Below, in pieces: positions 1 through 64,000 of a stretch of 64,000 nucleotides of DNA (within the stretch, counting starts at the first letter, position 1; each line of letters opens with the position of its first letter). Made by a program: the position numbers and the translations under genes. The notes beneath the pieces were generated by a model. The model made no database searches and was not told where the DNA came from. It worked only from the letters and a program-made list of their open reading frames with translations. Source of the stretch: Paenarthrobacter sp. A20 (GTDB lineage Bacteria > Actinomycetota > Actinomycetes > Actinomycetales > Micrococcaceae); the NCBI RefSeq assembly GCF_024168825.1, contig NZ_JALJWH010000001.1:806001-870000 (forward strand). The letters are read 5' to 3'.

Positions 1-141
1 CGGCGGGTCCGCCTGACAGGGGTGATTGAAGGGGTGCCCTACGACGAACTCACCCCTGACATAGGGCTGGTCCTCTGCGGCTGCTTCGTCCTCACCTTCC
101 TGCTCGTCAACGCTTCGCTCCCGCTCCGCTGGTCTAAATAA
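1..141 (+). CDS. C-terminal end of a membrane protein (partial)
   Basis: Reading frame 1 is open from the window edge to a TAA stop, giving 46 residues. They contain one hydrophobic segment (roughly residues 23-38, rich in L, V, F and C) and a short basic tail ending WSK. A final transmembrane helix with a short cytoplasmic tail is what many ABC-2-type permeases show at the C terminus, but too little is present to name a family. The rest of the gene lies left of the window. Confidence 0.5.
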   Translation, partial: RRVRLTGVIEGVPYDELTPDIGLVLCGCFVLTFLLVNASLPLRWSK

Positions 142-167
142 GCAGACGGCGTCACCCTCCACCACTC

Positions 168-202
168 TTGACATCTCGAATTGTTGGTGATGCAGATCAC
201 TT
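168..202 (+). promoter_or_regulatory. Putative promoter with CRP/GlxR-like site upstream of the pilus locus
   Basis: A perfect TTGACA lies at 168-173. About 17 bp further on is GTGATGCAGATCAC (187-200), a GTGA-N6-TCAC palindrome matching the CRP/GlxR half-site arrangement. The site would overlap the -10 region, so if real it would more likely repress than activate. The sequence match is direct; the regulator is inferred. Confidence 0.4.
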
Positions 203-312
203 TCGTTTTGCGTCACGATCCCTGAAATGCCCCTACCTACACCTCAGGAAAGAAAAAAGCGGCAGCCCTCAGGAAGGTCTGATCCGCCCGGGTATCAGGG
301 AAAAGGAACTTC

Positions 313-3048
313 ATGCGGAAGCAGTTGGGGCACATGCGTGCTCATGTTCGAGGCAGGTTGGGTGAGAGGGCAGGGCATTCGGTGTTCGCCCTCATGGCCT
401 CCGTGCTTCTGGTCCTGGTCGGAATGACGGCCTACGGAGTAGTCGGATCGCCAGCTACCGTATCCGCAGCCCCGGGTTCACCCGGCGTCACGCAACCGGG
501 CATCCAAATCTACAGCGAAGACTTCTCGAACCAGAGCGCTGCCACGGCCCCGGTCCCTCTTGGCATCTACACGGGCGGTGCTGCGGCGCAGACTGAGCGC
601 TACACCGCTGGCGCTGCCTGGTCTCCAGGTTCAGGGGCCTGCAACGGCTGGATCCTCAGGCAAGGGACTCCGGTGCCCGCTAACGGCGGTGGCATCTCCA
701 ACAACGATCAATGCCTGCGAAACGGGGCGTTTACCCATCTCGGCAACATGGCCTTCGCCATGGGCAAATACCAGGGCATGACCGACGCGCAGGCCCGGCA
801 AAACCAGATCCTTAGCGAATACACCAACGACCCCAGCTCAAACCAAGCCGCCGGCCTGCAGCTCCAGACCACCAAGAACAGCATCCCGACCATCGCCGGC
901 CATTACTACGCCGTCTCGGGCATCTTCGGTGAGGCGAACTGCTTCTCCAACCATGCGAGCCAGGAATTCGCCATCCTGGTCAACGGAGTAGCCAACGTTG
1001 TTGGCACCAGCCTGGACCCTTGCGCGGACGCCAGCCGCCAAGTCATCGTGGTTGACAACACCAACTTCAGCGTGGCCAAGCTCCAGTCCGCAGCCATCCA
1101 GGTCCCACTGACCGGAACGACGCCCACGCTCGGCATCCGCGTCCGTAACCTGACTGCGACCGGCACCGGCAACGACGTCGGTTTCGACCTTCCCCAGCTG
1201 GTGGACGTCACGCCCCAGTTGGACAAAGCGTTCTCCCCCGCTTCGATCTTCCAGGGCCAGAACACAACGCTCACCTACACGGTCACCAACACTTCTGACC
1301 TGATGGCCAAAAACGGGTGGCACTTTGTCGACAATCTCCCCGCCGGCCTGACCGCCAGTGGCCCCCTCGGTGGAACCTGCGTTCGCACAGCGGGTACCGT
1401 ATCGGCCGGGACCGTTGATGTCACCGGAAACCTCGCTCAAGGCAGCGCTTCCTGCACCATCACAGTGACGGTCACCAGCAACACCCCCGGCGTCTACAAC
1501 AACTCCGGATGTGTGGCCAATACCGGCGCAGCAATCCCGGATTGCGTCAACAACTTCCCCACCATCACCGGCTTGTACTCTCCCGGCACGGCACCGTTGA
1601 CCGTTCGCCCGCTTGTGGACCTGTCCATCACCAAGGACGACAACCTGGACTCGTACACCCCGGGCCAATCCATCACCTACACGGTGGTTGTCCACAACGA
1701 CGGACCAAGCGATGCCGTCAACGCGACGTTCACTGACCCCCTGCCCGCTTCCATCCAGGGCGCTACGTGGACGTGTGCCGTCACGGCACCGGGAACAGCA
1801 ACGCTGTCCCCTACCGGCCCCACAGCCTGCAACGCGCCCAGCGGCTCAGGCAGCGTCTCCGGCACAGTCCGGATCAACACCGGTGGAACGCTGACTTACA
1901 CCATCACTGGAACCGTCGCTCCGAATACCTCCGGAACGATCTCCAACACAGCCACCATCGTGCCTGCAGCTGAGACCGCCGTGCCCAACATGCCTGGCGG
2001 CGGACCGATCCCGATTCCAGGATCAACCACCATGGTTCCCACCGTGGACCCTGCCTGCCCGCCGGCCCCCGGCATCGGTTGTTCCGCAACTGTCACCACA
2101 CCCGATGTTCCAGGGTGGACCATCACCAAGACCGCCACAGTGGATGGGGTTGCCTCCAACGGCCAGACCGTCAAGCCGGGCGACACCATCACCTACACCG
2201 TGACGGCCTCCAGCAACCGCGGCCAGATCGACGGCATCGTCCTGACTGATGACCTGTCCGACGTCTTGGATCAGGCAGCGTTCGTCCCCGGCTCCGCCGT
2301 CCTGACAATCGGTACCGCTACCCCCATCCCGGTGGCCGGGCCTGTGGCACCGTCAACCACGCTGACAACCCCTGCCTTTAGCCTCAGCACCGGCCAGACG
2401 GCCACGCTCAGCTACGAGGTCACCGTCAATGAGGGTGCCTGGAGTGCCCAGCTGGTCAACGTCGTCACCGGCGAAGGCAGCGTCGCACCCCTGCGCTGCG
2501 CAGCCAACACCACCCCACTGGCGCCAGAGTGCGCAACCACGCACCTGACACCAGCCAAGATCCTCATCGAAAAGGTTGGCGAATCGTCCGACTCCACGTG
2601 GGTTCCCATGGCTGGCTCCACCTGGGCCATCCACAACGATGCCAGCGGCGCACCGGGGGCTGTTATCAGCAGCTACACGGTCTCCCCCATCACGTCGCAA
2701 ACCGGCCAGTTCCAGCTCGAAGGCATCGATCCGGGCGTTTACTGGCTCGAAGAAACCACTGCTCCGGAAGGCTTCAACCTGCTGGCTGAGGCCGTGCAGT
2801 TCACCATCGCACCCAATGGCGCTGTGACACTCGGCCAAGGAAGCGGCGCAGGCGTCGTCACCGCCAGCGACGACGATGCCAACGGAATCTTCCTGGTAAC
2901 GGTTCGCGACGTCCCGGCACTGAAACTTCCGGAATCCGGCGGCGTCGGCTGGTGGCCGTTCACCGCGGGCGGAGCAGCACTGCTTCTGACCGCGCTGATC
3001 CTGGCCCGTAGCACCATGCGCAGCACACGAAGCCACCTGCCTGCCTAA
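313..3048 (+). CDS. Large LPxTG-like cell-wall-anchored adhesin with DUF11-type repeats
   Basis: A 911-residue surface protein. The ATG at 313 follows AAGGAA. An N-terminal hydrophobic export segment (about residues 25-46) is followed by a Thr/Asn-rich ectodomain containing several DUF11-like Ig-fold modules (YTVTNTS, YTVVVHNDGPSDA, YTVTASSNRG). A C-terminal SpaA/prealbumin-like domain carries the E-box-like motif WLEETTAPEGF. The C terminus is a sorting signal: LPESG (872-876), a hydrophobic helix and a basic tail. LPESG departs from canonical LPxTG by Ser for Thr. It sits just before the major pilin and sortase genes, so it is probably the tip or accessory pilin. Protein ligands cannot be read from the sequence. 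Confidence 0.85.
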   Translation: MRKQLGHMRAHVRGRLGERAGHSVFALMASVLLVLVGMTAYGVVGSPATVSAAPGSPGVTQPGIQIYSEDFSNQSAATAPVPLGIYTGGAAAQTERYTAGAAWSPGSGACNGWILRQGTPVPANGGGISNNDQCLRNGAFTHLGNMAFAMGKYQGMTDAQARQNQILSEYTNDPSSNQAAGLQLQTTKNSIPTIAGHYYAVSGIFGEANCFSNHASQEFAILVNGVANVVGTSLDPCADASRQVIVVDNTNFSVAKLQSAAIQVPLTGTTPTLGIRVRNLTATGTGNDVGFDLPQLVDVTPQLDKAFSPASIFQGQNTTLTYTVTNTSDLMAKNGWHFVDNLPAGLTASGPLGGTCVRTAGTVSAGTVDVTGNLAQGSASCTITVTVTSNTPGVYNNSGCVANTGAAIPDCVNNFPTITGLYSPGTAPLTVRPLVDLSITKDDNLDSYTPGQSITYTVVVHNDGPSDAVNATFTDPLPASIQGATWTCAVTAPGTATLSPTGPTACNAPSGSGSVSGTVRINTGGTLTYTITGTVAPNTSGTISNTATIVPAAETAVPNMPGGGPIPIPGSTTMVPTVDPACPPAPGIGCSATVTTPDVPGWTITKTATVDGVASNGQTVKPGDTITYTVTASSNRGQIDGIVLTDDLSDVLDQAAFVPGSAVLTIGTATPIPVAGPVAPSTTLTTPAFSLSTGQTATLSYEVTVNEGAWSAQLVNVVTGEGSVAPLRCAANTTPLAPECATTHLTPAKILIEKVGESSDSTWVPMAGSTWAIHNDASGAPGAVISSYTVSPITSQTGQFQLEGIDPGVYWLEETTAPEGFNLLAEAVQFTIAPNGAVTLGQGSGAGVVTASDDDANGIFLVTVRDVPALKLPESGGVGWWPFTAGGAALLLTALILARSTMRSTRSHLPA

Positions 3049-3141
3049 CCCATTAGCCCCGGTCCCGCCGACCCCGGCAGGACCGTATCTCCAAAGTGTT
3101 CGTTCCCGAGCATCGCAACACCACCAAGAAAGAGGAAAATA

Positions 3142-4626
3142 GTGAGTAATCACAGCTCCCGGCGTGTTTGGAAGACCGCCGCCGCCACCATTGCCGGGGC
3201 GGTGCTGGCAATGTCCTTCTCCGTAGCTCCGGCGTCGGCCGCACCATTGGTTGATGGCGACCAAACCGGCTCCATCACCGTTCACAAGTTCGAGCGCCCG
3301 GCTACTCCGACCGGCCTGCCCAACAACGGCACCGCCGTCGACACCACGGGCCTTACGCCCCTGGCGGGCATCGAGTTCACCGTCCAGCAGGTCAACGATC
3401 TCGACTTGTCCACCAACGCAGGGTGGGACGCCGCGCACAACCTGAGCAGCGTCTTCTCCCCCGCCGATCCCAGTGGCTCCATCACGGGCGCCGGGTTCAC
3501 CCTCGGTGCCGGACAGGCACAGACCACCGACGCCGCGGGCACCGCAACGTTCGGCAGCCTTCCCGTCGGCCTGTACCTGGTAACGGAAACCAACTACCCC
3601 TCCGGCGTGACTCCGGCGGCTCCGTTCCTGGTATCCGTACCGTTGACGGACCCGGACAACAAGGACAACTGGATCTACGACGTCCACGTCTACCCCAAGA
3701 ACTCCATCACGGGTGCAGAAAAGACCGTCACGGATGCTCCTGACGTCAAGCTCGGCGACCAGATCGACTTCACCATCACCGGCGACATCCCGAACGAAGA
3801 AGTCATTGATGGCTACAAGATCGTGGACGCCCTGGATGACAAGCTGACCTACGTTGGCGCCTCGGCTACCCTGACCAACGGCACCGCAATCGCCGAAGGT
3901 ACGGACTACACCGTGGAATTCGATGCCGCCAACAACACGGCTTCCATCGTCTTCACCCCCGCTGGCCTCCTGCTGCTGGCCGCTAACAACGACGCCCGCG
4001 TTCAGGTTGTTGTGAACACCACCGTCAACACGATCGGTGAGATCGAGAACGAAGCACTGGTATACCCGAACCTGGGTAGCTTCACCGCCGTTCCGGGCGA
4101 GCCCGGCGGCCCCATCGTTACTCCCCCGGTTGTTACCAAGTGGGGCGAAATGACCCTTGAAAAGGTCAACGAGAACGGCGAAGCCCTTGCAGGCGCTTCC
4201 TTCTCCGTCTACGCCACCCAGGCCGACGCACAGGCCGGAACCAACCCGATCGTCCTCAACGGCCAGAGCACCTTCACGGTTGCTGCAGACGGAACCCTGA
4301 CCATCTCCGGTCTGCGTTACTCGGATTGGGCCAACGGCGCTGCAGTTGCACCCGGTTCCGCCGACTACCGCACGTACTACCTGGTTGAAACCACCGCACC
4401 GGCGGGCTACGAGCTGCTTGCCGAGCCGATCTCCTTCCTGATCAACTCAGCATCCACTGCGGTTGGAATCGACCTTGAGGTCAAGAACATCCCGTCCAAC
4501 AGCGGCTTCGAACTGCCGCTGACCGGTGGCGCGGGAACCGGCGTTCTCTACGCAGCCGGCGCACTGCTGGTTGCCGGTGCCGGACTCCTGCTGGTCCGTT
4601 CACGCCGGAGCACCACCAACAGCTAG
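3142..4626 (+). CDS. SpaA-type major pilin, LPLTG anchored
   Basis: A 494-residue fimbrial isopeptide-forming protein starting with GTG behind AGAGGA. Residues 1-34 form a signal peptide ending near ASA-A. The pilin motif YPKN is at 184-187 and supplies the lysine used for inter-subunit isopeptide bonds. An E-box (YLVETTAPAGYELL) lies in the last Ig-like domain. LPLTG at 458-462 precedes a hydrophobic helix and an RSRR tail. Together these are the full signature of a sortase-polymerised backbone pilin. It lies between the adhesin and the class C sortase. A hairpin downstream may set the pilin:sortase expression ratio. Confidence 0.93.
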   Translation: MSNHSSRRVWKTAAATIAGAVLAMSFSVAPASAAPLVDGDQTGSITVHKFERPATPTGLPNNGTAVDTTGLTPLAGIEFTVQQVNDLDLSTNAGWDAAHNLSSVFSPADPSGSITGAGFTLGAGQAQTTDAAGTATFGSLPVGLYLVTETNYPSGVTPAAPFLVSVPLTDPDNKDNWIYDVHVYPKNSITGAEKTVTDAPDVKLGDQIDFTITGDIPNEEVIDGYKIVDALDDKLTYVGASATLTNGTAIAEGTDYTVEFDAANNTASIVFTPAGLLLLAANNDARVQVVVNTTVNTIGEIENEALVYPNLGSFTAVPGEPGGPIVTPPVVTKWGEMTLEKVNENGEALAGASFSVYATQADAQAGTNPIVLNGQSTFTVAADGTLTISGLRYSDWANGAAVAPGSADYRTYYLVETTAPAGYELLAEPISFLINSASTAVGIDLEVKNIPSNSGFELPLTGGAGTGVLYAAGALLVAGAGLLLVRSRRSTTNS

Positions 4627-4666
4627 TACCTGAGGACCCACCAGGGTTCCCAGCATGAACACCGGA

Positions 4667-4703
4667 GTGGGGAAGAACGCCAACACGCGCTCTTCCCCAC
4701 TTT
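4667..4703 (+). terminator. Intercistronic hairpin between pilin and sortase genes
   Basis: GTGGGGAAGA (4667-4676) pairs perfectly with TCTTCCCCAC (4691-4700), loop 14 nt, followed by only three T. It is a weak terminator or attenuator candidate that would lower sortase transcript relative to pilin. Confidence 0.5.
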
Positions 4704-4733
4704 GCTTCCCAAAAGCACACCCCCAGGATTCTG

Positions 4734-5687
4734 ATGACACAGCCCCAAACGCCCTTGCGGCAAGCCCACCGAAAATTCCGCGACGCGTGGAGCCTCCAAC
4801 GTATCTTCATCGTTGTGGCCGCAATCCTTGGCGTCGGAGTGTTGCTCTACCCCACCGCGGCAGCCTGGTTCTCGGACCGCATCCACGCGACCGAGATCAG
4901 CGGCTACGTCAATACTGTTGAGAGCCTCTCCCCCTCCGCGCAGAAGGCGCTACTGGACGAGGCCCGGCAGTTCAACCAGGAACTGCCCTCCGGCCCGCTG
5001 CGGGACCCCTATTCGCTGAACGAAAAGGGCGAGCAAACAGTGGTCGGCGCCGGCTCTGAGACCTACAAAAAGATGCTCGACGTCGGCCCGGGCGGCATGA
5101 TGGGACGCATCAGCATCCCCTCCATCAAGTCGGATCTGCCCATCTTCCACGGCACGGACGAGGAGACGCTGTCCAAAGGAGCAGGGCATCTCTTCGGCTC
5201 CGGTCTTCCGGTAGGCGGCGTAGGAACCCATAGCGTCATCACGGCACACTCAGGCTTCGTCAACGCAAAACTCTTCGACGATCTGGACCAAGTGGCTGAA
5301 GGTGACGTCTTCTCAGTCACGGTGCTCGGTGAAACCATCTACTACAAGGTGGACCAGATCAAAACTGTTCTTCCTGAAGAAACCGATGATCTCCGCAAAG
5401 TCCAGGACAAGGACTACCTCACACTCGTGACATGCACTCCCACCGGCGTCAACTCCCACCGGTTGCTGGTCCGCGGCGAACGCACGGATCCCCCCTCCGG
5501 CGATGCCGCACAGACACTCCCCAGCCAAGCACTGGATCCCGGGTTCCCCTGGTGGGCCGTGGGCTTCATTGGCACCGCCGTCATCATTGTGGTGGTCACC
5601 CGTCCGCGCAAGTCCGCGCCGGCGGAGACCCCGGATGAACCTGACGAAGAGCCAGCCGACGACCTCGCCGACACTTTGTTGAGCTAG
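4734..5687 (+). CDS. Class C (pilin-polymerising) sortase
   Basis: A 317-residue membrane transpeptidase. It has an N-terminal transmembrane helix (about 22-45) and a second near the C terminus (about 268-288), the two-helix arrangement of class C sortases. Catalytic residues are visible: His172 (ITAHSGF), Cys234 in TLVTC and Arg243 (SHRLLVRGER). DPY at 91-93 matches the lid motif that plugs the active site of pilus sortases. It should link the pilin subunits through LPLTG and the YPKN lysine. Housekeeping sortases lack the lid and C-terminal helix. Confidence 0.93.
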   Translation: MTQPQTPLRQAHRKFRDAWSLQRIFIVVAAILGVGVLLYPTAAAWFSDRIHATEISGYVNTVESLSPSAQKALLDEARQFNQELPSGPLRDPYSLNEKGEQTVVGAGSETYKKMLDVGPGGMMGRISIPSIKSDLPIFHGTDEETLSKGAGHLFGSGLPVGGVGTHSVITAHSGFVNAKLFDDLDQVAEGDVFSVTVLGETIYYKVDQIKTVLPEETDDLRKVQDKDYLTLVTCTPTGVNSHRLLVRGERTDPPSGDAAQTLPSQALDPGFPWWAVGFIGTAVIIVVVTRPRKSAPAETPDEPDEEPADDLADTLLS

Positions 5688-5746
5688 GACTTGGTGGGCT
5701 GGGCCGAACCTCATGGCTCAGCCACGCACCAACCAAGCCCGCCCAT

Positions 5747-5781
5747 AAAAAAGCGCTCCCCCACCGACGTGAGGGAGCGCT
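5747..5781 (-). terminator. Rho-independent terminator (minus strand)
   Basis: AGCGCTCCC (5752-5760) pairs with GGGAGCGCT (5773-5781). Read on the minus strand, the hairpin is followed by a run of T (A-run at 5747-5751 on plus). It ends the minus-strand genes at 5788-8141. Confidence 0.8.
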
Positions 5782-5787
5782 GGTGGG

Positions 5788-6138
5788 TTAACGGCCGGCG
5801 TCGGGGGTTTCAGTCTCTTCGTCGGCATCCGGTGCGGCAGAACCGCCGTGGCCGGGACGCTTGGAGCTGAGGTTGATGCCGGAGCCCTGGCCGAGGTGGT
5901 CGGCGTTTTCCTTGTGGCTCATGGAAAGCATGGCGGCCACCACGAGGCTGACGATGAACGCGATGCCGGCGCCCGTGAAGGCGAGGTCGAACCGCGGGGC
6001 GCGTGCGCTGCCGCCGGAGGCAAAGATGAGCACGGCAACGAAAGCCAGCACTGCAAAGAACGCGGAGAACATGAGGGGTCCCTTGACCGAGGTCCGCATC
6101 TTGCGCGGTTCTCCTGGGGTCTGGTCTGCCACGGTCAT
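5788..6138 (-). CDS. Small two-helix membrane protein, unknown function
   Basis: A 116-residue protein with two hydrophobic segments (around 24-42 and 52-71) and a polar, acidic tail rich in Asp/Glu. I chose the ATG at 6138 (MTVADQ) because it has GGAGG immediately upstream and avoids overlapping the gene before it; an internal ATG preceded by AGGAG at normal spacing is an alternative start. The longer open frame upstream is Arg-rich and looks non-coding. No catalytic motif is seen. It lies downstream of the DUF308-like gene and just before a terminator. Confidence 0.7.
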   Translation of the reverse strand: MTVADQTPGEPRKMRTSVKGPLMFSAFFAVLAFVAVLIFASGGSARAPRFDLAFTGAGIAFIVSLVVAAMLSMSHKENADHLGQGSGINLSSKRPGHGGSAAPDADEETETPDAGR

Positions 6139-6206
6139 TCCTCCAATGATGGCGGTTCTTGTCCGCCGGTCAGCAAAAGTTCTACAACGAGTAGAACGTC
6201 CAGCTA

Positions 6207-6791
6207 CTAGTTTACGGCCTCGGGCGAAGCGCCGGGCGCAGCGGTCTGGGCGGCTCCCTCGGAACCTGCGCGGGCATCGTGCCGCAGCGTCAGCCCGGAC
6301 AGGATCCACAGCACGCCGGAAATGATGGCGCCACCACCGGCAACACCCAACAGCGCGTGGGCTCCGAGGGAAGTGAAGAACGGCAGCATGACGGCCGCGC
6401 CCACGGAGACGATGCCGGAAACAAGCCAGTCTCGGGCCAGGGAGTCCCGCTTTCGGAGGCCATGGACGAGCTCCAGGAGGCCCAGCACCAGCAAGGCCAA
6501 CATCGCGGAGAGAGCCACGCCCGCGTCAGATTGGGTGATAAGAGCGCCGATGCCTCCGAGCGCAACAACCACGGGCACTGCAACCGGTAAAGCTCGGGAC
6601 ATCCACACCGCCCCGGCAGTGGCGAGCATATACAGGCCAACAGCCCAGGCCAGAACATGGACCGACGGCGAAGCCCAGAAGATGGTGATCGCACCGAACA
6701 GCAATGCGACCGTCGCGCGGATCAGCACGGGTTTCCAGAGTCCGGCGGCTGAAGCAGTAGGAGTCTGGGCAGGAATCGCTGGAAGAGTCAC
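6207..6791 (-). CDS. Multi-pass membrane protein, HdeD/DUF308-like
   Basis: A 194-residue protein with about six short hydrophobic helices, Gly/Ala-rich, arranged as repeated helix pairs (LFGAITIFWASPSVHVLAWA, LALLVLGLLELVHGLRKRD), which is the pattern of HdeD/DUF308 proteins. The C-terminal 25 residues are hydrophilic. It sits 9 bp downstream of the MATE exporter and is probably co-transcribed with it. The role is unknown; the assignment rests on topology and motif resemblance only. Confidence 0.65.
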   Translation of the reverse strand: MTLPAIPAQTPTASAAGLWKPVLIRATVALLFGAITIFWASPSVHVLAWAVGLYMLATAGAVWMSRALPVAVPVVVALGGIGALITQSDAGVALSAMLALLVLGLLELVHGLRKRDSLARDWLVSGIVSVGAAVMLPFFTSLGAHALLGVAGGGAIISGVLWILSGLTLRHDARAGSEGAAQTAAPGASPEAVN

Positions 6792-6800
6792 CCGTCCAGT

Positions 6801-8141
6801 TTAGTGGGAACCCAGCACCATCCACCGATCGGTCCGTGCGCGTAGCCCCAAAGTCACGCCACGGGCCAGCATGTAGCCCAGCGCGAACGCGGCCCACAAC
6901 CAGAAGAGCCCGGCCTCGCCGTCGGGCCTGATCTGGTGGATAGCCACCAACAGCGGCAAATAGACCACCAGGTTTACGACGCCGGCGATCGCCAGATACC
7001 GTGCGTCACCGGCGCCAATGAGGACTCCGTCGAGGACGAAGACATAGCCGGCCAGGGGTTGTCCCACGGCGAGGACCCAGAGGGCGATGGTAAGGGCTGA
7101 TCGGACGCCCTCGTCGGAGGTGAACAGGTACCCGGCCCACGGTGCCGCCACGGCCAGGAGCACGCCGGTGATCACGCCGAATCCGAGGCCCCAGCGGACC
7201 ATGGTGCGGGTCAGCTCGCGGACACGCTGGGCATTTCCGGCGCCGAGTTCCTTGCCGACCAGTGCTTGCGCCGCGATCGCCAGGGCATCCAGCGCAAACG
7301 CGAGGAACGAGAAGATGGTCATGGCCAACTGGTGCGCCGCCAGGTTCACGGCGCCCTGGGCAGTGACCACCAGGACGGTCGCGAGGATGGCCAAGCGCAG
7401 GCTCAGCGTGCGCAGCATGAGCCACGAACCCACCTTGGTCATCGCGCGGATGCCATGCCAGTCGGGCCTCAGGGACACTCCGTGCTGCCTCGCGTTCCGG
7501 CTGACCATCACCAGGTAAACGGCGGCCATGGCCCACTGCGCGAGGCTGGTACCAATCGCCGAGCCAGCCACCGAAAGATCCAGCCCGTAGACCAGGAACC
7601 AGTTGATCGCGATGTTCAACGCAAACCCGGCCGTTGCCACGAGCAAAGGCGTCCGAGTGTCCTGGAGCCCGCGGAGAACGCCGGTGCCCGCGAAAATGAG
7701 GAGCATTGCGGCCAGGCCGGGCATGGACCACCGCAGGTAATCGACGGCAAATTCGCGGACGTCCCCGGTTGCGCCCATGAAGTCAACCAACGGCTCGGCC
7801 GCCACGAAACCGACCACAGCGAGCACCAGCCCCAGCAGCAGCGCCAGCCACACGCCGTCGCGCCCTGCCGCCAAAGCCTTCCCCAACTTACCGTCGCCGA
7901 TTGCACGGGCCACTGCCGGCGTCGTCGAATATGCCAGGAAGACCATGAGCCCCACGGCGGTGTGCAGAATGGTGGAAGCGAGCCCGACACCGGCGAGCTG
8001 GTCAACGCCCAGATGCCCCACAATGGCGGAGTCCGCCAGGAGGAACAGCGGTTCTGCGATCAGCGCGCCGAAGGCGGGAACGGCCAGGCGCAGGATCTCG
8101 CGGGCGTTTGAGCGGGGTGTGGTGGTTGTGGTTTGAGGCAC
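6801..8141 (-). CDS. MATE family efflux transporter, DinF-like
   Basis: A 446-residue, 12-helix inner-membrane exporter. The N terminus (LAVPAFGALIAEPLFLLADSAIVGHLG) is the signature of the DinF branch of MATE antiporters, which expel cationic drugs or metabolites using a Na+ or H+ gradient. Two homologous six-helix halves are visible, the second starting near residue 235. Length is typical. It is divergent from the ABM-domain gene at 8183, with only 41 bp between the starts. Confidence 0.88.
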   Translation of the reverse strand: MPQTTTTTPRSNAREILRLAVPAFGALIAEPLFLLADSAIVGHLGVDQLAGVGLASTILHTAVGLMVFLAYSTTPAVARAIGDGKLGKALAAGRDGVWLALLLGLVLAVVGFVAAEPLVDFMGATGDVREFAVDYLRWSMPGLAAMLLIFAGTGVLRGLQDTRTPLLVATAGFALNIAINWFLVYGLDLSVAGSAIGTSLAQWAMAAVYLVMVSRNARQHGVSLRPDWHGIRAMTKVGSWLMLRTLSLRLAILATVLVVTAQGAVNLAAHQLAMTIFSFLAFALDALAIAAQALVGKELGAGNAQRVRELTRTMVRWGLGFGVITGVLLAVAAPWAGYLFTSDEGVRSALTIALWVLAVGQPLAGYVFVLDGVLIGAGDARYLAIAGVVNLVVYLPLLVAIHQIRPDGEAGLFWLWAAFALGYMLARGVTLGLRARTDRWMVLGSH

Positions 8142-8182
8142 TAAACAAGCCTAGTCCGGCGCGGGCCGGGTACATTTGGCCC

Positions 8183-8779
8183 GTGTCACATGAGCATCCC
8201 GTCACCGTTTCCGTCGCCCGCACCATCCTGCCCGGCTATACCCGCCAGGCCAACGCCTGGGCCCATGCCGGCCAGGAGCTCGCCCGCGAATGGCCTGGTT
8301 ACCTTGGATCGGGATGGGTGCGCAATGGGGCCGATTCAGCTGAATGGCACATGTTGTACCGATTCGCTGACGCCGACTCGCTGCAGGAGTGGGAAGACTC
8401 CGAGGAGCGGCGCTGGTGGATCGACAGCGCCAGGGACATGATGGAAACCACCCGCGTGGAGCGCCACACCGGTATTGAGGGATGGTTCTCCCGGCCTGGC
8501 GACGTCTCAGTGGTCGTCCCCGAAACCGTGGTGCCGCCCCGCTGGAAGCAGGCCATCAGCATCTTCCTCCCGTTCTTCCCGCTCAGCCTGCTGGCCAACT
8601 TCCTGCTGCATCCCCTGACTCAGGACTGGCCATTGGTGTTCTCGGTACTCCTCAACATCGTCATCCTGACGCCGTTGATGACGTACATCTTCCTGCCGAT
8701 CACCACCAGGCTCCTGCAGCCGTGGCTTCAGAAGCCGGCCAGGAAGCGCCGGATGCAGGCGAAAGGGGCCAAACCATGA
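8183..8779 (+). CDS. Membrane protein with antibiotic-biosynthesis-monooxygenase-like domain
   Basis: A 198-residue protein using the GTG at 8183 (VSHEHPVTVSVART); the longer frame would run into the divergent gene. The first ~100 residues (VTVSVARTILPGYTRQANAW, HMLYRFADADSLQEWEDSEE) fit an ABM ferredoxin-like fold. Two transmembrane helices follow (about 130-150 and 158-180), then a basic tail. This ABM-plus-two-helices layout is common in actinobacteria, with no established substrate. Its stop overlaps the start of the GNAT gene (ATGA), so translation is probably coupled. Confidence 0.72.
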   Translation: MSHEHPVTVSVARTILPGYTRQANAWAHAGQELAREWPGYLGSGWVRNGADSAEWHMLYRFADADSLQEWEDSEERRWWIDSARDMMETTRVERHTGIEGWFSRPGDVSVVVPETVVPPRWKQAISIFLPFFPLSLLANFLLHPLTQDWPLVFSVLLNIVILTPLMTYIFLPITTRLLQPWLQKPARKRRMQAKGAKP

Positions 8780-9186
8780 CTTACATCCTCTCCACGGACA
8801 AGAACCGCGTGGACCGCGATTGGCTCTGGACCGAGCTCTCCACCAACGTTTACTGGGCAAAATGGCGCACGCGGGCCGACGTCGAAGCGCAGTTGGAGAA
8901 CGCTTGGCGGATTGTTGGCGCTTACGACGCCCGGACCGGCGCCATGGTGGGTTACGCGCGGGCGTTTTCCGACGGCGTTGCCCTCGCCTACCTGGCCGAT
9001 GTGTACGTGCACGAATCCACGCGGGGCCAGTCGCTGGGCAAGGCGATAGTGCGCGAAATGATCGACGCCGGGCCAGGAGCCGGGTTCCGGTGGATGCTTC
9101 ACACCGGTGATGCCCATGGGCTGTATAGGCAGTTCGGCTTCACTGAGCCTGACGCGCGCTACTTGGAGCGAGCCGAAGTCCGCTAG
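8776..9186 (+). CDS. GNAT family N-acetyltransferase
   Basis: A 136-residue protein with the compact GNAT fold: a central strand LAYLADVYVHESTRGQSLGK containing the acetyl-CoA pyrophosphate loop (R-G-x-x-L/x-G-K), and a C-terminal GLYRQFGFTEPDARYLER typical of the subgroup. It overlaps the preceding gene by 4 bp (ATGA). The substrate is not predictable. Confidence 0.85.
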   Translation: MTYILSTDKNRVDRDWLWTELSTNVYWAKWRTRADVEAQLENAWRIVGAYDARTGAMVGYARAFSDGVALAYLADVYVHESTRGQSLGKAIVREMIDAGPGAGFRWMLHTGDAHGLYRQFGFTEPDARYLERAEVR

Positions 9187-9252
9187 CCGTGTTTTGGTCA
9201 TAAAAGGCCATCATTAGTTGACACTTCAACTTATCTTCGGGAGGGTTGATTT

Positions 9253-9687
9253 ATGAACAAGTCCAGCTTGACCACCACAGCCCTGACCATCCTGCGCGTT
9301 ATCGCAGGATTTCTCTTCGCCGCGCACGGTTGGCAGAAGTTCAACGAATTCACCATCGCCGGCACGCAGGCGTCCTTCACGCAGATGGGCGTCCCCGGCG
9401 CTTCCGCAGTCGCCCCGATCGTCGCAACGCTTGAGCTCGTAGGCGGCATCGCGCTGATCATCGGATTCCTGACCCGTGTATTCGCAGCCCTCCTGGCCGT
9501 CAACATGCTCGGCGCACTGTTCCTGGTGCACGCCCCGGCAGGCATCTTCGTTGGCAATGGCGGGTACGAACTGGTGCTGCTGTTTGCTGGCGCCGCTTTG
9601 GCCCTGGCATTGGCTGGCGCCGGCAAGATCTCCGCGGACGCCGCCCTGTTCGGCCGCTCCGGCTCGAAGCTCCGCGTCCTCGCGTAA
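9253..9687 (+). CDS. DoxX family membrane protein
   Basis: A 144-residue, four-helix membrane protein. The first helix carries the DoxX hallmark ILRVIAGFLFAAHGWQKF, and later segments (LELVGGIALIIGFLTRVFAALLAVNMLGAL, GGYELVLLFAGAALALAL) match the family. The ATG at 9253 is preceded by GGGAGGG. DoxX proteins are often tied to redox or respiratory stress, but the biochemical role here is unknown. The palindromic repeat array and the IS110 element begin 15-20 bp after its stop, so its normal 3' end may be altered. Confidence 0.85.
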   Translation: MNKSSLTTTALTILRVIAGFLFAAHGWQKFNEFTIAGTQASFTQMGVPGASAVAPIVATLELVGGIALIIGFLTRVFAALLAVNMLGALFLVHAPAGIFVGNGGYELVLLFAGAALALALAGAGKISADAALFGRSGSKLRVLA

Positions 9688-9708
9688 GCGGCCACCACCC
9701 CGGACGCT

Positions 9709-9951
9709 CGTTACCTTTTTCGTAGCCTGTTTCCTGGTGCAGGATATGGGTGTGCTGGCCTGCTGATCCCGGCATGATTGTGACGCTCTGTCAGTCGATG
9801 ATCTTGAGAGTGTTGTCACCGGGGTTGGTAGGTGCCGGGAGACCGCTGATAGGGGCAGGACAGTTCGGGAACGTCGTGCGTAACGTGGGTGCCGGGTCCT
9901 GACACCGATGGTGGGCCAGTGGAGGTAGTTGACTACGACTGGAGGTGCCAG
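9709..9951 (+). ncRNA. Predicted IS110 bridge RNA region with target and donor guides
   Basis: In this non-coding end four short segments occur in the order expected for an IS621-type bridge RNA. GACGCTCT (9782-9789) is identical to the left target. TGAGAG (9805-9810) is complementary to CTCTCA of core plus right target. GGACA (9858-9862) is identical to the element's right end next to the core (11164-11168). GTAACG (9880-9885) is complementary to CGTTAC at the left end (9709-9714). The RNA's true ends and folding were not computed. Confidence 0.65.
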
Positions 9952-11151
9952 ATGATCACGAACCACGACGGTGTCGAGGTGTTTATTGGGCTGGATGTTG
10001 GCAAGGGCGTCCATCATGCCGTTGCCGTGGATCGGGCCGGCAGGAAATTACTGGACCGGGCGCTGCCCAACGATGAAGCCAAAATCCGGGAAATCATCGC
10101 CGAACTTGTGGACGCCGGACGTGTGTTGCTGGTCGTTGACCAGCCAGCGACTATCGGCGCGTTGCCGGTAGCGGTTGCCCAGGCCGCCGGGGTGCTGGTC
10201 GGCTACCTGCCGGGGCTGGCGATGCGCCGGATCGCGGATCTTCACCCCGGAGAGGCGAAGACCGATGCCCGGGACGCGTTCATCATCGCCGAGGCCGCCA
10301 GGACCATGCCGCATGCCCTGCGCTCGGTTCAGTTGGTCGATGAGCAGCTCGCTGAGCTGAGCATGCTTTGCGGGTTCGACGAGGATCTGGCCAAGCAGGC
10401 CACGGCGACTTCGAACCGGATCCGTGGGCTGCTCACCCAGATCCACCCAGCTCTGGAAAGGGTGCTGGGACCCTACATGGACCACCCGGCGGTGCATGAC
10501 CTGCTGCGGACCTGGCCTACCCCTGAAGCGCTCCGTCACGCGGGCCGGCGCCGGATCGGGACCCGGCTGAGCAAACTCGCGCCGCGGATGGGTGAACGTC
10601 TTGCCGATGACATCATCGAGGCCTTGGGCCGGCAAACAGTCACTGTCGTAGGAACGAACGCCGCGACCATCGTGCTGCCCCAGCTCGCGGCCATGCTCGC
10701 CGGGCTCCACGAAAGCCGCGCCACGGTCCTCACCCAGGTCGAAGCTCTCGTGGAGGCCCACCCTCTTCACCCGGTCCTGATGTCTCTGCCGGCCGTGGGC
10801 ATCAGGACCGCCGCACGAATCCTCACCGAAGTCGCCGGGAAAGAGTTCCCCACCGCCGGGCACCTGGCCTCTTACGCCGGGCTGGCCCCCGTCACCTGGC
10901 GATCCGGGTCCTCCATCCGCGGCGACCATTCCTCAAGAAAAGGCAACAAAGTCCTCAAACGAACCCTGTTCCTCTCCGCATTCGCTGCGCTCCACGACCC
11001 ACCGTCCCGGGCATACTACGAACGCAAACGAGCCGAAGGAAAACGCCACAACCAAGCACTCATCGCCCTCGCACGACGACGCTGCGACACCCTCTACGCC
11101 ATGCTCCGCGACGGCACCCTCTACCAACCCCCAACACCCAAAACCGCTTGA
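9952..11151 (+). CDS. IS110 family transposase (DEDD recombinase)
   Basis: A 399-residue transposase. The N-terminal RuvC-like DEDD domain starts FIGLDVGKGVHHAVAVDRAG with the first Asp at residue 15, and includes EAKTDARDAFIIAE. The C-terminal transposase_20 domain has LPAVGIRTAARILTEV (helix-hairpin-helix-like) and the Ser-containing YAGLAPVTWRSGSSIRG motif. Length is normal and the frame intact, so the element may be active. I used the ATG at 9952 preceded by GGAGG; an upstream in-frame ATG at 9889 would fall within the bridge-RNA region. Confidence 0.93.
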   Translation: MITNHDGVEVFIGLDVGKGVHHAVAVDRAGRKLLDRALPNDEAKIREIIAELVDAGRVLLVVDQPATIGALPVAVAQAAGVLVGYLPGLAMRRIADLHPGEAKTDARDAFIIAEAARTMPHALRSVQLVDEQLAELSMLCGFDEDLAKQATATSNRIRGLLTQIHPALERVLGPYMDHPAVHDLLRTWPTPEALRHAGRRRIGTRLSKLAPRMGERLADDIIEALGRQTVTVVGTNAATIVLPQLAAMLAGLHESRATVLTQVEALVEAHPLHPVLMSLPAVGIRTAARILTEVAGKEFPTAGHLASYAGLAPVTWRSGSSIRGDHSSRKGNKVLKRTLFLSAFAALHDPPSRAYYERKRAEGKRHNQALIALARRRCDTLYAMLRDGTLYQPPTPKTA

Positions 11152-11296
11152 CGAAAAACATAGGGACACTCTCACCTAACGGCCCCTAACTGCCGGCGCT
11201 CTCTCACTTCCTTCAGAAGAGTGAGAGAGCGCCGGCGTTTAAATGGCCGGAGGTGAGAGAGCGCCGGTGTTTAAGCGGCGTGTCGTGAGAGAGCGT

Positions 11297-12610
11297 CTAG
11301 CCCGTCACGCCGGTGAGTTCGTTCGGGACGTGCTCAAGCTGCGCCGACTTCGCTACCTTGCCGGTCACCAAGTCCACCGCATGGATGGTGCGCGTCGCAG
11401 GTTCGGTGACGAACGCCGTCGAGCCTTGGACAAAGAGCGTGGGGCGCGGATCCTGCCACGTGGCGGACTCTTCCCACCCAGCAACTACCGGGATCGTGGA
11501 TGTAACAGCGCCGGTGAGTGGGTCGATCACACGCAGGCCCCCGTCAGTCCCAAGCACCAGTGCTTCACCTGCAGGCCCGCGGCCCAATGAACGGAATGAG
11601 TAGCTGGTGCCGATGTCCACGAGTTGCATGGTGGCGGTCTGGGTGTTGACGAGCGAGATCCGCGTGGGTCGCTCCGGCTTGGCCGCTTTGTCCACCTTGT
11701 AGTCGCCGAGGATGACAGGCGATTTTTCCGAACCTGCCTGGTTGCCCAGCCGGCCGTACGCATCGGGGCTGGCCACCTTGGTGATGGCACCGTCCTTGTA
11801 GACCAGCATGCCGTTCTCGCATCCAACCACCACGGCTTCACCTGCGGCAACGGCCTCGCCATGCACCCCTGGGCAGTCCTCATTGCGCAGGATTTCCTTG
11901 CGGTCCTGCCCCTTTCCCGCCGAGAGCACGGCAATTCCGGTTCGGCTTTCCTCGTTGCCGAGGGTCACCAGCAACTTGCCGTCTTCCAGCTCGACGGCCA
12001 CTCCGTGATGGGCTTCAGGCGTCGTATACACGTCAGTGGCGGGCAGCTTTCCATCCTCCACAGCAGCGGCCAGGGCAGACGTTTCGAAGCTCTGCACCTT
12101 GCCCGATCCGTCGTTGAACAGCACCGTCTTGTCCGCGTGAAGCACCACATGGCCAGCCTTGTCTGCCTCAAACGCCAATTCAGTCAGCTTGGGGTCGGCT
12201 ACGTAGTGGTGGCTGTGGTCACCGTGCGGCTCGGTCCAGGCGCCTGCGTCGAACAGGCGGAAGGCATCCCCGGTGGACACGAATACATGCCGCCCGTCGC
12301 CGGCTGGATTCAGGCGGTTGAATCCGGACATTTCCGCAGTTCCCACCTGCTCAAGCGACGCAGCATCCAAAACCGACATGCCGGCGTCGTGAGTGTAGAC
12401 AAGCCGCGGCGTGGCCGCCCCGGCCTCCTTGGCAGTGGGTGCCGATGTAGCCGAAGGTGACGAATCAACTGTGCTTCCCGCGGAACCGCCGGGGTCGGCG
12501 CAAGCGGTCAGCAGCAGGGCAGAGAGCCCGACGGCGGCAATCGGCAGGGCGTGAAGGCGTCGTCTGAGCGTGGTCGGGGCAGGGGTCATGGGGGTGAGGT
12601 GATGAGACAT
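11297..12610 (-). CDS. AztD-like zinc metallochaperone lipoprotein
   Basis: A 437-residue exported beta-propeller-type protein. The N terminus is a lipoprotein signal with lipobox LLTAC. A His-rich loop (EPHGDHSHHYV) and later His residues fit zinc binding, as in AztD, the chaperone that hands zinc to the AztABC importer's binding protein. Repeated blade-like segments (GMLVYKDGAITKV, GGLRVIDPLTGAV) support the propeller. No aztABC genes are adjacent. No Shine-Dalgarno precedes ATG 12610 or the alternative ATG 12589, so the mRNA may be leaderless. A Zur-like box lies 9 bp upstream of ATG 12610. Confidence 0.75.
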   Translation of the reverse strand: MSHHLTPMTPAPTTLRRRLHALPIAAVGLSALLLTACADPGGSAGSTVDSSPSATSAPTAKEAGAATPRLVYTHDAGMSVLDAASLEQVGTAEMSGFNRLNPAGDGRHVFVSTGDAFRLFDAGAWTEPHGDHSHHYVADPKLTELAFEADKAGHVVLHADKTVLFNDGSGKVQSFETSALAAAVEDGKLPATDVYTTPEAHHGVAVELEDGKLLVTLGNEESRTGIAVLSAGKGQDRKEILRNEDCPGVHGEAVAAGEAVVVGCENGMLVYKDGAITKVASPDAYGRLGNQAGSEKSPVILGDYKVDKAAKPERPTRISLVNTQTATMQLVDIGTSYSFRSLGRGPAGEALVLGTDGGLRVIDPLTGAVTSTIPVVAGWEESATWQDPRPTLFVQGSTAFVTEPATRTIHAVDLVTGKVAKSAQLEHVPNELTGVTG

Positions 12611-12618
12611 GGGTTAAA

Positions 12619-12635
12619 TGATATTGATTCTCATT
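12619..12635 (-). promoter_or_regulatory. Zur/Fur-like operator
   Basis: ATGATATTGATTCTCAT is a near-palindrome close to the actinobacterial Zur consensus (TGA-N2-TGATT-N-TCA). It is only 9 bp upstream of the ATG of the AztD-like zinc protein, where bound Zur would block the promoter. The motif is seen; the regulator is inferred from the gene's zinc role. Confidence 0.65.
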
Positions 12636-12728
12636 TAGACTGCAAATCGACCTGCTCAGGCACCCCTCCACTGCTACTCTCAACAAGATGCCCACAAATA
12701 CTTTTTCGCTGCGAACCGGAAGCTTGCG

Positions 12729-13061
12729 ATGACCACCATCCTCACCGGCGTCGGCGCCAGTACCGGGATTGTCCAGGGACCGGCCCGGCTCATTCACGGA
12801 CCCGACGAATTCGGCCTCTTCCAGTCCGGAGATGTGCTGGTTTGCCGCACCACCGATCCCGCGTGGACGCCCCTCTTCGGAATGGCATCAGCTGTGGTCA
12901 CGCAAACCGGCGGCATGCTGTCCCACGCCGCGATTGTGGCCCGGGAGTACGGGATTCCCGCCGTGCTCGGAGTCCGTGACGCACTGGAAATGCTCGTCGA
13001 CGGAAGCCGGCTCACGGTAGATGGTGCGCAGGGAACCGTCACGGCGGCGGACAACAAATGA
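12729..13061 (+). CDS. Stand-alone PEP-utilising enzyme mobile (phosphohistidine) domain
   Basis: A 110-residue protein consisting only of the swivelling domain found in PEP synthase, PPDK and enzyme I. The phosphorylated histidine motif is intact: TGGMLSHAAIVAREYGIPAVLG, with His66. It lacks the ATP-grasp and PEP-binding TIM-barrel domains that normally phosphorylate this residue, and neither is encoded nearby. It overlaps the next gene by ATGA. It could serve a partner in trans or act as a regulatory phospho-carrier. Confidence 0.85.
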   Translation: MTTILTGVGASTGIVQGPARLIHGPDEFGLFQSGDVLVCRTTDPAWTPLFGMASAVVTQTGGMLSHAAIVAREYGIPAVLGVRDALEMLVDGSRLTVDGAQGTVTAADNK

Positions 13062-13621
13062 CGCTTCTCACCCTGCACGCCGTACGCCTTCTCGGGTTCG
13101 CGGACACAGGGGCTGTAGCGGCGCGCTTCGCCCGGTCCCGCACGGTGGTGGAGTCCGAACTCATCGACGCCGGCGTGGATGGCTTCGTTTCGTACAGCAC
13201 CTTCGCCGGGACCAGTGGTTGGTCGCTGTCGAGTCTCGGGCGGGCCGAAAATGAACGATTGCTTGCCCTGGAACTCGACCATGCGGAGGCGCGTGGGACA
13301 GTTGTGGCCGTGCACGAGGAATTCGCGGAATTCAACACCGGCGTTGTCGGCGCCTGCAGCGCTATCCAGTTGCAGTCTCCCGCTACGGAAGATGCCATGG
13401 ATGTCTTGATCGGCGCCTTGGCAGCGTGGCGTCCCATGGAAGGGCAGCTGACCGGTTTACTGCCCCGGTTCGACGGCTACGCCGAGCGCCTGCTGGGGGC
13501 ACTGAGGCATGCTCCGGAGGGCACGGCCTGGCTCACGGCCACGGACCGCGATTCCTTTCATCGGATCTGGTTCGAGCTGCACGAGGATCTCATCGCGACC
13601 CTCGGGATACCACGCGCCTGA
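13058..13621 (+). CDS. Putative winged-helix protein coupled to the PEP swivelling domain
   Basis: A 187-residue protein. The N-terminal ~70 residues (ALRLLGFADTGAVA-like pattern LHAVRLLGFADTGAVAARF, then SSLGRAENERLLALEL) resemble a winged helix-turn-helix ending in a wing. The C-terminal half is mostly helical, ending FHRIWFELHEDLIATLGI. It starts within the stop codon of the phosphohistidine-domain gene, so the two are translationally coupled and probably work together. No metal or catalytic motif is seen. A regulator role is inferred and uncertain. Confidence 0.6.
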   Translation: MTLLTLHAVRLLGFADTGAVAARFARSRTVVESELIDAGVDGFVSYSTFAGTSGWSLSSLGRAENERLLALELDHAEARGTVVAVHEEFAEFNTGVVGACSAIQLQSPATEDAMDVLIGALAAWRPMEGQLTGLLPRFDGYAERLLGALRHAPEGTAWLTATDRDSFHRIWFELHEDLIATLGIPRA

Positions 13622-13695
13622 CGCATCTGGTCGCTGCGACGGCCAGCACTGACTTAGTCACGTAACAGAAACCTGCCGACAGTAAACTTCGAAAC

Positions 13696-14670
13696 ATGAG
13701 CGATGATGCCGCCAATTCAGTGACCCTCCGCTTCCTTGCGGCCCCCATGGACATCGGACACAGCGGGTCAGTCGACGCCGGCACTGTCCTTGAGTGGGTG
13801 GACAAGGCGGCGTATGCGGCAGCGGTGGGGTGGGCCAAGTCGTATTGCGTCACTGCCTATGTGGGCAACATCCACTTCACGGATCCCGTGAACAGCGGCG
13901 ACATGGTGGAGGTAACGTCCACCATCGTCTATACCGGCCGCTCCTCCATGCACATCCACACAGTGGTCAGCTCCCGCGATCCCAAGGGTGGTCCGGAGAC
14001 GATGCACAGCCAGTGCATGGTGATCTTCGTAGCGGTGGGGCCGGACGGTAAACCTATCCCCGTCCCCCAGTTTGAGCCGTCCACGCCTGAAGAGATCGAG
14101 CAGCGCGACCACGCGCTGGCACGCATTGAGGTCCGCGAACAGATCGTCAACGCGATGAACGCGCAGGAATATACCGACGCCGGGACCGCCGAGCGCGTCG
14201 TCCTGCGGTTCATGGCGTCCCCCACTGATGTGAACTGGGGCGGCAAGGTCCACGGCGGCATCGTGATGAAGTGGATTGATGAGGCCGCGTACGTTTGCGC
14301 TTCCCGGTACTGCGGCAAGGACACCGTGGCAGTGTTCTCGGGCGGCGTGCGCTTCTACCGGCCGCTGCTTATCGGCCACGTCGTAGAAGTGGAAGCACGC
14401 CTCGTCTACACCGGCGCCAAGGGCATGCACATCGCTGTCCACGTCCGCTCCGGCGATCCGAAGACCCGCGAAATGAACCTGACCACGTACTGCCTCACGG
14501 TCATGGTGGCGCGCGACGAAACGGGAACCTCGGTGCCCATTCCTGCTTGGGAACCGGTGTCCGACGAGGACAAGAAGCTGCACGCCCACGCCCGCGAATT
14601 GTTGGAAATCCGTGGCCGGGCACCGGGAAACCGCCTGCCGGATCATCTGCTGAACGCGGCTGGCCACTAA
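13696..14670 (+). CDS. Acyl-CoA thioesterase, tandem hotdog domains
   Basis: A 324-residue protein made of two similar hotdog domains. Domain 1 is about 1-130 (DIGHSGSVDAGTVLEWVDKAAYAAA, VYTGRSSMHIHTVVSSRDP) and domain 2 about 165-300 (DVNWGGKVHGGIVMKWIDEAAYVCA, VYTGAKGMHIAVHVRSGDP). Both carry the YciA/BFIT-type motif with G-x-V-x-x-G and D-x-A-A-Y. Members hydrolyse acyl-CoA to free acid and CoA in the cytosol. The first domain has SGSVDAG where the second has GGKVHGG, so only the second may be fully catalytic. Its stop overlaps the convergent EEP gene by 4 bp. Confidence 0.88.
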   Translation: MSDDAANSVTLRFLAAPMDIGHSGSVDAGTVLEWVDKAAYAAAVGWAKSYCVTAYVGNIHFTDPVNSGDMVEVTSTIVYTGRSSMHIHTVVSSRDPKGGPETMHSQCMVIFVAVGPDGKPIPVPQFEPSTPEEIEQRDHALARIEVREQIVNAMNAQEYTDAGTAERVVLRFMASPTDVNWGGKVHGGIVMKWIDEAAYVCASRYCGKDTVAVFSGGVRFYRPLLIGHVVEVEARLVYTGAKGMHIAVHVRSGDPKTREMNLTTYCLTVMVARDETGTSVPIPAWEPVSDEDKKLHAHARELLEIRGRAPGNRLPDHLLNAAGH

Positions 14671-15695
14671 AGGGAACTGGCGTTAAGACTCACCGTCGGT
14701 CGGACTGCCCCCGGCTGCAGCCATGCCATCGCTGCGAGATGGTCGGTGCCCGGCGTTGTGATGACTGACGCTCCAGACAGTGTGAACCCGCGGAACAGAA
14801 TGTGGTCCGGCCGGGTGGCGGGCAGGCTGGCCGGCCAGGTGAAGCCGAAGCCGGTCCGGGCGTCGTCGAGCGTTGCCAGGAGTGGGGCGAAGGCGCGGTC
14901 GGTATTGGCCGCATTAAAGTCTCCCACCACCAATATCCGTTGCGATGGATCCGCCTCCAGAATCCTGCTGAGCTTGGCAAGCCCTCTGTTCCTGTTGCCT
15001 ACTTCGCCGGGCCGGACCGAGGGCAGATGTACGGCGTAGAGCTGGACGGGCCCCTCGGGCGCTTCCACCTCCATGCTCATGGCGCGGGACCAGCCGAGGC
15101 CCAAAGCAAGGGGCCTGCCTTGGCTCAGCGGAAACCGGCTCCAGACCCCCACCGTCCCCGCAACCTGCCGGTACGCGAACGTCCCATCCATCAGCGGAGC
15201 TATTCGTTCCAGTGTCGGGCCGGTGAGCTCCTGCAGGACCACGACGTCGGCGCCGGACGTGATCAGCTTCTCCACGGCCTCGGAGGCATGCGGATTTCCT
15301 GCGCGGAGGTTCTGCGTGACGATGCTCCATCCGCTGGGTTCGCCGGACGTCGCTGCGGCGGAAGACGGGGCGGCGCCCGTCGCCATGACTGGCAAAAAGA
15401 CCACACACCAGGAAATCAGGGCGGCCGCCGCTGGAATGGAGCCCGCCCAGGCTCTTGAGAGCAACGCCACGATCAAAAGGGCAGCAATGACCATCCCGAA
15501 CCACGGCAGGAAGCTCTCGATGGCGAGAGCCATCCCGCGAGCCTCCGGAACCAGTCCGTGGCCGAAGAGCAGTGCCATCAGTACTCCCGCGAAGAGGCCC
15601 ACAACCCAGTCCCTGACCCGCGGACGATGCCGCCGGGCCTCAAACAGCCCGCGCTGCGTGGCAGTTGCGTAGGTGGTTCCGGTGTCCTTATCCAT
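14667..15695 (-). CDS. Membrane-anchored endonuclease/exonuclease/phosphatase family protein
   Basis: A 342-residue protein. Three hydrophobic segments lie in the first ~125 residues (LFAGVLMALLFGHGL, FLPWFGMVIAALLIVALL, LISWCVVFLPVMAT). The EEP domain follows: TQNLRAGNP, DVVVLQELT (metal-binding Glu), LYAVHLPS, VVGDFNAAN and a final PDHILFRGF with the catalytic His. The catalytic domain would sit outside the membrane. The substrate (nucleic acid, phospholipid or phosphoester) cannot be told. Length is typical for actinobacterial members. Confidence 0.85.
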   Translation of the reverse strand: MDKDTGTTYATATQRGLFEARRHRPRVRDWVVGLFAGVLMALLFGHGLVPEARGMALAIESFLPWFGMVIAALLIVALLSRAWAGSIPAAAALISWCVVFLPVMATGAAPSSAAATSGEPSGWSIVTQNLRAGNPHASEAVEKLITSGADVVVLQELTGPTLERIAPLMDGTFAYRQVAGTVGVWSRFPLSQGRPLALGLGWSRAMSMEVEAPEGPVQLYAVHLPSVRPGEVGNRNRGLAKLSRILEADPSQRILVVGDFNAANTDRAFAPLLATLDDARTGFGFTWPASLPATRPDHILFRGFTLSGASVITTPGTDHLAAMAWLQPGAVRPTVSLNASSL

Positions 15696-15757
15696 AGCCC
15701 CATGGTTCAGAAAGGAACTTAAAGGATTCTGAAGCCCCGCAAACTATGCTGGTGGCC

Positions 15758-16441
15758 ATGACGGAGCCCATAACAGTCCTGGTCGTCGACGACGATCCGG
15801 ACATCAGGAGCTCCCTGCAGTCCCTGCTCGAAGCGGCCGGATACCAGGTTGAATCGGCAGCTGACGGCCGGGAAGCTCTCGAAAGGGTGGCCGCAACATC
15901 CCCGGACCTGGTGGTGGCGGACGTTTTGATGCCGCTGATGGACGGACTCGGGCTCTGCCGAATGCTCCGAACCGCCGGCAACACCGTTCCCATCCTCCTG
16001 CTCACGGCCCGCAGCGATGTGGCTGACTGCGTTGCGGGGTTGGACGCCGGAGCGGATGACTACCTTTCCAAGCCGTTTGAACCCGATGAGTTGCTGGCAC
16101 GATTGCGGGCCATGGCACGCCGGACAAGCCAGCTTCCGGCCAGCCCCATGGGGTACCACAATGTGGAACTGGTCCCCGAGGCCCACGCCGTGAGGCAAAA
16201 CGGACGCTGGATTGACCTGAGCAGCACCGAATACGCCATCCTTTGCGTGCTCGCGGAAAACCCGGAGCAAGCACTCAGTCGAGGCCAGATCAGCGACGCC
16301 GTGTGGGGATACGCAATGACTCCAGCCTCCAATTCACTGGAGGTCTACATCAGCTACCTGCGTCGAAAACTCGAAGCCGGGGGTGAGGCGCGGATCATCC
16401 AGACGGTTCGGGGCGTCGGATACAGGCTGGCCGCATCGTGA
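15758..16441 (+). CDS. OmpR/PhoB family response regulator, MprA-like
   Basis: A 227-residue two-component regulator. The receiver domain has the acidic pair (VVDDDPD), the phospho-acceptor Asp55 (VVADVLMP), Thr/Ser (LLLTARS) and Lys (LSKPFEP). The C-terminal winged helix (DLSSTEYAILCVLAENPEQALSR, VYISYLRRKLE, TVRGVGYRL) binds DNA. I prefer the ATG at 15758 over 15746 because MTEPITVLVVDDD fits family starts. The histidine kinase overlaps its stop (GTGA). Confidence 0.92.
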   Translation: MTEPITVLVVDDDPDIRSSLQSLLEAAGYQVESAADGREALERVAATSPDLVVADVLMPLMDGLGLCRMLRTAGNTVPILLLTARSDVADCVAGLDAGADDYLSKPFEPDELLARLRAMARRTSQLPASPMGYHNVELVPEAHAVRQNGRWIDLSSTEYAILCVLAENPEQALSRGQISDAVWGYAMTPASNSLEVYISYLRRKLEAGGEARIIQTVRGVGYRLAAS

Positions 16442-17781
16442 CGCTGCGCCTGCGGATGACACTGGTCATCGCAGCGGCCATCACCCTCACCGTTTCACTG
16501 TTTGCAGTACTGGTGTACGTCTTCGTGGGTCATGAACTACGTAAGAACGAGGATCTTTCCCTGAGGCGCGAGTCGGATCGCATCATCCAGCTGATCCAGA
16601 CCGATCCCAACTGGCAAGGGTTTTCACAGTGCACCTGGGTCCGTTCGCCGGCCTGTGCACAACTGGTCTCGCCAACTCCCAGCGAAGACCCGGACTCCGG
16701 CGCCGGGCCGGCCTTGCCCATCACCGCCCAGATGCGGGAGGTGGCATCCGGCAAGAGCGCGGCTTTCTTTACGGAAGCGGCCATCGGCGACGATCCCATC
16801 CGCGTGTACGTCAGGCCCCTGCCGAACCAACGGGCTTTGGTGGTGGGGGTCAGGGATGACAGGGTGTTGGCCACCTTTGAGCGTCTCGGCTGGCTGCTCG
16901 CGGCGACGGTGCTGGGCGCCCTGGTGGTGGCTGCCGGCACTGCCTACGTAGCCGCAAGGCGCGGACTTCGCCCGGTGGATCGGCTCACAGCGGTAGCCGA
17001 GAGTATTGCCCAAACCCGCAATACCGACATCAGGATTCCCCGAAGCAAAACCACCGAAATCAACAGGCTCGGCAGCGCGTTCAATACGATGCTGAGTGAA
17101 TTGGAAGAATCCCGCCGCCAGCAGGAACAGCTGATTGCCGACGCCTCCCACGAACTGCGCACTCCCCTGACGTCGCTGCGAACCAACGCAGCCATGCTCA
17201 GGAATCCCGAACTGTCGCAGGGCAGCAAAGAACGCATCACCGGGGCCTTGGAGCATGAGCTGATAGCGATGCAGTCCCTCATCGAGGACCTGATCGACCT
17301 GGCTCGACACGATGAGGCCCCTTCCTTCATCGAGGAAATGGACCTCAACGAACTTGTTCTCTTCTGCATGGACAATGCCGAACGCCGGTACCCCGGGGTC
17401 GCGTGGTCCTTGGAAGGACCCGGCGGGCCTCTCCTGGTGACAGGGGAACGTGTCAGGCTGGCCCGCGCCATCGCGAACTTGCTGGACAATGCCGGCAAAT
17501 TCACGCCGTCGCCGGGCCATGTCCGGGTAGCCCTGGGCGCTTCTCAGGGCGCGGTCACCCTCGATGTGCGGGACACGGGACCGGGCATTCCGTCGGAGGA
17601 TCTGGACCATGTCTTTGACCGGTTCTACCGTTCCACCAGCGCGCGGAGCGTCGCCGGATCCGGTGTGGGACTCGCCGTGGTTCAGCACGTAGCCACCGCC
17701 CATCACGGCACGGCAAAAGCGCATCCGAGCCCAAGCGGGGCACACTTCAGCCTGACGCTGCCGCTGGCCGAGGGCAACTAA
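16438..17781 (+). CDS. Sensor histidine kinase, MprB-like
   Basis: A 447-residue membrane kinase starting at GTG inside the regulator's stop region. TM1 is about 9-30, an extracellular sensor is 31-150, TM2 is about 151-173 and a HAMP domain follows. The H-box is ASHELRTP with phospho-acceptor His238. N-, G1- and G2-boxes are visible (NLLDNAGKFTP, DTGPGIP, GSGVGLAVV). It should autophosphorylate and signal to the preceding regulator. The stimulus is unknown, though MprAB-type pairs often sense envelope stress. Confidence 0.92.
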   Translation: MTLRLRMTLVIAAAITLTVSLFAVLVYVFVGHELRKNEDLSLRRESDRIIQLIQTDPNWQGFSQCTWVRSPACAQLVSPTPSEDPDSGAGPALPITAQMREVASGKSAAFFTEAAIGDDPIRVYVRPLPNQRALVVGVRDDRVLATFERLGWLLAATVLGALVVAAGTAYVAARRGLRPVDRLTAVAESIAQTRNTDIRIPRSKTTEINRLGSAFNTMLSELEESRRQQEQLIADASHELRTPLTSLRTNAAMLRNPELSQGSKERITGALEHELIAMQSLIEDLIDLARHDEAPSFIEEMDLNELVLFCMDNAERRYPGVAWSLEGPGGPLLVTGERVRLARAIANLLDNAGKFTPSPGHVRVALGASQGAVTLDVRDTGPGIPSEDLDHVFDRFYRSTSARSVAGSGVGLAVVQHVATAHHGTAKAHPSPSGAHFSLTLPLAEGN

Positions 17782-17794
17782 CACCCCGGGCCAG

Positions 17795-18451
17795 CTAGCC
17801 GACCAAGTTCTCCGCCGCGCCATCCATGTGCGCGATGATCGTCTCGCGCGCCTTGGCCGCATTCCCGGTCTCAATGGCAGCGACAATGTCGTGATGCCTC
17901 CCGACACTCATGTTCCGCGTGGCGCGTTCCAACCCGGCGAACATGATGGACATCCGGATGGAGCCCTCCAGGGATTCCCACGAATGCAGCAGGGTTTCGT
18001 TTCCGGACAGGCGGCAGAGCGTGCGGTGGAACTCAAGGTCGGATTCGATCCGTTCCTCCAGGGATGACTTCGAGGCCTTCTCCATAGCGTCGACGGCGGC
18101 ACGCAGCTCTGCGAGCGCGGCTTCCTTGTCCGGCATGTCACTGAGTGTCCGGGCCGCCAACGATTCCAGGACACCGCGGACGGAGAAGATGTCGCGGATT
18201 TCCTTGACGTCCAGGTGCCGCACGGACATCCTGCCCCGTGCTCCAGCGGAGATCAGGCCTTCCTGTTCCAGCTGGCGCAGGGCTTCGCGGAGCGTGCCGC
18301 GACTGATCTGCAGCATCTCGGAAAGCTCGGTTTCAACGAGGTGCCGCCCAGGCTCAAGCTCACCGCTGGTGATGGCGGTCCGCAGTGCTGCGAGCGCCTG
18401 TTCGCGCAAGCTCTTCTTCTCAAGTCCCAGGAGGGATGCGGTGGCGGCCAT
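17795..18451 (-). CDS. GntR family (FadR/FCD) transcriptional regulator of the sugar locus
   Basis: A 218-residue regulator. The N-terminal winged helix (LREQALAALRTAITSGELEPGRHLVETELSE then SRGTLREALRQLEQEGLI) is classic GntR. The helical FCD effector domain has the metal/ligand residues of the family (D...EFHRTL, RHHDIVAAIE). It lies next to the split transketolase. Its own promoter region contains an element (18493-18504) matching the repeats in the divergent promoter at 21908-21998, so it probably controls both and itself. Confidence 0.9.
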   Translation of the reverse strand: MAATASLLGLEKKSLREQALAALRTAITSGELEPGRHLVETELSEMLQISRGTLREALRQLEQEGLISAGARGRMSVRHLDVKEIRDIFSVRGVLESLAARTLSDMPDKEAALAELRAAVDAMEKASKSSLEERIESDLEFHRTLCRLSGNETLLHSWESLEGSIRMSIMFAGLERATRNMSVGRHHDIVAAIETGNAAKARETIIAHMDGAAENLVG

Positions 18452-18492
18452 GGTGTGTCCTCGGTTCTATGGGCGACTGCTGACAGTCCGTT

Positions 18493-18504
18493 GTTAACTG
18501 TCGA
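18493..18504 (-). promoter_or_regulatory. Putative GntR operator in its own promoter
   Basis: GTTAACTGTCGA (minus strand TCGACAGTTAAC) is 42 bp upstream of gntR. It matches the motif (T)GT(C/T)NACAGT(C/T)AAC found three times in the 21.9-kb divergent promoter. Confidence 0.55.
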
Positions 18505-18511
18505 TACTACG

Positions 18512-18557
18512 GGCAGGAGTGCGGGACGGGCAGTCATGTCCGTCCCGCACTCCTGCC
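18512..18557 (-). terminator. Long hairpin downstream of the transketolase operon
   Basis: An 18-bp perfect stem (18512-18529 with 18540-18557), loop 10 nt, 15 bp past the transketolase C-subunit stop. No T-run follows on the minus strand, so it may stabilise the mRNA 3' end or act with Rho. It also shields the gntR promoter from read-through. Confidence 0.55.
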
Positions 18558-18572
18558 GGAAAGCAAAAAAGT

Positions 18573-19568
18573 TCAGCCGAGTTCCGCCAGCACCTTCGCC
18601 ACAATTCGGTCCACGGACAGCCCGTACCGTTCGTGCAGCGTCGGCAGCGCTCCGGCGTCGAGGAATTGGTCCGGAAGTGCAATGGGAACCACGCGCTTGC
18701 CGAGACCGGCGGTGACGACGGCGGACGCAACAGTTTCGAACAGGCCGCCAACTACGGTGTGGTTCTCCAGCGTCACGGCCAGTCGGTCGGTGTTCAGCTC
18801 CGCGAGTACGGTGGCCGAGTCGAACGGCTTGATGGTGGGAGTGTGCACGACGGCGACATCCACGTTGTGGGCGGCCAGTGCCTCCGCGGCCTGCAAAGCA
18901 CGCATGGTCATCAGGCCGGAGGACACGAACACCACATCGTTGCCGCCGCGCAGGACCTTGGCCTTGCCGAGTTCGAACTTATAGTCGTATTCGTCCAGGA
19001 CCGTGGGCACATTGCCTCGGAGCAGGCGCAGATAAGTGGGACCTTCCGAGGCAGCAAGCTGGGGAACGGCCTGTTCGATGTCCACGGAGTCACAAGGGTC
19101 CACGATGGTCAGGTTGGGCATGCCGCGGAAGATCGCCATATCCTCGGTGGCCTGGTGGCTTGGTCCGTAACCGGTGGTCAGGCCTGGGAGGCCGCCGATG
19201 ATGTTGACGTTCAGGTTCGGCTCGGCGATGTCCAGGCACAGGAAGTCGTACGCACGTCGGGCCGCGAACACTGAGTACGTTGACGCGAAGGGAATCAGCC
19301 CGGTTTCGGCCATGCCTGCTGCGGCGCCGAAGAGGAGCTGCTCGGCCATGCCCATCTGGAAGAACCGGTCCGGGAACGCCTTGGCGAAGATGTGCATGTC
19401 CGTGTATTTGCCCAGATCCGCGGTCAGGCCAACAATGCGGGAATCGGCTTCAGCAGCCTTGACCAGCGCATGGCCGAACGGGGCAGGGGTGGTCTTCTGT
19501 CCGGGGTCGGCGAAGGACGCGATCATGGCGGACGTCTTGAGCTTCGGCTTGGTGGTCACGGTGCTCAT
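18573..19568 (-). CDS. Transketolase, C-terminal subunit (split type)
   Basis: A 331-residue protein covering the pyrimidine-binding and C-terminal domains of transketolase: ADLGKYTDMHIFAKAFPDRF, then the conserved MAEQLLFGAAAGMAETGLIPFASTYSVFAARRAYDF with the Glu that activates TPP, and a C-terminal domain (GLMTMRALQAAEAL). Start ATG 19568 overlaps the N-subunit stop (ATGA); the longer frame upstream is spurious. It forms a heterotetramer with the N subunit. In this locus it could process erythrose 4-phosphate with xylulose 5-phosphate. Confidence 0.9.
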   Translation of the reverse strand: MSTVTTKPKLKTSAMIASFADPGQKTTPAPFGHALVKAAEADSRIVGLTADLGKYTDMHIFAKAFPDRFFQMGMAEQLLFGAAAGMAETGLIPFASTYSVFAARRAYDFLCLDIAEPNLNVNIIGGLPGLTTGYGPSHQATEDMAIFRGMPNLTIVDPCDSVDIEQAVPQLAASEGPTYLRLLRGNVPTVLDEYDYKFELGKAKVLRGGNDVVFVSSGLMTMRALQAAEALAAHNVDVAVVHTPTIKPFDSATVLAELNTDRLAVTLENHTVVGGLFETVASAVVTAGLGKRVVPIALPDQFLDAGALPTLHERYGLSVDRIVAKVLAELG

Positions 19569-20461
19569 GCTGAAGCCGTCCCTTCGTATCCTGCGGTCAG
19601 CTGTTCGCGGCAGATCTGCCACTCGTTTTCTTCGATGCGCATGAAGTGCGCCTTTTCGCGGGTTTCAAGCAGCGGCACGCCGCGCCCCACCTTGGTGTCG
19701 CAGAGGATGACCGACGGCCGCCCGACGGGCGCCGCAACTGCGGCGATGTTGTCGAACGCTGCCAGCAACGCACCGACGTCGTTCCCGTCCACGCGCTGGG
19801 TGTACCAACCGAACGATTCCCACTTCTCGGTGACGGGCTCGGTGCGGAGTACGGTGTCGGTGGCGCCGTCAGCCTGGAGGGCGTTGATGTCCACCATGGC
19901 CGTCAGGTTTCCGAGCTGGTGGTGGTGCGCTCCCATGGCGGCCTCCCAGGTGGAGCCTTCATCCAGTTCGCCGTCGGAGAGGAAGTTGATCACGCGGGAT
20001 GCGGCGCCCTGCAAGCGCAGCCCCAAAGCCATGCCGACGGCGATCGTCAGGCCGTGCCCCAGCGAACCGCCGGAAATTTCCATGCCGGGGGTGTACGTGG
20101 ACATTCCGGACATGGGCAGGCGGGAATCGTCGGAACCGTACGTTTCAAGCTCGGCCACCGGAACGATCCCGGCTTCGGCCAGCGCTGCGTAGTGGCCGAT
20201 TGCGTAGTGGCCGGTGGAGAGCAGGAACCGGTCGCGGCCTTCCCAGTGCGGGTCTTCGGCACGGTATGTGAGCTGGTCGGCGTAGACGGCGGACAGCATG
20301 TCGGCGGCGCCCAGCGCTTGGCCAACGTAGCCCTGGCCTTGGACCTCGCCCATGGTCAGGGCGTGGTGGCGGATGCGGTAGGCGGCGGCGCGGATGCGGT
20401 CCACGCGCTCGGGTTTGGGGGCTGCCACGACCGGAGCCGTTTCAACTGATGAGAGAGTCAC
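19565..20461 (-). CDS. Transketolase, N-terminal subunit (split type)
   Basis: A 298-residue TPP-binding half of transketolase. The motif FLSDGELDEGSTWEAAMGAHHHQLGNLTAMVDIN is the D-G-E...N thiamine-diphosphate/Mg site. STGHYAIGHYAALAEAG and GGSLGHGLTIAVGMALG carry the family's active-site His residues. Together with the following gene it makes one enzyme. Split transketolases are frequently dedicated to special pathways (for example apulose 4-phosphate), so the donor/acceptor may differ from the housekeeping enzyme. Confidence 0.9.
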   Translation of the reverse strand: MTLSSVETAPVVAAPKPERVDRIRAAAYRIRHHALTMGEVQGQGYVGQALGAADMLSAVYADQLTYRAEDPHWEGRDRFLLSTGHYAIGHYAALAEAGIVPVAELETYGSDDSRLPMSGMSTYTPGMEISGGSLGHGLTIAVGMALGLRLQGAASRVINFLSDGELDEGSTWEAAMGAHHHQLGNLTAMVDINALQADGATDTVLRTEPVTEKWESFGWYTQRVDGNDVGALLAAFDNIAAVAAPVGRPSVILCDTKVGRGVPLLETREKAHFMRIEENEWQICREQLTAGYEGTASA

Positions 20462-20524
20462 TGGTTTCCTTCCGGAGTCGGGCGCGCACCGATGGGGAGA
20501 ACGCGTCCGACGTCGAGGGGTGCT

Positions 20525-21862
20525 TTAGGCGTTTACCGTCTGGGGAGTTTTACTGGCGGCTTCTTCGGCGAGTTCACGCTCACGCTTGCCCCAGGTTTCT
20601 TTGGTGATCAGTGCTGCCCACAGGCCGATGGCTGCGTAGATGCTGAACAACAGGGCCGGTCCAATCCAGCCCATGCTGACGAACAGCAGGGTGGTGATGA
20701 AAGGCGTGAACCCGGAGACCATGGCGGAGATCTGGTAGGACAACGATGCACCGGAGGAGCGGGTCTTGGCTTGGAAGAGTTCCGGGAACCAGGCGCCCTG
20801 GGCGCCGGCCAGGGAGTTCTGGCAGACAGCGTAGGCGATGACGATCGTAGCGATGATCAGCAGGAAGAAGCCGGTGTTGACCAGCATGAACATCGGGATT
20901 CCGAAGACCACCGCGAAGGCAGTGGACCAGATGTAGACAGGACGGCGGCCAACCTTATCCGTCAGCTTTCCCCAGTAGTAGGTGGCGAAGATACCGATGC
21001 CGGCCGCGATGCAGAGAGCCACCAGGGTTTCCGTCTTGTCCGCCAGGTTATTGGTGTGCAGGTAGGAAATCATGTAAGTCACGGACACGGCGTAACCGGC
21101 AGTTTCAGCGATGCGGAGGCCGATGCCCCGGACAATGTTGCGCCAGTCGGTCTTGATGACCTCCACGATGGGGGACTTCACGATGTCGCCCTTGGCCTTG
21201 ACGTCCTCAAACACCGGGGACTCGGGAACCTTGGAACGGATGATCAAGCCAACAGCCACCAGGACGATGCTGGCGAGGAACGGCACACGCCAGGCCCATT
21301 CGCTGCCGAGGCCAACACTGCTGAGGAAGACGAGGTTGGCGAGCAGGAGTCCAACGGGGAAGCCGGCCTGCACGATGCCCGTGAACTGACCCTTCTTCCG
21401 CCATGGTGCATGCTCGTAGCTCATCAGGATGGCACCGCCCCATTCAGCACCGAAGGCCAGGCCCTGGATGATGCGGACCAGAACCAGGAGCGCAGGCGCA
21501 AGAAGCCCCACCTGCGAGTACGTGGGCAGGAGGCCGATGGCGAAGGTTGCCAGGCCCATGAGGATGAGCGAGGCAACGAGCACCGGCTTACGGCCGAGCT
21601 TGTCGCCGAGGTGGCCGCCGATGATGCCACCCAGCGGACGGGCAGCGAAGCCGACGCCGAGGGTCGCGAAGGAGGCCAGGGTGCCAGTCACCGGGTCGGC
21701 GCCCGGGAAGAACGCTGTACCGAAGTACAGTGCAGCGGCGGTGCCGAAACCGATGAAATCGTAGGTTTCGATGACTGCGCCGACGCCGGAACCGACGGCG
21801 ACGCGCTTTGCTTCCTTGGTTCCATGAACCGGACCACGCATGGTCAGAGCTTCATTGCTCAT
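20525..21862 (-). CDS. MFS transporter, metabolite:H+ symporter (MHS) family
   Basis: A 445-residue, 12-helix transporter. The N terminus VAVGSGVGAVIETYDFIGFG and GGHLGDKLGRKPVL are hallmarks of the MHS subfamily (ShiA/ProP/KgtP-like), with RIIQGLAFGAEWGGA in helix 4. It precedes the split transketolase genes and is transcribed divergently from the catabolic enzymes, so it is most likely the uptake system for the locus's substrate. MHS members usually carry organic acids or polar solutes, so the sugar or polyol identity is not certain. Confidence 0.9.
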   Translation of the reverse strand: MSNEALTMRGPVHGTKEAKRVAVGSGVGAVIETYDFIGFGTAAALYFGTAFFPGADPVTGTLASFATLGVGFAARPLGGIIGGHLGDKLGRKPVLVASLILMGLATFAIGLLPTYSQVGLLAPALLVLVRIIQGLAFGAEWGGAILMSYEHAPWRKKGQFTGIVQAGFPVGLLLANLVFLSSVGLGSEWAWRVPFLASIVLVAVGLIIRSKVPESPVFEDVKAKGDIVKSPIVEVIKTDWRNIVRGIGLRIAETAGYAVSVTYMISYLHTNNLADKTETLVALCIAAGIGIFATYYWGKLTDKVGRRPVYIWSTAFAVVFGIPMFMLVNTGFFLLIIATIVIAYAVCQNSLAGAQGAWFPELFQAKTRSSGASLSYQISAMVSGFTPFITTLLFVSMGWIGPALLFSIYAAIGLWAALITKETWGKRERELAEEAASKTPQTVNA

Positions 21863-21907
21863 GTGTGTCTTTCCCTTTCAAAAGTGCGGCGCTTGTTCGG
21901 CAGCCCC

Positions 21908-21998
21908 ACTGTCGACAGTCAACATAATACGTCAACTGTGACCGACGACACCAGCAATGTCAACAGTCAACCGCAAAGGTTGACTGTTGACAGTTAAC
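21908..21998. promoter_or_regulatory. Cluster of GntR-type operators in the divergent sugar-locus promoter
   Basis: The perfect palindrome ACTGTCGACAGT is at 21908-21919. TGTCAACAGTCAACC (21958-21972) and its exact reverse complement (21978-21992) form a 15-bp inverted repeat. The right arm continues into ACTGTTGACAGT (21983-21994). The same core recurs upstream of gntR (18493-18504). The layout suits co-repression of the transporter/transketolase operon and the plus-strand enzyme operon. Confidence 0.7.
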
Positions 21999-22066
21999 GC
22001 AGCTAACGTGGTGTCCATCACTAAGGTCCCTCTCCGGCGAGGGCCCCAACTTGAGGATCAACGACG

Positions 22067-22909
22067 ATGTTTCATCAACGACTGGGCTGCTCGTCCATCA
22101 GCTTCCGCCACCAGGATCTGGCCACCGCCCTGCACACCATGCGCGGCCTCGGCTTCGAGGAAATCGACCTCGGTGCGCTCCCGGGCGTCTGCGATCATGT
22201 GCCCTACGTCCTGGACGCCGAGGCAGTGGAGGCGGTTGCCGCCGTCGTCACTAGCTCGGGACTGCGCGTCCGATCGGTCAACGGCGACATCGGAGACCTG
22301 AACGCAACGCTCGACGCCGGTGCTCAAGTGGCGCGCGAACGGCACCTGGAAATGCTGCTCACCCTTGCGGCCAAGACCGGCGCGAAAGCCCTGGTCCTCC
22401 CGTGTGGGGCGATCGACCACGAACCAGTGAGCACGCTTGAATGCGACATGGACGCCGTGGCAGCGCAACTCATCCATGCCTCTGTTCGCGCGGCGGAGTT
22501 CGGGGTGGAGCTGTGGACGGAATCCCTGCACTTCTACCGCTTGTGCTGGAACACCGAACGCGCGCAGCTGCTCGCTGACCACCTGGCCGGGTCCGACGTC
22601 GGAATCGTCATGGACTTCAGCCACATCGTCGCCTCCGGCGGCGACCCCGTGGACTTTGTGGACCGCTTCGCTGACCGGATCAAGCACGTCCACCTTCGCG
22701 ACGCCATGCCGGCCACGGAAACCGAACCGGGAAACATCAACCTCAGCATCGGCAACGGCAAGGCCAACTTCGCTGCTGGTCTCGCAGCACTGAGGGACGT
22801 TGGCTACACCGGTCACTTCTCCCTCGAACTCGAAACCCGGGATGTCACGCACGACGAACGCCCGGCCGCCGCCGCCAAAGCGGCCAGCTACATCACAGAC
22901 CTCATCTAA
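22067..22909 (+). CDS. Sugar phosphate isomerase/epimerase (AP_endonuc_2 TIM barrel)
   Basis: A 280-residue TIM-barrel protein of the xylose-isomerase-like superfamily. Metal-site motifs include VELWTESLHFYRL (Glu), VMDFSHIVASGG (Asp, His), HVHLRDAMP (His) and a final FSLELETRD (Glu). It is the first gene of the plus-strand operon and overlaps the promoter motif region closely. In a tetrulose pathway it would isomerise L-erythrulose 1-phosphate to D-erythrulose 4-phosphate. Isomerising the free sugar is an alternative. The start ATG at 22067 follows a weak ribosome site. Confidence 0.8.
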   Translation: MFHQRLGCSSISFRHQDLATALHTMRGLGFEEIDLGALPGVCDHVPYVLDAEAVEAVAAVVTSSGLRVRSVNGDIGDLNATLDAGAQVARERHLEMLLTLAAKTGAKALVLPCGAIDHEPVSTLECDMDAVAAQLIHASVRAAEFGVELWTESLHFYRLCWNTERAQLLADHLAGSDVGIVMDFSHIVASGGDPVDFVDRFADRIKHVHLRDAMPATETEPGNINLSIGNGKANFAAGLAALRDVGYTGHFSLELETRDVTHDERPAAAAKAASYITDLI

Positions 22910-22938
22910 ACCGCGTTACCTCATATTCAAGGAGCACC

Positions 22939-23712
22939 ATGACCACCATCCAGCGCACCGCCGTCCTCACCGGAGCTACCTCCGATCGCGGCATCGGCCT
23001 GACCACTGCCCGTCGCTACGCCAGCCAGGGCTGGGGCATCGTCATTTTGGACCTCGACGGCGAGAAGTCCGCCAAGGTTGCCGCCGAGATCGCCAACGAG
23101 TTCAACGTTCCGGCCTTCGGCTACGAAATCGACGTCGCCGATGAAGCGTCCGTGACCACCGCCCAGGCCGCCGTCGCCGCAGAAGTTGCCGCAGGGAACC
23201 TCCCGCCCGTCGGCGCTTTGGCCAACATCGCCGGCATCACTTCCCCCGTTCCGTTCCTGGAAACCACGCTTGAGCTGTGGCACAAGGTCATGGACGTCAA
23301 CGCCACCGGCACCTACCTCGTCACCAAGGCGTTCCTGCCGGACATGATCGCCAACGGCTGGGGCCGCATCGTGAACATGTCCTCGGTCTCCGCCCAGCGC
23401 GGCGGCGGCGTGTTCGGCAAGGTTCCCTACTCCGCAGCCAAGGCAGCCATCCTCGGCTTCACCAAGGCACTCGCCCGCGAAATCGGCGAGACCGGCGTGA
23501 CCGTCAACGCCATTACCCCCGGCGCCGTGGACACCAACATCCGCGTGGGCAGCACCGACGAGCAGGAAGCCGCCATCAACGCCGGCATCCCCCTGGGTCG
23601 CAACGCCACCACCGAAGAAGTGGCCGCCGTCATCACGTTCCTCTCCTCCGAGGACTCCGCCTACCTCACCGGCACCACCATCGATATCAACGGCGGCAGC
23701 CACATCCACTAA
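22939..23712 (+). CDS. SDR family oxidoreductase (polyol dehydrogenase-like)
   Basis: A 257-residue short-chain dehydrogenase. The nucleotide-binding motif is TGATSDRGIGLTTAR (a TGxxxxxGIG variant), then ILDLDGEK with Asp favouring NAD. The catalytic set is NIAG, Ser (NMSSVSA), Tyr and Lys (VPYSAAKAAI). It is 29 bp after the isomerase gene with AAGGAG before ATG. D-threitol and other polyol dehydrogenases belong here, so oxidation of a tetritol to a tetrulose is the favoured role, inferred from context. Confidence 0.85.
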   Translation: MTTIQRTAVLTGATSDRGIGLTTARRYASQGWGIVILDLDGEKSAKVAAEIANEFNVPAFGYEIDVADEASVTTAQAAVAAEVAAGNLPPVGALANIAGITSPVPFLETTLELWHKVMDVNATGTYLVTKAFLPDMIANGWGRIVNMSSVSAQRGGGVFGKVPYSAAKAAILGFTKALAREIGETGVTVNAITPGAVDTNIRVGSTDEQEAAINAGIPLGRNATTEEVAAVITFLSSEDSAYLTGTTIDINGGSHIH

Positions 23713-23745
23713 TTCGAGCTGCTCGAAAGAATCCCAGGACCCACC

Positions 23746-25482
23746 ATGACCAGAATCTTCAACGATCCCGCCGACTTTGCCGACGAAGCCCTTGCCGGTT
23801 TCTGTGACGCCCACTCGGACCTTGTCCGCCACGTGGAAGGTGGCGCAGTCCGCCGCGGCCGCCCGGCAATGCCCAAGGTCGCCGTCATCACCGGCGGCGG
23901 CTCAGGACACTACCCGGCCTTCGCCGGCATCATCGGGCCGGGCTTCGCTGACGGTGCCGTGGTGGGCAACATCTTCACCTCGCCGTCAGCGCAACAGGCC
24001 TTCTCGGTGGCCAAGGCTGCCAATTCGGGAGCCGGCGTCGTCTTCACCTACGGCAACTACGCCGGGGATGTCATGAACTTCGGCATGGCCAGCGAGCTCT
24101 TGAACGCCGAGGGCATCCCGACGGAAAACGTGCTGGTCACCGACGATATCGCCAGCGCCTCCCCCGATGAAATCGACAAGCGCCGTGGTATTGCCGGTGA
24201 CTTCGCGGTCTTCAAGGTCATGGGAGCTGCCGCCGAGGCCGGGCTCGACCTGGATTCCGTGGTTCGTTTGGGGCGCAAGGCCAACAGCCTCACCAAGACC
24301 ATCGGCACGGCGTTCAGCGGCTGTACCTTCCCCGGCGCCGACCAGCCGTTGTTCCGCCTTCCCGAGGGACAGATGGGTCTGGGCCTGGGCATTCACGGCG
24401 AGCCTGGACTGTTCGATACCGAGCTGCCATCCGCCGTCGAACTTGGCCAGGAACTGGTGCAGCGCGTGTTGGCCGAAACGCCCGCGGACAGCTCTACCCG
24501 CCTCGCCGTGATCCTCAACGGTCTGGGTTCCACCAAGCACGAGGAATTGTTCGTCCTCTGGCGCACTGTGGCTCCACTGCTCCGCGAGGCCGGCTACACC
24601 CTGGTCATGCCCGAGGTGGGCGAGCTGGTGACCAGCCTGGACATGGCCGGCGCTTCACTGACGCTGACCTGGCTGGACGAAGAGCTGGAGCAGTACTGGA
24701 CCGCGCCGGCTCTGACACCGGCGTACCGTCGGGGTGCTGTGGGCTTTGATGTTGCTTCCGCTGGCGCGGAAGAAGCGGAGCTGGATACCGCCGCTGCGGC
24801 CGACTACTCCTCCACAGACGAGTCCCGCGCCTACGCCGCACAGTGCCTCAAGGCGCTGGACACCACCTCGGCCTTGCTGCGCGTCTCTGAGGCCATGCTG
24901 GGCGACATGGATGCAATCGCCGGCGACGGTGATCACGGCCGTGGAATGGTTCGTGGGTCCGCCGCGGCCGACCAGGCCGCAGCCGTCGCCTTTGAACGCG
25001 GCGCAGGAGCGGGCTCACTGCTGATCGCCGCTGGCGACGCGTGGGCAGACAAGGCCGGCGGAACCTCCGGCGTCCTGTGGGGTGCCGGGCTACGCGCCTT
25101 TGGCGAACGGTTGGGAGACGCAGAGACCCCGACGCCGGACGTCCTCGCCGAGTCTGTCCGCGCCTTCGCGGACCGCATCGCGAGCCTCGGCAAGGCCGAA
25201 ATCGGCGATAAAACAATGATGGATGCGCTGCTGCCGTTCGCCTCCTCACTGGAGGAACGCGTCGCTGCGGGCACCCATGCGGAGCAGGCGTGGGCAGCCG
25301 CGGCAGCGGACGCCACCCGGGCCGCTGCCTCCACCGCGGAACTTCGCCCCCTGAAGGGACGCGCCAGGCCCTTGGCCGAGAAGAGCATCGGTACGCCGGA
25401 TCCCGGGGCGACGTCGCTCGCCATGGTGTTTGCCGCCGTCGGGCCTCACTTCACTGCCGTTCCCGTTGCAGCAACCACCTAG
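23746..25482 (+). CDS. Dihydroxyacetone kinase family protein, DhaK-DhaL fusion
   Basis: A 578-residue ATP-dependent ketose kinase. The DhaK domain spans about 1-330, with GGGSGHYPAFAG and His217 (GIHGEPG), which forms the covalent hemiaminal with the ketose carbonyl. The DhaL nucleotide domain is about 370-575, with GDGDHG at 393-398. L- and D-erythrulose kinases (LerK/DerK) of tetritol pathways have the same architecture and size. In this operon a tetrulose is the favoured substrate over dihydroxyacetone, because an RpiB isomerase follows directly. Confidence 0.88.
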   Translation: MTRIFNDPADFADEALAGFCDAHSDLVRHVEGGAVRRGRPAMPKVAVITGGGSGHYPAFAGIIGPGFADGAVVGNIFTSPSAQQAFSVAKAANSGAGVVFTYGNYAGDVMNFGMASELLNAEGIPTENVLVTDDIASASPDEIDKRRGIAGDFAVFKVMGAAAEAGLDLDSVVRLGRKANSLTKTIGTAFSGCTFPGADQPLFRLPEGQMGLGLGIHGEPGLFDTELPSAVELGQELVQRVLAETPADSSTRLAVILNGLGSTKHEELFVLWRTVAPLLREAGYTLVMPEVGELVTSLDMAGASLTLTWLDEELEQYWTAPALTPAYRRGAVGFDVASAGAEEAELDTAAAADYSSTDESRAYAAQCLKALDTTSALLRVSEAMLGDMDAIAGDGDHGRGMVRGSAAADQAAAVAFERGAGAGSLLIAAGDAWADKAGGTSGVLWGAGLRAFGERLGDAETPTPDVLAESVRAFADRIASLGKAEIGDKTMMDALLPFASSLEERVAAGTHAEQAWAAAAADATRAAASTAELRPLKGRARPLAEKSIGTPDPGATSLAMVFAAVGPHFTAVPVAATT

Positions 25483-25491
25483 GAGAATCTC

Positions 25492-25950
25492 ATGCGCATC
25501 ATTGTGGGCGCCGACGAAGCCGGCGTTGAATACAAAGACCGAATCCTGGCCGACCTTGAGGCTGATTCACGGATCACTGAAGTGATCGACATCGGAGTGA
25601 ACCGCGCCGACGAGGACTTCACCAGGCCCTACCCATATGTGGGCATCGCCGCCGGTGAGATGATCCGCGACGGCAAGGCCGACCGCGCCATCCTGTTCTG
25701 CGGTACGGGGATCGGCGTGGCCATCGCAGCGAACAAGGTTCCCGGCATCAGGGCCACAGCTGCCCATGACTCGTTCTCCGTTGAGCGCTCCATCCTGTCC
25801 AACGACTGCCAGGTCCTCACCATGGGCCAGCGTGTTGTGGGCGTGGAGTTGGCCCGCAGGCTGGCCAAGGAGTGGATCGGCTACGCGTTCGATCCGTCGT
25901 CCGGTTCGGCGGCGAAGGTGAAAGTGCTGAGCGACTTCGAGGGCTGCTGA
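25492..25950 (+). CDS. RpiB/LacAB family sugar-phosphate isomerase
   Basis: A 152-residue isomerase with the active-site Cys and phosphate loop FCGTGIGVAIAANKVPGIRA, and the conserved AHDSFSVERSILSNDCQVLTMGQRVVG. AGGAG precedes ATG, 9 bp after the kinase stop. Relatives include ribose-5-phosphate isomerase B and D-erythrulose-4-phosphate isomerase (DerI/EryI). The latter would give D-erythrose 4-phosphate, the acceptor used by the transketolase encoded in the same locus. Confidence 0.88.
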   Translation: MRIIVGADEAGVEYKDRILADLEADSRITEVIDIGVNRADEDFTRPYPYVGIAAGEMIRDGKADRAILFCGTGIGVAIAANKVPGIRATAAHDSFSVERSILSNDCQVLTMGQRVVGVELARRLAKEWIGYAFDPSSGSAAKVKVLSDFEGC

Positions 25951-25967
25951 AACCCTCTTGCTGGCGC

Positions 25968-26011
25968 GAAAAAGGCCGCACAGGCGGGTAAGGCTCCTAC
26001 CTGTGCGGCCT
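25968..26011 (-). terminator. Rho-independent terminator (minus strand)
   Basis: AGGCCGCACAGG (25973-25984) pairs perfectly with CCTGTGCGGCCT (26000-26011). The plus-strand A-run before the stem becomes a T-run for the minus-strand lipoprotein gene. It may also stop the plus-strand sugar operon. Confidence 0.8.
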
Positions 26012-26024
26012 GTCGATGCTAGAA

Positions 26025-26753
26025 CTACTTGATCAGCGCGGCTGCCTGGTCCATCAGGGCGCCGGCTGCTTCCGGCCCGCCGGCCACACCCTCACTGGCG
26101 GACGCCGTGGCGGAGATCAGGACACCATCTTTAACCGCATGGGCAATAAAGATTGCGCCGACTCTTCCGTCCGGGAGGGCCATGACGGTCTTGAAACCCA
26201 CTGTTCCGGGTACGTTGCCCACGCCTTCGACCTTCTGAGTAGAGGTGGTGAGCGTTTCCCCTTCAGCGGAGTACGACACCTTCTTGCACTCCTCCGCCTG
26301 GGATTTGCTCTTCTCCACATCGTCGTGGAGACGCGCAGCATCGACGCCGGAGGTCATTGACACACTGCTGATAAAACCGTTGGCTTTGGTCCGGGTTGTG
26401 CCGGCCGCCGTGGAACCGTCGATGGTGCGCGGCGCCCCCAGCAAGAAAGGATCCTTGCAGGCCGCTGGTTCGATGGTGGCTCCTGCGAAACCCTTAACCA
26501 CCGAGGCATACTGCGCCAACAGCTCGTCGCCGGAGAGTACGGCGGGGCTGGTGCCATCCGCCAGTTTGACCTGCCCAACGAGGCTTATGAGCTCTTCCTT
26601 GGTGTACTGCTTCTCGGGCGTCGGCGTCGAAGTGGACGCCCCGCTGGATTGCGACGACGCTGGTTCTGGAGATGCCGTAGCCCCACCGCACGCAGTCAAT
26701 GCCACAACCATCAATGCCGTTGCCCCGATTCCGGGCAGCAAATGCTTCTTCAT
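26025..26753 (-). CDS. Secreted lipoprotein, unknown function
   Basis: A 242-residue protein starting at ATG 26753 (MKKHLLPGIG). A lipoprotein signal ends at lipobox LTAC, followed by a Ser/Thr/Pro linker (residues ~20-45). The mature part is alpha/beta with a conserved-looking KDPFLLGAPRTIDG and a GxVGFKTVMALPDGRVGAIFIAHAV strand pair. It resembles actinobacterial lipoproteins of the LppX/PknH-sensor style only in size. No enzyme motif is recognised. It is read toward a strong terminator as a single gene. Confidence 0.7.
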   Translation of the reverse strand: MKKHLLPGIGATALMVVALTACGGATASPEPASSQSSGASTSTPTPEKQYTKEELISLVGQVKLADGTSPAVLSGDELLAQYASVVKGFAGATIEPAACKDPFLLGAPRTIDGSTAAGTTRTKANGFISSVSMTSGVDAARLHDDVEKSKSQAEECKKVSYSAEGETLTTSTQKVEGVGNVPGTVGFKTVMALPDGRVGAIFIAHAVKDGVLISATASASEGVAGGPEAAGALMDQAAALIK

Positions 26754-26848
26754 GTATTTCCCCAATAACTTTAGAAATGCCCGCGCACGCGGGGCAGGGA
26801 CCACACTACCGCCAAGGGGTGCCTGCGCGGGAACCGGGACCGGGCGGC

Positions 26849-28237
26849 CTAGAAGCCGCCGCCGCCAGCACCCGAATCGCCTGCCATATTGGCAAACCGC
26901 GAGTAGTGGCCCTGGAACGCGACAACGATGTCCTTGGTGGGGCCGTTACGGTGCTTGGCGATCAGGATGTCAGCTTCACCGGCACGCGGCGACTCTTTGT
27001 CGTAGACGTCTTCACGGTGGAGCAGGATGACCATGTCGGCGTCCTGCTCGATGGAGCCTGATTCACGAAGGTCGGACACCATGGGGCGCTTGTCCTGGCG
27101 CTGCTCGGAACCACGGTTCAGCTGTGACAGCGCGATGACGGGAACCTGGAGTTCCTTGGCGAGCAGCTTGAGGGCACGCGAGAACTCGGAAACTTCCTGC
27201 TGGCGGGACTCCACCTTTTTGCCGGAGCTCATGAGCTGGAGGTAGTCGAGGATCACGAGCTTGAGGTCGTGCTGCTGCTTCAGGCGGCGGCACTTGGCCC
27301 GGATCTCCATGAGCGACATGTTGGGGCTGTCATCGATGAACAGCGGAGCATCGTTCATGCGACCCATCGTGGTGGCGATCTTGGACCATTGCTCGTCCTT
27401 GATGGTGCCCTTGCGGAGGTCCTGCAAGCCAATGGTGGCTTCTGCTGAGAGAAGACGCATGGCGATCTCGTTCCGGCCCATTTCCAAGGAGAACATGACC
27501 GTGGCCAGGTTGTTCTTGATGGCTGCGGAACGGGCGAAGTCCAGCGCGAACGTGGACTTACCCACGGCCGGACGGGCGGCGATAACAATCATCTGGCCGG
27601 GGTGGAGGCCGTGCGTCAGTTCGTCCAGCTCGTAGAAACCGGTGGGAACACCGGTCATGCCTTCGCCACGGTGGCCCGACGCCTCGATCTCGTCCACGGT
27701 GGATTCCATGACGTCCTTCAACGCCACGTAGTCCTCTGCCGTGCGCTTTTCAGCCACCGCGTAGACCTCAGCCTGCGCCTGGTTGACCAGGTCTTCCACT
27801 TCGCCGTCCTGGCCGTAGCCCATCTGGACGATCTTGGTGCCTGCATTAACGAGGCGGCGCAGCACTGCCCGCTCGGCGACGATCTCGGCGTAGTAGCCGG
27901 CGTTGGCCGCGGTAGGGACGGTCTGGATGAGCTCGTGAAGGTAGGCGGGACCGCCGATCCTGTTGATCTCGCCGCGCTTGGTCAGTTCATCCGAGACGGT
28001 GACGGCGTCCGCGGGTTCGCCACGACCGTAGAGGTCAATGATGGATTCGTAGATGGTCTCGTGGGCGGGACGGTAGAAGTCATGCCCGCGGACGATTTCG
28101 ACGACATCGGCGATCGCGTCCTTGGACAGCATCATGCCGCCAAGTACCGACTGTTCAGCGGGGATGTCCTGGGGAGGTTTCCGGCTCGAGTCCGAAGCGC
28201 GTGTGCCCTCGATTGAGTCCAAGTGCGTAACTGACAA
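26849..28237 (-). CDS. dnaB: Replicative DNA helicase DnaB
   Basis: A 462-residue hexameric 5'-3' helicase of the replication fork. The N-terminal domain (QDIPAEQSVLGGMMLSKDAI) binds primase. The RecA-like motor has Walker A ARPAVGKST (221-229), Walker B LVILDYLQLM and the C-terminal SDLRESGSIEQDADMVILLHRE motif with the arginine finger. No intein is present, unlike some actinobacterial DnaB genes. The 590 bp upstream is non-coding and rich in DnaA-box-like sequences, suggesting DnaA control or a replication-related site. Confidence 0.97.
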   Translation of the reverse strand: MSVTHLDSIEGTRASDSSRKPPQDIPAEQSVLGGMMLSKDAIADVVEIVRGHDFYRPAHETIYESIIDLYGRGEPADAVTVSDELTKRGEINRIGGPAYLHELIQTVPTAANAGYYAEIVAERAVLRRLVNAGTKIVQMGYGQDGEVEDLVNQAQAEVYAVAEKRTAEDYVALKDVMESTVDEIEASGHRGEGMTGVPTGFYELDELTHGLHPGQMIVIAARPAVGKSTFALDFARSAAIKNNLATVMFSLEMGRNEIAMRLLSAEATIGLQDLRKGTIKDEQWSKIATTMGRMNDAPLFIDDSPNMSLMEIRAKCRRLKQQHDLKLVILDYLQLMSSGKKVESRQQEVSEFSRALKLLAKELQVPVIALSQLNRGSEQRQDKRPMVSDLRESGSIEQDADMVILLHREDVYDKESPRAGEADILIAKHRNGPTKDIVVAFQGHYSRFANMAGDSGAGGGGF

Positions 28238-28366
28238 AGCCGTCCTCCATTTTGTGTTCCGCTGCAGGGGTTAACTCCCTGGCGGACCGTAAAGCGCAGT
28301 GTGTGGCTTACGGAGTCCGCCTAGTGTCTCTGACGATGTCAGGGAGGGCAGACAAAATAACAGTCC

Positions 28367-28803
28367 GTATCCACAAGTTATCCACAGCTCATTTTCCGGG
28401 TCCGCTACCAGCGGCGGTTTTCGCGGGCTCCGGGAAACACAACAGGGGATATTCGCATCCGAAATGGACACTCCAGACACGTTACAGCAGGCGCCGGACA
28501 CCCCCTGTGGAAAAGCTGTGGAATACCAGCCCCACGTTGTGCACAGACTGTGCGTTACCCTGTGGATAGAGAAATTCTTTTGGCGGCAACTAGGCCCTGA
28601 CCTGCGGAAACACACTTCACAAGCTGTGGACTAAAGAAAGATTCCCGGGAAATTCATCCACAGCCGCAACCCTGCAACGGGCCTCGACACGAGTCGGAAG
28701 CACCCCAAACATGCCGCAAATGTGATGCATCTAACAAAGAGTGCCTTAATTTGACACTAACCTCTCAGAAGCCTATGCCGGAAGTGGAATGTGCTGTGGA
28801 TAA
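28367..28803. promoter_or_regulatory. DnaA-box cluster upstream of dnaB
   Basis: Within the 591-bp non-coding gap (28238-28828) I find two perfect TTATCCACA boxes (28378-28386 plus, 28795-28803 minus). TTTTCCACA is at 28506-28514 (minus) and TTGTGCACA at 28537-28545. Single-mismatch forms are at 28367-28375, 28561-28569 and 28654-28662. Weaker ones are at 28517-28525 and 28625-28633. The density is far above the rest of the window. It could be a DnaA-controlled dnaB promoter, a titration site or part of an origin. dnaA, dnaN and rpmH are not in the window. Confidence 0.6.
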
Positions 28804-28828
28804 CCAACTTCTGGCATAAGCTCTAGGC

Positions 28829-29308
28829 ATGGGGATCAACTTTGGTGACGTGCTGACGATTGCCCTTCCACTGCTCGTCCTCGTTGGCCTGCTGTGGGCG
28901 CTCACGGCGGCCTTCAAACCACGCGATACCGGCGTCTCGGACGCCGAGAGATATCAGCGCGAACTCGCGGCCCGTTCTGCTGCGCACCAAGCTTCCCAGG
29001 TGCAGGAGGCGCTGGCCCTGCGCGCCCGGATCGAAGCCACCACCAAGCCGAGCCAGAACGAGGCCAGCCACAGGGAGCAGGCGGAGAACACCAGGACAGC
29101 AATCGCGGCTCAAGCTGCACGGTCCCACGCGGCCGGCCAAACGGGTCATCAGCCGGCTGTACTTCCCAATGGGCAACTGAACCCACAGCTTGCTTTCGAG
29201 CTGCAAAACCTGGTCCGCAGTGGGAAGAAGATCGAAGCCATCAAGGTCCTGCGCCAAGCCACCCACTCAGACCTGCTCACCGCCAAGAACTACGTAGATC
29301 GGCTCTGA
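28829..29308 (+). CDS. Small membrane protein with C-terminal L7/L12-like module
   Basis: A 159-residue protein with one N-terminal transmembrane helix (about 8-27), a polar helical linker rich in Ala/Gln, and a C-terminal ~40 residues (LVRSGKKIEAIKVLRQATHSDLLTAKNYVDRL). The last part resembles the ribosomal L7/L12 C-terminal fold (K-x-x-A-I-K-x-x-R-x-x-T-x-x-x-L-x-x-A-K-x-x-V-D). The next gene, 7 bp downstream, has the same plan. Function is unknown; ribosome or factor tethering at the membrane is speculation. Confidence 0.65.
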   Translation: MGINFGDVLTIALPLLVLVGLLWALTAAFKPRDTGVSDAERYQRELAARSAAHQASQVQEALALRARIEATTKPSQNEASHREQAENTRTAIAAQAARSHAAGQTGHQPAVLPNGQLNPQLAFELQNLVRSGKKIEAIKVLRQATHSDLLTAKNYVDRL

Positions 29309-29315
29309 AAACGCC

Positions 29316-29891
29316 ATGGATTCCATCCTTATCCCGCTCCTGATCCTCATTGCGGTCATTGCGGGCGTGCTACTGCTGATGCGCTCCTTCTCCAAGCGCT
29401 CTGCTGAAACCAAAGCCGGCGTCACAGCCGCGAATGCGCCGAAGGATCCCGTGGAGTTGGCCAGGGAATCGGCGGCCAAGCTCAACCAGGAACAACACCG
29501 CCAGCTCTACTCCCTTATCGCGCGGGGACAGGGCATGGCAGCGATCAAGCTTTACCTTCAAGCCACCGGTGAAGGCCTGCGCGCGTCACGTGACGCCGTG
29601 GGTGCCCTGGCTGCACATCCCCAACCGTTCACGCCGGAGGCGCCCGGCAAGGATCTGCTGGCGGACGATGATGACGAACCGGAACGCTTCCCCTACCGGT
29701 ACCGGGCCATCGTCAGCAAGGGCGAGGTGACGCGGGAAGTGAGCAGCAACATGCTCAATGACGAGATCTACGGACGAATCCGGACCCTCGCCAAGAGCGG
29801 TGACGTTGAGGGCGCAGCCGTTGCCTTGACGCGCCACTCAGACATCACCATCAAGCAGGCCCGCGAGTTCATCGAACTGTTGGACGACTAG
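29316..29891 (+). CDS. Small membrane protein with two L7/L12-like modules
   Basis: A 191-residue protein with an N-terminal transmembrane helix (about 4-23). Two L7/L12-like stretches follow: QLYSLIARGQGMAAIKLYLQ..AxRDAV (about 62-97) and YGRIRTLAKSGDVEGAAVAL..IKQAREFIELLDD (about 150-191). They are separated by an acidic linker (LADDDDEPERFPY). It is probably a paralogue of the preceding gene and co-transcribed with it. I do not recognise a named family. Confidence 0.65.
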   Translation: MDSILIPLLILIAVIAGVLLLMRSFSKRSAETKAGVTAANAPKDPVELARESAAKLNQEQHRQLYSLIARGQGMAAIKLYLQATGEGLRASRDAVGALAAHPQPFTPEAPGKDLLADDDDEPERFPYRYRAIVSKGEVTREVSSNMLNDEIYGRIRTLAKSGDVEGAAVALTRHSDITIKQAREFIELLDD

Positions 29892-29896
29892 GAAAC

Positions 29897-30265
29897 CTAG
29901 AAGTCGAACAAGTCGCCCAGGAAGCCTTCCTTCTTCTTGCGCTTGCGGCCGTACCCGTCGCGATCGTTGCCTTCACGACGGTCGTAATCCCGCCGGTCAT
30001 AGTCGCGCCTGTCCCTGTCGTCATAACGGGGCTGCTGCGGACGGGACTCGAACGGGTTGTAGAGGGGCGGCGGCGCGATCGGAGGCTGTGACGGCGCAGC
30101 CGCGGGACGGACGGGGGCGGGGACGGTTTCGGCCGCGACGCGATCGATGATCTTGTCCAACTCACCGCGATCCAGCCAAACACCCCTGCATTGCGGGCAG
30201 TAGTCGATCTCTACGCCGCTTCGCTCGCTCATCACCAGGTCAATGGAATCCACAGGACACTTCAT
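29897..30265 (-). CDS. zf-TFIIB domain protein
   Basis: A 122-residue protein. The N-terminal zinc ribbon has MKCPVD and DYCPQCRGVWLDRGELDKII, with the C-P-x-C and preceding Cys expected of the zf-TFIIB (Pfam-type) module. A Pro-rich linker leads to a striking Arg/Asp/Tyr-rich low-complexity segment (repeated RRDYD) and a basic KRKKKEGFLGDLFDF end. I chose ATG 30265 (MKCPVD) because the upstream extension has no domain character. The function of these proteins is unknown. Confidence 0.8.
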   Translation of the reverse strand: MKCPVDSIDLVMSERSGVEIDYCPQCRGVWLDRGELDKIIDRVAAETVPAPVRPAAAPSQPPIAPPPLYNPFESRPQQPRYDDRDRRDYDRRDYDRREGNDRDGYGRKRKKKEGFLGDLFDF

Positions 30266-30341
30266 GTTTGCCCCAACGATCGGCCCCGGCAAATAGTTCG
30301 GAGTGACCAACGGCCGGGATTCATACAGCGGCAGGACCCGC

Positions 30342-30839
30342 ATGCATACTGAACGGATGATCCACCCGGACGTTGCCGAAGCGCAGCAGCTCATGCACAT
30401 GCTTGGAAGAGAGTGCTCCCTCCCCGTTCCCGAGGAGGACAACGCCGAGTACGGTGCCGCAACCGCCACCAGCGGCACGGCACTGATCCGCTTCCGGGTT
30501 GGCAAGCTCACGCCCACCAAGGTGGGGCTCTTCGTTGCGGTGTGGCGGCGTTCGGCTGCCGGCGGTACGGAACCCTTCCCGGCGGACGGCCCTTCCGCCG
30601 ACCCGGGAGACACCTTGGTGGTCTCAGCCCGGGAAGCGGAAAACTCCGGTCACTTTGTCTTTCCCCTGTCCGCGTTGGTCGATCACGGAATTGGTTCCGT
30701 CGACGGCATCGGCGGTAAGCGTGGATTCCGGGTCTATCCCCCGTGGTCCTTGACGTCGAACCGTCAGGCAAGGAAGACCCAGGGGTGGCAGAGCGAGTAT
30801 TTCCATGCTTCCGTTGAAGACGGACTACCTGCCCGCTGA
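30342..30839 (+). CDS. MepB family protein
   Basis: A 165-residue protein with the MepB core: EYGAATATSGTALIRFRVGKLTPTKVGLFVAVWRR, DTLVVSAREAENSGHFVFP and a C-terminal GKRGFRVYPPWSLTSNRQARKTQGWQ. MepB is named from the staphylococcal mepRAB operon but its function is unknown; it resembles small nucleic-acid-binding or nuclease-like proteins. ATG 30342 has GCAGGAC upstream; 30357 is an alternative. Its 3' end overlaps the convergent FMN reductase gene by 15 bp. Confidence 0.78.
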   Translation: MHTERMIHPDVAEAQQLMHMLGRECSLPVPEEDNAEYGAATATSGTALIRFRVGKLTPTKVGLFVAVWRRSAAGGTEPFPADGPSADPGDTLVVSAREAENSGHFVFPLSALVDHGIGSVDGIGGKRGFRVYPPWSLTSNRQARKTQGWQSEYFHASVEDGLPAR

Positions 30840-31451
30840 GATCCCGGCCAGCAACTGCTCGAACGGCAGTGACTCAAGCGCGTCGGTCTTCCGGTTCGGC
30901 TGGGGCCCACTGAGCAACTGCACCAGTTCACCCGCCGCACGGTCCACGCGCGCCGAGAGGGGCGAGCCGCCGTCGTCGGTGTTTCCCCAGTCCTGGGGGC
31001 CCGCGAAGACGCCGGTGGCCGTAATCCTGGTGCGCAGGTAGGTGAACAAGGGGCGCATGGCGTAATCGAGGACCATCTGGTGACGATCGGTGCCGCCGGT
31101 GGCGCCCAGCAGGACGGCCTTACCGTCCAGCGATTTCGGGTCCAGCACGTCAATGAACGACTTGAAGAGTCCGCTGTAGGAGGCGCTGAAGACGGGGCTG
31201 ACGGCGATGATGGCATCGGAATCGTCGACGCCGGCAATCACCTCGGCGAGGCGGGGCGCGGCATAGCCGGTGACGAAGTTGTTGGCGATATCCACGGCGA
31301 GGTCCCGCAGTTCAACGACGTCGATCTTCGCGTCGTACCCTGCCGCCCGCAGCTGCCGCTCGGTCGAAGCGGCCAGCTGATCGGCCAGCAGGCGGCTCGA
31401 CGAGGGGACACCGAGTCCGGCGGAAAGGACGGTGATGCGGCGGGTTTCCAT
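30825..31451 (-). CDS. NADPH-dependent FMN reductase (CE1759-like)
   Basis: A 208-residue flavodoxin-fold reductase. The N terminus ITVLSAGLGVPSSSRLLADQLA holds the FMN-phosphate loop. AVSPVFSASYSGLFKSFIDVLD is the conserved P-x-Y-x-x-S-x-x-G/L-K-x-F-x-D motif of the family, and VLLGATGGTDRHQMVLDYAMRPLF follows. It reduces FMN with NAD(P)H, often supplying FMNH2 to two-component monooxygenases; none is adjacent. ATG 31451 has AGGAG upstream. Confidence 0.88.
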   Translation of the reverse strand: METRRITVLSAGLGVPSSSRLLADQLAASTERQLRAAGYDAKIDVVELRDLAVDIANNFVTGYAAPRLAEVIAGVDDSDAIIAVSPVFSASYSGLFKSFIDVLDPKSLDGKAVLLGATGGTDRHQMVLDYAMRPLFTYLRTRITATGVFAGPQDWGNTDDGGSPLSARVDRAAGELVQLLSGPQPNRKTDALESLPFEQLLAGISAGR

Positions 31452-31542
31452 GGCATTCTCCTGTTGCTCGTTCATCCAGCTTACATGCATTTGCATCTAA
31501 ATCAATGAACAGGGGCGTGCCCGCAAGTATTCCCGGAAGCCC

Positions 31543-32499
31543 TTAGCTCCCCTCCAGCTGCGTCAGGAACGACACCGTTGCGGCGGCAATCTGCGCCTGG
31601 GCGACGTCGCGACCCACGGTGGCTTCGCCGTCGCCGGGCTGTGGTCCATAGCTTCCGAAGAATGCGTGGTTTCCGCCCTGAATCTCCACAAAGGTGGCGT
31701 CCAAGGGCAGCAGCTCGCGGGAGGCGTCGATCTTCTCCGGCGTGCTGAGGCCGTCTTCCGAGCCCGAAATGGACATGACCTTCAGCCCTGCGCGGTCACG
31801 CATGGAATCCAGGGGGTAGGAGGCGTACAGCAGCAGGCCATCGACATCCTGGTTGCCCACAGCGAACGAACTTGCACTGACGCCGCCCAGCGAGTGCCCG
31901 CCAACCGCCCACGAGGAGATCTCCGGATGGGCGGCCATGGCGCCACGTGCCTGGTTTCCGTCCAGCAAGCTCAGATTCAGGGGCGTTTTGAGGATCACCA
32001 CCAGGAAACCGGCATCCACCGCCGGCCGCAGGATGTCCGCGTAGGCCCGCGCCTCGACCCGGGCGCCGGGGTAGAACACGAGACCCCGGCTGGCCTGCCC
32101 GCCTTCGGGAGTCATGACAATCGCCGTCGTCTCTTCAACCACCGAAGCCTTGGAAGATGGTCCGGCCGTAGCACCTTGCTGGTAAGCGAAGGGATTCAGC
32201 CACACCAGCATGGCCACCAGCGCCAGCACGGCTACGCGCCCGGCCCATGCGCCAATGGACCGCAGCACCGAACGCTTCCGGAATGTGCGGCGGCCACGCC
32301 ACAGCAGGACGCCCCAGAGCAGTCCGACGACGACGGCAGTCACCAACAGTGCGGGCAGCAACGGGTGTCCGCGCAGGACGGCGGGGTTCCCGAGCAACAT
32401 CCATGGGGGAGCTAGGACCAACGCCCCAATGCATAGTGCGGATGCCCAGAAGAGGGCGGGCTGGCGCGTGGCGGGGGGTGCCTCAACGGACGAAGTCAT
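31543..32499 (-). CDS. Membrane-anchored alpha/beta hydrolase
   Basis: A 318-residue protein with three N-terminal hydrophobic helices (about 18-36, 47-68 and 85-104) and an alpha/beta hydrolase domain from about residue 125. The nucleophile elbow is GGHSLGG, the acid is probably in ISGSEDGLSTP, and the catalytic His is in QGGNHAFFG. The fold resembles the dienelactone-hydrolase-like Abhydrolase_5 group. The hydrolase domain probably faces outward. The substrate is unknown. Confidence 0.82.
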   Translation of the reverse strand: MTSSVEAPPATRQPALFWASALCIGALVLAPPWMLLGNPAVLRGHPLLPALLVTAVVVGLLWGVLLWRGRRTFRKRSVLRSIGAWAGRVAVLALVAMLVWLNPFAYQQGATAGPSSKASVVEETTAIVMTPEGGQASRGLVFYPGARVEARAYADILRPAVDAGFLVVILKTPLNLSLLDGNQARGAMAAHPEISSWAVGGHSLGGVSASSFAVGNQDVDGLLLYASYPLDSMRDRAGLKVMSISGSEDGLSTPEKIDASRELLPLDATFVEIQGGNHAFFGSYGPQPGDGEATVGRDVAQAQIAAATVSFLTQLEGS

Positions 32500-32559
32500 A
32501 CCCCAATAATAGTTCCATCATGGAGATACTTTGAACAATTGATTTGGGCAGCCCCGTGA

Positions 32560-33642
32560 CTACCGTCGCGGTGCGTGGACGGACAGGAAGGCGAACGTTT
32601 TGTCACGCGCCTCCCGCGCCTCGTCAAAGTTCAAGTGGAACTGGTACTCATGCGGCAGCTCAGGCTCATGGTTCGCAGGCCAGAACAGCTCCGTCACAGG
32701 AACGCCGGCGTCCTTGAGGCGGTTGCTGTACGGAACGGACTGGAGCCAGGTGAGCCCGTCGCCGTTGCCGCCGCTGATGAATGTCGGCGGGAAGTCGTCG
32801 GTGACGAAGTCGATGGTGGACATGGTGGCTCCGGCATAGGTAGCGGACCAGTCCTTGGTGCCCGTGTAGGCCCACAGGGACGTCTTGAAGCCCCAGGCGA
32901 CGATGCCACTCAGGTCCGCCATGGCCCGGAGATCGTACACGCCGCAATGCAGAATGGTGGCCGCGAGATCCGACTTCTGGAGAGCGGGCTGGATTCCCAT
33001 CAGGTTGGCGTACTCAGGGTTCACGGTGAGCGTGGCCATCTGGCTCGCGAGCTGGGCACCTGCAGAGTCGCCTGCCAGGACGATGCGACTGGTGTCCACG
33101 TTGAGTTCGGCAGCATGAGACTTTATGTACGCCAGGGCCTCGTTGATGTCCCGCACGGCTGTGGGATACGTGGCCTCGGGAGCGATCGGATAGCTCATGC
33201 CGATGGTGGTGTATCCCTCGGCAGCAAGTATCTGCAGGTACGGATTCACATCGCGTTGCGCCCCGGAAATCCATGCGCCCCCGTGAATCCACACCACTGT
33301 TGGAAGCGGGGCGGTGGTCCCTTCGGGGCTGAAAACATCGAAGGTGGACCCGGGCTTGTAGACCACGCCCGCCTGGGTTTGCAGTGGCGCATCGGGAACG
33401 TAGGGCGTCATTTCGTCGATGGTCGCCTGGGCCCCGCGCTCAAAAACGCTGCGGATCAGCATCGCCGAAGGCCATGGAGTAGCGGAAAGGGCAAGAAGGA
33501 CAACCAGCACCAACAGGATCGCCAGGTCCAGCTTCTTCAGCCGTGAAGACCGTTTGCGGGTCGAACGCGAACGGCCATTCAAACCCGAGCCCACCGATCG
33601 GTCCCGTTTCTCGCTGGCTTGGATCGATTCCAACGGCCCCAT
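32560..33642 (-). CDS. Alpha/beta hydrolase, esterase/lipase (HSL/BD-FAE-like), membrane-anchored
   Basis: A 360-residue protein with a basic N terminus, one transmembrane helix (about 36-58) and an esterase domain. The oxyanion motif is VVWIHGGAWISG, the nucleophile elbow VLAGDSAGAQLA, the acid is near FISGGNGDGLTW and the His is in WPANHEPELPH. This matches carboxylesterases of the hormone-sensitive-lipase type. ATG 33642 has GGGGAG at good spacing, better than the GTG at 33651. It is tandem with another membrane hydrolase downstream but not obviously related to it. Confidence 0.85.
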   Translation of the reverse strand: MGPLESIQASEKRDRSVGSGLNGRSRSTRKRSSRLKKLDLAILLVLVVLLALSATPWPSAMLIRSVFERGAQATIDEMTPYVPDAPLQTQAGVVYKPGSTFDVFSPEGTTAPLPTVVWIHGGAWISGAQRDVNPYLQILAAEGYTTIGMSYPIAPEATYPTAVRDINEALAYIKSHAAELNVDTSRIVLAGDSAGAQLASQMATLTVNPEYANLMGIQPALQKSDLAATILHCGVYDLRAMADLSGIVAWGFKTSLWAYTGTKDWSATYAGATMSTIDFVTDDFPPTFISGGNGDGLTWLQSVPYSNRLKDAGVPVTELFWPANHEPELPHEYQFHLNFDEAREARDKTFAFLSVHAPRR

Positions 33643-33708
33643 CACACACACTCCCCCAGTCGGCGCATCCTTGGACCCATGCTAAGGCCGCCAAAGCGTT
33701 TCCCGAGG

Positions 33709-34221
33709 TCAGTCCCGCGGTCGCGCCGCCATCAGCAGGACCCCTTCGCCGCCGTCGAACGTTACGGTGTGAAAGCCAGCGCCCCGCGCGACCTCCCGGA
33801 ATCCCCACCTCCGATGCAGGGCCAATGAGGCCGCATTGCGGGCGTTGACCACATACCAGGCTTCTTCAGCCTGCTCCCAAATCCAGCCCAGCCGGACGGC
33901 AGTCAACTCCGCCGCGAGCCCCCTTCGTCGGAAATCCGGCCTTACGGTGACGCCACCCAAGTAGTGACCGGCCAGCGCGAGACCGTCCGGGTAGTCCCAA
34001 AAATGCGTCTTGGCCCAACCCACGACGCCGGACCCGCCTTCCGCGTTCGCGTCATCGTGCGCTTCGGCCACCACGACGAGGCGGGCGGGGTCAGCGACCG
34101 CTGCACTGATACCCGCGGCGAACCGCTCAGCGTCAGCGGATGAAGTGCGCCCGGCTTCCAAATCCGCGGCGAGGATGCCCGCCACGTCGGAAGAGTCGGC
34201 GGGACGGATAGTGAAGTCCAT
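33709..34221 (-). CDS. GNAT family N-acetyltransferase
   Basis: A 170-residue acetyltransferase. The acetyl-CoA motif GGVTVRPDFRRRGLAAEL (R/Q-x-x-G-x-G/A) is clear, and NARNAASLALHRRWGFREVAR is the usual C-terminal motif B. The N terminus FTIRPADSSDVAGIL is typical. It is a single gene, divergent from the CoA-transferase operon. The substrate is unknown. Confidence 0.88.
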   Translation of the reverse strand: MDFTIRPADSSDVAGILAADLEAGRTSSADAERFAAGISAAVADPARLVVVAEAHDDANAEGGSGVVGWAKTHFWDYPDGLALAGHYLGGVTVRPDFRRRGLAAELTAVRLGWIWEQAEEAWYVVNARNAASLALHRRWGFREVARGAGFHTVTFDGGEGVLLMAARPRD

Positions 34222-34252
34222 CGGTTCAGTCTAATTTGCCAAAAATGCTTGC

Positions 34253-34274
34253 ATTATGGGTTCAAACTCATAAT
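34253..34274. promoter_or_regulatory. 22-bp near-perfect palindrome upstream of the CoA-transferase gene
   Basis: ATTATGGGTT-CA-AACTCATAAT has one mismatch between arms. It lies in the divergent gap between the GNAT gene (start 34221) and the CoA-transferase gene (start 34424), about 150 bp before the latter. It has the size of an operator for a dimeric regulator. No cognate regulator lies next to it. Confidence 0.45.
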
Positions 34275-34423
34275 ATGGGATCGGGGATATGGCTTGCCTC
34301 ACGGTGCGCATCAGATTCAGCCTTCACAGTGGACGGCCCAACGAAGGCCTCGATCCGGTACTACTGGCCCTCGCTTCTGACCGGCCCCGCCAACCGCCTA
34401 CCCACCACGCACGAAAGAAGACC

Positions 34424-35674
34424 ATGACACACCAAACAATCGCCCCTCTGGACGGCGTCCGGGTCCTGGAACTCGGTAACTACATCGCCGCACCCACAGC
34501 CGGCAGGCTGCTGGCCGACTTCGGCGCGGAGGTCATCAAGGTGGAGCGGCCCGGCACGGGCGATGAACTGCGCAACTGGCGCCTGCACAAGGGCAACACG
34601 TCCATGCTGTACCGCACGCTGAACCGCAACAAGAAGTCCGTGGTCCTGGACCTCCGCACCGACGCGGGAAAGCAGGCCGTCCTGGCGCTCGTAGCCAAGT
34701 GCGACATCCTGCTGGAGAACTTTCGGCCCGGAACCCTGGAGAAATGGGGCCTCGGCCCCGAGGTCCTCAACGCGGCGAACCCGGACCTCATCGTCACCCG
34801 CATCTCTGCCTTCGGGCAGACGGGGCCGCTGTCCGAGCGGCCCGGTTTTGCCGCCGTCGCCGAAGCTTACGGAGGGTTCCGCAACCTGGTGGGCGACCCG
34901 GACCGTGCGCCGGTTCGGGTGGGCGTCTCCATAGGAGACTCGATCGCGGGCCTGTACGCCGCCTTCGGCTCCATGATGAGCCTGTACCAGCGTGAAGCAC
35001 GACGCCGGGACTCGGCTGGCGCTGTTCCGCTCACCGAACGCATCATCGACGTCGCACTGAACGAGGCCATGTTCTCCATGATGGAATCACTGATCCCGGA
35101 CTACCAGGCGTACGGCGTGGACCGCCAGCGCGTGGGTGGCCGGATGGAAGGCATCGCCCCATCGAACGCCTATGTGTGCAAGGACGGCGCGAGCATTGTG
35201 GTGGCCGGCAACGGTGACTCCATTTATCAGCGGTACATGCTGACCATCGGCCGCCCGGACCTTGCCGAGGACCCTTTCCTGCAAACGAATGCCGGACGGT
35301 GGGCGAAGCGTGATGAACTGGACCAGGCCATCGGCGAGTGGGCAGCCACCCTTTCAGGTGCTGAGGCCCTCGCAGCCCTCGACACCGCCGGCGTCCCGGC
35401 CGGACCCATCTACACCGCTGCCGACATCAGCACGGACAGCCAGTACGCTGCCCGCAACATGATCCAGAAGTTCGACGTTTCCACAGGCGAGGAAATCCTC
35501 CCGGGAGTGGGCTTCCCCGGCATTGTTCCCGTGATCGGGGACCAGTCCCTGCCCATCCGGAACCTCGGCCCGGACCTGGGCGAAAACACACAAGAAATCC
35601 TTGGCGGGCTCCTGAACATGGATGCAGCACAGATCACTGCGGCATCAGGCCGTGAGGAGGCACTCCGACCATGA
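34424..35674 (+). CDS. CaiB/BaiF (family III) CoA-transferase
   Basis: A 416-residue enzyme that moves CoA between acyl-CoA and a carboxylic acid. The N terminus LDGVRVLELGNYIAAPTAGRLLADFGAEVIKVERPGTGDELR is the family signature. DLRTDAGKQAVLALVAKCDILLENFRPG follows, with the catalytic Asp region at ISAFGQTGPLSERPGF. ATG 34424 follows GAAAGAAG. It overlaps the HMG-CoA lyase-like gene by ATGA, so the acyl-CoA it makes is probably cleaved by that lyase. Confidence 0.92.
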   Translation: MTHQTIAPLDGVRVLELGNYIAAPTAGRLLADFGAEVIKVERPGTGDELRNWRLHKGNTSMLYRTLNRNKKSVVLDLRTDAGKQAVLALVAKCDILLENFRPGTLEKWGLGPEVLNAANPDLIVTRISAFGQTGPLSERPGFAAVAEAYGGFRNLVGDPDRAPVRVGVSIGDSIAGLYAAFGSMMSLYQREARRRDSAGAVPLTERIIDVALNEAMFSMMESLIPDYQAYGVDRQRVGGRMEGIAPSNAYVCKDGASIVVAGNGDSIYQRYMLTIGRPDLAEDPFLQTNAGRWAKRDELDQAIGEWAATLSGAEALAALDTAGVPAGPIYTAADISTDSQYAARNMIQKFDVSTGEEILPGVGFPGIVPVIGDQSLPIRNLGPDLGENTQEILGGLLNMDAAQITAASGREEALRP

Positions 35675-36651
35675 ACCGCTTTGACAGCCCGCTGGCCACA
35701 ATCCTTGGCGACACCATCCTGAGGGAAGTCACCCTGCGTGACGGGCTCCAGCTCACCGGCAAGCTCCTGCCCACCGAACAGAAGATCGAGACGGTTCGCG
35801 AACTGCTGCGCCTGGGCGTGCCCGCCATCGAGCTCGGCTCCATGGCACGCGCCGACCTCGTCCCCACCATGGCCAATACGCTGGAAGTGGTCCAGGCCCT
35901 CACCCCGGAGGAACTGGAAAAGTGCTGGATATGGGTGGCAACGCCCGGTCACGTTGCCAAGGCATCCGCCGCCGGAGCGCGGAACTTCCAGTACTGCTTG
36001 TCAGCCTCGGATTCGCACAACAAGGCCAACATAGGGCGGACCACTGATGAGAGCCTGGCCGCTTTGCCCGAGGCCGTGGAGTACGCACGTGCGGTGGATG
36101 GCCAAATCCAGCTTTGTATCGCTACGTCCTTCACCTGCCCCTTCGAGGGTTACGTTCCTGAGGAACGCATCCTCGCCATCGCCAACGACCCCCGGGCTGA
36201 AGGCACCACGGACATCGTCATCTGCGACACCCTGGGGCAAGCCGTTCCCGCGCAGGTGGCCCGGCTGATCACCCGCGTGCGGGACGAGTCCCCTGCGCGC
36301 CGGATCGTCTACCACGGCCACGACACCTGGGGTTTGGGCGTGGCGAACACACTCGCCGCGATCCAGGCCGGTGCTGCAATGGTTGACGGTGCCCTCGGGG
36401 GCCTGGGAGGCTGCCCGTTCGCTCCCGGCGCCAGCGGCAACACCTCCAGCGAAGACATCCTCTTTGCAACACGTCCCGGGTGGCTCACTCCTGGCGTCTT
36501 CGGGGAGCTTGTGGTGTTGTCCGAGAAATTGCTGGCCGAGCTGGGCGAGCCGAACCGCTCCAAGGCCGCGCAAGGAACCCGGTCCCGGGCCGAGGCCTTC
36601 GATTGGGTCATTCCTTCTGCCGTTCAGCCGACCTCCCCCGGGGGCAACTGA
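35671..36651 (+). CDS. Hydroxymethylglutaryl-CoA lyase-like aldolase
   Basis: A 326-residue DRE-TIM metallolyase. EVTLRDGLQ supplies the metal/active-site Arg-Asp, and YHGHDTWGLGVANTLAAI the metal-binding His pair. GLGGCPFAPGASGNTSSED contains the flexible-loop Cys used by HMG-CoA lyases. It cleaves a 3-hydroxy-3-methylacyl-CoA to an acyl-CoA plus acetoacetate or pyruvate. Coupling to a CoA-transferase suggests use of a free branched hydroxyacid (such as citramalate- or HMG-like) activated first to its CoA ester. Confidence 0.9.
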   Translation: MNRFDSPLATILGDTILREVTLRDGLQLTGKLLPTEQKIETVRELLRLGVPAIELGSMARADLVPTMANTLEVVQALTPEELEKCWIWVATPGHVAKASAAGARNFQYCLSASDSHNKANIGRTTDESLAALPEAVEYARAVDGQIQLCIATSFTCPFEGYVPEERILAIANDPRAEGTTDIVICDTLGQAVPAQVARLITRVRDESPARRIVYHGHDTWGLGVANTLAAIQAGAAMVDGALGGLGGCPFAPGASGNTSSEDILFATRPGWLTPGVFGELVVLSEKLLAELGEPNRSKAAQGTRSRAEAFDWVIPSAVQPTSPGGN

Positions 36652-36653
36652 AC

Positions 36654-36794
36654 AGGGGGACCCATTTCCTGGTCACCACGGCCATCCCGGAACCCGGGCT
36701 TCAGCTGCTGTCCGACGGCGGGGAAGGAACTTTCGACGCTCTGCCGCCACGGTTCCCTTGTTGGAGGAGCGCTTGGGGCGCCTTGCCACGTCTC
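36654..36794 (+). pseudogene. Remnant of a D-2-hydroxyacid dehydrogenase N terminus
   Basis: Directly after the lyase stop, the frame reads HFLVTTAIPEPGLQLLSDGG then EGTFDALPPR. This looks like the first strand and helix of glyoxylate/hydroxypyruvate reductases, which typically begin with a VTxxIPEPGLxLL pattern. The similarity ends near residue 35 and the frame runs antisense into the next gene. The Rossmann and catalytic parts are absent. It is probably the decayed third gene of this operon. Confidence 0.5.
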
Positions 36795-36795
36795 A

Positions 36796-37242
36796 TTAGG
36801 CCCTGCCTGCTCCGCCCGCCGCCATAAGTTCCAAGCGTCGCAGGGTCTCGCGGTTACGGCCGGCGATGAGGGGATCCCGCAGGGCCTTGGGCACTGCCTT
36901 GCCAGGACCTCGGACTGCGTCTTCGGCGATGGTGACCCTGCATTGGAGGCCTCCGAGGTCCTCCAGCGTGATCACAACCTTGGCTTCGCCCAGGGGCCAA
37001 CCCCTCGCCAGGAGTTCCAATGTCCGGCCTGCTTCCATGCCCGTAACGCGGGTGCTGTCGTCGATGAGGAAGGGCCAGGATCCTACGGAATGGTGCAAGG
37101 TGGAGCCGACCTGCGGCCACTGTTCGTCGACGGCTCGGATCCTCGAGGCGCCAACAACCCAACCTGAGTAGAGCCACCCGTTGGAGATGACCTTCCAAAC
37201 GTCGGCGGAGGGGGAAGGGAACAACTGCGTCACGGTGGACAT
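36796..37242 (-). CDS. SRPBCC (START-like) superfamily protein
   Basis: A 148-residue protein with the Bet v1/polyketide-cyclase fold pattern: TQLFPSPSADVWKVISNGWLYSGWVVGASRIR at the N terminus, a beta-rich middle (TRVTGMEAGRTLELLARG, KVVITLEDLGGLQCRVTI) and a long C-terminal helix (LIAGRNRETLRRLELM). Such proteins bind small hydrophobic ligands. A 12-bp palindrome (37288-37299) lies 45 bp upstream of its start. Confidence 0.78.
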   Translation of the reverse strand: MSTVTQLFPSPSADVWKVISNGWLYSGWVVGASRIRAVDEQWPQVGSTLHHSVGSWPFLIDDSTRVTGMEAGRTLELLARGWPLGEAKVVITLEDLGGLQCRVTIAEDAVRGPGKAVPKALRDPLIAGRNRETLRRLELMAAGGAGRA

Positions 37243-37287
37243 GTGGATCCTCTCTGCGCAGATGTGGCCGCGGCAATGACGTTAAGC

Positions 37288-37299
37288 TAAGCATGCTTA
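37288..37299. promoter_or_regulatory. Palindrome upstream of the SRPBCC gene
   Basis: TAAGCATGCTTA is a perfect 12-bp palindrome between the SRPBCC gene (start 37242) and the end of the DUF4287 gene (37328). It could be an operator; short palindromes also arise by chance. Confidence 0.25.
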
Positions 37300-37327
37300 T
37301 TGTTTGCCCGCCAGAGGCCGCTCCCCC

Positions 37328-37621
37328 TTACGGGTTTGGCTTGCTGGCCTTGCCGTCCAGCCAGAGCATGTCCGACTCGTCCCGGTGAGCTCCGTCGGAT
37401 CCAACGTGCTTGCTGTCGATCTTTGGGCCGTTCTTGATGACATGCACCAGCGCCATTCCATGGCCGCGGCCAAGGTCATAGTCGGCCTTGAGCCATTCAA
37501 GAATCGCTCCCGCTTTGACGGAGGGGTCCTTGAAGCCCTTGGTGTCCGCAATGTCGACCAGCTGCCGCGGGGTGAGCCCAGTCTTGTCTTCAATGGCATC
37601 GAGGTAAGCCTGAAACGACAT
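37328..37621 (-). CDS. DUF4287 domain protein
   Basis: A 97-residue protein starting SFQAYLDAIEDKTGLTPRQLVDIADTKGF, followed by AGAILEWLKADYDLGRGHGMALVHVIKNG. This is the whole of the DUF4287 domain, which also occurs fused to DUF5655-type domains. No catalytic function is known. It is divergent from the lipoprotein gene at 37718. Confidence 0.85.
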   Translation of the reverse strand: MSFQAYLDAIEDKTGLTPRQLVDIADTKGFKDPSVKAGAILEWLKADYDLGRGHGMALVHVIKNGPKIDSKHVGSDGAHRDESDMLWLDGKASKPNP

Positions 37622-37717
37622 CAGTGTCGCCTTTCGTTGTCAGTTTCGCGAACGGAGTACGTGCGGATATCGTACCCGCGACCAAGGAATCAGCACCCCT
37701 CGCCCTACACTGATCGC

Positions 37718-38602
37718 ATGGTGTGCCGAGGGTGGCGTTCATTTGCTGTGGGTATGGCCGTGGCTGTGGCTATGCCCCTCTTGGCCGCGTGCGACTCCCG
37801 CGATTCCGGGTCGCAGCCCACCAGAGGAAGCGCCGCCCCCATTACCGTTGAGATCAACCAGTCCAGGGACCAATACGGCAAGATGGCCATCCTGATACAG
37901 CTCACCAACACCACGGACACGCCCCTCACGGTTACCGGAGCACAGGTGGATTCGTCCTTGTTCGACGGCGGCATCTTCTGGCAGCCATCGAAAGACGGAC
38001 TTGAATTGCCGCCCCAGCAGCCCAAAAGCATTCCCGCAGAATTGCCGGCAGCCGCTTGCGGAGCGCCGGCAGATGCTTCCGCCACAATCAAGGCAAAGCT
38101 CAATTACTCCGAATCAAGCAAAGAGCCCGTAGAGGAGACCGCCGACGCGACCGATCCTTACGGCGTCCTGGCCAGAAACGCCAGCGAGCTGTGCCTCGCT
38201 GCAGAAGCCGCCGCCGTCGCCACCATGGTGTTGGACCCCGGACTTGAGGTGGCAGCGGACGGCAGCACCGCCGTCGTGCGTCTCGTCGTCACTCCGGCCG
38301 GCGCCACGCAGAGCCTCACGATTGAGTCCATCGACGGGACCACCCTCCTGGCGGAGACACCCTCTGATCCCTGGCCCCGGAACGTCACCATCGCATCCGG
38401 GGACGCCGTCCGCGAACTGGCCTTGCGCATCCGGCCTGCACGCTGCGATCCACACGCCGTCGCCGAGGACAAGGTGGGCACGCTCCTGCCGTTGAGGGTC
38501 AAAGTGGGGGAACGGCAGGGCTTGGTGAAAATTGCGGCGTCACCTGAGCTGCGCGGCCGCATTTACGACTTCGTCACTGCCGCCTGCGTCCCAGCAGGTT
38601 AA
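37718..38602 (+). CDS. Secreted lipoprotein, unknown function
   Basis: A 294-residue protein. I start at ATG 37718 (MVCRGWRSFAVGMAV), which gives a proper lipoprotein signal with lipobox LLAAC; the longer upstream frame is antisense to the DUF4287 gene. The mature part looks like two beta-rich domains (ITVEINQSRDQYGKMAILIQLTNTTDTPLTVTGAQV, then STAVVRLVVTPAGATQSLTI). Four or more Cys (AACGAPAD, ELCLAAE, PARCDP, AACVPAG) could form disulfides. No family is recognised. Confidence 0.72.
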   Translation: MVCRGWRSFAVGMAVAVAMPLLAACDSRDSGSQPTRGSAAPITVEINQSRDQYGKMAILIQLTNTTDTPLTVTGAQVDSSLFDGGIFWQPSKDGLELPPQQPKSIPAELPAAACGAPADASATIKAKLNYSESSKEPVEETADATDPYGVLARNASELCLAAEAAAVATMVLDPGLEVAADGSTAVVRLVVTPAGATQSLTIESIDGTTLLAETPSDPWPRNVTIASGDAVRELALRIRPARCDPHAVAEDKVGTLLPLRVKVGERQGLVKIAASPELRGRIYDFVTAACVPAG

Positions 38603-38609
38603 GACGGGC

Positions 38610-39527
38610 TTAGCCGAGGGTAGCCAAAGCTTGGGGAGCGCACTCCACCGTGACCTTGACGTCGGCCTCCACGGTCTTCACTTCGCCGTCCATTTGGTAC
38701 GGCAACGGCTTAAGCGTGGTGAATTCGTAGCTGCTCACACTCGGCTGATCACCCAACCCCTGCGTCGTGGCCTTGAGGGCAGTCAACAGAACACGCCATT
38801 TGGGCATGTGCGGGAAGACGATGACTTCAAACTTCCCATCGGACGGGTGCTGCTCTGCTTCACTCAACGTGGCGTACTTGGCCATCTCATTGATATTGGC
38901 GAAGACAAGGCTGTCGAATTTGCGGCGCTTCCCGTCAGATTGGCGAATGGCGAAGGGCTGGAACTCGGAGAAGGTCTTGATGACGGTGACCATCTCCTTC
39001 AAGGCCCCCTTGCTCCCCTTTTCCAGTTCAGTTGCTACAACGGGGGTGAGTCCGAATCCTATATACGAATGCGCATATTCGAAGGGTTCATTCTCCTTTT
39101 GGCCGGTATGGATACGGAGAAGGTCAATGTTGTGAACGTGGCCCTCTGCAATGGCCTCTTCCAAGGGTTTGGTGCCGATAATCCGGCTGTGGTCGTTGGC
39201 ATTTCCCGCGGCCAGTACTGCCGCTACGGCCCTCGGGTTTTCGGCTTGCATCACACCATTGACCACCTCGTTGTAGCCGCCATCGCCGCTCACCGAGACC
39301 ACAAGGACATCGCCGCCCTTGGCAGCGGCATCCCGCGCCAGATCGACGGCGTGGCCGGCATGTTCCGTTGGTTGAAGGGTGATTTCGGGCTGGTACGTGA
39401 GGAGTTCCTTCAACCGGTCCTGCAACTGCTGCGCCAGCTCAGGCGCATCACCTGTGCTGTTGGGGTTGAAGATAATGACGATCGACTCAAAGGTCCGGGC
39501 AGAATCCACGCTGTGCTCCTGATTCAT
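38610..39527 (-). CDS. Diacylglycerol/lipid kinase family protein
   Basis: A 305-residue DAGK-catalytic-domain protein. IVIIFNPNSTGDAPELAQQL is the N-terminal strand and phosphate loop. VVSVSGDGGYNEVVNGVM contains the GGDGTxxEV-type nucleotide motif, here as SGDGGYNEV, and AAGNANDHSR is the third conserved block. ATG 39527 follows AGGGAC at good spacing. Related enzymes phosphorylate diacylglycerol, sphingosine or similar lipids with ATP. The GDGGYNE variant is common in actinobacterial members. Confidence 0.85.
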   Translation of the reverse strand: MNQEHSVDSARTFESIVIIFNPNSTGDAPELAQQLQDRLKELLTYQPEITLQPTEHAGHAVDLARDAAAKGGDVLVVSVSGDGGYNEVVNGVMQAENPRAVAAVLAAGNANDHSRIIGTKPLEEAIAEGHVHNIDLLRIHTGQKENEPFEYAHSYIGFGLTPVVATELEKGSKGALKEMVTVIKTFSEFQPFAIRQSDGKRRKFDSLVFANINEMAKYATLSEAEQHPSDGKFEVIVFPHMPKWRVLLTALKATTQGLGDQPSVSSYEFTTLKPLPYQMDGEVKTVEADVKVTVECAPQALATLG

Positions 39528-39703
39528 TGCGAGGTCCCTTTTCAGGCGGTAGTTTCCCTCGGAGGTTCCCATAGTATTCGCAATGCGATGGGGGTTTCGG
39601 ATGAACACTGAACGTGAAAACATGAAAACGGGTTTCCGGAAGCGGAAATCAACGTCAATCAGCCTGACGCAGTCCGATGCTGCGTCAGCAGTGGGGAAGG
39701 CCA

Positions 39704-39913
39704 ATGGAAGACTCACGCCAGACGGCACGAACGCTGATCCTGGAACACGAGATCACCGTGGACGATTTGTGGGCTTGGTATTGGGCCAACGGTGGGAACG
39801 CCCGGCCTTGGGACTTCGACGCCTACCTCTTTGGAATCGAAGAGCGCGATCCTTTCGACCTGAAAATTCTCACGTGGGCCATGGAAGACCTCGACGCCCG
39901 CTCGTTGCTCTGA
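39704..39913 (+). CDS. Small hypothetical protein
   Basis: A 69-residue acidic protein from ATG 39704 (MEDSRQTART) with GGGGAAGG just upstream; an upstream ATG at 39677 is possible. It is Trp-rich (DDLWAWYWANGGNARPWDFDAYLFGI), mostly helical, with no signal peptide. It lies between the divergent lipid-kinase gene and the convergent methyltransferase. I do not recognise a family. Confidence 0.6.
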   Translation: MEDSRQTARTLILEHEITVDDLWAWYWANGGNARPWDFDAYLFGIEERDPFDLKILTWAMEDLDARSLL

Positions 39914-39924
39914 TTACTTCCGAC

Positions 39925-40674
39925 CTATCGCCGCGCCTCCATCAGGTGCCGGGTCGAGTGGGCGATGAAGGGGTTTCCCGCCCGCATCTGCCCATCCAGC
40001 TCCCTGAGCTTGCCCAGGTAGCGTTCTGCTGAGAAGTCGGGGACCCACCACACACATTTGCGCAGGATCCACACCACTGCGCCCACATCGAAGAACTCCA
40101 TCCGGCACCGGGCTGTGCGGAGGTCCGTGACAGTGAGCCCAGCTGCTTCGGCGGCCGCTGCCTCGGCCACGGAGTCACGGCCCTTCCTCTGTTCAGGCAG
40201 CGGACCGAGGAAGTGCTCAATCAGTTCGAAGGCCGACGCCGGGCCAACGTGCTGGGCGAAATAGTGGCCACCAGGTATCAGCACCCTGCGGATTTCCTCC
40301 CAGTCGGGGCTGACAGGGTGCCGCGCACTCACAAGCTCGAAGGACTCGTCGGGGAAGGGCAAGCCCGAACCGTCAGTTGTCTCAACAATGTCCACCCCGC
40401 GGGGGCCAAGCCGGTCCCGGGCCCGCTGGGCGTTGGGTGGCCATCCCTCGGTTGCAGCCATGCGTTCGGGGAACCTCGCGGCCTCCGAGAGCACCTCCCC
40501 ACCGCCGGTGTCCAGATCAAGGGCACTCCGGACGGTGGCAAGACGGCCCGCCAGAAGCGTCGCGAATCCCCACGGCGGCCGTTCTTCGGTAGCGCGCCCG
40601 TCCAACCAGCTGAATCCCCAGCCGTTGACGTCGGCTTCAACAGCCTCCTGGACCAAGGTCTCAAAATCGCGCAT
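39925..40674 (-). CDS. Class I SAM-dependent methyltransferase
   Basis: A 249-residue Rossmann methyltransferase. Motif I is SALDLDTGGGEVLSEAAR, motif II region GVDIVETTDGSGLPFPDESFELVSARHPV, and RRVLIPGGHYFAQHVGPAS is the post-motif strand. This resembles rRNA/ubiquinone methyltransferase-like proteins. Its start codon overlaps the DUF1801 gene's stop (TGATG), so they are coupled. The substrate is unknown. Confidence 0.88.
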   Translation of the reverse strand: MRDFETLVQEAVEADVNGWGFSWLDGRATEERPPWGFATLLAGRLATVRSALDLDTGGGEVLSEAARFPERMAATEGWPPNAQRARDRLGPRGVDIVETTDGSGLPFPDESFELVSARHPVSPDWEEIRRVLIPGGHYFAQHVGPASAFELIEHFLGPLPEQRKGRDSVAEAAAAEAAGLTVTDLRTARCRMEFFDVGAVVWILRKCVWWVPDFSAERYLGKLRELDGQMRAGNPFIAHSTRHLMEARR

Positions 40675-41048
40675 CAGTGTCCCTCCTTCTTTTCGGCCGC
40701 AAGCTTTTCGGCCGCAAGCCGGGCAGCAACCCTCGCGATCAGAACGTAAGGGATCGGCTTGGCCAGTGGAAACTTCAAGGTTCCTTTTCCTAAGACGAAC
40801 TGTTCCATCTCTGCGTTCAGGTTTTCGTCCTCACGTGGAATCGGATACACCGAGATGTGGTGCGCCCATGCGGCGAAGTACACCACGTAGTGCCCGTCGA
40901 TGGTGATGGTGGGTATGTCGTAGCTGATCATTTCCCCGGCACCGGGCACAGCAGCGTGAATGCACCTGCGGATCTCTTCGAGGATCGGCTGAGTGTCTTC
41001 GTGCTGGGCAGATATATAGGCGTCCACTGTTGGATATTTCGCGGCCAT
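40674..41048 (-). CDS. DUF1801/YdhG-like protein
   Basis: A 124-residue protein with the DUF1801 pattern: VDAYISAQHEDTQPILEEIRRCIHAAVPGAGEMISYDIPTI, then YVVYFAAWAHHISVYPIP and KGTLKFPLAKPIPYVLI. The fold is SHS2-like; family members were annotated as frataxin-like iron chaperones or have no known role. ATG 41048 (MAAKYP) lies 8 nt after GGGAG; ATG 41054 is an alternative. It is co-transcribed with the methyltransferase. Confidence 0.85.
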   Translation of the reverse strand: MAAKYPTVDAYISAQHEDTQPILEEIRRCIHAAVPGAGEMISYDIPTITIDGHYVVYFAAWAHHISVYPIPREDENLNAEMEQFVLGKGTLKFPLAKPIPYVLIARVAARLAAEKLAAEKKEGH

Positions 41049-41067
41049 CGTCATTTCTCCCTACGGT

Positions 41068-41859
41068 TCAGCTCTCGCCGGGGAACCGGCCGCCGATCAG
41101 CCTGGTCATGTGTTCAGCGGTAGCGAGCAAGGGCTCAACCCAGGCCTCGCACGTCTCCAACGGCATGCGAAGGGTTGGTCCGCTGATGGTCACGGCGCCC
41201 ACCAAGCCAGCGGCCGAATCGAAGACCGGGGCGGACAGGCCTGAAGCGCCGTCTTCCCGCTCACCCACCGTGATCGCGAATCCATCGGCGTGGGTCTTCT
41301 TGACCGCGGCTTCCAGTTCTTCGGAGCTGGTGATGGTGAAGTCCGTGATTGATTCCAGGGGGTCGCGGAGGACAGCTTCCAACAGCTCAGGAGACCAAGC
41401 CAACAAGACCCGGCCTGCCGAACCTGCGTGGAGCGGGACGATCTTGCCCAGGTGCATCTCCCGGCGTAGCGCGTGATGCGTGTCAGCCATAGCCACGCAC
41501 ACCCTGTAGTGCTGCTCGGCTTTGAAGAAGCATGCAGTCTCGCCGGTGGTGTCCCGCAGCGTCTTGAGCAGCGGACTCAGGATGTCCACCACTTCCATCC
41601 CCCGGGTTGCAGGCGCCGCCCAGTACGCCATTCTCATGCCGATCCTGTAGGCGTCGCCCTCCCGGTCAAGGAAGCCTTGCGTTGTCAGATTCGTGACCAG
41701 CCGCTGCACCGTTGAGGTGGGCATTCCGGTGAACTCGCGGATATCGGCCAACTGCAACACTGGGTTCGACAAGGAAAAGGCGTCCAAAATGGACGTGATC
41801 TTGCCCAGAACGAGCAATGGGTTGCCGTTGGCCCTCGCGGAAGCATCGGATGCTGACAT
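41068..41859 (-). CDS. IclR family transcriptional regulator
   Basis: A 263-residue regulator. The N-terminal winged helix (KITSILDAFSLSNPVLQLADIREFTGMPTSTVQRLVTNLTTQGFLDREGDAYRIG) and the C-terminal GAF-like effector domain (ETACFFKAEQHYRVCVAMAD, HAGSAGRVLLAWSP, GASGLSAPVFDSAAGLVGAVTISGP) are standard. ATG 41859 keeps it clear of the divergent ABC gene. Neither neighbour is an obvious catabolic target, so its regulon may lie elsewhere. Confidence 0.9.
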   Translation of the reverse strand: MSASDASARANGNPLLVLGKITSILDAFSLSNPVLQLADIREFTGMPTSTVQRLVTNLTTQGFLDREGDAYRIGMRMAYWAAPATRGMEVVDILSPLLKTLRDTTGETACFFKAEQHYRVCVAMADTHHALRREMHLGKIVPLHAGSAGRVLLAWSPELLEAVLRDPLESITDFTITSSEELEAAVKKTHADGFAITVGEREDGASGLSAPVFDSAAGLVGAVTISGPTLRMPLETCEAWVEPLLATAEHMTRLIGGRFPGES

Positions 41860-41917
41860 AGGACTCACGCTAAACGCTGCAAGGGAGTCGCGCCAATCCC
41901 GCCGGTAGGGTTGCAGC

Positions 41918-42595
41918 ATGGGGACAGTTCTGGAGGCCGAGGGCCTGCTTGTGGGGTATGCCGGGGCTCCGGTGTGCGGTGAAGTTTCTGCGTCCGTGGA
42001 CGCTGGCGAAGTCTTGGGAGTCGTAGGCGTCAACGGCGCCGGGAAGTCCACGGTAGCCCGGACCATCGCGGGACGGCAGGCTTCCCTGGCGGGGGACGTG
42101 AAAGTCCATGGGCTCCTCATAGATCCCGACGCCATACCCTTCCGCCGGCAGGTATCCGCGGTCTTCGACGACGACCTCTTCTTCCCTTCGCTCACTGTCC
42201 GGGAGCACCTGCTCCTTGTTGCCCGCGGGCATTCCCTCGATGATCCTGAAGCACGGGTGGAGGACGAGCTGGAATTCTTCGGGCTGCTGGGCAGGTCCCA
42301 TGCCATCCCGGATGCTCTCTCTTCCGGTCAACGGCGCAGGCTGTTGCTCGCCGCTGGACTCATCCGCCCGTCGTCGCTCCTGATCCTTGACGAGCCCGAA
42401 CAACGGCTCGATCCCCGGATGCGGGTGGCGCTCGGCGAACGCATAGCGGCGCATGCCAAAGAAGGTGGCGCAGTAGTCCTGGTGACCCACGATCCGCAGT
42501 TGCTGCTCGCCACGGCCTCCACGTGTTTGGTCATTGACGAGGAAGTCCAGGAATTCGATCCTGAGCAGGGGGCCTCGATCATTGCCGGGTCCTGA
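41918..42595 (+). CDS. ABC transporter ATP-binding protein
   Basis: A 225-residue ATPase. Walker A is GVNGAGKST, the signature is LSSGQRRRLLLAAGL, Walker B LLILDEP, and the switch His is in VTHDPQ. Q-loop and D-loop are recognisable. The permease gene starts inside its 3' end. Together they form a simple ABC-2-like exporter or membrane-bound system of unknown substrate. Confidence 0.92.
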   Translation: MGTVLEAEGLLVGYAGAPVCGEVSASVDAGEVLGVVGVNGAGKSTVARTIAGRQASLAGDVKVHGLLIDPDAIPFRRQVSAVFDDDLFFPSLTVREHLLLVARGHSLDDPEARVEDELEFFGLLGRSHAIPDALSSGQRRRLLLAAGLIRPSSLLILDEPEQRLDPRMRVALGERIAAHAKEGGAVVLVTHDPQLLLATASTCLVIDEEVQEFDPEQGASIIAGS

Positions 42596-44129
42596 CACAG
42601 TCACCCTTTCCCCGTCCACGCAGGGCCGGGAACTTGCCGCCGCAATTGTCCGCTTCACCCACCGGTCCTCCCGACGCTACAAGCGCAGCCGGACCTCATG
42701 GGGCGAACGCTTCGTCGATGCCTACAGCTGGGGCCTGGGAATCGGCGTTTCCCTGACCATCGCTGCCTCGTTTGTCCTGGCGTTGCGCAACGAGATTGCT
42801 GACCGGGCTTCCACCGCAAACGGCATCATCCGGACGCAGTGGCTCGTCCTGCCGGAAGAGGTGCTGTGGACGTCCGTGACCTTCGCGGCCCTCCTGGTCA
42901 TCGGCAACCTGGCCCGCAAGCTCGGTCCGATGACCGTGAACGGAGCCGAGGGCAGCTGGTGGCTGACGCTACCGATCGACCGCCGGCCCATGGTCCTGCC
43001 GCCGTTCCTCCGCAAAGTCGTACTCACTGCGGCTGGTTCGGCAATCATCTACTTGCCCTTCAGCATGGTGACCTTCGTTGACCGCGCTCCCAGGGAGCAC
43101 CTGCTCGCTTCGTTGTCTTTCGGCGCTGCCGGGGCCATTGCGCTGGTTCTGGCAGCCCTGCAACAGCTTCGTTTGCTGTCACCGCGGATTGGCAAAGCAA
43201 CGACGGCGGCGGTCCTGCTTGGGTGCTCGATCCTTCCCGCGCTGGCATCGTCCCCGTGGCCAACAGCGTTGGTCGGCGCGGCCGCCGTCGGACTCCTGTC
43301 GCTTGTCGTGCCGCGTGCCGGGCAGGTGCGGGGCGAAGAACTGGTCCGGGGCGGAGCCGTGGCCGGTCACGCCGGAGCGTCCCTGTTCATGATGGACTCC
43401 AACGAGGTGCTGCGCGCATTGAGCGGAGGCCGTCAAAGCGTCGACGGCGGCAGGGCAGCCAGGTTCTACGCCCGGCCCGCCGGCGGACCGCTGAGGGCCC
43501 TGATCCGCGCCGATGTAGTTGCCTTCCTCCGACTCAATCCCCCGCTGATGCCACCAATCCTGTGGCTTGCTGCCTGCATCGCCATGTTGCTCGTGGAAGG
43601 CGGGCTGCCGGAATTCGCCCAATTGGCGGTCATCGTGATCGCAGGGTGTGCCACGGCTTCCGGTATGGGAAGTGTGGCCCGCAAGACTGCCCTGGTTCCG
43701 GAACTCGACGCACTCCTGCCATTGCACCCGGCACTGGTAAGGACCAGCCGGACGCTCATGCCATGCGCTGCGATGGCACTCTGGATGGCGATCCTGAGCG
43801 GGCTGCTGGTTCTGCTCGGTGCTGCGGATCCCTGGCTCATCGGTGTCGGCGCCCTTGCAGGTGTTGGCATGGGCGCAGGCACGCTCCGCGCGGCCACCAG
43901 AACACCGCCGGACTGGACGGCTCCCCCGGTTGAAACTCCGTTCGGCCCCGTTCCCCGTGCTCAACTCGGCTCGTTGATGCGCGGCCTGGACGTGACAGTC
44001 CTGGCGACCATACCGCTGGTGGTGGCGTTGTACCTCGGCTACGTTCCGCTGCTGGTGGTGATGGTGCAGGCCGTTTTCAGTGCCGGGATCTTCCTTGTGG
44101 TGGTGCTGACCCGGGCCAAGAGGTCCTAG
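42534..44129 (+). CDS. DUF6297-like ABC permease
   Basis: A 531-residue membrane protein with about ten hydrophobic helices (for example GIGVSLTIAASFVLALRN, VTFAALLVIGNLARKLG, VVALYLGYVPLLVVMVQAVFSAGIFLVVVL). A conserved basic N-terminal stretch (RSSRRYKRSRTSWGERFVDAYSWG) resembles DUF6297 proteins, which pair with ABC ATPases. The frame's only canonical start is a TTG at 42534, inside the ATPase gene, giving a 62-bp overlap; homologues suggest translation starts near here, but this is uncertain. Confidence 0.72.
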   Translation: MTRKSRNSILSRGPRSLPGPDTVTLSPSTQGRELAAAIVRFTHRSSRRYKRSRTSWGERFVDAYSWGLGIGVSLTIAASFVLALRNEIADRASTANGIIRTQWLVLPEEVLWTSVTFAALLVIGNLARKLGPMTVNGAEGSWWLTLPIDRRPMVLPPFLRKVVLTAAGSAIIYLPFSMVTFVDRAPREHLLASLSFGAAGAIALVLAALQQLRLLSPRIGKATTAAVLLGCSILPALASSPWPTALVGAAAVGLLSLVVPRAGQVRGEELVRGGAVAGHAGASLFMMDSNEVLRALSGGRQSVDGGRAARFYARPAGGPLRALIRADVVAFLRLNPPLMPPILWLAACIAMLLVEGGLPEFAQLAVIVIAGCATASGMGSVARKTALVPELDALLPLHPALVRTSRTLMPCAAMALWMAILSGLLVLLGAADPWLIGVGALAGVGMGAGTLRAATRTPPDWTAPPVETPFGPVPRAQLGSLMRGLDVTVLATIPLVVALYLGYVPLLVVMVQAVFSAGIFLVVVLTRAKRS

Positions 44130-44136
44130 CCAGGAT

Positions 44137-44988
44137 TTACAGCAGCACCGTGCCTTGGATGCACGTGGCCGACGCTCCGCCTACCCAGATCTCTCCGTCT
44201 TCTGCTTTGACGTGGACCCGGCCGGCCCTGCCCAACGCAGTGCCTTGGGCAGCTATGTACTCCCGGGGTGCCCTGCCGCTGCCGATCAACCATTGGGCTG
44301 CGCCGGCATTGAAGCTGCCCGTGACCGGGTCCTCCACCATGGCGTCGCCCGGAATGAAGGTGCGCACTTCGAAGTCGACGGCGGCACCCGGCTCGTGCGG
44401 GCCGATCACCCCGACCTTGAGGTCACCCATGGCCACGAGGTCCGGTTCGATGGACAGCACCTGCTCGGCTGATCCAAGGAGCACGCCGATCCACTCCGGG
44501 CCGTTGACCAGCCACGATGCATCCAAAAGTGCGTCCTCAGGAAGCCGCAATCCGGCAGCGAGCTGGGCACGGACGCCGCCGTCCACCGGGCCGAAGCGTG
44601 TCAGCGGCGGTGCAGCGAAAGCCAGCCTGCCGGCGTCGTGCTTCACCCGAACCAAACCCGCACCGCATTCCTGAACCAGGACGCCGTCAGTCTTGGGCAC
44701 TCCCCCGGCCTGGAGCCACGTGTGCGCCGAACCCAGCGTGGGGTGACCGGCGAACGGGAACTCCTCGCTGCCCGTGAAGATCCGTACTTTGTAGTCAGCC
44801 TGGGGGTCAGTAGGAGGCAGGAGGAACGTGGTCTCGGAAAGATTGGTCCAATGGGCGAAGTGCTGCATTCTCTCGCTGCTGAGGCCTTCCGCGTCGACCA
44901 CGACGGCCAACGGGTTGCCGAGGTAAGGCTGGTCGGAGAAGACGTCCACTTGGTGGAACGGGCGGCTGCGCAGGGCTTCTGAAGTCAC
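44137..44988 (-). CDS. PhzF family isomerase/epimerase-like protein
   Basis: A 283-residue protein with two diaminopimelate-epimerase-like halves. The N-terminal FHQVDVFSDQPYLGNPLAVVVDAEGL, the catalytic Glu in LSETTFLLPP, TGSEEFPFAGHPTLGSAH and VEDPVTGSFNAGAAQWLI are all PhzF hallmarks. Most members are of unknown function; PhzF itself isomerises trans-2,3-dihydro-3-hydroxyanthranilate. No phenazine genes are near. Confidence 0.92.
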   Translation of the reverse strand: MTSEALRSRPFHQVDVFSDQPYLGNPLAVVVDAEGLSSERMQHFAHWTNLSETTFLLPPTDPQADYKVRIFTGSEEFPFAGHPTLGSAHTWLQAGGVPKTDGVLVQECGAGLVRVKHDAGRLAFAAPPLTRFGPVDGGVRAQLAAGLRLPEDALLDASWLVNGPEWIGVLLGSAEQVLSIEPDLVAMGDLKVGVIGPHEPGAAVDFEVRTFIPGDAMVEDPVTGSFNAGAAQWLIGSGRAPREYIAAQGTALGRAGRVHVKAEDGEIWVGGASATCIQGTVLL

Positions 44989-45046
44989 CGCTGCAGGCTA
45001 TCACCGCTTGCTGGCGGGCCTGCCCCGCGTCTGCGAAACTACCAGC

Positions 45047-45469
45047 ATGGCAGAGAACAAGACCCAGCCCACGGACGTGTCCGTGGAAGAATTCCTGGCC
45101 TCCGTGGAACATCCGAAGCGGCGCGAAGACGGTTTCGAGTTGCTGGACATGATGCGGGACATCACCGGGCAGGAAGCCGTGATGTGGGGTCCTACGATCG
45201 TCGGATTCGGCAGCTATCACTACAAGTACGACAGCGGTCGCGAAGGTGACGCCGCCGCCGTCGGCTTCTCACCACGCAAGGCAAACCTGGTCCTCTACGG
45301 AGTCACGGAAGGCCCTGACGCGGACCGCCTGCTCCCCGAACTCGGCAAGCACAAAACCAGCACCGCATGCCTCTACGTGAACAAACTGGACGACGTGGAC
45401 CGCGGTGTCCTCGCCGAGATGATCCGCACGGGCTACCACCACGTCATGGACGAATTCCACACACCTTAG
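45047..45469 (+). CDS. DUF1801 domain protein
   Basis: A 140-residue protein: VEEFLASVEHPKRREDGFELLDMMRDITGQEAVMWGPTIVGFGSYHYKYDSGREGD, then AAVGFSPRKANLVLYGV and GKHKTSTACLYVNKLDDVDRGVLAEMI. This is a second DUF1801 subgroup, distinct from the protein at 40674-41048. ATG 45047 follows the divergent PhzF gene by 58 bp. Function is unknown. Confidence 0.85.
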   Translation: MAENKTQPTDVSVEEFLASVEHPKRREDGFELLDMMRDITGQEAVMWGPTIVGFGSYHYKYDSGREGDAAAVGFSPRKANLVLYGVTEGPDADRLLPELGKHKTSTACLYVNKLDDVDRGVLAEMIRTGYHHVMDEFHTP

Positions 45470-45483
45470 GTCTCCCGCCGAAC

Positions 45484-45523
45484 AAAAAGGCCCCCACCAC
45501 CGGAATCCGGTGATGGGGGCCTT
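45484..45523 (-). terminator. Rho-independent terminator of the rpsF-rplI operon
   Basis: A 17-bp stem (45487-45503 with 45507-45523, one wobble), loop AAT. A plus-strand A-run at 45484-45488 becomes a T-run on the minus strand. It lies 17 bp beyond the rplI stop and may also end the DUF1801 gene from the other side. Confidence 0.88.
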
Positions 45524-45539
45524 CAGGTGCAGTCAGAGA

Positions 45540-45992
45540 CTACTTTGCTGCAACGACCTCGAGGTCGATGACAGCGGAAACATCCTCGTGCAGGCGAACG
45601 TTGGCCGTGTACGAACCGACAGACTTGATGTGGTTCGGCAGTTCAACGTTGCGCTTGTCGATGGCGCCAAGGCCAGCGGCCTCAACAGCAGCAGCGACAT
45701 CAGCAGGCTTGACGGTGCCGAAGAGACGACCGGACTCGCCGGCCTTCACCTCGAGCTTGACCTTCTTGGAGGACAGAGCCTGGGCCTGTGCCTGAGCAGC
45801 TTCGACAGAAGCGTGGGCACGAGCAGCGCGGGCAGCCTTGATGGACTCAACCTGCTTCTCGCCACCCTTGGTCCAGGTCAGAGCGAAGCCGCGGGGCAGC
45901 AGGAAGTTACGTGCGTAACCGTCCTTGACCTCGACAACGTCGCCAGCAGCACCGAGACCGGTTACTTCGTGGGTCAGAATGAGCTTTGCCAT
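45540..45992 (-). CDS. rplI: 50S ribosomal protein L9
   Basis: A 150-residue protein with the bL9 N-terminal signature [37 protein letters not shown], a long connecting helix and a C-terminal rRNA-binding domain ending [17 protein letters not shown]. Normal length. It is the last gene of the rpsF-ssb-rpsR-rplI operon, 18 bp after rpsR. Confidence 0.97.
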
Positions 45993-46010
45993 GTTAGTTA
46001 ATCCCTTCCC

Positions 46011-46250
46011 TTAGCCGCGGCCAGCGCCGGAGTAAGGCAGCAGAGCAACTTCGCGGGCGTTCTTGATTGCCTGGGCGATCTTGCGCTGTTCCTGAACGGT
46101 AACGCCAGTGACGCGACGAGCGCGGATCTTTCCGCGGTCGGAGATGAACTTGCGCAGCAGTGCTACGTCCTTGTAGTCGATGACAGTGATGTCAGCGGCC
46201 TTCAAGGGGTTGGACTTTGGTTTGGGCTTACGGAGTTCAGCCTTAGCCAT
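46011..46250 (-). CDS. rpsR: 30S ribosomal protein S18
   Basis: A 79-residue bS18: [54 protein letters not shown] is diagnostic. AAAAGGAG precedes ATG. It partners S6 on the 30S platform. No zinc-ribbon Cys motif is present (a C- form), so it should not need zinc. Confidence 0.97.
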
Positions 46251-46378
46251 CGTGGAGCTCCTTTTCTATGGAGCCCGTGGATATTGATCCACGGGATGGT
46301 GGTGTTCGACGGCGGTTGGCACCTTGGTGCCTTGCGGCAGTTCCGGTGAGTGTCCGGCGTCGGACTTTTATTTTTTGT

Positions 46379-46960
46379 TTAGAAGGGAGGTTCGGAATCG
46401 GGGCCGTTGCCCCAGCCGCCAGCGTTGCTGACACCGGGCGTAGCCCAGGGGTCATCCTGCTGTTGTGCGGGCTGGTTGCCGCCCCAGGTTCCACCGGAGT
46501 TGCCGCCGCCTTGGTTTCCACCGGGAGCGCCACCTCCAAAGCCACCGGAGTTACCGGCGTTACCGCCACCAAAGCCACCCTGGCCACCGCCGGAGCGCTG
46601 GGTTCGGTTGACCTTGGCGTTTGCGTAACGCAGGCTGGGGCCGATTTCGTCGACCTCAAGCTCGATTACGGTGCGCTTTTCGCCTTCTTTGGTTTCGTAA
46701 GAACGGCTCTTCAAACGGCCGGAAACGATGACGCGCATGCCCTTTGTGAGGGACTCGGCCACGTTCTCAGCTGCTTCTCGCCATACCGATGCGCGGAGGA
46801 ACAGGGTTTCCCCGTCCTTCCACTCATTGGACTGGCGGTCAAAGGTCCGGGGAGTAGAAGCGATGGTGAAGTTCGCTACTGCTGAGCCAGACGGGGTGAA
46901 CCGCAGCTCGGGGTCATTGGTGAGATTACCGATGACCGTAATAGTGGTTTCGCCTGCCAT
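46379..46960 (-). CDS. ssb: Single-stranded DNA-binding protein
   Basis: A 193-residue SSB. The OB-fold spans 1-115 ([59 protein letters not shown]). A Gly/Asn/Gln-rich disordered linker follows, and the acidic tip DSEPPF binds partner proteins. It lies between rpsF and rpsR as is usual. The 128-bp gap to rpsR holds no gene; it contains the inverted repeat CGTGGAT-N4-ATCCACG near the rpsR start. Confidence 0.97.
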
Positions 46961-47010
46961 CTACTGCCTCCTTGTTCGTTCCTGCGTAGTAAAGATCTTG
47001 AAGGGGCTGA

Positions 47011-47316
47011 TTACTCAGCAACGACCTTCTGGTCTTCAGGGCGGATGATCTTGGTGCGCATGATCGTCTCGTTGAGAGACAGCTGGCGATCAAGTTCCTT
47101 GGCGGTAGCCGGTGCTGCGGTGAAGTTCACCACTGCGTAGATACCTTCGGACTTCTTCTTGATGTCGTATGCCAGACGGCGACGGCCCCAGATGTCAACC
47201 TTTTCGATGGTTCCACCATCGGTGGTGATGACATTGAGGAACTTCTGAAGCGACGACTCTACGGTACGCTCTTCGACCTCGGGGTCGATGATTACCATCA
47301 ATTCGTAAGGACGCAT
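47011..47316 (-). CDS. rpsF: 30S ribosomal protein S6
   Basis: A 101-residue bS6: [26 protein letters not shown] and [27 protein letters not shown] are diagnostic. I use ATG 47316, 11 nt after a strong AAAGGAGGTG; the GTG at 47328 lies within that ribosome site. It heads the rpsF-ssb-rpsR-rplI operon. Confidence 0.96.
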
Positions 47317-47345
47317 ATGTGAACCCACCTCCTTTGGGCTAAGCG

Positions 47346-47364
47346 GTTACGGTATTTCCGTAAC
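47346..47364 (-). promoter_or_regulatory. Hairpin in the rpsF leader, possible S6:S18 autoregulatory element
   Basis: GTTACGG and CCGTAAC form a perfect 7-bp stem with a 5-nt loop, about 30 nt upstream of the rpsF start on the minus strand. Leader motifs bound by the S6:S18 complex repress this operon in several bacteria. The stem is seen; the role is inferred and the CCG-bulge detail was not modelled. Confidence 0.3.
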
Positions 47365-47547
47365 AGGAGGTTCATTTGCGATGCTGTGGCTCACTCCCCC
47401 GCCGAAGACTCGGAAGGAGGGCGCAACACAGACTTCAATATCTTAGTGCATCTCCTGCACCCAAAGCTATTCGAGGGGATCCGGAGCTGGAACCGGCCGG
47501 ATTGCGTATGTGGATAACCCAGCGCCGGGGCACGGAATACTGGGACC

Positions 47548-47886
47548 ATGACCACCCTGAAGTCCATCGTCCTCTTCGTTTTGGCTGCCGTCGCAGAAAT
47601 CGGTGGGGCCTGGCTCATTTGGCAGGCCGTGCGTGAAGGCAAGGCCTGGTGGTGGGCAGGACTGGGCATCCTGGCCCTGGGGATCTACGGATTCTTTGCC
47701 GCTTTCCAGCCCGACGCCCACTTTGGCCGCGTTCTGGCCGCGTACGGTGGCGTGTTCATTGTGGGTTCGCTGGCGTGGGGAATGCTGATGGACGGCTTCC
47801 GACCGGACCGCTGGGACATCATCGGCGCCGCAATCTGCGTAGTAGGCGTCGCCGTGATCATGTTTGCCCCGCGCTCAGGCGCGTAG
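47548..47886 (+). CDS. UPF0060 (YnfA family) small membrane protein
   Basis: A 112-residue, four-helix protein with the family pattern [52 protein letters not shown] and [27 protein letters not shown]. YnfA proteins resemble small multidrug transporters; their substrates are poorly defined. A perfect DnaA-box 9-mer (TGTGGATAA, 47509-47517) lies just upstream. Confidence 0.92.
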
Positions 47887-47919
47887 GCCAGCACCCGGAC
47901 GCCTCGGCCATAGACGACA

Positions 47920-47950
47920 AAACCCCCGGAAGATGACCTTCCGGGGGTTT
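47920..47950. terminator. Bidirectional rho-independent terminator
   Basis: AAACCCCCGGAAG (47920-47932) pairs perfectly with CTTCCGGGGGTTT (47938-47950). A/T runs on both sides let it end both the YnfA gene and the minus-strand tRNA. Confidence 0.88.
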
Positions 47951-47955
47951 CCGTG

Positions 47956-48038
47956 TGCGCGGAGGGGGACTTGAACCCCCACCCCCTTTCGAGGACTAGC
48001 ACCTCAAGCTAGCGCGTCTGCCATTCCGCCACCCGCGC
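47956..48038 (-). tRNA. tRNA-Leu (anticodon GAG)
   Basis: The minus strand folds as a class II tRNA. The acceptor GCGCGGG pairs with TCCGCGC, discriminator A. The anticodon arm is CTAGC-TTGAGGT-GCTAG with anticodon GAG. There is a long variable arm (CCTCGAAAGGG), and the T-arm contains GGGGGTTCAAGTCCCCC. CCA is not encoded. It decodes CUC/CUU. Confidence 0.95.
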
Positions 48039-48157
48039 AAGGTGATCAGGAGAACCAGCGTTTCGTTTTTCTCCTCGACAGCGACAAAGACACTAACACG
48101 AGGAACGGCAATCCGTGGATTCCTGTCCCCGTGATGGCGTCCCGCTAGGGTGGGGCC

Positions 48158-48319
48158 ATGGATGCCACACCCCTGAACACCCTTGTCCTAACGGTCGTCT
48201 TCGCCGCAATCGGGCTGTATGCCCTGTACTACGTGATCCGCGCCGGCGTCCGGGACGGCATCCTCCAGGCAGACAAGAAGCGCGAAACGTCACCCCGAAC
48301 AGACATTCCCACTGGCTAG
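48158..48319 (+). CDS. Small single-helix membrane protein (53 aa)
   Basis: ATG 48158 (after GTGGGG) to TAG 48319. One transmembrane helix (about residues 8-27, LVLTVVFAAIGLYALYYVI) is followed by a short basic cytoplasmic tail (RAGVRDGILQADKKRE). The next membrane gene starts 9 bp after its stop, so the two are likely co-transcribed. Function is unknown. Codon use looks coding, but at this size the call is moderate. Confidence 0.6.
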   Translation: MDATPLNTLVLTVVFAAIGLYALYYVIRAGVRDGILQADKKRETSPRTDIPTG

Positions 48320-48328
48320 GCTGTGCAC

Positions 48329-48988
48329 ATGGACAAGGTCAGGGTGAGGCGGAGCCGGCCGCGCTTCGTCGTCATGGTTCTAGCCGGCGCCGTGGCCTTC
48401 GTCGTCACTGGAGTCCCAGGCAACTGGGTGGATGCACCGGCCGTCGGCTGGGCCGTGGCAGCGCTTGTCTACGTGGCCTGGGTGTGGCTGGTGATCGCCC
48501 GCCTCGATCCGGCCCAGACTGAACAACACGCCACCTCCGAGGACCCTTCCAGGGGAGTCACGGACCTGCTGATACTCGTGGCAAACCTTGCCAGCCTTGC
48601 CGCTGTGGCCGCCGTGATCGTCAATTCGCATACGGAAGGAACGGGCGCCCGCCTGTCTTCTGCGGCTCTCGCGCTGGCCTGCGTGGCACTGTCCTGGATG
48701 CTGGTCCAAACGCTCTTCACCCTGCGTTACGCGGAGCTCTACTACAGCCCGGAGGCCGACGCCGGCGGTGAAGTGGGCGGCATCAGCTTCAACCAGGACC
48801 GCCCGCCCCAGTACACGGACTTTGCCTATCTCGCCACCAGCTTGGGGATGACTTACCAGGTATCGGACACCAACATTGGCAACCACCGGATCCGCGCCGA
48901 AGCCCTGAAGCACAGCCTGCTGTCCTACCTCTTCGGCACTGTCATCCTGGCCGTCACCATCAACCTGGTCATCGGGCTGGCGCAGTAG
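48329..48988 (+). CDS. DUF1345 membrane protein
   Basis: A 219-residue protein with five hydrophobic helices and the DUF1345 signature near the end: FNQDRPPQYTDFAYLATSLGMTYQVSDTNIGNHRIRAEALKHSLLSYLFGTVILAVTINL. The D-F-x-Y and R/H pattern is conserved in the family. Function is unknown. ATG 48329 is preferred to GTG 48323. Confidence 0.88.
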   Translation: MDKVRVRRSRPRFVVMVLAGAVAFVVTGVPGNWVDAPAVGWAVAALVYVAWVWLVIARLDPAQTEQHATSEDPSRGVTDLLILVANLASLAAVAAVIVNSHTEGTGARLSSAALALACVALSWMLVQTLFTLRYAELYYSPEADAGGEVGGISFNQDRPPQYTDFAYLATSLGMTYQVSDTNIGNHRIRAEALKHSLLSYLFGTVILAVTINLVIGLAQ

Positions 48989-49066
48989 CCGCTGCTTGGT
49001 CCCGTTAAAGCGAAACGGGACAACCGCCGTCGAACATTGACGGCAGCTGCCCCGCGGTAAAGACGC

Positions 49067-50482
49067 TTACGACGCCGGCCCGGAACCAACCTCGGAGCGC
49101 TCGGCTTCCGCTGTAGTCGCCCGGGGCGGGGTTGCTCCACGCTTGCGGTAGCGGAACACGCCGATGGCTACGACGACAGCTGCCAGTGCGAGGGACAGGA
49201 ACAGGGACTCACGGGTGGATTCGATGATGACCATCCCGATAATCAGCGCCACGATGGCAGCGATGGCGATCCACGTGAGGTACGGGAAGAACCACATTTT
49301 GAGATCGAGGTCCTTGGCTGCTGCACCCATTCGCTTGCGCAGGATGAGCTGCGAGGTCGCGATGACCAGCCAAACGAAGAGCGCGATGGCACCGGAGGTG
49401 TTCACGAGGAACAGGAACACCGTGTCCGGGGCGATGTAGTTGAGGCCAACGGTGACGAACCCAACCACGGTGGACGCGAGGACAGCTGCAGCCGGAACGC
49501 CGCGCTTGGAGATCTTCATCCACGACCTGGGAGCATCGCCACGCTGGGAGAGAGAGAACAGCATGCGGCTGGCCGTGTACAGGCCGGAGTTCAGGCAGGA
49601 GAGCACCGAGGTGAGGACAACGATGTCCATGATGGTGCCCGCGCCCGGGATGCCGTAGAGCTCGATGACGGCAACGTAGGGGCTCTTGGCAACAGAGGCG
49701 TCGTTCCAAGGCAGGAGCGTCACCACGATGGCGATGGATCCGATGTAGAAGATCAGGATGCGCCACACCGTGGACTTCACGGCCTTCTTGACGGCGTCCA
49801 CGGGGTTCTCGGATTCGCCGGCTGCAATGGTGGCGATTTCGGCGCCGAAGAACGAGAAGACCACCACGAGGATGCCCGCCAGGACAGCGCCCGGCCCATT
49901 CGGCATGAAACCACCCTGATCCAGGAGGTTCGCAACGCCAGGTGCGGAAACGCCCGGCATCAGGCCAAGGATCGCGGCAATACCGGCGAGGAGGAAGATC
50001 ACGATTGCAGCGACCTTGATGGACGCGAACCAGAACTCAAACTCGCCGTAGGACTTCACCGAGCCGAGGTTCGTCAGGGTCAGGAGGACCATGAGAACCA
50101 ATGCCCAGATCCATTGATCGACGCCGGGAACCCAGCGGTGCATGATGGCGGCGCCCGCCGTTGCCTCGATGCCGAGGACGATGATCCAGAACCACGCATA
50201 GAGCCAGCCAATACTGAACCCTGCCCAACGGCCAAGGGCTTTATCAGCGTATGTGGAGAACGAGCCGGTTTCAGGGTTGGCCGCAGCCATCTCACCAAGC
50301 ATGCGCATGACGAGAATGACCACGAGGCCTGCGGCCAGGTAGGCCACGAGGATGCCCGGGCCAGCCTGCTGAATGGCAGCGCCGGAGCCTACGAACAGAC
50401 CTGCTCCAATGACGCCGGCGATGGCAATCATGGACAGGTGGCGCGGCTTCAGGGACTTGGAAAGCTGTTGGTCAGCGTGCAT
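49067..50482 (-). CDS. Amino acid permease (APC superfamily, GabP/AnsP-like)
   Basis: A 471-residue, 12-helix transporter. The N-terminal KPRHLSMIAIAGVIGAGLFVGSGAAIQQAGPGILVAYLAAG, EMAAANPETGSFSTYADKALGRWAGF, and FFGAEIATIAAGESENPVDAVKKAVKSTVWRI are the AAT-family signature. The sequence leans toward gamma-aminobutyrate or asparagine permeases. It is a single gene; a 16-bp palindrome lies 170 bp upstream. Confidence 0.92.
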   Translation of the reverse strand: MHADQQLSKSLKPRHLSMIAIAGVIGAGLFVGSGAAIQQAGPGILVAYLAAGLVVILVMRMLGEMAAANPETGSFSTYADKALGRWAGFSIGWLYAWFWIIVLGIEATAGAAIMHRWVPGVDQWIWALVLMVLLTLTNLGSVKSYGEFEFWFASIKVAAIVIFLLAGIAAILGLMPGVSAPGVANLLDQGGFMPNGPGAVLAGILVVVFSFFGAEIATIAAGESENPVDAVKKAVKSTVWRILIFYIGSIAIVVTLLPWNDASVAKSPYVAVIELYGIPGAGTIMDIVVLTSVLSCLNSGLYTASRMLFSLSQRGDAPRSWMKISKRGVPAAAVLASTVVGFVTVGLNYIAPDTVFLFLVNTSGAIALFVWLVIATSQLILRKRMGAAAKDLDLKMWFFPYLTWIAIAAIVALIIGMVIIESTRESLFLSLALAAVVVAIGVFRYRKRGATPPRATTAEAERSEVGSGPAS

Positions 50483-50651
50483 GGATCGGCGCCGTCCTTT
50501 AGGTTTTGGGAATTGGCCTCAGTGGTGTGCCACGGGCCACATGACTAATTCACGCTAACCTGCTACAACGATGCCGATCCTGTGCAACCGAACATTTTGC
50601 CTGCTCCGAAACAGGGACCATGCACAAAATGTAAACCTCAGGGCATCTAAT

Positions 50652-50667
50652 GTTTCCTATAGGAAAC
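50652..50667. promoter_or_regulatory. Perfect 16-bp palindrome upstream of the permease
   Basis: GTTTCCTATAGGAAAC lies in the 224-bp gap between the permease start (50482) and the aminopeptidase stop (50707). The TTTCC-N4-GGAAA layout resembles operators of dimeric regulators. Otherwise I see nothing else in this gap. Confidence 0.35.
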
Positions 50668-50706
50668 TTTTGAAATGGCCCTGAAATGACTGCTTGAGGC
50701 TTTCCC

Positions 50707-52014
50707 TCAGGCGGCAGTCCGGAAGAACAACTCCGAAACGTCAGCCAGCCTCTTCGGATCTTCCACGCCACACAGCTCGCGGGCAGAGTGCATCGAGAGT
50801 AGCGGAATGCCCACATCCACCGTCCGGATTCCGAGGCGGGTTGCGGTCAGGGGACCGATGGTGGAACCACAGGGGAGATCGTTGTTGGAGACGTATTCCT
50901 GATAAGGCACATTGGCTTCGTCGCACAAACGGGCCCACAGTGCCGCGCCTGTGGCATCTGTGGCATAGCGCTGGTTGGCATTGATCTTCAACAGTGGGCC
51001 GCCATTCAGCAGCGGCTTGTTCGCGGGATCGTGCTTCTCCGCGTAGTTGGGGTGGACAGCGTGGCCCGCGTCCGCGGAAACACAAAACGACGCCGCCAGC
51101 GCCTGCCGCCGCTGGCTCACCGAGGCGCCAAGACCGTCGGAGATGCGTACCAGGATGTCCTCAAGGATGGGGCCACAGGCGCCGGAACGCGAGTTGGAGC
51201 CGATCTCCTCATGATCGAAGGCCGCAAGGACGGCGATCGGGCCATCGGCGGGTGCGGCGGCCGCATGCGCTATCAACGCCACCAGGCCAGCGTGCGTGGA
51301 GGAAAGGTTATCCATGCGGCCTGAAGCGAATAACTCACCATGTGCTCCAAAAATCGCCGGCGCCTGGGTGTCTGCCACCACGACGTCGTACCCGCCGATA
51401 TCGGCAGCGTCCACAGTGGCGCCTTCAACGCGATCGGCGAGCAGTGCCAGCAGATCCTCCCCAGCGGGATCTCCCTGGCCGAAAATGGGGTTCATGTGCT
51501 GCTGCTTGGACAGGTGGAGGCCATTGTCGTTGACCCCGCGGTCCAGGTGAATCGCCAGCTGTGGAAAGCGCAGGAGGGGTCCTGTGGCAGTCAGGTGCTG
51601 CGTACCGTCGCGCAGCACCAAGCGGCCCGCCAACTGCAGTTCACGGTCCAGCCAGGAGTTCAGGAGTGGCCCGCCATACACCTCGACGCCGGCCTGCAGC
51701 CACCCGAACTTGCCCGTGGTGGGCTTTGGCTTGAGTTTGAAGGACGGCGAGTCAGTGTGGGCGCCCAGGATGTTGAATCCCGTGGTGGGGCCAGCGTTCT
51801 CCGGAGTCACCCATGCGATGAGTGCGCCATCGCGGATCACGTAGAACTTGCCCGCTCCGCCGTCCCACGGCTGCAGTTCATCCAGGCCAGTGAATCCAAC
51901 CGCGTCCAGGCGACGGGCGGCCTCGTGAACCGCGTGGAAGCTTGAAGGCGACGCAGCTACATACGTACCGAGGTCCTGGATATGGTCAATGGCGGCAGAG
52001 GCATTCGGAGACAT
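50707..52014 (-). CDS. apeB: M18 family aminopeptidase
   Basis: A 435-residue zinc aminopeptidase. Metal-site motifs are FNILGAHTDSPSFKLKP (His, Asp), AAFDHEEIGSNSRSGACGP (Glu pair), SADAGHAVHPNYAEKHDP and a final MHSARELCGVEDP with His. Length is standard. It removes acidic or broad N-terminal residues in the cytosol. The symbol follows common naming of bacterial M18 enzymes. Confidence 0.92.
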   Translation of the reverse strand: MSPNASAAIDHIQDLGTYVAASPSSFHAVHEAARRLDAVGFTGLDELQPWDGGAGKFYVIRDGALIAWVTPENAGPTTGFNILGAHTDSPSFKLKPKPTTGKFGWLQAGVEVYGGPLLNSWLDRELQLAGRLVLRDGTQHLTATGPLLRFPQLAIHLDRGVNDNGLHLSKQQHMNPIFGQGDPAGEDLLALLADRVEGATVDAADIGGYDVVVADTQAPAIFGAHGELFASGRMDNLSSTHAGLVALIAHAAAAPADGPIAVLAAFDHEEIGSNSRSGACGPILEDILVRISDGLGASVSQRRQALAASFCVSADAGHAVHPNYAEKHDPANKPLLNGGPLLKINANQRYATDATGAALWARLCDEANVPYQEYVSNNDLPCGSTIGPLTATRLGIRTVDVGIPLLSMHSARELCGVEDPKRLADVSELFFRTAA

Positions 52015-52051
52015 GCCCCCGAGTCTAGCCCCGCTCCAGGCCGCCAGGTGC

Positions 52052-52972
52052 CTAAACCGTGACGTTCAAGGCCGCCGTATAGCCCCCGGCAACCGAACCG
52101 GACATAGTCGCCAATTGGTATATACCCCCATCGTCACCAAAGACGTTGTCCGAGGCCAGAGTGGTGTTGGGGAAGTTCCGGGCACTCGTCTCATAGCCTT
52201 CAGTGGCATAAACCTCGTTACAGGCCCTCTCCGTCAGGGCGATCTGCGACACCGCGAGCACCTGCCCGGCAGCGCTGGTGTTGCTCATGGATTCGAATAC
52301 CTCAAAGTGAATATGTGGCCAGCGGCCGCTATAGGCGCCGGGATAGATGGTGCTGAACGTGAGCTGCCCGTTCGCATCGGATTCCTGTACACCCCGGAGG
52401 TAGTTCTCGTTCTCAAGCCCTGAATCGTAAAGCGAGTACTTGCCGTTCTGGTCGCAATGCCAGACGTATACGGCAGCACCTGCCAGCGGTGAGCAGCCGT
52501 TCGCATTGTCCAGCAACGTCAGGGTCACCGTCAGTGGCACCCCCTCGGCTTTCGTGGTGGACGTGCCAAAGCTGGACCTTATGTCGCGGCGGACCACTCC
52601 CGATGCTTCCAGGACGTTTGGCCCATTGGAACCGTCGCCCGGGTAGGGTCCGAGTGTCTCCTCGGGGATCTCCACCCCACATTCGGCGATGGCACGTGTC
52701 ACAGTGCTGGTCGCCGATGGCGAGGCGGCCGCCGTCGTGCTTTCCGTCGCAGTGGCGGTAGCGCTGGCGGTGCTCGACGGCGACGCGCTGCCGCCTCCCG
52801 TACTTGGCGTACAGGCTGCGAGGGCCGCTGACGCCCCCGCTCCGACGAGAACGCCCAGCGAGCGGCGCCGGGTCAGGAGGGTGGAAAGGTCGAACTCGAG
52901 GCCACGATCATGGTTCGGGTGCGGCTGATCTTGGTCCGCTGGTTCCTTGGACGGCTGTTGAGGAGAAGTCAT
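52052..52972 (-). CDS. Tat-exported intradiol-dioxygenase-like lipoprotein
   Basis: A 306-residue protein. A twin-Arg signal (LLTRRRSLGVLVGAGASAALAAC) is followed by a Ser/Thr/Ala linker. The catalytic domain has the intradiol fold motifs VYVWHCDQNGKYSLYD (Tyr/His region) and SGRWPHIHFEVF, the H-x-H iron ligands. Cytosolic catechol dioxygenases keep Tyr, Tyr, His, His; here the VYVWHCD and WPHIHF blocks agree with secreted relatives. The substrate is unknown. No Shine-Dalgarno is evident before ATG 52972. Confidence 0.82.
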   Translation of the reverse strand: MTSPQQPSKEPADQDQPHPNHDRGLEFDLSTLLTRRRSLGVLVGAGASAALAACTPSTGGGSASPSSTASATATATESTTAAASPSATSTVTRAIAECGVEIPEETLGPYPGDGSNGPNVLEASGVVRRDIRSSFGTSTTKAEGVPLTVTLTLLDNANGCSPLAGAAVYVWHCDQNGKYSLYDSGLENENYLRGVQESDANGQLTFSTIYPGAYSGRWPHIHFEVFESMSNTSAAGQVLAVSQIALTERACNEVYATEGYETSARNFPNTTLASDNVFGDDGGIYQLATMSGSVAGGYTAALNVTV

Positions 52973-53151
52973 GCATCCATGAAACGCGCCCTGCCTATGC
53001 CTTGTACATGGGGAAACTGTGCCGGGGCTGTGATCACATCGCCGATCCAAAAGATCAAAATGTGCAATATAGACAATTTCATATGCTTGTAATGCCCGTC
53101 ACGTTGTGTCACGATGGCTCACAGAACGCATATCCACGGAAGGTTCCACCC

Positions 53152-53601
53152 ATGAAGATCCAACTGAAACCAGTTCGGAAGCTCCGCATCCATTGGCCCA
53201 TCCCGGCCGAAACCATGACGCAACTCGCCGGAGGCGACCTCGCCGCCCTGGAAGCGGACGCCGGCATCTCGTCCCTGCTGGAAGCACTGACAGAAAGCCC
53301 CGAGCTGGGCGGCTTTGGCAACTACCACCATGTCTTCGAGTCCTCCGCAGGCTACGAGGGCTTCACCGTTGCCGAGGGCGCAAACCCCACACTGGGCCGC
53401 GTAGGACAACGAACTATCTCGCCGACGTTCGTATTCACCTCCTACTTTGATGACTCGTTGGATGCCGACGCGGTTCACCAACTGGTCCAGAGGATCGTGG
53501 ACATCCACCCCTGGGAGGTACCCGTTATTGAAGTGTCCGGGCCCCTGAGCGTCTCCAGCAGCGTTCTGACTCCGGTTGCCGAAAGCCGCGTGGCCTCATG
53601 A
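53152..53601 (+). CDS. Stand-alone YqfO/NIF3-like (CutA-fold) domain protein
   Basis: A 149-residue protein. GGFGNYHHVFESSAGYEGFTVAEGANPTLGRVGQ and HPWEVPVIEV match the pattern of the YqfO insert domain of NIF3 proteins (G-x-I-G-N-Y...F-x-P-x-x-G-A-N-P-x-x-G, then HPYExPxYDV). It lacks the NIF3 metal domain. GGAAGG precedes ATG 53152. Its stop overlaps the cyclase start (ATGA), so the two are co-translated. A ligand-sensing or enzyme-partner role is inferred. Confidence 0.6.
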   Translation: MKIQLKPVRKLRIHWPIPAETMTQLAGGDLAALEADAGISSLLEALTESPELGGFGNYHHVFESSAGYEGFTVAEGANPTLGRVGQRTISPTFVFTSYFDDSLDADAVHQLVQRIVDIHPWEVPVIEVSGPLSVSSSVLTPVAESRVAS

Positions 53602-54338
53602 CCACAGGACTTTGGCACGAGCTCGCTCCCCTGCTCCGCAACAGAACCTTCACGGACCTCACGCACGCCTTCCACCCCGGCCAGCCCCGGTTCTCCGCTT
53701 TCCCGGATGAATCCCGCGAGGCTCTCTTCGATATGGAGAAGGGCGACGGATTCACTGCCCACCGCTACTCAATAGTGGGCCAGTGGGGTACCCACGTGGA
53801 CCCTCCTTCGCATTTTGTGCGCGGCGGACGGACCTTGGACCAGATACCCGTGGACGAGATGATTCTTCCCCTGGTTGTCCTGGACATCAGCCACCGCGTG
53901 CGCACGGACAGTGACGCCACCCCCACACTGGGCGACATCAAAGCCTGGGAAGCGCGAAACGGAGCAATCCCCAGCGGTTCATTCGTGGCCCTCCGCACAG
54001 GATGGAGCCACCGCTGGCCCGACAATGGGGCCATGGCCAACAAGGACGAATCCGGAACAAGCCATACCCCGGGCTGGTCGAAGGAGGTCCTTGAATACCT
54101 CGTCGAACATCGGGACGTGGCTGCGGTGGGCCACGAACAAACCGATACGGACCCTGGCGTAGCCACCTCCCGGCAGGACTTCAGCCTGGAGACCTACGTC
54201 CTTGCACAGGACAAATGGCAGATCGAACTTCTGGCGCATCTGGACGGGTTGCCCGAGGCCGGCGCCGTTCTGGTTGCGTCCTGGGCCAAGCCCCTGGAAG
54301 GCAGCGGCTTCCCGGCCAGGGTGTTCGCCATTCACTAG
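53598..54338 (+). CDS. Cyclase family hydrolase (kynurenine-formamidase-like)
   Basis: A 246-residue metal hydrolase. Motifs are LTHAFHPGQPRF at the N terminus and the metal-binding GQWGTHVDPPSHF (H-x-G-T-H-x-D-x-P-x-H type). A further His/Glu pair is in VAAVGHEQTDTDPG. Known members include arylformamidase and isatin hydrolase. An IclR regulator gene follows 25 bp downstream, suggesting a small catabolic unit with the YqfO-like protein. Confidence 0.88.
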   Translation: MTTGLWHELAPLLRNRTFTDLTHAFHPGQPRFSAFPDESREALFDMEKGDGFTAHRYSIVGQWGTHVDPPSHFVRGGRTLDQIPVDEMILPLVVLDISHRVRTDSDATPTLGDIKAWEARNGAIPSGSFVALRTGWSHRWPDNGAMANKDESGTSHTPGWSKEVLEYLVEHRDVAAVGHEQTDTDPGVATSRQDFSLETYVLAQDKWQIELLAHLDGLPEAGAVLVASWAKPLEGSGFPARVFAIH

Positions 54339-54363
54339 GGCTGCGTGTCGCTAGAATCGTTCC

Positions 54364-55131
54364 ATGTCAAAGACCTCCAGCATGGGCCGAGGCATGATGT
54401 CCATCCTGGCCGTTGGGGCCCGTCACGCCCGAGGATACGACGGCGGTACCGTCGCCGACGTCGCGGCCCACTTGGACAAGGACCGCAGCCAAGTATCACG
54501 GAGCCTCAAAGGCGCCCTGCAGGAAGGCTTCCTGGCCCGCACCAGCAACAGGGAATACAGCCTGGACTGGTCCATCCTGGCGGACGCCCAGCTGGTCACG
54601 GAGCAACGACTGAAGACCGACGGGCTCACCGCACTTGAAGGCTTGGCAGCGGAAACCAATGAAGCATGCTTCCTGGGCGTATTAAGCGGGAACACCACAG
54701 TCACCATTGGTGAACAGGTACCTGCCAGCGCCAACTTGGTGGGTTCCTGGCTGGGCCGGCCTTATCCTGCCTACTGCAGTGATGCCGGCCAAGCCCTCCT
54801 GTGGGATGCCCCGGATGAGGAAATCCGCACGCTCTTTAAGACCGTGGAATTCGTCAAGCACGGACCCAACACACCATCCTCCATTGAAGACTTCCTGGAC
54901 CGGCTCAACCAAGCCCGTGAGCGTGGCTATTCAATTGTTGATGAAGAAGCCGAGCCAGGACTCTACTCGCTGGCCGCACCCGTCCGGGACTTCAAGGGTG
55001 AGATCGCTGCTGCGCTCCAGATCGTTGGCCCGAGAACCCGGGTTGAACCACAGAGCGAAAGCTACGCCACAGCCCTCCGTTCATGGTGCGGGTGGTTGGA
55101 AGCCATGGTGGGAGGCCGCGCGGCGTCGTGA
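54364..55131 (+). CDS. IclR family transcriptional regulator
   Basis: A 255-residue regulator: an N-terminal winged helix (GMMSILAVGARHARGYDGGTVADVAAHLDKDRSQVSRSLKGALQEGFLAR) and an IclR effector domain (EACFLGVLSGNTTVTIGEQVP, PYPAYCSDAGQALLWDAP, YSLAAPVRDFKGEIAAALQIVGP). It is downstream of the cyclase and probably controls it. It ends 3 bp from the convergent second IclR gene. Confidence 0.88.
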   Translation: MSKTSSMGRGMMSILAVGARHARGYDGGTVADVAAHLDKDRSQVSRSLKGALQEGFLARTSNREYSLDWSILADAQLVTEQRLKTDGLTALEGLAAETNEACFLGVLSGNTTVTIGEQVPASANLVGSWLGRPYPAYCSDAGQALLWDAPDEEIRTLFKTVEFVKHGPNTPSSIEDFLDRLNQARERGYSIVDEEAEPGLYSLAAPVRDFKGEIAAALQIVGPRTRVEPQSESYATALRSWCGWLEAMVGGRAAS

Positions 55132-55134
55132 GCC

Positions 55135-55902
55135 CTACGCCGGCACCGTGCCTGCGGAGCCAAGCCGTTGGGCGGCTGCATGCAGCACCGCGGCGATGTC
55201 CGGTGCCGCCTTCTCAATGCTGGACCGGCTGCCCAAGACGCTGAGCGACGCGTGGATCTTCCCTCCGAACCGCACCGGAACAGCCACCTCCCACACGTCG
55301 TGCTCGAACTCTTCGGCCGCGACAACGAATCCGTTGGGCTTGTCCCGTTCCATCAGTTCACGGACTTCCGGAACAGAATGTGCCGCCGCCGGGCCTCCGA
55401 CACCAATGAAATTCACGTCGCGGAGCAGGGACTCCAGCTCACGTGGAGAGTGATCCCACAACAAAGCCCGTCCGGCGCCCGTGCACCAGACCGGAGTCAC
55501 CATGCCCGGCTTGGCAAAACCACCCAGGACTGAGTTGTTGGTGGAGGAACGCAAAAGCAGGACGCGGACGCCATCCCGCACTGAGAGGCGCGATCTCAGG
55601 CCAAAGGCGGATACCAATTCCTCCAGCTCTGCCCGCGACCTCTGAACCCAGCCACCATTCAGCGCGGCTGCCAGGCCGAAGAACCCGGGGCCGACACGGA
55701 AAGGACCCCGGTCCATCCGTTCCAGCAGTCCCAGGTCGCACAGCTCCTGGGCCAGGCGGGAGACCCTGCTTTGCTCCATATCCAATTCCGCGGCCAGTTG
55801 CGAGACGCCCAAGAGCTGGCGGCCCTGCTTTTCGCGGTCCGTTACCAAGCGAACAAGGCGAAGGCCTTGCGCCAAGGACGACGCCTCCGATGACACATCC
55901 AC
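55135..55902 (-). CDS. IclR family transcriptional regulator
   Basis: A 255-residue regulator with winged helix LRLVRLVTDREKQGRQLLGVSQLAAELDMEQSRVSRLAQELCDLGLLER and effector domain WCTGAGRALLWDHSPRE, WEVAVPVRFGGKIHASLSVLGS. It resembles the convergent IclR protein at 54364-55131 in domain layout and may be a distant paralogue. It lies 35 bp after the racemase gene in the same direction, so it may regulate the homoserine-type locus. Confidence 0.87.
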   Translation of the reverse strand: MDVSSEASSLAQGLRLVRLVTDREKQGRQLLGVSQLAAELDMEQSRVSRLAQELCDLGLLERMDRGPFRVGPGFFGLAAALNGGWVQRSRAELEELVSAFGLRSRLSVRDGVRVLLLRSSTNNSVLGGFAKPGMVTPVWCTGAGRALLWDHSPRELESLLRDVNFIGVGGPAAAHSVPEVRELMERDKPNGFVVAAEEFEHDVWEVAVPVRFGGKIHASLSVLGSRSSIEKAAPDIAAVLHAAAQRLGSAGTVPA

Positions 55903-55937
55903 GAATCGGCTCCTTCCACCAAGCGCTCACGCCATTC

Positions 55938-57089
55938 TCACATGACGGCATCAGCGGCGAGGATCCGGGCGTCTTTGGCCCACACCGTGTACAGGTCTGC
56001 GAGGATCCCGCGATTTGCAGACTCCAGTTCACCGGCCGTGATTTCCGCGCCATCCTGACGACCAAACAGCACCACCTCGTCTCCTGGCCGCACGTCGTCA
56101 AGGGCAGAGACGTCCACCACCATGGAATTCATGGAGATCGCATCAACAACCGGCACCCGATGGCCCCGGACCAGGACCGTTCCGCCACGCCCCAGTGCAC
56201 GCCGGTACCCATCGCCGTATCCCACCGTCACGGTGGCCAGCTTTGAAGCCGCTTGCAGCGTATGGGTATGCCCGTAGCCCACTTTGCTTCCCGCCGGATA
56301 GTTGTTCACGGATCCGATCCGCGCTTTGAATGCCAGGCAGCGCCGGAATTCCGCGTGGATTGGGTCTGAATCGCCATACAGCACGGCGCCGGTCCGCACC
56401 ATGTCAAGCCACGTTGCCGGCGTATTCAGCGTGGCAAACGAATTCGCCGCGTGAAGCAGAACCTGCCTCCGCGGCACGTTGGCAGACCGCAGGATGGACG
56501 TGGCGTCGGCTTTGAAGCGCACCAGTCCTTGCTCAATATGTTCAAGGTCGTCCAAGGGAAAATGCGTCATGATGCCAGCCAGTTCCAGCTGCGGATGGCT
56601 CACCATCGCTACGGCACTGGCCCTGCCCAGGGGTGACGATACGTCAAGGCTGTGCCTGCTGATTCCTGAGGAGTTGATGTCCAGGTGGATCCGGATCTTG
56701 CGTCCAGCCTCAGCGGCGATCCTGCTCAGTTCCCAGGCGCTCTGCGGGTCGGCCACGAGTTCTTCCACATCATGGACCACCGCAGCGGCTATTTCCTGGG
56801 GTGCAGCGGCGCGGACCCGCAGAAGCCTGCCCGTGTAGCCGTGAAGTCGGGCCGCCTGTGCTTCTGAGTTTGAGCCCACACCGATGTAGGGCACCCCCAG
56901 GCGCACCAAGGAGGGAATCAAGAGGTCGGCCCCGTGGCCGTACGCATCAGATTTGATCACGGCGCACAGCATGGCGCGCCCTTGCAACATTCCCAGCATG
57001 GTCCGGATATTGGATTCGAAGGCGTTGCCGTCAATTTCAAGCCAACTTGAAAGGTTCTCGATCCTCAGCCGGTGGCTCACAACCTGCAT
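55938..57089 (-). CDS. Alanine racemase-like PLP amino acid racemase
   Basis: A 383-residue fold-type III PLP enzyme. The PLP lysine is Lys46 in AVIKSDAYGHG. GIMTHFPLDD, the second catalytic Tyr region (KVGYGHTHTLQAASKLATVTVGYGDGYRRAL) and SMNSMVVDVSALDDVRPGDEVVLFG match alanine or broad-specificity racemases. Three ATG codons occur in a row (57095, 57092, 57089); the last has AGGGG at the best spacing. Its position beside an amino-acid permease and the homoserine-to-fumarate enzymes suggests a catabolic rather than a cell-wall role. Confidence 0.88.
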   Translation of the reverse strand: MQVVSHRLRIENLSSWLEIDGNAFESNIRTMLGMLQGRAMLCAVIKSDAYGHGADLLIPSLVRLGVPYIGVGSNSEAQAARLHGYTGRLLRVRAAAPQEIAAAVVHDVEELVADPQSAWELSRIAAEAGRKIRIHLDINSSGISRHSLDVSSPLGRASAVAMVSHPQLELAGIMTHFPLDDLEHIEQGLVRFKADATSILRSANVPRRQVLLHAANSFATLNTPATWLDMVRTGAVLYGDSDPIHAEFRRCLAFKARIGSVNNYPAGSKVGYGHTHTLQAASKLATVTVGYGDGYRRALGRGGTVLVRGHRVPVVDAISMNSMVVDVSALDDVRPGDEVVLFGRQDGAEITAGELESANRGILADLYTVWAKDARILAADAVM

Positions 57090-57160
57090 CATCATTTCCC
57101 CTGCATCAACGCCTTGCGGCCGGACCGGAGGCCCGGCCGCAAGGCTCAGTGATTGTATGG

Positions 57161-58603
57161 TCAGGACGTCCGGCCGGACCGTGCCGGGCGCCGGTACCTG
57201 AAGTAGAAGTAGGCGTAGCAAGCCCCCACAAAGGGGACGCCGAAGTACAGCGCGGCAATCTGATGTGGGTCAAACGCAATGCCCACCAATGAAATCAGGC
57301 AGAGAGCGAAGGCCAGAATCGGGACCAGCGGGAAGAACGGCGCCTTGTAAGCAAGATCCTTCACCCGCCCGCCGTTCCGCACGAAGGCCCGGCGGTGGAA
57401 GAAGTGGGACGCTGTGATGGACATCCACACGCCAACAACTGCGAAACCGGCCACGGAGACCAAGGCCAGGTACACCGTTTCAGGGGCAACCACGCTGCTG
57501 ATCAGCGATGCGATGCCGCCAACCATGCTGACCGAAAGGGCTATGAGCGGTATACCCCGGCGGGTGAGCTTCTTCAGGGCCTTGGGCGCATGCCCCTCAT
57601 CAGCCAGGGAGTAGAGCATACGGGCACAGGAGAACAGTCCGCTGTTTCCGGCCGACAGTAGCGCCGTGATGATGACGAAGTTCATGATGTCAGCGGCGTA
57701 GGGAATTCCGACGGAGGAGAACACCGTCACGAAAGGACTCTCGTCCAGTCCCACTTGGTCATACGGGACGGTTGCGGCAATGACTGCGATAGCACCAACA
57801 AAGAAGATCAGCAGCCGGATGACGGTGCTGCGCATGGCCTTCGGGATGTTCTTTGCAGGATCAGTGGTCTCCCCCGCGGCCACGCCGATGAGTTCCGATC
57901 CGGAGAAGGCATAGAAGACCGCCAAGGCCGTTACCAGGACTCCGGTAAAGCCGTTGGGGAACAATCCCCCGGCGGTGTTGAAGTTCTCAAAGAGGAACGG
58001 ATGGTTGCCGGACTCAGAGAGTGGGTGGAATCCGAAGAGGGCTGCGCCGCCCAGCACGATCAGGGCAATGATCGCACCCACCTTGATGATGGAGAACCAG
58101 AACTCCGATTCCCCGAAGAACTTGGAGGACACGGCATTGAATCCGAACAGGATGGCGGCGAACACAAGGCACCACACCCATACCTCGACCTCAGGAAACC
58201 AGCGCTGCATGAGGAGCCCTGATGCCGTGAATTCCGAGCCGATAGCCACTGCCCAACACAGCCAGTACAGCCAGGCTGTGGCGAAGCCCGTAGCTGGGCC
58301 GATAGATCGGGACGCGTAAATGTGGAAAGCACCTGATACGGGATAGGCGATGGCCAACTCGCCAAGGCAGGCCATCACGAGGTACACCACGAAGGCGCCC
58401 ACAAGGTAGGCAATCACAGCCCCGAGCGGACCGGCCTGGGAGATCGTGTAGCCGGAACTCAGGAACAGCCCGGATCCAATGACACCTCCCATCGCGATCA
58501 TGATGAGGTGCCGTGGACCCATTGATCGGCGCAGTCCGGTTTCGGCAGGGGCGGGAGCGGCCTGGGGTTGATGGTCCAGTTGCAGGGGTGCTGAAGATTC
58601 CAT
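57161..58603 (-). CDS. Amino acid permease (APC superfamily, LysP-like)
   Basis: A 480-residue, 12-helix permease. [84 protein letters not shown] and the later [36 protein letters not shown] are AAT-family signatures. ATG 58603 follows GGAG. It is divergent from the homoserine-dehydrogenase gene and upstream of the racemase, so it is the likely importer for the locus. The sequence does not settle the substrate. Confidence 0.9.
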
Positions 58604-58719
58604 GTGGTGTCTCCGGTTTTTGTGGCAGATGCGAACGGTACGCCTCATGAAGTCCGGGGCTGGGGTGCCGGGAAGGGCGTCTGTAGTGATGAAGGTAACA
58701 CAAAAGGAGTCTGTGTGGT

Positions 58720-58740
58720 CATTAAAAACATTTGTTAATG
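58720..58740. promoter_or_regulatory. Inverted repeat in the divergent promoter, candidate AsnC/Lrp site
   Basis: CATTAA at 58720-58725 and TTAATG at 58735-58740 flank AAACATTTG; 8 of 10 pairs are symmetrical, and the region is AT-rich. It lies between the permease (start 58603) and homoserine-dehydrogenase (start 58891) genes. AsnC-type regulators bind such sites, and one is encoded at the end of the locus. Confidence 0.45.
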
Positions 58741-58890
58741 CGTATAGCGCACATGTTTGAGGTGACTGAGAGTCAGAACGGCCGTCGAATGGTCAGAATG
58801 CCCACTCTTTGAGGCGATTCAGCATGCCCCGACGGACACCGGGGGGCCACAGGATTGAACCATCACCCCCCCACTTACCTGAGGAGCACC

Positions 58891-59937
58891 ATGAAAACCT
58901 ACGACCTCGCGCTGATCGGCTTTGGCGGCGTCAACCGGACCCTCGCCGACATCATCGCCACACGGGGAGATGCCCTCCGCTCGGAGTTGGGTTTCGGCCT
59001 GAGGGTTGTGGCCATCACCGATCTCAGGCTCGGTTCCCTGGTCCAAGCCGAAGGCATCGATCTTCACATGGCACTGAACCTTGGCGCTGGCGAGACGTTT
59101 GCAGAGCATGGCGGCTCCTTGGACACCAACAACGAAGCTGTGATCCGTTCCTGCACTGCTGACATCGTCTGCGAAGCAACCTTCACCAATCCCGACGACG
59201 GCGAGCCCGCCGTCTCGCACGTCCGATGGGCCCTGGAATCGGGCAAGAGCGTCTGCACCACAAATAAGGGACCCGTGGCACTGCGGGGCGCTGAACTGGC
59301 CGCGTTGGCCGAGAGCAATGGCGTTCACTTCGAGTTCGAAGGCGCCGTCATGAGCGGCACCCCCGTGATCCGCCTTGCCAAAAAGATGTTCGCCGGCCTG
59401 AAGATCGATGGCTTCGAAGGAATCCTGAACGGCACCAGCAACTATGTGCTGGGGCGCATGGAATCGGGCCTGGACCTGGACGCCGCCATTCGGGAAGCCC
59501 AGGACCTGGGGTATGCGGAAGCAAACCCTGCCGCTGACATTGAGGGCTATGACGTTCGACTCAAAGTGCTCATCCTGGCCAATCAACTCCTTGAGGCAGG
59601 CATTTCGTTGCAGGACGTCTCTTGTGAGGGCATCTCCTCCTTGACCCGTGACGACATCGAAGACGCTGCCCGCCAAGGCCTGCGCTGGAAGCTCATCGGC
59701 TCAGCGACGAGGTCTGCCAACGGGGCGGTAACAGCCAGCGTGAAGCCCGTGGCGGTGCCCCTGGCCCACGGATTGGCTGGAATCTCCGGCGCCACCAACG
59801 CCGTTTCGTTCAGCACAGATCTCCTGGGCCCCGTGACGGTTTCCGGGCCCGGCGCCGGACGCGTCGAGACGGCCTACGCCCTGCTCTCAGACATCATCGC
59901 CATGCACGCCACCTCGGAGGTTCCCTCCCATGCCTAA
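58891..59937 (+). CDS. Homoserine dehydrogenase, ACT-domain-less (catabolic type?)
   Basis: A 348-residue enzyme interconverting homoserine and aspartate semialdehyde. The Rossmann motif is [15 protein letters not shown], then the NKGP loop ([13 protein letters not shown]). The catalytic block is [31 protein letters not shown] and [26 protein letters not shown]. The usual actinobacterial biosynthetic enzyme has ~430 residues with a threonine-sensing ACT domain; this one ends before it. Lack of feedback control plus neighbours (aldehyde dehydrogenase, aspartase) suggests it works toward homoserine oxidation. GAGGAG precedes ATG 58891. Confidence 0.88.
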
Positions 59938-61345
59938 GACCGCACCCAGCGTCCCCGAAGCATCAGTCCTGCCGATGTTCCAGAACGTCACCAGCCCGTA
60001 CGACCAGCGGGTGGTGGGCGCCGTTCCGCTGACCGATGCCACCGCCGTCGAGAGTGTCCTGAATGCTGCCCGCACGGGAGCCAAAGTGGCAGCGGGTCTC
60101 TCCCGGGACGCGCGGGGAAAGATACTCGACAGGGCAGCCGCCCTGATGGAAGACCGGCGCGATCTCTTTGCCGAAACCATCGTCGCTGAAGCTGGCAAGA
60201 CCGTGAGGCAGGCCCGTAAAGAGGTCCTGCGTGCCATCAATACGCTGCGGCTTTCAGCGGCAGAAACCCGCCGCAACGCCGGTGAAGTCATTCCCTTTGA
60301 CGCCTACGAAGGCTCCGAGGACCGGCTGGGCTGGTTCTCCCGTGAACCGCTGGGCATCATCCTGGCAATCACGCCCTTCAACGATCCCCTCAACCTGGTA
60401 GCCCACAAGGTGGGACCGGCCATTGCAGGCGGAAACGCCGTTATCCTCAAACCGTCGGCCCTCACTCCCCTCTCCGCGCAGCTTCTCACCGAGGCACTCC
60501 TGGAGGCCGGACTCCCCCAGGACGTCCTCACGGTGGTCCATGGAGACCGCGGGATTGCCCGGGAAATCATCGCTGCGAGGGACGTCCGGATGGTGTCGTT
60601 CACCGGCGGGTTCGCCACCGGAGAGGACATCGCCTCAACAGCCGGGCTGAAGAAGCTCTCCATGGACCTGGGCGGAAACGCGCCGGTCATCATCATGGCT
60701 GACGCCAACCTCCAGGAAGCCGTGGCTTCCTGCGTTTCCGGCGCATTCTGGGCCGCAGGCCAAAACTGCGTGGGTGTTCAACGAATCCTGGTCGACAAGT
60801 CCATCTACGTCGAATTCCGGGAGCTCTTCCTCGCCGCGACCAACAAACTGGTCGTTGGCGACCCCTCCGACGAACTGACGGACGTGGGGCCCATGATCAC
60901 CTCGCGGTCCCTGGAAGATGTCCGGACCAAAGTCCACGAGGCGGTGGAGCACGGTGCAGTTGTTCTGACAGGAAACCAAGCTGCCGGGAACATCCTCCAC
61001 CCCACGGTTCTTGAAGACGTTCCGGAGGACAGCCGCTTGTGGTCCGAGGAAGTGTTCGGCCCGCTGGTGATGCTCCGCCCTGTGGACTCCCTGGAGGAAG
61101 CGATCGGGATTGCCAACTCCATCGAGTTCAGTCTCCATGCCGGGATCTTCACCGCCTCCCTTGGCGATGCGATGAAAGCAGCCAAGGAAATCCAGGCCGG
61201 GGGTGTCATGATCAACGACTCATCGGACTACCGGTTCGACGGCATGCCTTTCGGCGGATTCAAATACGGAAGCCTGGGCCGTGAAGGCGTTCACTTCGCC
61301 TACGAGGAAATGACCCAGCCCAAAGTCATCTGCATCAAGAACTGA
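59930..61345 (+). CDS. Aldehyde dehydrogenase family protein (candidate aspartate-semialdehyde oxidase)
   Basis: A 471-residue NAD(P)-dependent aldehyde dehydrogenase. The catalytic Cys280 is in [10 protein letters not shown], the general-base Glu region is [13 protein letters not shown], and the NAD site is [37 protein letters not shown]. It resembles lactaldehyde/phosphonoacetaldehyde/succinate-semialdehyde dehydrogenases, which act on small anionic aldehydes. It overlaps the preceding gene by 8 bp. Oxidation of aspartate semialdehyde to aspartate would link its two neighbours; this is inferred. Confidence 0.85.
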
Positions 61346-61388
61346 TGGCCTGGTGGTGGACTGCGGACCCAGTCCACCACCAGGCCAT
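61345..61388 (+). terminator. Strong intra-operon hairpin after the aldehyde dehydrogenase gene
   Basis: A perfect 18-bp stem (61345-61362 with 61371-61388), loop 8 nt, begins on the last base of the stop codon. No T-run follows, so it is more likely an attenuator, processing or stability element than a full terminator. The aspartase gene starts 41 bp later. Confidence 0.55.
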
Positions 61389-61428
61389 CCACTGGCACAG
61401 GACCGTTCCCGAAAGGACTGCACCCCCT

Positions 61429-62817
61429 ATGACGTATCGCCTCGAATCAGATTCCCTGGGATCCATCCGCGTCCCAGCCGATGCCTTGTGGGGCGCCCAC
61501 ACTGCCCGGGCCCTGGACAATTTCCCCATCAGCGGGATCCCCGTGTCCCGGTATCCCGGACTGGTGGTGGCCCTGGCCCAGGTAAAGCGCGCGGCCGCCC
61601 ACGCCAACTCCGGCCTTGGAGTCCTGGATCCCGCCATAGCCACCGCGGTCAGCCACGCCTGCCGGGACATCGAACAAGGGCAGCATCACCAGCACTTCTG
61701 CGTGGACATGATCCAGGGCGGCGCCGGGACAAGCACCAATATGAACGCCAACGAGGTCATCGCAAACGTAGCCCTGGAGACCATGGGCCACCCCCGTGGC
61801 AGCTACCAGCATCTGCACCCCATCGACCACGTGAACAAATGCCAGTCGACCAACGATGTCTACCCCACCGCCATCAAGCTCGCACTGATCACCGCCGTGC
61901 AGGACCTTGACCACGAACTAGGCCAATTGACGCAGTCTATGCGGGAGAAAGGGGCCGCCTTCGCCCTCGTGGTGAAGATAGGGCGCACCCAGCTGCAGGA
62001 CGCCGTCCCCATGACGCTCGGTCAGGAGTTTGGAGCCTTTGCCGCCACGATTGAGGAAGACAGATGCCGGCTGAGGGAGTCCGCGGGGCTCATGCTCGAA
62101 TGCAGTCTGGGAGCAACCGCGATCGGGACAGGGATCACGGCCGAGCCCGGCTACCGGGAGCGCGTCGTTGATGCCCTTTCCGAAATTTCCGGGCTGCCCC
62201 TGGTACCGGCGACTGACCTGCTGGAGGCGACATCCGACGTCGGGGTTTTCATGCATGTATCCGGGATGCTCAAGCGATCGGCCATCAAGATCTCCAAAAT
62301 CAGCAGCGACCTGAGACTGCTGTCCAGCGGTCCGCAAAATGGCTTCGGGGAGATCCAATTACCACCCCGCCAGGCGGGGTCATCCATCATGCCGGGCAAA
62401 GTAAATCCGGTGATTCCCGAGACCCTGAACCAGATCGCTTTTGCGGTTGCTGGTGCGGATACCACCGTCACCATGGCCGCCGACAACGGCCAGTTGCAAC
62501 TGAATGCCTTTGAACCCGTCATGGCCCATGCCCTTTTGCAGGGCTTTTCCTGGCTCACCAACGGCGCGAGGATTCTCAGGACCCACTGCGTCCAGGGCAT
62601 CACGGCAAACGAGGAACTGCTTGGTGGGCGGGCTGCGGGCTCTGCTGGACTGGCCACCGCGCTGATACCCGCCCTTGGCTACGCAGCCGCTGCGGAGGTG
62701 GCCAATCGTGCGTTGAGTGGACGCATGGCAGTGGTCGATGCCGTCACATCGATGGGACTCATGGAACGGGACGCCGCCCAAATGATCCTTGAGGGCGCCT
62801 CTGCGTACGGACGCTGA
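61429..62817 (+). CDS. aspA: Aspartate ammonia-lyase (fumarase/aspartase superfamily)
   Basis: A 462-residue enzyme that deaminates L-aspartate to fumarate. The signature GSSIMPGKVNP starts at residue 317. GTSTNMNANEVIANVALE and KCQSTNDVYPTAIKLALI are aspartase/fumarase substrate-site blocks, and KIGRTQLQDAVPMTLGQEFGAFA follows. The K-I-G-R-T-Q-L-Q-D-A-V-P form favours aspartase over fumarase. ATG 61429 follows GAAAGGA. It is the third enzyme of the plus-strand operon and makes fumarate for the TCA cycle. Confidence 0.88.
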   Translation: MTYRLESDSLGSIRVPADALWGAHTARALDNFPISGIPVSRYPGLVVALAQVKRAAAHANSGLGVLDPAIATAVSHACRDIEQGQHHQHFCVDMIQGGAGTSTNMNANEVIANVALETMGHPRGSYQHLHPIDHVNKCQSTNDVYPTAIKLALITAVQDLDHELGQLTQSMREKGAAFALVVKIGRTQLQDAVPMTLGQEFGAFAATIEEDRCRLRESAGLMLECSLGATAIGTGITAEPGYRERVVDALSEISGLPLVPATDLLEATSDVGVFMHVSGMLKRSAIKISKISSDLRLLSSGPQNGFGEIQLPPRQAGSSIMPGKVNPVIPETLNQIAFAVAGADTTVTMAADNGQLQLNAFEPVMAHALLQGFSWLTNGARILRTHCVQGITANEELLGGRAAGSAGLATALIPALGYAAAAEVANRALSGRMAVVDAVTSMGLMERDAAQMILEGASAYGR

Positions 62818-62818
62818 G

Positions 62819-63268
62819 TTACTGCGATACCCGTCGAATCACGTTGGACAGGGTCATGGCAGTGACGGTGTTGGTCACGCCGGGGAGGGCAGAAATCTGC
62901 TCCCAAATCTCCTGCACCCTGCCATGGGATCGGGCTTCGACGCGCACGATCAAATCAAAGTCACCGCTCAGCACATCACACAGAACGATTTCGGGAATCG
63001 CCCTGAGCTCACTCAGAACATCGGCTCCCCGCATGCGGTCTTTCCGGTAGACCATCAGGAATGCAGACACAAGATCCTGGGTCCCTACTCCGGCCACGAC
63101 GGTATAACCCTGGATGTAGCCCTGCCGCTCCATGCGCTCGATCCGCTGGCGGACAGCATTCCTGGAAAGCAGGACCTTTCCGGCCAGCTCGGCGTGCGGG
63201 ACACGGGCGTTCTTGGTGAGCTCCGAAAGGATCCTCTGATCGATGCCGTCCAGGCCCGCACGCTCCAT
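62819..63268 (-). CDS. Lrp/AsnC family transcriptional regulator
   Basis: A 149-residue regulator. The N-terminal HTH (LDGIDQRILSELTKNARVPHAELAGKVLLSRNAVRQRIERMERQGYIQGYT) and C-terminal RAM effector domain (DVLSGDFDLIVRVEARSHGRVQEIWEQISALPGVTNTVTAMTL) are standard. Its gene is convergent with the aspartase, 1 bp from its stop. It is the likely amino-acid-responsive regulator of the locus. Confidence 0.92.
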   Translation of the reverse strand: MERAGLDGIDQRILSELTKNARVPHAELAGKVLLSRNAVRQRIERMERQGYIQGYTVVAGVGTQDLVSAFLMVYRKDRMRGADVLSELRAIPEIVLCDVLSGDFDLIVRVEARSHGRVQEIWEQISALPGVTNTVTAMTLSNVIRRVSQ

Positions 63269-63338
63269 GAATCCCTTCCCAGTAAAAGCCCCTCAGGAGC
63301 CCAGAAGCTCCTGCCCTGACCGAAAGGCCACGAAGAAG

Positions 63339-64000
63339 ATGATACGTCCAGAGCACCACAAACCACTCCCGGGGGCCTACTCGTGCATCCTGTTCGACAT
63401 GGATGGCACGCTGGTGGACTCGGCCAAGGGAGTCACCGCCAGTGCGGCAGAAGCGCTGGCCTCCGTGGGAGCCACCGTGCCAGGTCCTGACCAGTTGCGC
63501 CGGTTCGTGGGACCGCCCATGATGGACTCGTTCCGGAGCGTCGTTGGGCTGGACGAGAACGTGGCGAAGGTTGCTCTCCAGCACTACCGGGCGGCCTACG
63601 CCAGGACCGGAGCTGCCCAGGCCCAGCTCTACGACGGTGTTGAGGCGCTCCTTCATCAATTGCACTTACGGGGCATCCCCATGGCGGTGGCAACGTCGAA
63701 AGTAGAGGACCAAGCCATCAGGCTGACCCGCCACTTTGGCGTAGCCCACTACTTTGCGGATGTCTGTGGCGCGTCCGATACCCTGGGCCGGTCGCGCAAA
63801 GACGATGTGATCGCGGAATCGCTGAACCGGCTCCGTTCACGCGGCGTCGACACATCGCGGCCCGTCATGGTGGGCGACCGGATATACGACGTTGAGGGAG
63901 CAGCCAGCTTCCGGATACCTGCCATCTTCGCGCTCTGGGGCTACGGGGAACCCGGCGAATCCGTCCACGCCGCTGCTACCGCGTCTTCTCCCGGCGAACT
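63339..64000 (+). CDS. HAD superfamily phosphatase (partial, runs off the right edge)
   Basis: At least 220 residues are visible with no stop before the window end. Motif I is ILFDMDGTLVDSAKG (nucleophile Asp and the following DxT), motif II AVATSKVEDQA, motif III Lys near GRSRKDDVI and motif IV VMVGDRIYDVEGA. The alpha-helical cap between motifs I and II fits phosphoglycolate-phosphatase/PpaX-like enzymes. AAGAAG precedes ATG 63339. It is divergent from the AsnC gene, 70 bp away, and may not belong to the amino-acid locus. Confidence 0.88.
   Translation, partial: MIRPEHHKPLPGAYSCILFDMDGTLVDSAKGVTASAAEALASVGATVPGPDQLRRFVGPPMMDSFRSVVGLDENVAKVALQHYRAAYARTGAAQAQLYDGVEALLHQLHLRGIPMAVATSKVEDQAIRLTRHFGVAHYFADVCGASDTLGRSRKDDVIAESLNRLRSRGVDTSRPVMVGDRIYDVEGAASFRIPAIFALWGYGEPGESVHAAATASSPGE

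Follow-up and report, generated by a model that had tools for sequence, protein, structure and literature searches.

We are highly confident, from sequence comparison, that positions 9710–11168 of the window (the whole 64,000-nucleotide stretch analysed, positions 806001–870000 of a 5.04-Mb contig) hold a recently mobile and autonomous insertion sequence of the IS110 group that carries its own bridge RNA. Its new contribution is a resolved switch of guides among its relatives, together with evidence against a CT core shared by both ends.

Boundaries and copies of the element

9710–11168, + strand: insertion element GTTACC...GGGACA, 1459 bp plus one shared C (9709 or 11169), from the comparison of five copies and the empty sites L057, L222 and L223
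9701–9709, + strand: left target flank CGGACGCTC, from the window sequence and empty sites
11169–11175, + strand: right target flank CTCTCAC, from the window sequence
11160–11168, + strand: right end (left donor) ATAGGGACA, from copy comparison and alignment of relatives
9952–11151, + strand: IS110-group recombinase, 399 aa, PF01548 (E 2e-47) and PF02371 (E 3.3e-19)

A DNA search of the window genome returned five full copies (the window copy L001 and L002–L005) and three partial matches, the latter on another contig. L001–L004 were identical across the 1459 bp, L005 differed by 2 substitutions, and the recombinase protein was 100% identical among the five. The junctions read ...ACGCTC/GTTACC...GGGACA/CTCTCAC... 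in 5/5 copies, and all five insertions were at ACGCTC^TCTCAC within a 32-bp-spaced repeat. The first-pass annotation had described an intact, possibly active IS110 element at 9709–11175 with a deducible target. The family assignment, the deducible target and, from the five copies and the empty sites, recent movement hold; the exact extent is instead 9710–11168 plus one flanking C. No paper on this element was found in the open-licence PubMed Central literature.

Both domains of IS110-group recombinases, DEDD_Tnp_IS110 and Transposase_20, were present, and D15, D105, D108 and S318 were invariant across 8 aligned proteins. PDB matches to the C-terminal part were IS621 (E 1.5e-12) and ISCro4 (E 1.7e-12). 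Residue 63, which may stand in for the E of DEDD, was D in every one of the 8 aligned proteins. There are 242 nt ahead of the start codon and 17 nt from the stop codon to the right end; with so short a gap, the element does not have the IS1111-type RNA position 3' of the gene. At gathering scores, the sole Rfam match in the whole window was a tRNA outside the element.

Other elements of the group were also seen. A second one (L098; 53% protein identity, C-run guides) lies at 42114–43289 of the 150-kb contig C3 of the same genome. In G047 (L033, L092), a 53% relative has a 74% relative inserted precisely into the C-run at its right end, and the right end of L036 was directly abutted by the left end of another element.

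Empty sites

For L005, 101 genus genomes were searched with its left flank, and the loci of 29 relatives were compared with both flanks. At L057 the locus was uninterrupted and read gacgctcTCTCAC, with the right flank immediately after. For the window-copy locus, 198 genomes were searched and the loci of 29 relatives were read; the closest, L222 (94% across the left flank) and L223 (90%), read ggacgctctctcacctaacgg. The sequence ACGCTCTCTCA was present at the window-orthologous place in 13/29 loci, and the left end of the element was seen in 0/29 (110 bases each; L225 stops at the contig end). The empty site, established at two loci, is GACGCTCTCTCAC; set against the uninterrupted relatives, the left junction retains GACGCTC and the right junction CTCTCAC, with one C common to them. 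The genomes of L222 and L223 (G162 and G195, respectively) gave no recombinase protein match at E<=1e-60, so the element arrived after the split from these genomes.

At the L005-orthologous place, L060, L066–L068, L071, L073, L076 and L077 carry long inverted repeats, for example CAACGCGGGGTCACTTACGGCCC and GTTGCGCTATCACTTTTGG, which seem to belong to additional repeat families of the genus.

A passenger or defective element mobilised by another recombinase is an alternative reading. We give this idea hardly any credence: the 399-aa frame is intact, the protein is unchanged in five copies and the DNA in four, and the close relatives G162 and G195 have empty sites and, at the threshold above, no such protein.

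Target repeats

11201–11207, + strand: CTCTCAC repeat unit near the element, 32-bp spacing
11221–11227, 11253–11259 and 11285–11291, − strand: CTCTCAC repeat units near the element, 32-bp spacing

In the window genome, GACGCTCTCTCAC occurred 9 times (backwards control 0) and GCTCTCTCAC 41 times (control 3). CTCTCAC pairs with 12–40 bases between them numbered 61 (control 1), and the spacing was exactly 32 bp in 59 of the 61. Counted genus-wide at the 32-bp spacing alone, CTCNCTCAC pairs were found in 147 of 198 genomes, with 0 or 1 per genome in the controls. The counts of ACGCTCTCTCA were 18, 73, 25, 14, 2 and 2 in the window genome, G021, G060, G185, G079 and G018, respectively, and ACGCTCGCTCA occurred 59 times in G079 versus 11, 5, 3, 10 and 0 times in five other genomes (controls <=4). 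These repeat counts indicate that the target is a repeat family spread across the genus. We found nothing on 32-bp-spaced repeats of Arthrobacter in the open-licence PubMed Central literature.

Within 11169–11297 and genome-wide, CTCTCAC-type units stand at 32 bp spacing with variable filling between them. The array motif has lineage-specific variants (CTCTCTCAC, CTCGCTCAC and CTCCCTCAC), and some units occur in both orientations and would fold as hairpins 3' of genes.

Structure and guides of the bridge RNA

9726–9925, + strand: bridge-RNA region, covariance model R1, 156.8 bits, with the window copy in the training alignment
9764–9827, + strand: predicted target-binding loop, basal stem 9764–9778 with 9815–9827, apical hairpin 9790–9793 with 9799–9802, helices 1–3
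9831–9906, + strand: predicted donor-binding loop, basal stem 9831–9844 with 9895–9906, apical hairpin 9859–9875, helices 4–7
9780–9788, + strand: left target guide (LTG) GTGACGCTC, same letters as the left flank, 7/9 at the window site, from alignment columns
9805–9810, + strand: right target guide (RTG) TGAGAG, complement of CTCTCA, 6/6 match in 11/11 array-guided elements
9811–9813, + strand: TGT after the RTG, complement of donor ACA, handshake-like
9849–9857, + strand: probable left donor guide (LDG) ATAGGGGCA, set against the right end ATAGGGACA with one mismatch rG:dT, covariation in 99 elements
9880–9886, + strand: right donor guide (RDG) GTAACGT, complement of ACGTTAC at the circle junction

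Upstream of the recombinase gene, the left ends predict a two-loop bridge RNA that is backed by covariation in 68 relatives. From the alignment of these 68 left-end sequences, RNAalifold gave two stem-loop domains with two-sided changes in 17 of 36 pairs. In a 33-pair structure, 92.5% of 2243 cells were paired (shuffles 85.0, sd 0.4), the cells with two-sided change were 202 versus 74.2 in shuffles, and the pairs showing such change were 19 versus 15.0, with 4/500 shuffles as high. Slid controls of the structure were 26.0–52.5% paired, a comparison in which the 33-pair structure has the advantage of having been named from the RNAalifold output on the same alignment. R1 found 37/37 nearer relatives, some of them from the training set, 7/9 distant relatives (36–38% protein identity, E 0.0007–0.011) and 0/9 control loci. 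As a single sequence, the region folded with a stability z of −2.07 versus shuffles (4/200 as stable), and the minimum-energy fold had no open loops. In that fold part of the LTG is paired with the RTG side, so it is the comparison of relatives that carries the open loops.

The earlier reading had placed a bridge RNA 5' of the recombinase, expected to expose in two internal loops, in order, GACGCTCT at 9782–9789, TGAGAG at 9805–9810, GGACA at 9858–9862 and GTAACG at 9880–9885, and all four segments were confirmed in place. The R1 match and the comparative structure support the RNA and both loops. With coordinates assigned by alignment columns, the LTG, RTG and RDG placements proved essentially correct (9780–9788, 9805–9810 and 9880–9886, respectively), and the columns of relatives support the order LTG-RTG-LDG-RDG. 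Among 20,000 dinucleotide shuffles of 9711–9951, GACGCTC followed by TGAGAG within 45 nt arose in 4, and with GTAACGT downstream too in 0, for segments that were picked after the flanks were known.

The left donor guide had to be moved. In the window element only, GGACA fits the right end 5/5 and ATAGGGGCA has one mismatch in 9. Among 99 relatives, however, the last five bases of the ATAGGGGCA column matched the right end with a mean of 4.32/5 (38 exact) versus 2.92/5 (8 exact) for the GGACA segment, which also overlaps the donor-loop hairpin 9859–9875. GGACA was overruled despite its better fit here, in favour of ATAGGGGCA as the most likely left donor guide. Between LDG and right end, the first variable inner place agreed in 99/99 elements (G/G 78, A/A 21) and the second in 93/99 (G/G 53, A/A 40, G/A 6), the six G/A elements being the copies of the window genome and L020. 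Disagreement was frequent at position 8 (55/99) and position 2 (21/99), so the predicted pairing is firm only between these two positions.

Guide switch among relatives

Relatives were found in 41 of 198 genus genomes at E<=1e-60 and in 97 of 395 family genomes at E<=1e-100; among the best 80 loci of the named collection were Micrococcaceae, Microbacteriaceae, Brevibacterium and Burkholderiales. The comparison of guides and flanks began with 163 elements above 50% identity. Dropping 16 duplicates, 2 elements at contig edges, 13 whose left end was not recognised and 2 lacking the RDG gave 130. Removal of 2 without LTG left 128, and of 29 without a recognised right end, 99. Because the patterns used to find the ends preset C9, G10 and some of the end bases, constancy at any of these places is no evidence.

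Array guides were carried by 11 elements, namely the five copies of the window genome, L019 (G185), L020 (G021) and four copies in G079. The other 117 of the 128 elements had other guides, with the RTG GGGGGG in 110 and mostly C-rich sites; L028 is counted within the 117 and labelled 'Crun' in the tree. In a tree of 85 proteins with midpoint root, the array-guided elements formed one clade (support 100/80) nested among the others, with one label change. L028, a sister of this clade with guides GCCTCTCTC/ACGGGG, had the look of an intermediate but was set aside: its right end was unfound, and its left flank fits only when shifted by one base.

A second step was seen inside the switched clade. 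In G079, the RTG reads TGAGCG (versus TGAGAG) and the right flank CGCTCA (versus CTCTCA) in 4/4 copies; judging from these sequences, RTG and flank changed together within one sublineage. The G079 copies L025 and L085 were left out of the comparison, as the script found no left end and the RNA is partly N; their ends, read separately, fit the array target. L019 has the LTG TCAACCCTC and the left flank AAACCCTC, and its site ACCCTCTCTCA had 0 other exact occurrences in its genome G185, which is counter-evidence to guides simply following the host.

As the first reading would predict, flanks track guides among the relatives, in counts that treat related copies as independent. The LTG shared 5.59 of 9 positions with the left flank in 128 elements (shuffled flanks 4.90) and the RTG with its flank at 5.67 of 6 in 99 elements (shuffled 5.09), with 0/5000 shuffles as high in each case. 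For the C-run-guided elements, the LTG remained better than shuffled (5.45 versus 5.12, 117 elements, 0/5000) and the RTG was no better (5.62 versus 5.61, 88 elements, 1045/5000). In the 11 array-guided elements, the values were 7.0 versus 6.67 for the LTG, weakly better (390/5000), and 6.0 versus 5.54 for the RTG (18/5000). LTG positions 1 and 2 matched in 18% of the array-guided elements.

The repeats are arrayed and partly palindromic, and they could be a structural hotspot, or be read by the protein, with the guide matches incidental. Reading by the protein is compatible with the sequence alone, because array-guided and C-run-guided proteins differ by approximately 15%. We regard this explanation as very improbable. 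Array pairs are present in genomes of sister elements (89, 58 and 44 in G132, G124 and G040, respectively), yet the sister copies L021, L078, L079, L026 and L024 occupy C-rich sites, as their guides predict. A structural hotspot is disfavoured because these elements sit in C-runs of array-bearing genomes, and the one-base difference shared by right guide and flank in G079 also speaks against incidental matches.

Junctions and core

Compared with the empty site GACGCTCTCTCAC, the left junction GCTC/GTTACC and the right junction GGGACA/CTCTCAC have a single C in common. If this C is numbered 9, position 8 is T in the target (C in C-runs) and A in the donor, and the cores of this element read TC in the target and AC in the donor. 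An IS621-type CT core was not found at both ends; the CT core that had been part of the first-pass annotation's specificity is rejected as a shared core on the evidence of empty sites and junctions alike. IS110-group members outside the kin of IS621 are not known to be bound to a CT core.

In the five copies of the window genome, left junctions bear the G10 of the element and right junctions base 10 of the target. Position 8 of the right junction was A in 94, C in 4 and G in 1 of 99 elements, the lone G being L080, whose right end was probably misread; at the left junction, A was seen in 2/128. Extended by the three bases that follow it, the RTG is exactly complementary to the right product junction ACACTCTCA (11166–11174). 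A cut 3' of C9 would explain both junctions.

We lean, by a modest preference, towards recombination in this clade through non-identical cores, in which C9 alone is common, position 8 is left heteroduplex and repair mostly favours the top strand. The clearest case is L084, with C8 at its right junction like its target and A8 in its sister copies; with L024 and L081, whose left junctions have the A of the donor, it may preserve traces of the other repair outcome. The U 3' of the RTG would find donor A8 as a pairing partner only once the strands have been exchanged.

An ordinary matched CT dinucleotide core, with the bases of the left end or junction mutated later, would agree with the CT cores known in IS621 relatives and with the CT that can also be read within RTG and LTG. 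We consider it unlikely, since all five separate insertions read CG on the left and CT on the right, CT is kept in the empty sites, and the four G079 copies, whose target has CG, show CG on both sides as well. If recombination through non-identical cores is true, natural insertions would read out strand exchange and the demand for matched cores would be relaxed. A single-base core would widen the sequence space for such recombinases and indicate the position of the strand cut.

Proposed mechanism

11148–11153, + strand: TTGACG, putative −35 of a circle-junction promoter, paired with TACCTT at 9712–9717, 18 nt apart in the circle

We propose that excision joins the ends through one C into a circle, whose junction would form a promoter driving the RNA and the recombinase. 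Among 99 relatives, TTGAC stood equally far from the end in 89 and one base closer in 6, and 4 lacked it; TANNNT, of which the TA was preset by the search pattern, was in the left end of 98 of 99. The LDG and RDG of the donor loop would then pair with the circle junction, and the LTG and RTG of the target loop with the host's 32-bp-spaced repeats at GACGC-TC-TCTCA; the top strands would be exchanged after a cut on the 3' side of the invariant C.

Comparison with known systems

Studies have shown that IS621 enters REP elements (PMC11208160) and that a promoter is rebuilt at its circle junction (PMC11208160, PMC11208158). The element in this study resembles IS621 in its left-end bridge RNA, two loops, guide order, insertion into host repeats and recombinase domains (PMC11208160, PMC11208158), with a genus-wide repeat family in the place of the REP elements (PMC11208160). 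Its conserved promoter-like boxes would flank a predicted circle junction, and the RTG with the TGT at 9811–9813 would recall the handshake guides of IS621. The sequence match of the recombinase to IS621 is confined to the C-terminal part. IS621 has its top strands cleaved just 3' of T9 in the CT core; T9 is almost invariant and C8 less so (PMC11208158). Unlike IS621, which has CT at both ends, this element shares a single C, with target T8 and donor A8 (PMC11208158).

The IS110 seekRNA element ISEc21 similarly has its RNA upstream of the gene (PMC11187229). ISArsp5 (L026; Arthrobacter sp. FB24 plasmid NC_008537.1, from whose annotation the name is taken) has 78.0% DNA identity over the whole element and the same RNA scaffold, and differs in its guides, GCCGCCCCC/GGGGGG, and its C-rich site; no paper on it was found in the open-licence PubMed Central literature.

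Bridge and seek RNAs and natural retargeting are already published (PMC11208160, PMC11187229), and natural reprogramming has been described between the related elements ISEc11 and ISXne4, of the IS1111 group (PMC11187229). In contrast to that case, the switch reported here is in the IS110 group, is placed on a tree and is followed, within the clade that switched, by a further step of one base. Sharing a single protein and RNA scaffold, these elements form a natural series from C-run guides to array guides to a one-base guide change with matching flank, and the bridge-recombinase code outside the kin of IS621 therefore becomes readable and testable.
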